22,147 nucleotides of DNA from a virus, in IMG/VR virus record IMGVR_UViG_3300042518_002072, positions 1 through 22,147 of that record; one strand, given 5' to 3'. This document shows positions 1-22,147 of this stretch, piece after piece; the first letter of the stretch is position 1, and every line of letters begins with the position of its first letter. The notes beneath the pieces are model-generated. The model did not search any database and was not told where the DNA came from. It saw only the letters and a program-made list of their open reading frames with translations. The position numbers and the translations under genes are program-made.

Positions 1-242
1 ACCTCCCTCGGTTTCCATAACCTTATCTTTGTCAATACGTGATACATATTGTCAAAATCAGCGATTGGCGCCTGGTTTGCTTTCCATTTCTCTGCTGGCA
101 AGCATGCCAAGTAAAGCGTGTCAATACCTTCCTTCAACAATGGAGCAAGGTGAATATTCTCGGAATTAAAACGACAGTCAAAGTCATGGTGCTCGCGAAG
201 CACGCTGCCAATCAATCCAGTGCTGCCAACTAAAACGTCCAT
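1..242 (-). CDS. NAD-dependent epimerase/dehydratase-like protein, N-terminal part (cut by window edge)
   Basis: An open frame of 80 codons starts at the ATG at 242 and runs off the window at base 1. The protein begins MDVLVGSTGLIGS, a beta strand followed by a GxxGxxG-type turn, the dinucleotide-binding signature of extended short-chain dehydrogenases (sugar-nucleotide epimerases and dehydratases). The ATG lies one base after the TGA of the head protein gene, so the two are probably translated together. Family knowledge suggests nucleotide-sugar modification for glycan decoration or host surface change, but the active-site Tyr-x-x-x-Lys lies outside the window, so substrate and activity are unknown. 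The Rossmann motif is seen; the enzyme class is inferred. Confidence 0.72.
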   Translation of the reverse strand, partial: MDVLVGSTGLIGSVLREHHDFDCRFNSENIHLAPLLKEGIDTLYLACLPAEKWKANQAPIADFDNMYHVLTKIRLWKPRE

Positions 243-243
243 C

Positions 244-924
244 TCAAACTGCCACTGCTGGCGCCTGCTGTCGGAAGTATTTTACGCTGCATCGACAGTT
301 CGCGCGGCATGCGCAGCGCTGCCCAGGAAGCGGCACGCTGCCAATGGGAACCATGCCGCGAGCTGCATAATTTAGGCAATCCTGACAATGCCTTGCCTGA
401 GAATCAAGAATACGCCGCATCAAAGTGTATCCTTGTTTTTCTTGCCGAATACTAGCTCCTTCCCAAAAACTGCCGCGTACACTTTGAGCATATAGGCCGA
501 TGCGAGCAAGAGACTGGGCAACAGAAACGCGACCGCCCAGAAGGTCATTAGCAAAATTCTGTAGGTAAGCATATTCCACGCGGAGACGCTGCCCGATGCG
601 CCCCCAGTCGGTAGCCACCATTGCTTCACGTCCGCCATTGCCGATAATTGCCGCCTGTACATGGACAAGCTTAAGCGCTTCCCTTACGCTTCCTTGCCAT
701 TGGTCCAGCGTAATATCGCCAGAGCCAAGCATACGTGTAAGACGCCGTAACTCAATACCAAGCCTGTTAATTCGACCATCCACCAATGCTTCCACTGCGC
801 GAGCGCTGAGAAAACGTCCATTAGCGCCGCGATACCGACCACTGATAGGGTCATAGCGCCAGGATGATTGATCAAAACGAGCAATGGCTTCGGAAAATTG
901 AGAAAGATCATTGAGGCTGGACAT
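244..924 (-). CDS. Phage minor head / MuF-like head morphogenesis protein
   Basis: A 226-residue protein encoded directly after the portal gene, whose end it overlaps by 17 bases. The C-terminal 45 residues are Cys-rich and carry CxxC followed by YAARGMVPIGSVPLPG and then CACRANCRC, a pattern typical of the C-terminal part of MuF/gp7-type head proteins that sit next to portals. The N-terminal part has the stretch GRYRGANGRFLSARAV and then a predicted helical region. Such proteins are minor capsid components involved in head assembly or carried into the host. Position after the portal supports the call. It is shorter than full-length SPP1 gp7-type proteins, so it may be a reduced form. No catalytic function is claimed. 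Confidence 0.72.
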   Translation of the reverse strand: MSSLNDLSQFSEAIARFDQSSWRYDPISGRYRGANGRFLSARAVEALVDGRINRLGIELRRLTRMLGSGDITLDQWQGSVREALKLVHVQAAIIGNGGREAMVATDWGRIGQRLRVEYAYLQNFANDLLGGRVSVAQSLARIGLYAQSVRGSFWEGASIRQEKQGYTLMRRILDSQARHCQDCLNYAARGMVPIGSVPLPGQRCACRANCRCSVKYFRQQAPAVAV

Positions 925-3013
925 CCTCTGCCTCCAGAATATCCTTGAAGCGCTCAGGCGCTTCCTTTTTCCATTGATTCAATGCAGCGGAAATGTCCTC
1001 TTCATCAATAAGAGAAGCTTCATCAATGTCAGCAAGAATGAGCCCGCTTGTTTTTAATGGCTCAATGGCGTCCGTTTTACTGCTGACCATTTTCGCAGGC
1101 CCCTTACGCTCAGGATCGGGATCGGCTGCACGTTTGCGGCGCACGATTGTTTGGCGCTCTTCTTTGCTCATGGCTTGAGCTTTTGCCTGGGGAAGACACT
1201 TCGGCTTGCCTTCCTTTTCTTCGCGAGCGCCGCAAGGGCCAAGGATTTCACCATTGGCTCCAATCCTCACCCACTTTTCTTTGAACCATTTGTCAAGATC
1301 ATCTGCGTGCAAATCACCTTCGTCGCTCTTGAAGGCGCCAGCTAGGGATCCGTGCTTCTTCTTGTACATTTGCTTGTATTGCTGCACTACATAGCCACTT
1401 GCATAGGCAGAAGGCCACACTTTAAATTTTGCCTTGGCGGCACTCACCGCACGAGAATGAAGCTCGGCATCGGTGAATTTTACGTCACCACGAATTTCTT
1501 CTAGATCACGAGGCAAGAAAAGGCCAGCAGCACTATCTTCCCGACTGTCTTCCACTTCCCTGCTTCCATCCATGGGAAGCGTGCCATTTTCTTCATTCAT
1601 TGGATCACGCCCACCAGGAGGAACAGCAAGCTTGCCTCCATTTCCACCCCCATTTTGAGTGGAGCCACCCCCGCCTTGAGTGGGAAGCTCGCGAATGACA
1701 GATGGATCCAGAGTAAGCTCCATGCTCCACTCAGAGCCACCATAACGAGCGTCCGCCACTTCCTTCGGACTCAGCACGCCAAGCTGAATGTAACGGCCAT
1801 CTACAGCCGCCACGCGAGCCCTTACGTCAGCCATTTCGCGCTCATTAAGCTCGAACAATGGATTGAAAGAGATGCGCCATGATTCGGGAAGCTCTCCCTT
1901 CGTTGGGCCTTCTTTGCTAAGCATGATGTATTCCATTAGCTTCTTGACAGGACGCTTAAAATGCGTGCCTTGGTAATCCGCTAAGGTTTTTGCGAAATCA
2001 CGCTCTTCACTGCGACCAGTGGAGCCCAAACCGCCAGGGCTTTCGCCAAATAGAACAGTATGAGGAATTTTGCTGGCGCCAATAATATCCACGCGAAGCT
2101 TTTCAAGGATTTCTCCAATGCCACCAAAGTTGCGACTAATAAATTCAAGCTCTTCCTTTTCGGCGTCAATCGCATAGCCACGATAAATGCTCTTGCTCAT
2201 GTCATTCACTTGCAAGCGATCACGAATGGAGCTTTCCTTGCCAGCAGCAAGCATTGCTGCTAAGCCCCTCACCTTGTGAACAAAAATATCAAACTCCGTA
2301 AGAAGTGTGGCAGCAGAATTAAGTCCAGTCCAATAATGACGAAAGCTGTCATAAACAGTTTGCAAACTGCTCATGCCCCAGCCATAATTACGCTGCCTCA
2401 CACGATAAGGCAACCAATCGCCATCAAAACGCAAAATCCTATCTTTATGAATATAAGAAAGCGTCGGTTCGTTAATTAAATCTCCAGAGATGATCTGATA
2501 ATAAGTGGCTTTTGAATAGTCGTATAAGTTTTCTTCGTTGATAACTGGGGCAATTTGCCATCTATCAAGACATTCAATTTCTTCAATGCGACGGATGTTA
2601 CGTTTATCGACAGGCATGTAAGCGGGACGCCCATCGTCAATAAAGAGAAGTAGACAAGCACCCCCATAAAGGCGGGAGTTTTTGGCTGCAAGGTTGAGCT
2701 GTTCAAGAATGTAGAGGTCTTCAATCGTTTGCTCAATGCCTTGTACTTCCTCGGCTCTTACGCCGTCACCACCGAACAACACTTTAAAGCCTTTCCTCGT
2801 GGCTTGATCGGCGTAGATGTCAACAATGCGGCGAGGTAGCCATTCGCCATAGAGATTTTCAAGGTCCTCTTGCGGCAGGAAGACGGTGGCCGTAGTTTTC
2901 GTGTACTGACTCTTATCACGACCAGTCCCCATGCCAATCAGCACGTTTTGAAGGCCGTCTGAACGGATGCCACCTGCCGTAGCATGCCCCAAATCAATTG
3001 CTTCGCCTTCCAT
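908..3013 (-). CDS. Phage portal protein (DUF1073-like) with a C-terminal DUF5872-like extension
   Basis: A 701-residue protein. Residues about 35-440 resemble DUF1073-type portal proteins: LPRRIVDIYADQATRKGF near the N-terminus, then the central segment with IGASKIPHTVLFGESPGGL and the helical stem that follows. The portal forms the dodecameric channel at one capsid vertex through which DNA is packaged and to which the tail attaches. Residues about 447-460 form a Gly-rich linker. Residues about 518-645 form a separate basic domain with KAKFKVWPSAYASGYVV, then LDKWFKEKWVRIG, GPCGAREEKEGKPKC and many Lys/Arg, resembling the small DUF5872 domain of phage proteins; its job is unknown. The ATG at 3013 is the only start that keeps the full portal N-terminus. 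The gene is divergent from the terminase operon, separated by 74 bases. The portal call is firm; the domain name of the extension is from memory. Confidence 0.85.
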   Translation of the reverse strand: MEGEAIDLGHATAGGIRSDGLQNVLIGMGTGRDKSQYTKTTATVFLPQEDLENLYGEWLPRRIVDIYADQATRKGFKVLFGGDGVRAEEVQGIEQTIEDLYILEQLNLAAKNSRLYGGACLLLFIDDGRPAYMPVDKRNIRRIEEIECLDRWQIAPVINEENLYDYSKATYYQIISGDLINEPTLSYIHKDRILRFDGDWLPYRVRQRNYGWGMSSLQTVYDSFRHYWTGLNSAATLLTEFDIFVHKVRGLAAMLAAGKESSIRDRLQVNDMSKSIYRGYAIDAEKEELEFISRNFGGIGEILEKLRVDIIGASKIPHTVLFGESPGGLGSTGRSEERDFAKTLADYQGTHFKRPVKKLMEYIMLSKEGPTKGELPESWRISFNPLFELNEREMADVRARVAAVDGRYIQLGVLSPKEVADARYGGSEWSMELTLDPSVIRELPTQGGGGSTQNGGGNGGKLAVPPGGRDPMNEENGTLPMDGSREVEDSREDSAAGLFLPRDLEEIRGDVKFTDAELHSRAVSAAKAKFKVWPSAYASGYVVQQYKQMYKKKHGSLAGAFKSDEGDLHADDLDKWFKEKWVRIGANGEILGPCGAREEKEGKPKCLPQAKAQAMSKEERQTIVRRKRAADPDPERKGPAKMVSSKTDAIEPLKTSGLILADIDEASLIDEEDISAALNQWKKEAPERFKDILEAEDVQPQ

Positions 3014-3038
3014 AACGAACGCTAATGGCTATGTTGTA

Positions 3039-3067
3039 TTGCTTTTAGTCTAATTCCTGGATACATT
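3039..3067 (+). promoter_or_regulatory. Candidate sigma70-type promoter for the terminase operon
   Basis: TTGCTT at 3039-3044 and TACATT at 3062-3067 are separated by 17 bases, in the short divergent gap between the portal gene and the nuclease gene. The spacing is ideal and the position fits, about 20 bases upstream of the ATG at 3088, but both hexamers deviate from consensus. It was chosen by eye. Confidence 0.35.
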
Positions 3068-3087
3068 GTCCGTAGAAGCTGGCCATT

Positions 3088-3582
3088 ATGGACTGGTTAA
3101 TGCCACTCACCTTTGCCTTCACTCCTGATCAGCGCCAACGGGCTCGTGATGAAGCTTTTCGCAGGCAGTCTCTCAACGAAAAGCAAGGCAAAAAAGGCAG
3201 GAACAATGGGGCGGAGAAAGGAGATTTAGCACTACGCCATCACTTACTCGGAGCTGCGGGAGAAATGGCAGTCGCCGCGATGCTTGGCATAGAAGATAAG
3301 CTCTACCAAGAAACAGAGGCAAAACGTGGCTCTGCGGATCTTCCTCCAAATATTGATGTTAAAACTCGCTCCAAACATTATTACGATTTAATAGTGCAAC
3401 TAGACGAAAGTCCAGGTAAGATATTGGTGCTCGTCACGATTCAAAATCGCATTACCCTCATCCATGGCTGGATCAAGGCTGGTGATGCAATGAAGGAACA
3501 ATGGAAAAAAGATCCAGCAGGTGGGCGCCTCGCATATTTTGTCCCCAAAACTGAACTACTTTCTTTGTCTTTACTGAAGTGA
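3088..3582 (+). CDS. Small PD-(D/E)XK-type nuclease-like protein encoded just before the large terminase
   Basis: A 164-residue protein with a basic N-terminal third and a core that reads GAAGEMAVAAMLG (E59), then GSADLPPNIDVKTRS (D84, D90-V-K92), then a strand-rich tail. An early Glu in a helix followed by Asp and D-x-K on adjacent strands is the arrangement of restriction-endonuclease-like nucleases. The final TGA overlaps the GTG start of the terminase gene by 4 bases (GTGA), so the two are translationally coupled. Its place where a small terminase subunit is often found suggests a packaging-linked or recombination role, but it does not look like a small terminase. The ATG at 3088 was chosen; an in-frame ATG lies four codons downstream at 3100. 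Motifs are seen; nuclease activity is inferred. Confidence 0.6.
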   Translation: MDWLMPLTFAFTPDQRQRARDEAFRRQSLNEKQGKKGRNNGAEKGDLALRHHLLGAAGEMAVAAMLGIEDKLYQETEAKRGSADLPPNIDVKTRSKHYYDLIVQLDESPGKILVLVTIQNRITLIHGWIKAGDAMKEQWKKDPAGGRLAYFVPKTELLSLSLLK

Positions 3583-6314
3583 ACCTTACTTGCAGTCAAT
3601 TCGCTAAGCACGCCCTCGGCCTAGAACTTTATCCAGCACAGGCTCGCATTCTGGATGAATTTTTTCAGCCAGGAAAGTCTCATGCAGTGTGGGCCTTGGG
3701 GCGCCGCTGTGTCGTAGCCGATACGCTTGTGGCGACCAATATTGGCATGGTTGAAATTGGTTCGCTTGCTGGACTAGGCGATGCTATTGATGATGAATGG
3801 GAGCATTGCAGTCTAGAAGTTGCGCAGCCTCGCAATGAGAGGAGAGAAGCATCCCGCTTTTACAAGGGCGGCAAGCAGGATATTATTCGCATTCGCACTT
3901 CTCGCGGTTTTGAAGTGGCAGGCACTCCCAACCACCCAGTGATGGTGATGAGCGAAAATGGCGTTCACGAATGGCGTCCCCTTGGGGAATTAAAGCAAGG
4001 CGATCAAGTGGTCACTCGGCCTGGTGCGGATTTATGGTCTGACAGTCGTCCGTTTATCGCTCATCTTGCCCACAAAGCAGAAGAAGCCGCGCAGCTATCT
4101 CCTTATTCCAAGCCAATTCAGCCACCTTCTAGTCTGACTGAAGATTTTGCCTACGCGCTTGGCGTATTAGTAGGGGATGGATCCTGGACAATGAAAAGTG
4201 GCATCCAAGTGACTTCTCACGAAGATGATGCATCATTCATGAGTCAATCCTTGGAGCGAGGACTTGGCGTGCCTTTCACGCTTAAAAGGGACAATCGTCG
4301 CTTGTCTACATGCTCATTGAATTTCTGCTCGCAACATTACAGGCGTTTTTTGAGCGATCTTGGGTGGACTATTGATATTAAGCGAGATCAAAAACGCATA
4401 CCTTGGGTGATCATGCAATCCCCGCGATCCATTGTTTGCGCATTTCTTTCGGGACTATTTGATACCGATGGATGTGTAGAGAAAAATGGTCAGGCTATTT
4501 CGTTCAGCACAGCATGTGAAATGCTGGCACGAGAAGTGCATATGCTTCTTTTTAATCTTGGGATTGTCTCTACGATCAAGGCCAAAAAAGTACGAGGAAA
4601 AAATTATTGGATTATCGTACTCCTTGGCCTTGAGGCACGTCAACAGTTTTGCCGCGACATTAGCTTTCGCTTGCCACGTAAGCAGTTAAAAGCTCTTGAC
4701 GGTCTCAGCGTAGCCCGAGATGGCGGCAATTCGTTGGCCATCCCCCACCAAAAAGAATGGTTACGACGACTCGCTAATGACTTGGGGCACAGAAAAGGTG
4801 ATGGTCTGCTTAGTAAAATCCGCGCATGCGTTGGCAACGCTATCAAGGGCGGAAAAGAAGAGTTCAATGCAAGGCGTCTTCCTGGATTGATCAAGCTTCT
4901 TGATGAAAATAATATTCGCGGAGAAGCTGCTCATCATTTTAGGGATTTGAAAGATGTTCGCTATTTTTACGATCCAATAGCAAGCATTAAGAAAGAGCCC
5001 CAGCAAGAAGTGTTTGATTTTCATGTGCCAGTTAGCAATGCTTTTGTCGCAAACGGCATAGTCAATCACAACAGCGGCAAAACCTTGATGGCTGCAGTGG
5101 CATGCCTCTATATGTGCTTTGTTTTAGAAGAAGAATATCGCCGCAAAGTTAGAAAAGGGGAGCGATGGTACGTGGTGACGGTGGCCAACAGCCAAGATCA
5201 GGCCCGTATTGCTCTGAACAACATCCGCCAATTAATCATTGAAAGTCCCTTCGCTCAAGAAATTGTTCGCGAAACTGCCGACATCATTGAACTCAGCAAT
5301 AATTGCGTGTTCAAGGCCATCCCCACGTCTGGACGAGCTGCTCGTGGTCTCGCTTGCGCTGGCGCAGTATTTGACGAACTTGCCTTTGCTAACGAGGGCG
5401 ATGCAAACAGTGGTGGTCGTGGCATCTATGACGCTCTATCGCCTGCCATTGCACAGTTTGGAGGCAAGGGGCGCATCCTTGAACTGTCCTCTCCCTGGCT
5501 GACTGACGGCATCTTCTACCAGCATTTCAAAGAGGCAAGCTCCGGCAGGTTTCGTTTTATGCAAGCAGTGAATCTCCCAACATGGGAGATGAACCCAAGT
5601 ATTTCTCAAGAGTTTCTCGACGCAGAAAGACAGCGCGACCCCGAAAAGTTTAAGGTGGAATATGGGGCTCAATTCGCGAGTAATCTTTCAGCCCTTGTTG
5701 CAAGCGATGTTATTGATGCCTGTATTGATGATCGCCGCGCAGCACTACCACCACGCCCTGAATTCCAGGGAGCTTACGTCCTTGCCCTTGACCCCGCCCG
5801 TGGTGGCGTTGGCCGCGACGATTACACTGCTTGTATTGTTCACTACGAAAATGGCACTCTTGTCGTGGATAAGTTCCATTCGTTTGTTGCTGATTTTGAA
5901 ATCAATGGGAGGATGGAAGTCAATATCAATGCAGTGGAAGATTGGATTAAGGAGCAGCATCGCCTATATGTGTTTGACACGATTGTGATGGACCAGTTCA
6001 ACAGCGCTGGCACCATCCAAAGCTTGGCCAGTGATTTGCCCATCACGGAACTAACTTGGACAGTTAGTTCAAAAATGAAAGCTTTTAGCAAAATGCGAGA
6101 GCTGTTCAATGCAGGACAAATTAATGTCTATCGCCACGAAAAAGCAATTATGCAGCTCAAGAATTTAACCGTGGTGTATAAACCAAGCGGGCAATGGAGT
6201 GTAACTGGTGGTAAAGCCACTGGTATTGACGACTTGGCATTTGCAATGGCTGGTGCCATTCTTGCCGCGAGTAAAGATGATGACATTGGCTGGATCGAAA
6301 GCTTAATCTCCTAG
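3579..6314 (+). CDS. terL: Terminase large subunit interrupted by an intein
   Basis: The 911-residue precursor contains a 456-residue terminase and a 455-residue intein (C44-N498). Joining residues 1-43 to 499 onward restores ALGRR-SGKT, the Walker A motif of the packaging ATPase. Walker B is VFDE (D599, E600). The C-terminal nuclease domain has LALDPARG (D738), VMDQFNSAGT (D805) and GIDDLAFA (D884/D885), the three-metal-ligand pattern of RNase H-like terminase nucleases. The protein cuts phage DNA and drives it into the prohead through the portal. Translation starts at GTG 3579, overlapping the nuclease gene stop. Excised length is normal for a TerL. Packaging activity requires splicing, since the intein splits the ATP-binding loop. 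Confidence 0.93.
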   Translation: MNLTCSQFAKHALGLELYPAQARILDEFFQPGKSHAVWALGRRCVVADTLVATNIGMVEIGSLAGLGDAIDDEWEHCSLEVAQPRNERREASRFYKGGKQDIIRIRTSRGFEVAGTPNHPVMVMSENGVHEWRPLGELKQGDQVVTRPGADLWSDSRPFIAHLAHKAEEAAQLSPYSKPIQPPSSLTEDFAYALGVLVGDGSWTMKSGIQVTSHEDDASFMSQSLERGLGVPFTLKRDNRRLSTCSLNFCSQHYRRFLSDLGWTIDIKRDQKRIPWVIMQSPRSIVCAFLSGLFDTDGCVEKNGQAISFSTACEMLAREVHMLLFNLGIVSTIKAKKVRGKNYWIIVLLGLEARQQFCRDISFRLPRKQLKALDGLSVARDGGNSLAIPHQKEWLRRLANDLGHRKGDGLLSKIRACVGNAIKGGKEEFNARRLPGLIKLLDENNIRGEAAHHFRDLKDVRYFYDPIASIKKEPQQEVFDFHVPVSNAFVANGIVNHNSGKTLMAAVACLYMCFVLEEEYRRKVRKGERWYVVTVANSQDQARIALNNIRQLIIESPFAQEIVRETADIIELSNNCVFKAIPTSGRAARGLACAGAVFDELAFANEGDANSGGRGIYDALSPAIAQFGGKGRILELSSPWLTDGIFYQHFKEASSGRFRFMQAVNLPTWEMNPSISQEFLDAERQRDPEKFKVEYGAQFASNLSALVASDVIDACIDDRRAALPPRPEFQGAYVLALDPARGGVGRDDYTACIVHYENGTLVVDKFHSFVADFEINGRMEVNINAVEDWIKEQHRLYVFDTIVMDQFNSAGTIQSLASDLPITELTWTVSSKMKAFSKMRELFNAGQINVYRHEKAIMQLKNLTVVYKPSGQWSVTGGKATGIDDLAFAMAGAILAASKDDDIGWIESLIS
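3708..5072 (+). mobile_element. Intein with LAGLIDADG homing endonuclease, inserted in the terminase Walker A
   Basis: The intein spans precursor residues C44 to N498. The N-terminal splicing block starts CVVADTLVAT (nucleophile Cys1). Block B is GTPNHP (Thr116, His119). Two LAGLIDADG motifs follow: LGVLVGDG at 194-201 (D200) and LSGLFDTDG at 290-298 (D297). The C-terminal block is VPVSNAFVANGIVNHN with the penultimate His and terminal Asn, and the +1 residue is Ser499. All residues needed for protein splicing and the acidic pairs of a homing endonuclease are present, so it looks active on both counts. The endonuclease would be expected to cut intein-free terminase genes at this site. Confidence 0.93.
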
Positions 6315-6345
6315 TATGATTTTCAAACAATAGTTCTGTCATGAA

Positions 6346-6609
6346 GTGACTTATTGCAAATTAACTATGCAGGAAACTAAATTCCTCGTAGCACTATTAG
6401 AAAACGCTCCCACTAGCAAGCAAACCTCTCTCCAGCTTCTTGCTGCGGAACATCTATATATTCCTACATTGCTCCCAAAGCTTAAAGCTCATGTCAAGCG
6501 CTTAAAAGAAGAGGAGCAGTTGGAGCGCTCTTGGGAAGCAGATGCCACTGATGACGACTACATGCCAGACCATGACGGCAGTGAAAGTTTAAGAGAATAT
6601 GACGCTTGA
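6346..6609 (+). CDS. Small hypothetical protein after terL
   Basis: An 87-residue frame with GTG at 6346; an in-frame ATG at 6367 would give 80 residues beginning MQETKFLVALLENAP. The middle is helical with heptad-like Leu (LLPKLKAHVKRLKEEEQLERSW), and the tail is strongly acidic (DATDDDYMPDHD). Not recognised. It follows terL on the same strand with a 31-base gap and overlaps the start of the next small frame by 11 bases. A packaging accessory role is possible from position only. Neither start has a clear ribosome binding site. Confidence 0.55.
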   Translation: MTYCKLTMQETKFLVALLENAPTSKQTSLQLLAAEHLYIPTLLPKLKAHVKRLKEEEQLERSWEADATDDDYMPDHDGSESLREYDA

Positions 6610-6796
6610 CCATCGTCGTGTTATGATTTCAAAGCTTTCGCGAAGCACGCTGGCCAGCGTTTTAAAAGAACAGTATCGGGGGATGCTGTTCGTTGCCACA
6701 ATGGATCGAAGGCCATGGGCCGACCCATGGTTAAAAGCTGTACAACGGCGGATTGAAGCCCCGCCTTCAGCACCTTTGCTCCTCACGCCCTTGTAG
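6599..6796 (+). CDS. Small hypothetical protein, possible
   Basis: A 65-residue frame from the ATG at 6599, inside the end of the preceding gene, or from the ATG at 6623. The protein (MISKLSRSTLASVLKEQYRG, then MDRRPWADPWLKAVQRRIEA) has amphipathic helix character and a Trp pair. The stop codon lies within the first ten bases of the tRNA that follows. Nothing recognisable. Support is limited to its place in a co-directional row of genes and reasonable composition. Confidence 0.38.
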   Translation: MTLDHRRVMISKLSRSTLASVLKEQYRGMLFVATMDRRPWADPWLKAVQRRIEAPPSAPLLLTPL

Positions 6797-6860
6797 CCCA
6801 ACAGGTAGAGGCCCGAACCTTAAAAGTTCGACAGTGCGGGTCCGAATCCCGCCAAGGGTA
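6787..6860 (+). tRNA. tRNA with UAA anticodon (Leu by anticodon), short variable region
   Basis: Acceptor stem GCCCTTG (6787-6793) pairs with CAAGGGT (6853-6859) with one G-U. T8 and A9 follow. The D arm is GCC/GGC (6796-6798 and 6810-6812) around a loop containing GG. The anticodon stem CGAAC/GTTCG (6814-6818, 6826-6830) encloses CTTAAAA with anticodon TAA at 6821-6823. The variable region is only ACAGT (6831-6835). The T arm is GCGGG TCCGAAT CCCGC (6836-6852), and the discriminator is A6860. No CCA is encoded. The anticodon reads UUA, but the long variable arm normal for tRNA-Leu is missing. Confidence 0.82.
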
Positions 6861-6889
6861 TTAAAATCAAGCGAGCGCATCCAATCTCC

Positions 6890-7537
6890 GTGCTCAAGCG
6901 TTGCTCAAAGTGTTTGATCGCCAAACCGCTGGGGGAGTTTGGACCCAGGAAGAATAGTACTGACGGGCTAAATGGGCATTGCCGTAAATGTATTGCTTTA
7001 AAAAACAAAAAATGGAAAAAAGAAAATCCAATACGGTATCTTTGTTCAATGATGCTTGCGCAGGCCAAGCGAAGAGCAGCGGACTATGGGCGAGATTTCA
7101 ATTTGACACTTGAGGATGTACTTGAAGTCGTCGTGGTTGAATGCCCAGTGCTGAAAACACCACTTCGCTGGGAGTATCAACATGGACTAGGGCAACCCGA
7201 CGAACGGTCGCCATCACTAGATCGCATTGACAATTCCCGTGGGTATATCAAGGGCAATATTGCAATAATCAGCCACCGCGCTAATTCAATAAAAAACTGC
7301 TTGACTGTTAATCAAATTAAGTCATTATTTGAATACGTTTCACTGCCACAGCAGGGAGCTGTTGATCAGCTTCGTCCAGTGGTTAAAAAACCAAAATACA
7401 CGCGAATGTCGCAAGAAGAGATGCAACTTATTCGTGATCTCCATAGCAAAGGCTGGAGTTGCAGGAAGATCGCGGCTGTGGTCACGCAATCAAAAAGCTC
7501 TATTGCGGCTTTTATTCGCCAAGAGCTCCCATGCTAA
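6890..7537 (+). CDS. HNH-type (zinc-finger) homing endonuclease
   Basis: A 215-residue protein with GTG start at 6890. The N-terminus is a Cys4 zinc-finger module (C5, C8, C31, C34). The catalytic-like region reads SPSLDRIDNSRGYIKGNIAII (about residues 107-127), a signature common in small phage HNH / His-Me finger endonucleases. The C-terminal 45 residues contain a helix-turn-helix (GWSCRKIAAVV, then SKSSIAAFI) that could recognise DNA. The gene sits 29 bases downstream of the tRNA and is probably a freestanding mobile endonuclease gene. A relative with the same Cys4 and LDRID architecture but no C-terminal HTH lies at 13082-13702. Target site unknown. Confidence 0.78.
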   Translation: MLKRCSKCLIAKPLGEFGPRKNSTDGLNGHCRKCIALKNKKWKKENPIRYLCSMMLAQAKRRAADYGRDFNLTLEDVLEVVVVECPVLKTPLRWEYQHGLGQPDERSPSLDRIDNSRGYIKGNIAIISHRANSIKNCLTVNQIKSLFEYVSLPQQGAVDQLRPVVKKPKYTRMSQEEMQLIRDLHSKGWSCRKIAAVVTQSKSSIAAFIRQELPC

Positions 7538-7617
7538 GCTGAAAAGACGTTCACCCCAGCGATGGGGCGCATGAACAGCACGGTACGGAACGGGACTGTG
7601 CATCATCGGGAACCATC

Positions 7618-7737
7618 ATGAACCCTCTTGCTCTGATCAAGCAGCAGCTTGAGAAAGCTGCTCGTCTGCGTGAAGCTCAACATGCTTCTCTCGTTTATCG
7701 CGGTGTTGCTTATGTGCCCAAGCCACACTGGTTTTGA
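7618..7737 (+). CDS. 39-residue protein with DUF4278-like YRGVAY motif
   Basis: The ATG at 7618 opens a 40-codon frame ending TGA at 7735-7737. The peptide has an amphipathic helix (IKQQLEKAARLREAQHA) followed by SLVYRGVAYVPKPHWF. The Y-R-G-V-x-Y motif resembles the short DUF4278 proteins frequent in cyanobacteria and their phages, whose role is unknown. It is the last gene of the plus-strand run, ending 20 bases before a strong terminator. A small hairpin (GCACGGT/ACTGTGC, 7578-7601) lies just upstream. Confidence 0.6.
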   Translation: MNPLALIKQQLEKAARLREAQHASLVYRGVAYVPKPHWF

Positions 7738-7757
7738 GCATTAAGCAAATAATCATT

Positions 7758-7779
7758 GGGAGCGAAAGCTCCCTTTTTT
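7758..7779 (+). terminator. Rho-independent terminator of the terminase operon
   Basis: GGGAGC (7758-7763), GAAA tetraloop, GCTCCC (7768-7773), then six T. Strong stem with GNRA-type loop and U-tract, placed between the plus-strand operon and the convergent minus-strand genes. Confidence 0.88.
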
Positions 7780-7794
7780 GCTGCCTTGAGACAA

Positions 7795-7920
7795 CTAATA
7801 ACTCCTTTGTGTAGCCTCAAGGCTACATTGCCCGTCATTCCAATGGCGCCAAGCATTAGCACATATCGCCAGATTTGTAATCAAATACGAAGCAAAAATA
7901 AAGGTGCGGACAATTGCCAC
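7795..7920 (-). CDS. Possible 41-residue single-pass membrane peptide
   Basis: A short frame from GTG at 7920 to TAG at 7795. The sequence VAIVRTFIFASYLITNLAIC has the length and hydrophobicity of one membrane span and is followed by a polar tail (WRHWNDGQCSLEATQRSY). A purine-rich AAGGA lies about 10 bases before the GTG. The frame is open further upstream into the preceding gene, so the start is uncertain. It fills the space between the 75-residue gene and the convergent terminator. Weak support. Confidence 0.28.
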   Translation of the reverse strand: MAIVRTFIFASYLITNLAICANAWRHWNDGQCSLEATQRSY

Positions 7921-7951
7921 TGTATCTGCTTCCTTGTCGCAATTACTCTCC

Positions 7952-8179
7952 TTACTCCCCAGAGCCTTTGCCCACACCCTCCATAGCTTCTTCCTGCGCA
8001 TAAATCCAAGCCTTTAGTTCTGTTACATACTGTCTAATGATGGCAGCTTTTTCAAGATGCCAATGGTCCATGGTACGGAAAAATTGAGCATTGTGCCAAT
8101 CAATGGCTCTCAATGATTGATAAATGATTGGATTGAGCGGTTCACGCAGAGGCGTATTGAACGTTCGACGCTCGCTCAC
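7952..8179 (-). CDS. Small hypothetical protein downstream of the phosphoesterase
   Basis: A 75-residue frame from GTG at 8179, overlapping the last 38 bases of the phosphoesterase gene. Sequence rich in aromatic and charged residues (IIYQSLRAIDWHNAQFFRTM, then LEKAAIIRQYVTELKAWIY), with a long predicted C-terminal helix. Not recognised. The overlap suggests co-expression with the phosphoesterase. A shorter form from the internal ATG at MDHWHLEKAA is possible. Confidence 0.5.
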   Translation of the reverse strand: MSERRTFNTPLREPLNPIIYQSLRAIDWHNAQFFRTMDHWHLEKAAIIRQYVTELKAWIYAQEEAMEGVGKGSGE

Positions 8180-8714
8180 GACGGAAAAAGTCTTTTATAT
8201 CTTCAAATGCTACTGGAGCAAAGTCATTCACTTCTAGACAACAGTTGAAATAGCGCTTATCAATTTGCCCATTGTCATCCAAAATACGATGGCAATGCAA
8301 ATGACCATGTACGTTGCCCGCGTAATGCCCAGACAAACACGATGGATGTACAGGGATATGCGTGAAGATTAAACCGCCAGGAAAAGTGCTGTCACAAGGA
8401 TGAAAAAATGCTCCCCTCACGTCTTCAAAATATGGCGAATAGTCTTTCAGTGCTCCTTGATCATGATTACCGCGAATGAGAATCTTCCTTCCATTGAGAC
8501 GAGAAAGAAGCTTTAACGATGCGCGAGGAATGACTACATCGCCAAGATGGTAAACAGTGTCGCGTTTGCCTACTTTCGCGTTCCATCGTTCAATAATAGT
8601 TTCGTCCATTTCTTCGCACGATGCAAATGGACGTAATGGTTCACCATCGGGACGCACAAAATCAATCATCTTTGCGTGACCGAAGTGAGTATCTGACGTA
8701 AGGAACGCGCTCAT
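8142..8714 (-). CDS. Calcineurin-like metallophosphoesterase
   Basis: A 190-residue protein with the full motif set of small metallophosphoesterases in order: SDTHFGH (D8, H10), HLGDVV (D59), RGNHD (82-85), FTHIPVHP (H119) and NVHGHLH (136-140). These residues bind the two metal ions and hydrolyse a phosphomonoester or phosphodiester. Full length for the single-domain family. Phage members act on nucleotides, RNA ends or signalling nucleotides; the substrate cannot be read from sequence. The ATG at 8714 places D8 at the usual distance from the N-terminus. It is the first gene of a short minus-strand unit after a 411-base gene-free stretch. Confidence 0.9.
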   Translation of the reverse strand: MSAFLTSDTHFGHAKMIDFVRPDGEPLRPFASCEEMDETIIERWNAKVGKRDTVYHLGDVVIPRASLKLLSRLNGRKILIRGNHDQGALKDYSPYFEDVRGAFFHPCDSTFPGGLIFTHIPVHPSCLSGHYAGNVHGHLHCHRILDDNGQIDKRYFNCCLEVNDFAPVAFEDIKDFFRRERASNVQYASA

Positions 8715-8756
8715 AATCAGAATAATAACGAGAGGGCCAGGAATTGCACCTAGCTC

Positions 8757-8882
8757 TTCTATGCTCTAGGGCATAGCGCTGTCTTGGCCTCCCAGGGCCC
8801 CTCCTGTTTGTGCATCATCCCTAAAGACCATTTTGTTGGCGCCAACAATATGGTCCCCGTCTGGGAGCTAAGCATGGAGGGG
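8757..8882. ncRNA. Candidate structured RNA or cis-element with pseudoknot-type pairing
   Basis: CTCCCAG at 8789-8795 is complementary to CTGGGAG at 8861-8867, and CCCCTCC at 8798-8804 to GGAGGGG at 8876-8882. The order a-b-a'-b' means both helices can coexist only as a pseudoknot, or they act as alternatives. A 30-base palindrome lies between them and a 6-base-pair hairpin precedes them. No promoter or terminator was identified, so orientation is unknown. Confidence 0.3.
8826..8855. repeat. 30-base near-perfect palindrome
   Basis: The left arm GACCATTTTGTTGGC (8826-8840) is the reverse complement of the right arm GCCAACAATATGGTC (8841-8855) except for one position; the inner 16 bases are perfectly palindromic. 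It could be an operator for a dimeric protein, a recombination site or an RNA hairpin with no loop. Confidence 0.85.
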
Positions 8883-9125
8883 AGTGATGGAGCAAGCGTG
8901 ACTGGCCTACCGACAATCGGGCTGTGAGTTAACCAGGCGTATCCAAACAGAGGCTTGCCCTCTATCAAAACGCAAGCCAGGAAAGGCACTCCACAACCAA
9001 AGGTGGACCTCAGAACTGGCTGCACACTGCCGACAGAGCAGCAGTGGTGGTGATGCCCGATGCAAAAGCAGAGCGGGAACTCACTAACTATATCATGCCC
9101 GCCCGTACTGAGGCAGGTCATTATT

Positions 9126-9779
9126 TCACTTGTCCCTGCCAAGCAGATTGCCTTGAAGCCGTTCCGCCATGCCCCACAACGGCTCATCGCTCAAATTTTG
9201 CCATCCCTTCTCGCCATTACGGGCGCTAGTGATACTAGAAGGCTTAACACCCCATGCCTTCGCTAATTCTGTTCGCAAACCACGCAAACAACGCATGTCA
9301 TCAGGGAGACGCAACAGCACTCGCACTTGAGCTTCATTCAAAAGCGGAACTCCCCATTTCTTGCGAGGACGCTTTGACCTTCCATCAATATACGCAGGCC
9401 AGTAACCAAGATTGCGTAGCATATCGGCTGCATTTTCTTTAAGGCTGCCCCATCTCAAGTTCTCTGGCACGTTATTTTGGCAGTTGTCATCATAATGCAA
9501 AACATTTTCCTTGCCTTCTGGGGGTAGTCCATGGAAAGCGAGGCATACTAGGCGTGCAACAAGAATCCTTTTCAGTCGGCCTTCTTTGGAAAGCATTACA
9601 GATTGACGTCCGTCCCTCTTCTGGGTATTAAAACGAAGGATTTTTTCCTTAAAGATGCGAACGCGTTCTTTGCCATCTTTCGTGTCCTTGACAACGCGAC
9701 GAATGCTTTTGATGCGCCCAAAGCTAGACGCGGCGTAGTGATCTTCATACCCTGGGATAGGCTTCCAAATTTCTTCCAT
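9126..9779 (-). CDS. NUMOD4 / HNH homing endonuclease
   Basis: A 217-residue protein opening with EEIWKPIPGYEDHYAAS and FGRIKSI, the NUMOD4 motif found at the N-terminus of phage HNH endonucleases. The HNH region is VLHYDDNCQNNVPENLRW (about residues 93-110; H95, N103, N107), in the usual form of this family. Residues 145-200 include a likely DNA-binding helix-turn-helix (LRTELAKAWGVKPSSITSA). It lies immediately downstream of nrdB, a gene class often targeted by freestanding homing endonucleases. Its ATG begins one base after the T-tract of the nrdB terminator, so it probably depends on read-through or on a promoter within or before the hairpin. Confidence 0.88.
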   Translation of the reverse strand: MEEIWKPIPGYEDHYAASSFGRIKSIRRVVKDTKDGKERVRIFKEKILRFNTQKRDGRQSVMLSKEGRLKRILVARLVCLAFHGLPPEGKENVLHYDDNCQNNVPENLRWGSLKENAADMLRNLGYWPAYIDGRSKRPRKKWGVPLLNEAQVRVLLRLPDDMRCLRGLRTELAKAWGVKPSSITSARNGEKGWQNLSDEPLWGMAERLQGNLLGRDK

Positions 9780-9780
9780 G

Positions 9781-9805
9781 AAAAAGGCGGAGAACTTGCT
9801 CCGCC
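9781..9805 (-). terminator. Rho-independent terminator after nrdB, abutting the endonuclease start
   Basis: On the minus strand GGCGGAG (9805-9799), loop CAAGTT, CTCCGCC (9792-9786), then TTTTT (9785-9781). The next gene's ATG starts at 9779. A TATAGT sequence sits just before the hairpin and could be a -10 element. Confidence 0.85.
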
Positions 9806-9843
9806 ACTATAGCATGGATAAGTCGGTAAAGATGGAAAGGTCT

Positions 9844-10572
9844 CTAAGAATACATAGGCAGGTTCACGTTTGAACTTTCAAAGAAACTGATCATCCTCGA
9901 TGCACGACTTTCTTGCATATCGGATGTTTTACCCTCCCAGAAAAGACGCTCAGAACGCTTCATCCAAGCATCTTTGTCCAGCCACTTGTCCTCATGACTG
10001 CTAAGCTTTTCAAAAAGCCAAGCAGCAGTAGCTGCGCGAAGCTTGTTGAGGCTCTGAGAATCTTTCTCGTTTAGTTCCTTGGCAACCAATCCATGCACCC
10101 CGCAGTGAACCTGCTCATCACGACTAATATCGGCGGAAACAGTGCGCATGCCAATGTTGCCGTTAAAGCGAAAGAACGGAAGCGCAACAAAGAAAATGCT
10201 ACGCTCAATAATTGAAACCTTGTGAATCGGATGTGCTGGATGCTCCATCCAAGCTTTTAAGATTTGTTTTACTTCGCGCTCTGCTTTTTCGTCGACGCCA
10301 TAAGCAGCAGCTACATAATTCAAAGCTTCATCGTGACGCTCTTCGTCGGTTTGATTTGAGCGCAATGCTTCGATCACACCAGGAGTGGACGGGAGATCTT
10401 TGGCAAGCCCTTGCTCCAGCAAGTCTTTCACAGGAAGTTCAATGTGACGAAGCGCCAGAGCCTTGTAGAGCGTCTCCTCGGCACCCTCCTTGACGGGTGA
10501 ATTATCCACGGGAGTAGCCTGCCAAGGACGCTTCTTGGCAATCATGGACAGATAGGGGCTCTTGACGGTCAT
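9844..10572 (-). CDS. nrdB: Ribonucleotide reductase class I, small (beta) subunit, short cyanophage-like form
   Basis: A 242-residue protein starting at the ATG at 10572 (MTVKSPYLSM); a TTG at 10620 would add 16 residues but lies in the intergenic hairpin. Two E-x-x-H motifs are visible: DEERH (E77, H80) and RDEQVH (E153, H156). IIERSIFFVALPF supplies E123, and E45 is a likely first carboxylate. These match the dimetal ligands of ferritin-like R2 proteins. The position equivalent to the E. coli radical Tyr122 (H80+4) is Leu84, so no stable tyrosyl radical is expected there. It is about 100 residues shorter than usual R2. It follows nrdA and supplies the radical cofactor to it. Family call firm; cofactor type inferred. 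Confidence 0.85.
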   Translation of the reverse strand: MTVKSPYLSMIAKKRPWQATPVDNSPVKEGAEETLYKALALRHIELPVKDLLEQGLAKDLPSTPGVIEALRSNQTDEERHDEALNYVAAAYGVDEKAEREVKQILKAWMEHPAHPIHKVSIIERSIFFVALPFFRFNGNIGMRTVSADISRDEQVHCGVHGLVAKELNEKDSQSLNKLRAATAAWLFEKLSSHEDKWLDKDAWMKRSERLFWEGKTSDMQESRASRMISFFESSNVNLPMYS

Positions 10573-10610
10573 GGTCGTAGTATCATTCAATGGTGTGTGA
10601 GGAAAGCGAA

Positions 10611-10635
10611 GGGGGCGCAAGCCCCCTTTTTCTTT
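10611..10635. terminator. Hairpin between nrdA and nrdB
   Basis: GGGGGC (10611-10616), GCAA, GCCCCC (10621-10626). On the plus strand it is followed by TTTTTCTTT, a good terminator, yet no plus-strand gene precedes it. In the nrdA-to-nrdB direction it lies just after the nrdA stop and is followed only by TTCGCTTT, so it may partially attenuate nrdB or stabilise the nrdA mRNA end. Confidence 0.6.
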
Positions 10636-10636
10636 A

Positions 10637-12088
10637 TCATTCAGCGCATGCAGCGCAGAAACCTGCCTCTAAATTGCAAGACGCAGAAGATCCGTCAGCT
10701 TCAGACTCTTCGCCTAAGCCAAACATGCTCTTAAAATCGTCGTCCAATGCAGCATATGCATCGTCCTTGCGCTGAGTATCAGGCAGGACTTGCAGGCTGT
10801 AATAGAGGCTCGTCTGAGATGATTCTAGCCAATCACGAAGGAATGCTTCGTCGTAAATAACCATATCACTCCACGAATTAAACGAATAACCATGGAAAAG
10901 ACCAGTGCGCTGATAAAGCGAAACAATGCCATCAGCAACGCGCTTGTAATTAGCCCAGCCCACTTCAGCGGCAATTTCTACATCACCATAGTCAAACGTT
11001 TCCACTCCAAACGTGCCTGAATCACGATCAACAATGCGACCAATGGGAGGGGCAATTTCAGGGGCAGTGGTAAAGCCGCGAGTGTCGAGGTAGCGATAAG
11101 AGCACGATGCAGTGGGGGCGATGCAGAAAGCACGCTCCATGCCATGCTCGCGGGCAATTTCTGCAGCCTTCTGGATGCCTTGGTCTAATTGCCACACGGC
11201 TTCGCCTGCAGGCATGTCTTTCCAATGGTGAGCCCAGGGGTGGGGATCATTGTCGAGATATGCTTCAAGAGCCTTTCCGAAATCTTCATAGCTAATGCCA
11301 TGGATGGTAAGGAAATTAGCTAAGCCCAGTACGCCCAGACCAATTTGTTTATCAATGGTGGGATGAAGATATTCTCCAGTGTCGCCCACGCCAGTATTGG
11401 GATGGAGATCAACTAGCTGCTGCATGCCTTCAATAAAAGCTCCTTGCAAATTATCAAAGTTACAGGCGCCAAGATTTACATGCTGCAATAAACAAGTGCC
11501 GCGATGCGGAAGATATACTTCCAGGCAAACATTTGCCCGAATTCGCTCTCCTTTTGCATTGAAACGAATCTTATTCAACCAGATGTCACCATTGCCAATT
11601 CCTTTCAGCAATGCATCAATAAATTCTTGAGAGCTATTTTCAATAAACTTCTCATCCACATTAATACAACGCTTCACCCAAGGCAGCTCACTGCGCGACG
11701 CATTAATAAATTCCAGAGCATCAGGGTGGTCGTAATCAAGATGCAAAACTACAGCGCCATTTTTATAAACACCGCCCCTACGCAAAATCTCATTAAGCGT
11801 GGAATAAATCTTGCCAAAACTTACTGGTCCACTTGCCACCAGGCCCTTGCCATTTTCAGCATTCCTTTCACGGAGAGAAGAAAGATGAATAGCGACCCCC
11901 GCACCATTGCGCAATCCGTGGCTAACAAACCGCCAAGATGCTTCAATGCCATCTGGTCCTTCCATTGAATCTTCTACGTTGAAAACCGTGCAACTCACTG
12001 CGAGACGACCTTCTGGGCTATCCATCCAATCTTGCACTCGCCCGGTACGGGCAATCGGAGTGCATTTTGCTTTTTCTTTCAGGCTCAT
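10637..12088 (-). CDS. nrdA: Ribonucleotide reductase class I, large (alpha) subunit, compact form without N-terminal domain
   Basis: A 483-residue catalytic subunit that reduces ribonucleotides to deoxyribonucleotides. Visible: SCTVFNVED with C33 (E. coli C225), ANVCLEVYLP with N186, C188 and E190 (N437, C439, E441), TCLLQHVNL with C199 (C462), the phosphate-binding segment APTASCSYRYL with EIAPP, LYYSLQ with the radical-transfer pair Y429-Y430, and a C-terminal redox pair FCAAC (C478, C481). All catalytic residues are present, but the usual 190 or more N-terminal residues, including the ATP cone, are absent, so dATP overall-activity control should be missing. This matches the short cyanophage class I form once annotated as class II. 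nrdB follows 64 bases downstream. Confidence 0.92.
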   Translation of the reverse strand: MSLKEKAKCTPIARTGRVQDWMDSPEGRLAVSCTVFNVEDSMEGPDGIEASWRFVSHGLRNGAGVAIHLSSLRERNAENGKGLVASGPVSFGKIYSTLNEILRRGGVYKNGAVVLHLDYDHPDALEFINASRSELPWVKRCINVDEKFIENSSQEFIDALLKGIGNGDIWLNKIRFNAKGERIRANVCLEVYLPHRGTCLLQHVNLGACNFDNLQGAFIEGMQQLVDLHPNTGVGDTGEYLHPTIDKQIGLGVLGLANFLTIHGISYEDFGKALEAYLDNDPHPWAHHWKDMPAGEAVWQLDQGIQKAAEIAREHGMERAFCIAPTASCSYRYLDTRGFTTAPEIAPPIGRIVDRDSGTFGVETFDYGDVEIAAEVGWANYKRVADGIVSLYQRTGLFHGYSFNSWSDMVIYDEAFLRDWLESSQTSLYYSLQVLPDTQRKDDAYAALDDDFKSMFGLGEESEADGSSASCNLEAGFCAACAE

Positions 12089-12099
12089 GAGACGACAAA

Positions 12100-12116
12100 G
12101 CCCCGCTCAGCGGGGC
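12100..12116. other. GC-rich hairpin upstream of nrdA
   Basis: GCCCCGC (12100-12106), TCA loop, GCGGGGC (12110-12116), in the 84-base gap before nrdA. On the minus strand it is followed by TTTGTCG, a weak terminator tail. It could end the transcript of the 81-residue gene or control nrdA. A second hairpin, GGAAAA/TTTTCC, lies next to that gene's stop near 12150-12167. Confidence 0.5.
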
Positions 12117-12172
12117 GCGATCAACCAAAGCAGGCTAGCTCAGACAGGACGATGGAAAAGGGAAGTTTTCCT

Positions 12173-12418
12173 TTAGTCGCACAGATTTTCCGCGTCCTCG
12201 TTTGAGACCAAATCTTTGATAAACAACTTGGCCTCGTTCAAGCTTTTGAAATAGTACGGCCTGCCGTTGATGGCGCTAAACCATTGGAACTCTGGCTTGC
12301 TGAAACATGGCCAAAGCTTATAAGGACCATAGTTAAATGGCTGACGTTCTGGAATTCCCCACATGGAAATAGCCCGTAGTTTTACCACGCTAGTTCTTCT
12401 CACAAACTGTGCATGCAT
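12173..12418 (-). CDS. Small hypothetical protein upstream of nrdA
   Basis: An 81-residue frame from the ATG at 12418; a shorter form starts at the ATG at 12364 (MWGIPERQPF). The C-terminal two thirds look genuinely coding: FNYGPYKLWPCFSKPEFQWF, then a beta-strand pattern (INGRPYYFKSLNEAKLFIKDL) and an acidic tail. Not recognised. It precedes nrdA on the same strand and may share its transcript. No clear ribosome binding site. Confidence 0.5.
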   Translation of the reverse strand: MHAQFVRRTSVVKLRAISMWGIPERQPFNYGPYKLWPCFSKPEFQWFSAINGRPYYFKSLNEAKLFIKDLVSNEDAENLCD

Positions 12419-12575
12419 TATTTAATACATTCTTCAGCAAACCACCATGCCCTGACCCTGCCCTTGACTCTGCCCTATGAATCCTTAAGAAATTCTGTAG
12501 AAATTTAAGCTTTTGTATCGCCATGATACGAAAAAGCCCACATTTGAGCCACACCACTAGATACGATAGCCGTAA

Positions 12576-12609
12576 GCGGAGCCTCGCTTAAATTTACTAA
12601 GCGCTCCGC
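12576..12609. repeat. Two-segment hairpin
   Basis: GCGGAG (12576-12581) pairs with CTCCGC (12604-12609), and inside it CGCTTA (12585-12590) with TAAGCG (12598-12603), leaving a 3-base bulge and a 7-base loop. Twelve base pairs in all. Confidence 0.75.
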
Positions 12610-12645
12610 AAGCCAGTGCAGGCATGATTAGCCGCGCTTCTAGAC

Positions 12646-12773
12646 CAGTGAGCCCCAAAGGCGAACGTTCTATATAAGCGGCGGAAATCAAAAGGCTTGA
12701 CTAGCTGCGAAATTCCAGATAACTGAGCCCCCAAAGGGCGAAGGTCTCAGACAAGCAGCGAAAATCAAAAGCC
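12646..12773. repeat. Imperfect 51-52 base direct duplication
   Basis: Unit A (12646-12696) and unit B (12722-12773) share TGAGCCCC, CAAAGG, GCGAA, AAGC-GCG and AAATCAAAAG in the same order. In both, GCC-CCAAA-GGC can form a small hairpin: the stem is GCCC/GGGC in B and GCC/GGC in A. Divergence between units with the hairpin kept suggests selection on structure. Confidence 0.65.
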
Positions 12774-12879
12774 CGCGCAAGAAAGGCTGGCCCAGCTCCT
12801 AAGTAATGGGCTGCCCGTAGTGTGCGTCGCCTCCAAGAAAGCACTTTTTTTGTTTTTGTCTATCTTTAAAAGCTTGAAC

Positions 12880-12902
12880 GGCGGCTTTAAGGCCGCCTTT
12901 TT
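12880..12902 (+). terminator. Rho-independent terminator without an obvious upstream gene
   Basis: GGCGGC (12880-12885), TTTAAG, GCCGCC (12892-12897), then TTTTT (12898-12902). It points along the plus strand, and no plus-strand protein gene lies within several kilobases upstream, so it may end a noncoding RNA from the 12.5-12.9 kb stretch. Confidence 0.78.
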
Positions 12903-12949
12903 GCTGAGAACAATGCAAAGGAAAATGCTTTTTCTTGGTGCGTCATTCC

Positions 12950-13017
12950 GACGGCTTGAGGCCGTCTCCATTGGAGAAGCTAATTGTCTGAAATGCCTCA
13001 AGCGGCGTCTTTCAGAC
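12950..13017 (+). promoter_or_regulatory. Mutually exclusive hairpins in the leader of the HNH gene
   Basis: Hairpin 1 is GACGGC-TTGAG-GCCGTC (12950-12966). Hairpin 2 pairs GTCTGAAA (12986-12993) with TTTCAGAC (13010-13017), with an inner GCC/GGC. The segment GGCTTGAGGC of hairpin 1 is also complementary to GCCTCAAGC inside hairpin 2, so a third, competing structure is possible. The arrangement resembles an attenuator or riboregulator. Confidence 0.45.
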
Positions 13018-13081
13018 TTGCTTTCGGCATGCTGCGACTAGGTTTTTGCTGGTTACAATTTCGGAAGCTCGCCCGAACATT

Positions 13082-13702
13082 ATGCTTCCCTTGCAAGAGA
13101 AAGGCTGCTCAATGTGCAATGAAGTAAAATCAATCCTGGAATTTCACAAGCGCAAAGGTAGCCCTGACGGCTTGCGCAGCAATTGCAAAACTTGCCAAAA
13201 TCAACGAACTGCACTCTGGAAAAAAGAACACCCGGATCAAGTGTTGAAACATAAGCAAACATACAATGAAAAGCATCGCGAATCAAAAAGGCGCCAAAAC
13301 CGTGATTCGTACCATAAAAACAAAAATGCCATCCTTGCACGAAAGAAACAAAAACGAACAGGGAAACTGGGTTATTTGAGAGTGATGTTGAGTAGCGCAA
13401 AAGCCAGAGCAAAAGCTGCTAATCTTTCTTTTGACATCGACCTTGACTACCTTCTCTCAATCGCTACTGATTATTGCCCAGTCGATAATCTTCCTTTTGA
13501 TTGGGATAGGCAGTTAGATCAAAATAAAGATTTACAATTAGCCGTCCCATCCCTAGATCGCATTGATTCCACGCAGGGCTATACAAAAAATAACGTCAGG
13601 ATTATTGGGTGTAAATGGAATACTAAAAAAAATAATATGAACCTTGACGATCTACTGCTTCTTGTGGAATATGTTCGCAGTGCTACAGAGTCGAAAAAGT
13701 AG
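13082..13702 (+). CDS. HNH-type (zinc-finger) homing endonuclease, paralogue of the one at 6890
   Basis: A 206-residue protein from the ATG at 13082; a TTG at 13046 would add 12 residues with no family support. Cys4 zinc-finger module C9-x2-C12 and C35-x2-C38 is followed by a long, very basic, Lys/Arg/Gln/Asn-rich helix (residues 40-95), then FDIDLDYLLSIATDYCPV and the catalytic-like PSLDRIDSTQGYTKNN (156-171). The architecture parallels the endonuclease at 6890-7537 apart from that protein's HTH tail. The gene is on the opposite strand from its neighbours and surrounded by noncoding DNA, as expected of a mobile gene. Function as DNA endonuclease is inferred from the family. Confidence 0.78.
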   Translation: MLPLQEKGCSMCNEVKSILEFHKRKGSPDGLRSNCKTCQNQRTALWKKEHPDQVLKHKQTYNEKHRESKRRQNRDSYHKNKNAILARKKQKRTGKLGYLRVMLSSAKARAKAANLSFDIDLDYLLSIATDYCPVDNLPFDWDRQLDQNKDLQLAVPSLDRIDSTQGYTKNNVRIIGCKWNTKKNNMNLDDLLLLVEYVRSATESKK

Positions 13703-13815
13703 GTCATTTTTAATCGCACTTTTCGAAGCGTATACCCCAGCCCCACAATTTAAATTTGCCGTACTATCGCGCCAGGGCTCAAGTGTCAAGCGTTGTCACA
13801 ATACGTTATAAAGAG

Positions 13816-13837
13816 TTTTCCACAGCCCTGTGGAAAA
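13816..13837. promoter_or_regulatory. Inverted pair of cyanobacterial-type DnaA boxes
   Basis: TTTTCCACAG (13816-13825), CC, CTGTGGAAAA (13828-13837): a perfect 10-base inverted repeat. TTTTCCACA is the DnaA-box form reported for cyanobacteria. The pair is preceded by AT-rich sequence (TACGTTATAAAGAG). It could be a host-DnaA binding site at a phage origin or an operator. Confidence 0.6.
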
Positions 13838-13951
13838 AGATATTCCCCCTACTGATACGGTCACCAGTCCGAGACTGCCCACCAGGCCTGCCTAGCGTCG
13901 CCATCCTGCCACGTTAAAGCCCAGCAAGCCATAGCCTACCGGGCGATGACA

Positions 13952-13971
13952 AAGGCCGCTTGTGCGGCCTT
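13952..13971 (-). terminator. Hairpin downstream of the 63-residue gene
   Basis: AAGGCCGC (13952-13959), TTGT, GCGGCCTT (13964-13971), 14 bases past the stop of the minus-strand gene. Eight base pairs, but only a short T tail (TTTG) on the minus strand, so termination strength is uncertain. Confidence 0.5.
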
Positions 13972-13985
13972 CTGAGAGGGTCTGG

Positions 13986-14177
13986 CTATTCTTGATTTTC
14001 AGTCATAAAATCTACAATCTGCCCTTTAAGTTCAGCGATGGCACATTCGCGAGCATAACTGTAGGAATCATCTTGCGCATTTTCTAACATGTTCAGAAAA
14101 TCGCAGGCATCATCGAAGCTGGAAAATGTTTCGGCATTGAATGTTTGACCGTATTCAGTGGCGCTGATGTAGAACAT
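13986..14177 (-). CDS. Small acidic hypothetical protein
   Basis: A 63-residue frame from the ATG at 14177 (MFYISATEYGQTFNAETF); an upstream start at 14213 would run through the hairpin after the next gene and is unlikely. The protein has an N-terminal strand-turn-strand pattern, then helices rich in Asp/Glu (SFDDACDFLNMLENAQDD, IAELKGQIVDFM). Not recognised; it resembles the many small acidic accessory proteins of phage early regions. It lies downstream of the GP88-like gene on the same strand, separated from it by a hairpin. Confidence 0.6.
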   Translation of the reverse strand: MFYISATEYGQTFNAETFSSFDDACDFLNMLENAQDDSYSYARECAIAELKGQIVDFMTENQE

Positions 14178-14204
14178 GATGCAACAGTGAGAGGGTAAAC
14201 AATG

Positions 14205-14222
14205 GGGCCGCAATTGCGGCCC
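14205..14222. terminator. Hairpin after the GP88-like gene
   Basis: GGGCCGC (14205-14211), AATT, GCGGCCC (14216-14222), six bases past the GP88-like stop. It lacks a U-tract in either direction, so it is an mRNA-end hairpin or weak terminator. Confidence 0.45.
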
Positions 14223-14228
14223 GCTAGG

Positions 14229-15134
14229 TTAAGCGATGCAGAATGCTTTTTTGTCGGCGTCAGTGTAGTTAATGCCGTGGGGTAGTTTAAACCGTAGGCC
14301 AATAATTGTACCGTATGACGGATCGGCAGGCCTAAAGTCTGACAGGTCACCATCATAAACTGCCAGCACTTGCCCATCATTTGCGCCATCAATTAAACCG
14401 GCGGCGCTTACATAGTGGGGCAAATCTTGTCCTTTTTTGAGCATAAAAGCCGCTGCAACATTCACGCCATTTTTGAGAGCATCGCGGCAAATCGCAAGAT
14501 TTGCGCTATTTTTCCAGCCATCAAATGATGCAGTGAGATGGTAGCCAATCCGGCGGCATTCTGCCCAGTTACGCTTAATTTTTGTATAGTCATAGAAAAT
14601 AGGTCGATTCGGTGCATGTTCTGCTGTTGCGTTGAATATTTCAAAAATATTGCGCTTGCCTAATGGTAAGTCGCGGCCAAATTTGCGACGGCAGAATGTA
14701 GCAAATGCTGGCGTTACGAAAAAATCTATATTTTCCCACGCAATGTCTGACGTACCATTCAGTCGAATTGCAATATTTTCTTCGGTGTTTGTATTCAGCT
14801 TGGCAAGAATTGCAACAACCAACAATCGCGCGAATCGCTGTTTGTCGACGCTGAATGCTAACGTCCGGCGAATTCTGGCCTTTTGTTTGTTTGTCATATA
14901 GACGGGATTGCCTGCAAAATGTAGGCAAATCTTGCGACAATTGCCAGCACCGGGGCAAACATTAACGCCCGAAACATCACTAGGGGCAAGATGGAGAATG
15001 TATGTTTGAATTCGGCTTTTTTCTGTCTTGGGATTAGTGGAGAGAATGTCGCGGTAGGAGATTTTATATTGTTTGCACATTGAAGCCAAATCGGCAGGCA
15101 ATTTGGCGCGAGAATTGAGAACAGTAGTAGGCAT
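14229..15134 (-). CDS. GP88-like phage protein (function unknown)
   Basis: A 301-residue protein from the ATG at 15134 (MPTTVLNSRAKLPADLASMC); a GTG at 15212 would add 26 Lys/Ser-rich residues and overlap the next gene. The signature VCPGAGNCRKICLHFAGN, followed by NKQKARIRRTLAF and RFARLLVVAIL, matches the Cys-rich core of the mycobacteriophage gp88-like family, and IAIRLNGTSDIAWEN with YDYTKIKRNW and YHLTASFDG are further conserved-looking strands. The Cys cluster suggests metal or cluster binding; the reaction is not known to me. The gene heads a short minus-strand group beside the large repeat locus. Confidence 0.65.
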   Translation of the reverse strand: MPTTVLNSRAKLPADLASMCKQYKISYRDILSTNPKTEKSRIQTYILHLAPSDVSGVNVCPGAGNCRKICLHFAGNPVYMTNKQKARIRRTLAFSVDKQRFARLLVVAILAKLNTNTEENIAIRLNGTSDIAWENIDFFVTPAFATFCRRKFGRDLPLGKRNIFEIFNATAEHAPNRPIFYDYTKIKRNWAECRRIGYHLTASFDGWKNSANLAICRDALKNGVNVAAAFMLKKGQDLPHYVSAAGLIDGANDGQVLAVYDGDLSDFRPADPSYGTIIGLRFKLPHGINYTDADKKAFCIA

Positions 15135-15180
15135 TTTTTTTGTGGGGGAATGTTTTTTTTGAATGTTTGAAGAATGTTTG

Positions 15181-15363
15181 TCAGAATTCGCCCGGAAGCT
15201 TAACGCTGACACTCACAGACTGTTGCAAAGCGTGCAAAGCGCCCATAACTGCGGGACTGCGGGAGATCTCCGGATTGGCGGCCAATCCCTCATTAAAGAG
15301 AAAAAACAAGGCCGTGAATTCCGATTCTGTGAGGGCTGGGATTTGCTTTTTTGCTTTTGTCAT
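15181..15363 (-). CDS. Small hypothetical protein
   Basis: A 60-residue frame from the ATG at 15363 (MTKAKKQIPALTESEFTALF); the frame stays open upstream into repeat-rich DNA, which is unlikely to be coding. The composition looks genuine: basic N-terminus, then helices (TESEFTALFFLFNEGLAANP and SPAVMGALHALQQSVSV). Not recognised. It precedes the GP88-like gene by 46 bases on the same strand and is the last gene before the 950-base repeat locus. Confidence 0.55.
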   Translation of the reverse strand: MTKAKKQIPALTESEFTALFFLFNEGLAANPEISRSPAVMGALHALQQSVSVSVKLPGEF

Positions 15364-15435
15364 TTTTTTGATCGGTTGAGAGAATCGCGGAATCGCTTCC
15401 GGCGATGCATGCATCCTGCCAAAAATCAACGGCCT

Positions 15436-15472
15436 TGCATAGTGGACGGTTTAGCAAAGCGTCCACTATGCA
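15436..15472. repeat. Perfect 13-base inverted repeat (hairpin)
   Basis: TGCATAGTGGACG (15436-15448), 11-base spacer, CGTCCACTATGCA (15460-15472). It is followed at once by the palindrome GCAACGTTGC (15473-15482). No T-tract follows, so this is not a standard terminator; a protein site or DNA hairpin is likelier. Confidence 0.85.
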
Positions 15473-15485
15473 GCAACGTTGCGGG

Positions 15486-15611
15486 ATGGTATGGGGCTGA
15501 GCGATTCTGGGCACAACGACAAACAAAAGAATGATCGTGCACGCGCGTACCATCTCTCCTGCCAAACAGTCAACCGCTGCAACATTCCGCAACATTCAGC
15601 GCCCATACCAT
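15486..15611. repeat. Long-range inverted repeat
   Basis: ATGGTATGGGGCTGA (15486-15500) is complementary to TCAGCGCCCATACCAT (15596-15611) with one extra base in the right arm. The right arm is preceded by two direct copies of GCAACATTC. Confidence 0.65.
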
Positions 15612-15718
15612 AGGACGGGTGAGAATCGCCGGATTGTGACGAAACATCACAAAACGCCAGAATGCAGCAAAGGATACAGACAAAAAAACCTAGGCGATTG
15701 TCTGCATTTAACGCCAAA

Positions 15719-15893
15719 CAGTAGGCAACATCTAGCACCGCGCAGTTGTGCTCACCTAGCGGCGCACGGTAGGCAGTTCTCAAGCGCTGGCACAGTAGGT
15801 ATCACCTACTGCCATAGAATCACGCCAGTAGGTGAGCAGAACTGGCGCACCACCAGTAGGCTACATTCAAGGCCGCCACCAGTAGGCTACATT
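15719..15893. repeat. Dispersed GTAGG repeats with two 18-base direct copies
   Basis: CAGTAGG occurs near 15719, 15793, 15827, 15854 and 15880, with CGGTAGG near 15766. CAGTAGGT (15793-15800) faces ACCTACTG (15804-15811) as an inverted pair. CCACCAGTAGGCTACATT is duplicated exactly at 15850-15867 and 15876-15893, a 26-base period. Confidence 0.75.
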
Positions 15894-15921
15894 TAGCGGG
15901 GCAAATCAGGCCGCCAGGCTA

Positions 15922-16115
15922 TTTAGCGCGAGATGCTAGAAATCGAGCACCTGGCGCTACTTAGCACGAGATGCTAGAAATCTGGCGCGAGAGGCTATTT
16001 AGCATGAGATGCTAGAAATTTAGCATCAGGCGCTAGAAATCTAGTGTTTAGCATGAGATGCTAGAAATTTAGCACGAGATGCTAAATACTAGAAATTTAG
16101 CGCGAGATGCTAAAT
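15922..16115. repeat. Array of about nine short palindromic repeats (TAGC-n-GCTA)
   Basis: Units of 17-22 bases follow each other with almost no spacer. The commonest form contains TAGCATGAGATGCTA, a 6-base-pair inverted repeat around GAG, flanked by TT and GAAAT. Units start near 15922, 15944, 15961, 15982, 15999, 16020, 16048, 16069 and 16097. Variants change inner bases (GCGC, GCAC, GCATCAGGCGC) while keeping TAGC and GCTA or close forms. Confidence 0.85.
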
Positions 16116-16132
16116 GCGGCTAGGCGCATACC

Positions 16133-16230
16133 CTGATACGACCTTGGCCAGTTCCTTGATACGCCTCTGGCCGGTTCCAATTTTTTTTCTGATACGGAGC
16201 TAGCCGGATCTGATACGGAGTTAGCCGGGT
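16133..16230. repeat. Four iteron-like CTGATACG repeats
   Basis: Copies begin at 16133, 16155, 16189 and 16210, each 21-23 bases: CTGATACG, a variable centre, then TGGCCGGTT or TAGCCGG. The last two are adjacent and nearly identical. A T9 run lies between the second and third. The same CTGATACGG occurs at 13852-13860, and TGATACG in the hairpin at 12509-12537. Confidence 0.75.
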
Positions 16231-16243
16231 CTTGAGACCCGGC
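16224..16243. repeat. 8-base-pair hairpin at the end of the repeat locus
   Basis: GCCGGGTC (16224-16231), TTGA, GACCCGGC (16236-16243). No T-tract on either side. It overlaps the end of the last CTGATACGG repeat and is followed by a nested hairpin GGCGAT/ATCGCC with inner ACAATG/CATTGT (16251-16300). Confidence 0.7.
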
Positions 16244-16312
16244 CTAGTAAGGCGATGACGGCTTAAACAATGAGTGAACATTGTGACGGGCTGAATCGCC
16301 TGTGAAGCCACT

Positions 16313-16471
16313 TTACCATCCATGACCATCAAAAGCCGCCTTTAGGGCGGCTTCTTCGCTGGCAAACGGTCCTCCTACAAAGCTTTCATCATCATCGGCA
16401 TAAAAATACCAGCCTTCCACAAGCTCTGTGCCCTTGCAGCAATCTTCAGAGAAGAAATCCACGAGGATCAT
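16313..16471 (-). CDS. Small hypothetical protein
   Basis: A 52-residue protein from the ATG at 16471, which overlaps the TGA of the preceding gene (ATGA). The sequence GWYFYADDDESFVGGPFASE and EAALKAAFDGHG has the strand-turn-strand-helix form often seen in small phage proteins with a W-Y-F-Y strand and a GPFAS/T turn. Not assigned to a function. It is the last gene of a minus-strand group that ends at the repeat locus. Codons near the end form a hairpin by chance or design (GCCGCC/GGCGGC). Confidence 0.68.
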   Translation of the reverse strand: MILVDFFSEDCCKGTELVEGWYFYADDDESFVGGPFASEEAALKAAFDGHGW

Positions 16472-16767
16472 TTCACTGCCTCCTGAAGCCTCTTCCACAT
16501 CCATTGTTCCTTGGTATCAGGGCGCATCAGCTCATAGCCTTCATGATCAATGATGGCATCACCGGCACTATCCACGTACCCCTCCAGAAGACGCCTCCAG
16601 ATGCCCTTGCAAGAGCCTTGCTGGTCAAAGATGGCAATGGTGTCTTCCCGATCCTCCATAGCGAGCCTGACGTGGAAGAGAAGGTCTCTCAAGCGGGCCG
16701 CTTGGTAGCGGCCCTTGCTGGGAGGAAAATACGGGCCGTTGTCTTGATAAGTGGAAATGGTCAGCAT
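16468..16767 (-). CDS. Hypothetical protein
   Basis: A 99-residue protein from the ATG at 16767, three bases after the stop of the preceding gene and overlapping the next ATG by 4 bases. Visible segments: basic N-terminal part (PPSKGRYQAARLRDLLFHVR), an acidic turn (MEDREDTIAIFDQQG) and a Trp-rich C-terminal helix (KEQWMWKRLQEAVK). The strand IAIFDQQGSCKGIWR resembles a small alpha/beta fold. Not recognised. Tight packing on both sides supports a real gene. Confidence 0.7.
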   Translation of the reverse strand: MLTISTYQDNGPYFPPSKGRYQAARLRDLLFHVRLAMEDREDTIAIFDQQGSCKGIWRRLLEGYVDSAGDAIIDHEGYELMRPDTKEQWMWKRLQEAVK

Positions 16768-16770
16768 GGT

Positions 16771-16998
16771 TCAAAAAGCAGGACGGTCGAGAATGGTTTC
16801 AGGCTCTTCTTCAGCCTCGTGGACAATTTCTTTGAGCTGATCAATAATGCAGCGAATAGCGTAGGCAGCTCCTGGCCCCACATTGTCTAACGCTTCATCC
16901 ATAGTCCTAATTTCATCATGCACGTCTTGAATAGTTTCAAAAGTCTTGAGGGCGTAAGGCACGCCCCATTCGTCATCAACAATGAGAGAATAAGGCAT
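16771..16998 (-). CDS. Small acidic hypothetical protein
   Basis: A 75-residue protein from the ATG at 16998. GGAG lies eight bases before this ATG, one of the few clear ribosome binding sites in the window, and decides against the TTG at 17004. The N-terminus is strand-rich (MPYSLIVDDEWGVPYALKTF), followed by two acidic helices. Not recognised. It opens a three-gene group (16998 to 16313) with spacing of +3 and -4 bases, and its leader carries the repeated 18-base element at 17046-17063. Confidence 0.7.
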   Translation of the reverse strand: MPYSLIVDDEWGVPYALKTFETIQDVHDEIRTMDEALDNVGPGAAYAIRCIIDQLKEIVHEAEEEPETILDRPAF

Positions 16999-17045
16999 GA
17001 TCAAAGCTCCTTGTCTTCTTCAATAAGAGCAGCAATAAGGAGAAG

Positions 17046-17106
17046 CTCGCGCCTCGTTGGAACCAATATATATGCAGAAGGGGCCTGATGGCCCCTTTGT
17101 TACAAA
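17046..17106 (-). promoter_or_regulatory. Repeated intergenic module, copy 1: hairpin, AT-rich box, 18-base element
   Basis: Read on the minus strand: TTTGTAACA, hairpin AAGGGGCC-ATCA-GGCCCCTT (17097-17078), TCTGC, a TATATAT box, then the reverse complement of CTCGCGCCTCGTTGGAAC (17063-17046). The same order occurs at 17657-17720. The hairpin follows the stop of the zinc-protein gene and probably ends its transcript; the TATATATTG box is a plausible -10 for the next group. Confidence 0.55.
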
Positions 17107-17109
17107 GCT

Positions 17110-17637
17110 TCACACTTTGGTCTTGGTGCGACGCTTCACTTGGCTGCGCTCCACGTAAGGAGCAGGATCCACCCAACCCTTTCTACGGAAGACGCTGTTG
17201 GTAGAGGCCCTCATTTGCTCTCCATCGTCGAAGGTGATGATGATGGTCCAGCAAGTGGGGATGCGCTGCTCAGTGCCATCAGGAGCGCAGGTGATGCTCC
17301 AGCCGCATTCTTCATCGGTGGCTTCAATGGCGACAATGGAGTGCCAACCAACCACTTTGGTGGTCATCAGACCAGTCGATTGGAGAATTGCCAGCTCGTC
17401 TCCCACTTGCAGGGAATGGCCAAGAGCTTCACGCTGGCGCTTCAGAGCGTGAGCCCAATCCTGGAATTCGTTGTGAGCCTTCTTGGTGTGGCGCACGCCA
17501 TGACCATTGCAGCCGTAGCAAACGCTGCCGTGGAACTGGTTGTAGCTGTGCTCGCCAGAGCCGCCACAACGCCCGCACACTTGCAGGGGGAAGCCGTAGC
17601 GATCAACAGAGGGGAAGGAATCGAGAGTAATGGTCAT
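17110..17637 (-). CDS. DnaJ-type zinc-finger protein
   Basis: A 175-residue protein from the ATG at 17637 (MTITLDSFPSVDRYGFPLQV). Residues 21-48 hold two CxxCxGxG repeats, CGRCGGSG (C21, C24) and CYGCNGHG (C40, C43), forming one zinc site as in the central domain of DnaJ but without a J domain. The rest includes LQVGDELAIL and VVGWHSIVAI, suggestive of a small beta barrel, and a very basic C-terminus (RSQVKRRTKTKV). Members of this type are common small phage proteins of unknown role; RNA, DNA or protein binding is possible. It lies between the two copies of the repeated intergenic module, so it is probably its own transcript. Confidence 0.75.
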   Translation of the reverse strand: MTITLDSFPSVDRYGFPLQVCGRCGGSGEHSYNQFHGSVCYGCNGHGVRHTKKAHNEFQDWAHALKRQREALGHSLQVGDELAILQSTGLMTTKVVGWHSIVAIEATDEECGWSITCAPDGTEQRIPTCWTIIITFDDGEQMRASTNSVFRRKGWVDPAPYVERSQVKRRTKTKV

Positions 17638-17656
17638 TGGTCTTGGGAAGGAGAGA

Positions 17657-17720
17657 CTCGCGCCTCGTTGGAACAACAATACAGCAGAAAGGCCCTGTTT
17701 CCAGAGCCTGTTACAAAACT
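17657..17720 (-). promoter_or_regulatory. Repeated intergenic module, copy 2
   Basis: Minus strand: TTTTGTAACA, hairpin GGCTCTG-GAAA-CAGGGCC (17708-17691), TTTCTGC, TGTATTG, then the same 18-base element (17674-17657, identical to 17063-17046). The hairpin contains a G-U pair only in minus-strand RNA (C-A in plus), pointing to minus-strand transcription. It separates the 69-residue gene from the zinc-protein gene. Confidence 0.55.
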
Positions 17721-17930
17721 TTACGAAACGTGGAGGCTTTCAATGCGGAAGGGGCCGAGGCGGCCTATTCGTAAGGCTTTTTCCTTAACAAATTGTTGAC
17801 TGTTTGTTTTAGTGTTTTTGATTTTATAAAGGCCAGTATCAGGATATAGTTTAGTGATTGTATATTCTCCTCTCCATTGTTTAAAACCGGAGTCGTAAAG
17901 ATCGACAATGGTGCCAACGTTGTATTTCAT
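17721..17930 (-). CDS. Small hypothetical protein, SH3-like beta fold
   Basis: A 69-residue protein from the ATG at 17930; this ATG overlaps the TGA of the preceding gene (ATGA) and has GGAG eight bases upstream. The pattern KYNVGTIVDLYD, then WRGEYTITKLYPDTGLYKIK, is a run of short strands like SH3/Tudor-type barrels, followed by a basic tail. Function unknown. It is the last gene of the HNH-helicase group. Confidence 0.7.
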   Translation of the reverse strand: MKYNVGTIVDLYDSGFKQWRGEYTITKLYPDTGLYKIKNTKTNSQQFVKEKALRIGRLGPFRIESLHVS

Positions 17931-18574
17931 AGGCAAAGCTCCGAGAGTTCCTCAAGAAGCTGAAGACACCAAGCTTGGCCTTTCTTATCGAGCAGCTTTT
18001 GAGCAGTGGGAGCTGGCTCTTTGAGCTGTAGCGATGGGAAGGGGGTGATGATGCCTGCTTCGATTGCTGCTGCGCGAGCGCTTTTAAAACGCTTGGCAGG
18101 GCCGATTTCGTTGAGGAGATTGGGCTGGTCGCGGGCAATGCGTTCCAGGAAATAGGCACGGGAGTTGCCATTTGCACCGGACTTTACATTGTAACCTCCG
18201 GACTTTGCCTGCATACGTCCTGTTTTGGGATCCCTGGGTTGCTCCCTTGTGTCCCCGTGCTCATCCTTGCGCTGTACCAGCTTGATCTGCCCAACAAGCC
18301 ATTGAGCATCATCTTTAACCTTGCGTTGTGATGATGCTACGACAGACAGGCATTTCTCAAACAAAGGAAGATCCTTTATACCAAGGCCCTCCTTGTGCGT
18401 CATAAAATCAATAAGATTGGCGAATTGCTTCACTTCTCCATTGACATCATCTACATATTCTTCAAAGAGTTTTTTCTCAATGATTTCACGCATGTAGAAA
18501 TAGAAAGCTTCCTCACCCACTGCACTTTCAAGATCGTTGGCAATGCTCCTGGCGGAGAATACAGTAAGGCTCAT
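17927..18574 (-). CDS. Hypothetical protein with putative DNA-binding C-terminal segment
   Basis: A 215-residue protein whose ATG overlaps the helicase stop (ATGA). The N-terminal half is helical (SIANDLESAVGEEAFYFYM and so on). Residues about 127-180 read GGYNVKSGANGNSRAYFLER, IARDQPNLL and ARAAAIEAGI, which resembles a segment repeatedly seen in cyanobacterial and phage proteins (GNS-AY-L-RL-RD-P then AAAIEAG), where the last helices look like a helix-turn-helix. I infer DNA binding. Coupled translation with the helicase suggests the two act together in replication or recombination. Confidence 0.7.
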   Translation of the reverse strand: MSLTVFSARSIANDLESAVGEEAFYFYMREIIEKKLFEEYVDDVNGEVKQFANLIDFMTHKEGLGIKDLPLFEKCLSVVASSQRKVKDDAQWLVGQIKLVQRKDEHGDTREQPRDPKTGRMQAKSGGYNVKSGANGNSRAYFLERIARDQPNLLNEIGPAKRFKSARAAAIEAGIITPFPSLQLKEPAPTAQKLLDKKGQAWCLQLLEELSELCL

Positions 18575-20496
18575 GCAGCCTCCTTGGAAAGTTCTTCAGC
18601 TACTTTCACCCAATGCTTACGCTGCTCCAAAGAAGCCTTTGAAAAAGTGATGCCAGCAGCCTTGAGACCCGCCAAGCGATTAATGTCGCCGCGCACCTTA
18701 CGAAACGCAGTATCATTGTCTTCGATTTCGCGGTATTTGCCCCTGAAGCGAATTAAATTGGTGAAGTAAATTGCCTTTTCGCTTTGCCGCTTCATGTCAT
18801 CTTCATACGATGGCGCTGCGGGCGACTCCTCGTCTTCGATTTGCGAAGACAGCTCATCAATAGAAACTCCAAGGCATTCACATTTTGCTTCAATCTCGGA
18901 AATTGCATGACGCTCGGCCCGCTCTTCTCCGCGAAGAAACAAGCTCAATACATGCTCAGACCAATGCGAATCAATGTAGCAATCAGCAGCATTTTCATGC
19001 GCTTTCATTGCTTCAATAATTTCGTGCCAATCGGAGGCGTCTTCACTTCCCCTGTACACTCCAACGCTATTCTCGCCAGAAGTGACAACACCACTCACAT
19101 TCTTGCGCTCAGAAACGGACTCCCCACTATTGTCCTTGGCGGAACGATCAGGCAGTGCTCCGCAAGCATCTTCAACTTGCTTCTCAATGTTGCGTGCAAT
19201 GTAGCGAAGCTTTGGATGGGCAGGAGCTACAACATAAGCAATGTTATCCGCCCTGTTTTTGTCTGCATATTGATCCTTGCCAATGGGGATACGGCGAACA
19301 GCTCTGCCCACCACTTGAATAAAATAAAGCACAGTGAGAATTGCGCTTAAATAAGCAACAACTTTAATCTGGGGAATGTCCACCCCCTCAGAAATCATCC
19401 CCACTGAAACAATCACATCAGGCTTGTCTGCGGCATTTTCCTTGCATTGTTTAGCAATTTTTTCGAGCTTTTTTGCTCCATTGTTATCATCGCTAACAAC
19501 TACAGAAACGCGATAATCAGGGCGAAGCTCTTGAATATATTCTGCAATCTTGCGGGCATCTTTCATGCCTTTTGCAACACAAAGCATAACGCTGGCGTTT
19601 TTCTGGTGGCAGGAGCGCTCAATTTCTCCGCGACTCTTGGAGAGTAAAGTTAGTGCCTCATCAATAACGCGACGGATGGTTTCGTTTTTACCAGGGGATT
19701 CAGAATCTAAGTTGAAATGGAGATGCCTGCCAAGGGGCTTGTCGCACTTCTTCGCCCACTCTTCCCATTGCTCTACGCTTTCCCATTCATCGCAGGGAAA
19801 TTTGGGAAGATCTTTGTGCAATTCAGAAGCCCTGCCATCTTCACTGCGCCAAAATGAATCCCAAAACTTAAACTTCACCGGCACGGTGCCACGAGTCTTG
19901 GGCTCGCGAAGATCTTGCGCGTAATCGTAAACAAAATCAGCCTTAATACGTCCATCATCTTGATAATAATTTTCGCCGTGAATATTTTTTTCATCACAAA
20001 GAACTGCAATTTTGCCTTCGCGTTTCCAAGGGGTGCCGCTTAAGAAAATAGCGTGGTCACAAAGAGCAACAAGACGATCCACTGCGTTTCCCCATTCTGC
20101 AGTATCTGCTGGATGATGAAATTCATCAATGATTGCAATAATTCCTGAAACGGGACGACTAAGCAATGCTTCTTCTACTTTCGAGTAGCCAGCATAAGTC
20201 GACACCCAGACATTTGCATCAATGGGGAAATCGGAGTTGTCTGTAACATTGACACGTTTTCCATTGAGACGAAGACCATCAAAGGTCTTCTTCCATCCCA
20301 CGCGAGTGCCGCAGTTAGGAGTTAGAACAATAATCAAATCAGCCTTGCCATCTTCAAGAAGTTTGAGAGCAGCAGTGGCGCTACAAAGAGATTTTCCTGA
20401 TCCAGTGCAGGCTTCAATAACAAAAAGCTTGCGATTTTTAGCGAATTGAGGCAGGCAGGTGTTGATGGCTTGTTGTTGCCACTTACGTAAGTTCAT
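18571..20496 (-). CDS. SF2 DEAD/DEAH-type DNA helicase
   Basis: A 641-residue protein from the ATG at 20496 (MNLRKWQQQAINTCLPQF), chosen because the Q/W-containing leader of SF2 helicases starts there. Motif I is ACTGSGKS (29-36), Ia LTPN (58-61), II DEFHH (124-128), III SGTPW (153-157); the second RecA domain has VIVSVGMISEGVDIP (motif V) and QVVGRAVRR (motif VI). It uses ATP to translocate on DNA or remodel replication and recombination intermediates, like phage UvsW- or RecG-type helicases. The C-terminal 200 residues are a helical, charged extension not recognised. The start overlaps the HNH gene by 14 bases, and the stop overlaps the next ATG. Confidence 0.9.
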   Translation of the reverse strand: MNLRKWQQQAINTCLPQFAKNRKLFVIEACTGSGKSLCSATAALKLLEDGKADLIIVLTPNCGTRVGWKKTFDGLRLNGKRVNVTDNSDFPIDANVWVSTYAGYSKVEEALLSRPVSGIIAIIDEFHHPADTAEWGNAVDRLVALCDHAIFLSGTPWKREGKIAVLCDEKNIHGENYYQDDGRIKADFVYDYAQDLREPKTRGTVPVKFKFWDSFWRSEDGRASELHKDLPKFPCDEWESVEQWEEWAKKCDKPLGRHLHFNLDSESPGKNETIRRVIDEALTLLSKSRGEIERSCHQKNASVMLCVAKGMKDARKIAEYIQELRPDYRVSVVVSDDNNGAKKLEKIAKQCKENAADKPDVIVSVGMISEGVDIPQIKVVAYLSAILTVLYFIQVVGRAVRRIPIGKDQYADKNRADNIAYVVAPAHPKLRYIARNIEKQVEDACGALPDRSAKDNSGESVSERKNVSGVVTSGENSVGVYRGSEDASDWHEIIEAMKAHENAADCYIDSHWSEHVLSLFLRGEERAERHAISEIEAKCECLGVSIDELSSQIEDEESPAAPSYEDDMKRQSEKAIYFTNLIRFRGKYREIEDNDTAFRKVRGDINRLAGLKAAGITFSKASLEQRKHWVKVAEELSKEAA

Positions 20497-20704
20497 GATC
20501 AAACGATGCAGATTTAAGGAGATTGCACCGTCGGCAACACGCAACGCCATTATCAATAGTGGTACGCCCACCTTGACTAAATGGCACAACGTGATCAATT
20601 TGAGTGAGAAGTCCTGGCTGCAGCTTTTCGCCGCAATAGCAGCAGGTCCAGTGATCTCTCACGAGAATCTGCAAGCGTTGCCTTTTAGAGAACAGACGAC
20701 TCAT
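20483..20704 (-). CDS. Small McrA-like HNH endonuclease
   Basis: A 73-residue protein from the ATG at 20704. It has the complete compact HNH fold: CCYC (zinc Cys 21 and 24), QIDHVVPFSQGG with the catalytic D37-H38, N52, and the second Cys pair with Asn (CRRCN, C57, C60, N61). Zinc-stabilised HNH nucleases of this type nick or cut DNA. Unlike homing enzymes it lacks any DNA-recognition extension. It overlaps the helicase start by 14 bases, so the pair is probably functional together, for example in DNA processing during replication, packaging or host DNA degradation. No ribosome binding site seen. Confidence 0.85.
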   Translation of the reverse strand: MSRLFSKRQRLQILVRDHWTCCYCGEKLQPGLLTQIDHVVPFSQGGRTTIDNGVACCRRCNLLKSASFDHELT

Positions 20705-20776
20705 GGTCAAACGACACGCGCAGAGAGCGCGTTTCCCAGACGGGATCGGCAAAACCGACTTGCATACCATAGCAAC

Positions 20777-20798
20777 AAAAAAGCCCCCTGTGGGGGCT
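20777..20798 (-). terminator. Rho-independent terminator after the HicA-like gene
   Basis: Minus strand: AGCCCCC (20798-20792), ACA, GGGGGCT (20788-20782) and a T6 tract (20782-20777), overlapping the stop codon region of the HicA-like gene. Strong stem. The helicase group starts downstream, so a promoter must lie between 20776 and 20705 or the terminator leaks. Confidence 0.88.
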
Positions 20799-20985
20799 AG
20801 GACAGCAGACGCTTAATGTCTCGCTCTACATTCTTCAATGCTCGCCAATCAGTGCAGCTTGTGCTGCAAACGAGAGTCTTGCCGGAAGAATGCTTAAAAA
20901 CATAATGTTTGTTCTTTCTATGAAGAACAAAGCCATGTTGTTTAACAAGCTCAAACAATGCGCGTCTATTGTCCTTTAATGCCAT
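20797..20985 (-). CDS. HicA-like (dsRBD-fold) protein
   Basis: A 62-residue protein whose ATG shares its A with the TAA of the preceding gene (TAATG). The sequence has the HicA/YcfA form: an N-terminal helix (LFELVKQHGFVL), a strand pair NKHYVFKHSSGKTLVCST with the His (H27) at the place of the catalytic His, then DWRALKN and a final helix (VERDIKRLL). HicA toxins are mRNA interferases paired with HicB antitoxins. No HicB-like gene is adjacent; the coupled upstream gene is not HicB-like. A solitary phage RNA-binding protein or toxin is possible. Confidence 0.7.
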   Translation of the reverse strand: MALKDNRRALFELVKQHGFVLHRKNKHYVFKHSSGKTLVCSTSCTDWRALKNVERDIKRLLS

Positions 20986-21224
20986 TACAAATAACGCCAG
21001 ATATCGTCTTGCATACTGTCAGCAAGAGTCAAGAAGAAAGCCTTTGTACGCTTTGCTGGTTTATTTGCTGGGGCATAATCAGGCGCTTTATGAACCATGG
21101 CCAGAAGCTTAGAGCGAGCAGCAGCGCGATCATCACGAGAATAGCTTGATAAAGAATAGCCAGCATCTTTCACCATGCGAGAGATGGCACGCTGGGAACG
21201 GGTGAGAAAGGGAGTGTAGGTCAT
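20985..21224 (-). CDS. Small basic hypothetical protein
   Basis: A 79-residue protein from the ATG at 21224, three bases after the stop of the preceding gene. Helical and basic: FLTRSQRAISRMVKDAGYSL, then DRAAARSKLLAMVHKAP, a Pro/Ala/Lys linker (YAPANKPAKRTK) and a short acidic C-terminal helix (LADSMQDDIW). Not recognised; not HicB-like despite coupling to the HicA-like gene. The helices and charge suit nucleic-acid binding, which is only inference. Confidence 0.65.
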   Translation of the reverse strand: MTYTPFLTRSQRAISRMVKDAGYSLSSYSRDDRAAARSKLLAMVHKAPDYAPANKPAKRTKAFFLTLADSMQDDIWRYL

Positions 21225-21227
21225 TGT

Positions 21228-21518
21228 TCAAAAGACGAGGGTTTGACCGTTAGCTTTGATGCTCAACACGCGCTCACAATCAAACGAGCGCCATGCACCT
21301 TCGCCTGCAGTGCGAGCAATGGTGAAATCACGGCAGCGAATGATTGAAGGCTTCTTTACGGCAGTGCCAGTGCCCTTGATTTCTTTGGAATCACGAGGAT
21401 TGAAACAAAGACTACGAACAGAGCCGTCTGCTTTTACAAAACGCACGTTCACAATGCTGCTACCAGCATTGAAGATGAAGCTTTTGATTTTGTCAGTTTT
21501 AGTCATCAGAGGAGCCAT
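21228..21518 (-). CDS. Hypothetical protein with strand-rich fold
   Basis: A 96-residue protein taken from the ATG at 21518 (MAPLMTKTDKIKSFIFNAGS); the ATG at 21506 (MTKTDK) is equally possible, and the TTG at 21527 is not favoured. Alternating strands are evident: IVNVRFVKADGSVRSLCFNP, IIRCRDFTIARTAGEGAWRSF and VLSIKANGQTLVF. This resembles small phage proteins with a K/DGS-R beta hairpin and a WR-F-hairpin end. No function assigned. It starts a three-gene group (21518, 21224, 20985) with gaps of 3 bases and -1. Confidence 0.65.
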   Translation of the reverse strand: MAPLMTKTDKIKSFIFNAGSSIVNVRFVKADGSVRSLCFNPRDSKEIKGTGTAVKKPSIIRCRDFTIARTAGEGAWRSFDCERVLSIKANGQTLVF

Positions 21519-21533
21519 CGCTGGCAAAGGACT

Positions 21534-21590
21534 AAAGAAGGAAAGAGGCCCCCGAAGGGGCTCTCCCGCGTTCCCGAGGGAACAATAGAG
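21534..21590 (-). terminator. Terminator with UUCG loop and adjacent GTTCCC hairpin
   Basis: Minus strand: TCTATTGTTCCC-TC-GGGAAC (hairpin at 21583-21570), then GAG-A-GCCCC-TTCG-GGGC-CTC (about 21565-21545) and TTTCCTTCTTT. The C(UUCG)G loop and T-rich tail fit an intrinsic terminator for the 63-residue gene. The TATTGTTCC and CGCGGGAG parts echo the repeated module at 17046 and 17657. Confidence 0.55.
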
Positions 21591-21782
21591 CTACTGCACG
21601 GCGTTGTCAAGGGGATCCACTTTAAAGCCGTTGGCAATGCGGCAATAGCGTTCTGGGTGGAGCTTTAAGCATTTTGTCAAGCCCTCTTGATTTGGCATTG
21701 CTTGAGGGGCAGCCACAAGAGCAAAGGCACCAAGCCCAAAAGCGAAGGTGACAAGCATGAAGGAAGCAAGGTTTTTAGCCAT
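21591..21782 (-). CDS. Small exported or membrane-anchored protein
   Basis: A 63-residue protein from the ATG at 21782, four bases after the RlpA-like gene. Residues 1-28 form a lysine-start hydrophobic segment (MAKNLASFMLVTFAFGLGAF, then ALVAAPQAM) that fits a signal peptide with an Ala-x-Ala-type site or a single membrane anchor. The remaining 35 residues carry two Cys (KCLKLHPERYCRIANGF) that could form a disulfide outside the cytoplasm. Coupling to the RlpA-like protein suggests a shared envelope role, perhaps a lysis accessory. Not recognised. Confidence 0.7.
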   Translation of the reverse strand: MAKNLASFMLVTFAFGLGAFALVAAPQAMPNQEGLTKCLKLHPERYCRIANGFKVDPLDNAVQ

Positions 21783-21786
21783 GATT

Positions 21787-22143
21787 TCAGAGGCGAGCGA
21801 TACAGACGCGGGCAGTGCCTTGACTCTGCTTGGCAATGCGAGAGAAGCTGCCAGCAGACATGTCAAGGATGCGCCCTCCATAAAAAGGCCCTCTGTCGGC
21901 AATAGTCAATACCACCTGCCTTCCATTGTCACGGTTCGTAACAAGAAGCTTCGTTCCAAATGGAAGCGATGGATGAGCGGCTGTCATGGCTGCTGGGTTC
22001 ATTGGCCGTCCGTTGGCCATTGTCTGCCAAGCATAACCATCAGAAGCTGTTCCGTAGAAGCTGGCTTCGCCGCATTGTTTGGCTTGTGCAGCAGGAGCTG
22101 CGGCTCCGAGAAGGAGCAGAGAAAGAAGAAATCGTGAAAGCAT
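21787..22143 (-). CDS. RlpA-like double-psi beta-barrel protein with signal peptide
   Basis: A 118-residue protein from the ATG at 22143; a TTG immediately before it is not needed. Residues 1-21 are a signal peptide (hydrophobic LLSLLLLGAAA, site near AQA). The mature part matches RlpA: ASFYG, TAAHPSLPFGTKLLVTN (H57), VVLTIADRGPF (D83) and GRILDMS. C24 and C114 may be bridged. RlpA enzymes cleave peptidoglycan strands lacking stem peptides; here the position usually held by the catalytic Glu in the G-E-x-Y/F motif reads GRPMNP, so lytic activity is uncertain. It probably acts in the periplasm during lysis or wall remodelling. Genes before it lie outside the window. Confidence 0.85.
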   Translation of the reverse strand: MLSRFLLSLLLLGAAAPAAQAKQCGEASFYGTASDGYAWQTMANGRPMNPAAMTAAHPSLPFGTKLLVTNRDNGRQVVLTIADRGPFYGGRILDMSAGSFSRIAKQSQGTARVCIARL

Positions 22144-22147
22144 CAAG

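Follow-up and report, generated by a model that had tools for sequence, protein, structure and literature searches.

The window, by which we mean the whole 22,147-nucleotide stretch of viral DNA analysed here (IMG/VR record IMGVR_UViG_3300042518_002072, a 22-kb linear virus record), carries on its minus strand a conserved gene for a 53-aa protein (16313 to 16474, starting at M11 of a 63-aa open reading frame), which forms the upstream edge of a noncoding locus at positions 15364 to 16312. Proceeding from this edge toward lower coordinates, a GCCGGGTC/GACCCGGC hairpin (approximately 16223 to 16243), alike in relatives L008, L026, and L046, lies just before an iteron-like array on the minus strand (16131 to 16232). 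This array has four CTGATACG units, counted at 16133 to 16231, with the consensus GGNNCCGGCTAGNNNCGTATC and spacings of 21, 33, and 23 bp, and an A-tract falls within the 33-bp gap. It is followed by a lineage-specific cassette (15908 to 16112) of seven TAGC-N7-GCTA palindromes and degenerate copies. The seven palindromes lie at 15924 to 16112, where 0.25 would be expected; none of 100 shuffles reached seven, and no further copy occurs elsewhere in the window. The cassette is common to few relatives (L005, L026, L028, and close kin) and is replaced in L123. A GTAGG/TAGCCTACTG repeat module (15713 to 15897), which L120 and L005 also carry and of which L024 has a short stretch, contains four (C/A)AGTAGG repeats at about 15718 to 15895. 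The direct repeat GAATGTTGC-GGAATGTTGC (15578 to 15602, minus strand) is immediately upstream of a promoter-like element, P1 (TTGACT-N17-GTACGC; 15545 to 15573, minus strand), which was assigned as a putative promoter by sequence comparison and is conserved among relatives with the -10 variants TATTTC, ATACGC, and TATCCG. P1 is bracketed by a long-range inverted repeat, ATGGTATGGG/CCCATACCAT (15486 to 15495 and 15602 to 15611), and beyond it lies a 13-bp hairpin or operator-like inverted repeat, GTGGACGCTTTGCTAAACCGTCCAC (15436 to 15472; fold z of -5.3), of which relatives possess a degenerate form. Directly downstream of the locus is a small ORF of 60 aa (15181 to 15363, minus strand), shown to be coding by a codon-phase test, and the first large gene behind the locus is that for GP88 (PF17338; 14229 to 15212, minus strand), the start of which is probably internal, near 15131 to 15133.

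All of the repeat classes that the initial annotation had listed at 15364 to 16312 (hairpins, inverted repeat, GTAGG repeats, TAGC/GCTA palindromes, and iterons) were recovered by direct reading and by repeat listing. In the locus, 0.265 of the 8-mers are repeated; shuffles reached at most 0.068, the median for the window was 0.054, and every one of the top repeat-dense 900-bp intervals overlapped the locus. Since two independent contigs from other metagenomes (L003 and L004) were 100% identical to the window across the locus, the locus is not an assembly artefact. Alignment with a third contig, L005, spanned most of the locus, with an identity of about 86%, and the substitutions were distributed over the codon phases as 26/25/23 and 5/8/10, with indels of 1, 2, and 9 bases; in the adjoining small ORF the distribution was 1/6/0, a single phase accounting for six of the seven. 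The even phase spread and the non-triplet indels indicated that the locus is noncoding and that it ends where its edge had originally been placed, and they ruled out a coding reading of the ORFs within it. This agrees with the earlier description of some 950 gene-free bases, and no conserved protein was found to be encoded by this stretch in the relatives. The accompanying statement that overlaps of a few bases are the rule between the other genes was too strong, as there are gaps at 12419 to 13045, about 6320 to 6890, and about 7540 to 7950. The GC content of the gap that constitutes the locus is 0.51, and no match to it was found in cultured phages or plasmids.

In addition to GP88, the window encodes a portal protein (PF06381), an intein-bearing terminase, a class I ribonucleotide reductase (RNR), and a helicase. 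The intein that splits the terminase large subunit (3579 to 6314, plus strand) carries a LAGLIDADG-like domain. A glutamine-II riboswitch (7545 to 7601, plus strand) and a tRNA-Leu(taa) (6787 to 6860, plus strand) are also neighbours in L013, and a stretch at 17734 to 17917, between the ORFs at 17110 to 17679 and 17927 to 18574, is about 75% identical in many relatives (e.g., L008, L013, L027, and L029). A second long conserved gap of about 600 nt (12419 to 13068, minus strand) lies between GP88 and an 81-aa gene that precedes the RNR genes; it has 71% mean identity in six relatives, compensatory changes in 23 of 117 predicted pairs, and no Rfam match, is located at or near the skew minimum of the family, and is a candidate for a large structured RNA. 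Among cultured phages, Synechococcus phage S-CBS4 (NC_016766) is the closest; its portal protein is about 64% identical over 97%, and it shares the gene order RNR-endoVII-phosphoesterase-TerL-portal. Unlike the window, however, the S-CBS4 record is without the locus and starts and ends exactly where the locus would sit, ending within the homologue of a 99-aa gene and starting shortly before the homologue of the 81-aa gene, so the 53-aa gene, the locus, and GP88 are either absent or were left unsequenced. The S-CBS4 record has two iteron-like units at position 64458. A relative of complete length, G001, encodes a primase/helicase-like protein, Sak, an exonuclease, ThyX, and dCTP deaminase, and no DNA polymerase was seen among its large proteins that were checked. 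An integrase is present in 3 of 12 records, and two records with 127-base terminal repeats are probably complete.

The order 53-aa gene, locus, GP88 was found in about 45 loci in a first scan. A second scan, made via GP88 relatives and the 53-aa neighbour, yielded 80 non-redundant loci of S-CBS4-like cyanophages, 56 of which reach GP88; in all 80 a noncoding stretch follows the 53-aa gene. Relatives of this gene are encoded in 203 IMG/VR stretches, an alignment of 15 relatives has 18 invariant columns, and none was found in cultured phages. The 53-aa gene relative at L041:547-732 contains an in-frame TAG in its longer frame, which a shorter start may avoid. Additional genes are sometimes inserted beside the 53-aa gene; past it, L135, L124, and L144 carry ORFs that resemble HNH homing endonucleases and are apparent insertions at the edge of the locus.

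The locus is laid out in three zones. Zone 1, adjoining the 53-aa gene, consists of 2 to 5 direct repeats in a single orientation with the consensus GGNNCCGGCTAGNNNCGTATC, which was built from 60 units of the first set of loci. Iteron-like runs were detectable in 60 of the 80 loci, on one strand only; the reverse strand gave 0, and the 4 kb upstream gave 2 of 80. The 131 unit spacings cluster at 21 to 23 and 31 to 33 bp, that is, at two to three helical turns. A divergent class of zone 1 has GGGACTNGCTRAAANGCGGTAA, and further variants were missed by the search pattern. In G001, G002, G005, and G013, one conserved iteron-like site lies outside the locus; it was put down to chance within exonuclease coding sequence, as judged from its position in G001. 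Zone 2, in the middle, is an operator-like cassette that varies among relatives, and zone 3, adjoining GP88, contains GGAATGTTGC repeats, a promoter-like TTGAC-N17 element, and an inverted repeat.

The most informative feature of the locus could not be seen by the initial annotation: the repeats in the middle are lineage-specific modules, many of them apparently LexA-, Fur-, or PHO-type sites. Between the window and L123 the ends are kept (88% identity over locus positions 1 to 200 and 81 to 90% over 628 to 947), whereas the middle 400 bp or so is unrelated sequence of equal length, a 10-bp-period AT-rich array in L123 and palindromes in the window. L120 shares chiefly the GTAGG module with the window and has a LexA-type box in place of the TAGC array, and the cassette of L045 consists of about 27 TGCTGCANNN units of 10 bp. 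The LexA-type box AGTACN4GTACT occurs 70 times, in 48 of the 80 loci, versus 0 in 213 kb of upstream flank; scrambled control palindromes were found 0 times in the gaps. In G001, G002, and G005, all genomic copies of this box sit in the locus, and the window has none. The palindrome ATAAGCN3GCTTAT (24 in loci versus 0 in the 213 kb upstream) and TATGCGCATA (49 versus 0 upstream) are confined in the same manner, and a Fur-type 7-1-7 box, TGATAATNATTATCA, occurs with no more than one mismatch in nine loci versus 0 upstream. Four tandem CTTAACCT boxes gave eight matches in 2.9 million viral contigs, seven of them in the locus of the S-CBS4-like family; in such PHO-like loci the number of CTTAACCT-type units ranges from 10 to more than 20, the highest number being in one locus. 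Other cassette types, with AATAATCAACAATTAAT arrays and GATCATGATC-rich palindromes, were seen in L020, L021, L122, L146, and L181. Thus, both for the sites of the relatives and for the palindrome of the window, sites are concentrated in one noncoding region and near-absent elsewhere.

Consensus sequences have been published for two of the regulators concerned. The cyanobacterial LexA consensus is AGTACWNWTGTACT (PMC3091678); for SphR the binding site is tandem CTTAACCT, the copies being separated by a 3-bp linker (PMC1906773). The LexA-type boxes match their consensus, and the same form is found in the recA promoter of a candidate host, a freshwater Cyanobium genome in which the sole AGTACN4GTACT lies about 150 to 170 bp upstream of recA. 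It is also upstream of recA in a second genome and upstream of an S24 peptidase gene in another. Host-family genomes contain about two AGTACN4GTACT each (0 to 6), roughly twice the reversed control; one sampled site per genome was inspected for context, and most had no demonstrated SOS-gene neighbour. No S24 repressor of the phages' own was found in 13 phage records, so host LexA would be the natural reader of the LexA-type boxes in the relatives. Neither the exact PHO tandem nor the Fur-type form occurs in 61 candidate-host-family genomes, so that both assignments are made from the published consensus only; a relaxed PHO form occurs once, no more than the control. The TAGC-N7-GCTA 21-mer of the window is absent from 84,980 genomes, and at two mismatches there were five matches versus about four for the control in 121 host-family genomes. 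In the absence of enrichment, the TAGC repeat was rejected as a host operator for the sampled host family. Patterns for NtcA, CRP, HLR1, and CIRCE gave no site in the window.

A cis-acting control function, as first proposed from the sequence, is well supported: the locus is noncoding, its place is conserved in the phage family, and it combines phased direct repeats with operator-like palindromes and promoter-like blocks. We consider it somewhat more probable than not (roughly 55%) that this is a modular control locus of S-CBS4-like picocyanobacterial siphophages, read by DNA-binding regulators and possibly including an origin. A phage or host protein would bind the short phased direct-repeat array at one end, DNA-binding regulators would occupy the swappable middle cassette, with its operator-like palindromes or tandem boxes, and the conserved promoter/operator block at the other end would drive an operon starting with the small gene and GP88. 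The bound regulators may report the state of the host, LexA reporting DNA damage and, in some relatives, Fur- and PHO-type regulators reporting metals and phosphate, and they may thereby gate the start of phage transcription, of replication, or of both. In the loci where both elements were located, the LexA boxes are mostly roughly 240 to 350 bp upstream of P1; this distance argues against simple promoter occlusion and leaves replication gating, action at a distance, or titration. An overlap of LexA boxes with promoters (18 of 70 versus 5 expected) was discounted because the box itself supplies -10-like bases. A more specific version is offered tentatively, and we would not count on it: the locus would serve as a plug-in board, in which relatives swap near-consensus cassettes, each for another of the host's global regulators (LexA, Fur-type, PhoB/SphR-type, and others), beside a constant initiator-binding array. 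The host signal to which the start of replication or of early transcription is tied would then differ from phage to phage, or the regulator would be titrated.

The initial annotation had suggested a replication origin or a partition or control centre, and of these the control locus stands. That the locus includes an origin is possible, if unproven. Iteron-type origins of plasmids and phages have phased direct repeats, and the cognate initiator gene is usually adjacent. The strongest alternative, to which we assign a substantial chance that falls short of even, is such an origin, in which an initiator binds the phased repeats and melts the middle cassette, with the palindromes serving the replication complex or acting as a spacer. 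The noncoding stretch shares with these origins direct repeats of about 22 bp, in one orientation, spaced by two or three helical turns and placed beside a conserved A-tract. The middle is AT rich in some relatives (L041, L042, and L123), cassette length is kept though the sequence is unrelated, and the presence of a primase/helicase-like protein with no DNA polymerase among the large proteins checked is also consistent with an origin. GC skew, averaged over 10 genomes, is negative throughout the 6 kb or so that precede the locus, and its cumulative curve reaches the minimum at about +2.5 to +3 kb from the locus start, 2 to 3 kb downstream and near a different noncoding element. The locus is nevertheless inside the skew basin of these genomes (-1 to +3 kb), off its bottom. 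Unlike a typical iteron-type origin, the window has no DnaA box (TTWTNCACA), no initiator was recognised next to the array or elsewhere among the subset of proteins scanned, and the gap is about 50% GC overall. No support was obtained for GP88 as an initiator: its predicted structure (pLDDT of 89) shows no Rep-like fold and gave no significant structural match, and the weak top matches include radical-SAM proteins. Moreover, an iteron origin leaves the LexA-, Fur-, and PHO-type sites unexplained.

In another explanation, near-consensus sites on replicating phage DNA would act as a sponge that titrates host LexA, Fur, and PhoB/SphR and so disturbs host stress control. Consistent with titration, a phage genome carries up to three perfect LexA-type boxes, compared to the two or so of a host-family genome, one locus holds its more than 20 PHO-like units, the LexA boxes are mostly not near P1, and host genomes are without such perfect Fur and PHO tandem sites, as supra-consensus decoys predict. 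However, it is not evident what a phage would gain if it titrated an activator like PhoB, and the window's own site has no known host regulator. We know of no natural phage example of a regulator sponge, and none was found in a limited full-text search. We consider this explanation unlikely.

An RNA leader or other noncoding RNA, with the palindromes as hairpins in the transcript, is very improbable. The TAGC block does fold far better than shuffles on both strands (z of -5.5 and -6.7), but any palindrome array folds well, relatives replace the middle by non-palindromic tandem arrays, and no Rfam match above the gathering score was obtained for the locus. Furthermore, complementarity among the inner bases is not in excess at the LexA-, TAGC-, or ATAAGC-type sites, which favours recognition of the double-stranded DNA by proteins over hairpin formation in RNA. 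A parS-like partition centre of a phage-plasmid, to which the dense direct repeats and palindromes and the scarcity of integrase (3 of 12 records) might point, is scarcely credible, as no match to ParB_N (PF02195) or to AAA_31 ParA (PF13614) was obtained in 13 records including the window, in searches that were positive in 10 and 14 control genomes, respectively.

Returning to the modular control locus, phage regions dense in host regulator sites have been described previously. Phages of Alphaproteobacteria have intergenic regions dense in CtrA sites, interpreted as "lytic deferment" (PMC9437464). As at the present locus, a large noncoding region is full of sites for a host master regulator, these are concentrated at one place in the genome, and they are gained and lost fast among relatives. 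The present locus differs in that several site types, with predicted binding, occupy one homologous position in different relatives and in that whole cassettes are exchanged next to a direct-repeat array that is itself conserved. Phages under host LexA control, such as GIL01 (PMC4551915) and others (PMC9437464), resemble the loci of the relatives in having LexA-type boxes in a phage control region. In those phages the sites belong to the promoters of lytic genes or of genes for a repressor or antirepressor, whereas here most boxes are far upstream of the located P1 and few records encode an integrase (3 of 12). The cyanophages S-PM2d and P-SSM2 have genes under host PhoB control (PMC10976474) and share with the PHO-like loci the presence of PHO boxes in a cyanophage, with a host phosphate regulator as the reader, putatively so in the present case. 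Their boxes are short and belong to the promoters of genes; the present noncoding loci are filled with CTTAACCT-type units, of which there are 10 to more than 20, and the exact tandem form is absent from the host-family genomes. For interchangeable cassettes at one homologous locus, no precedent was found in the open-licence literature that was searched.

The locus provides a family-wide marker, with one cultured close relative whose record is without it, and a concrete site at which to test the start of replication. If the proposed reading is true, environmental cyanophages would sense several host stress systems via one evolvable locus, and the sequence of the cassette could predict which host signal (damage, metals, or phosphate) a given phage follows.
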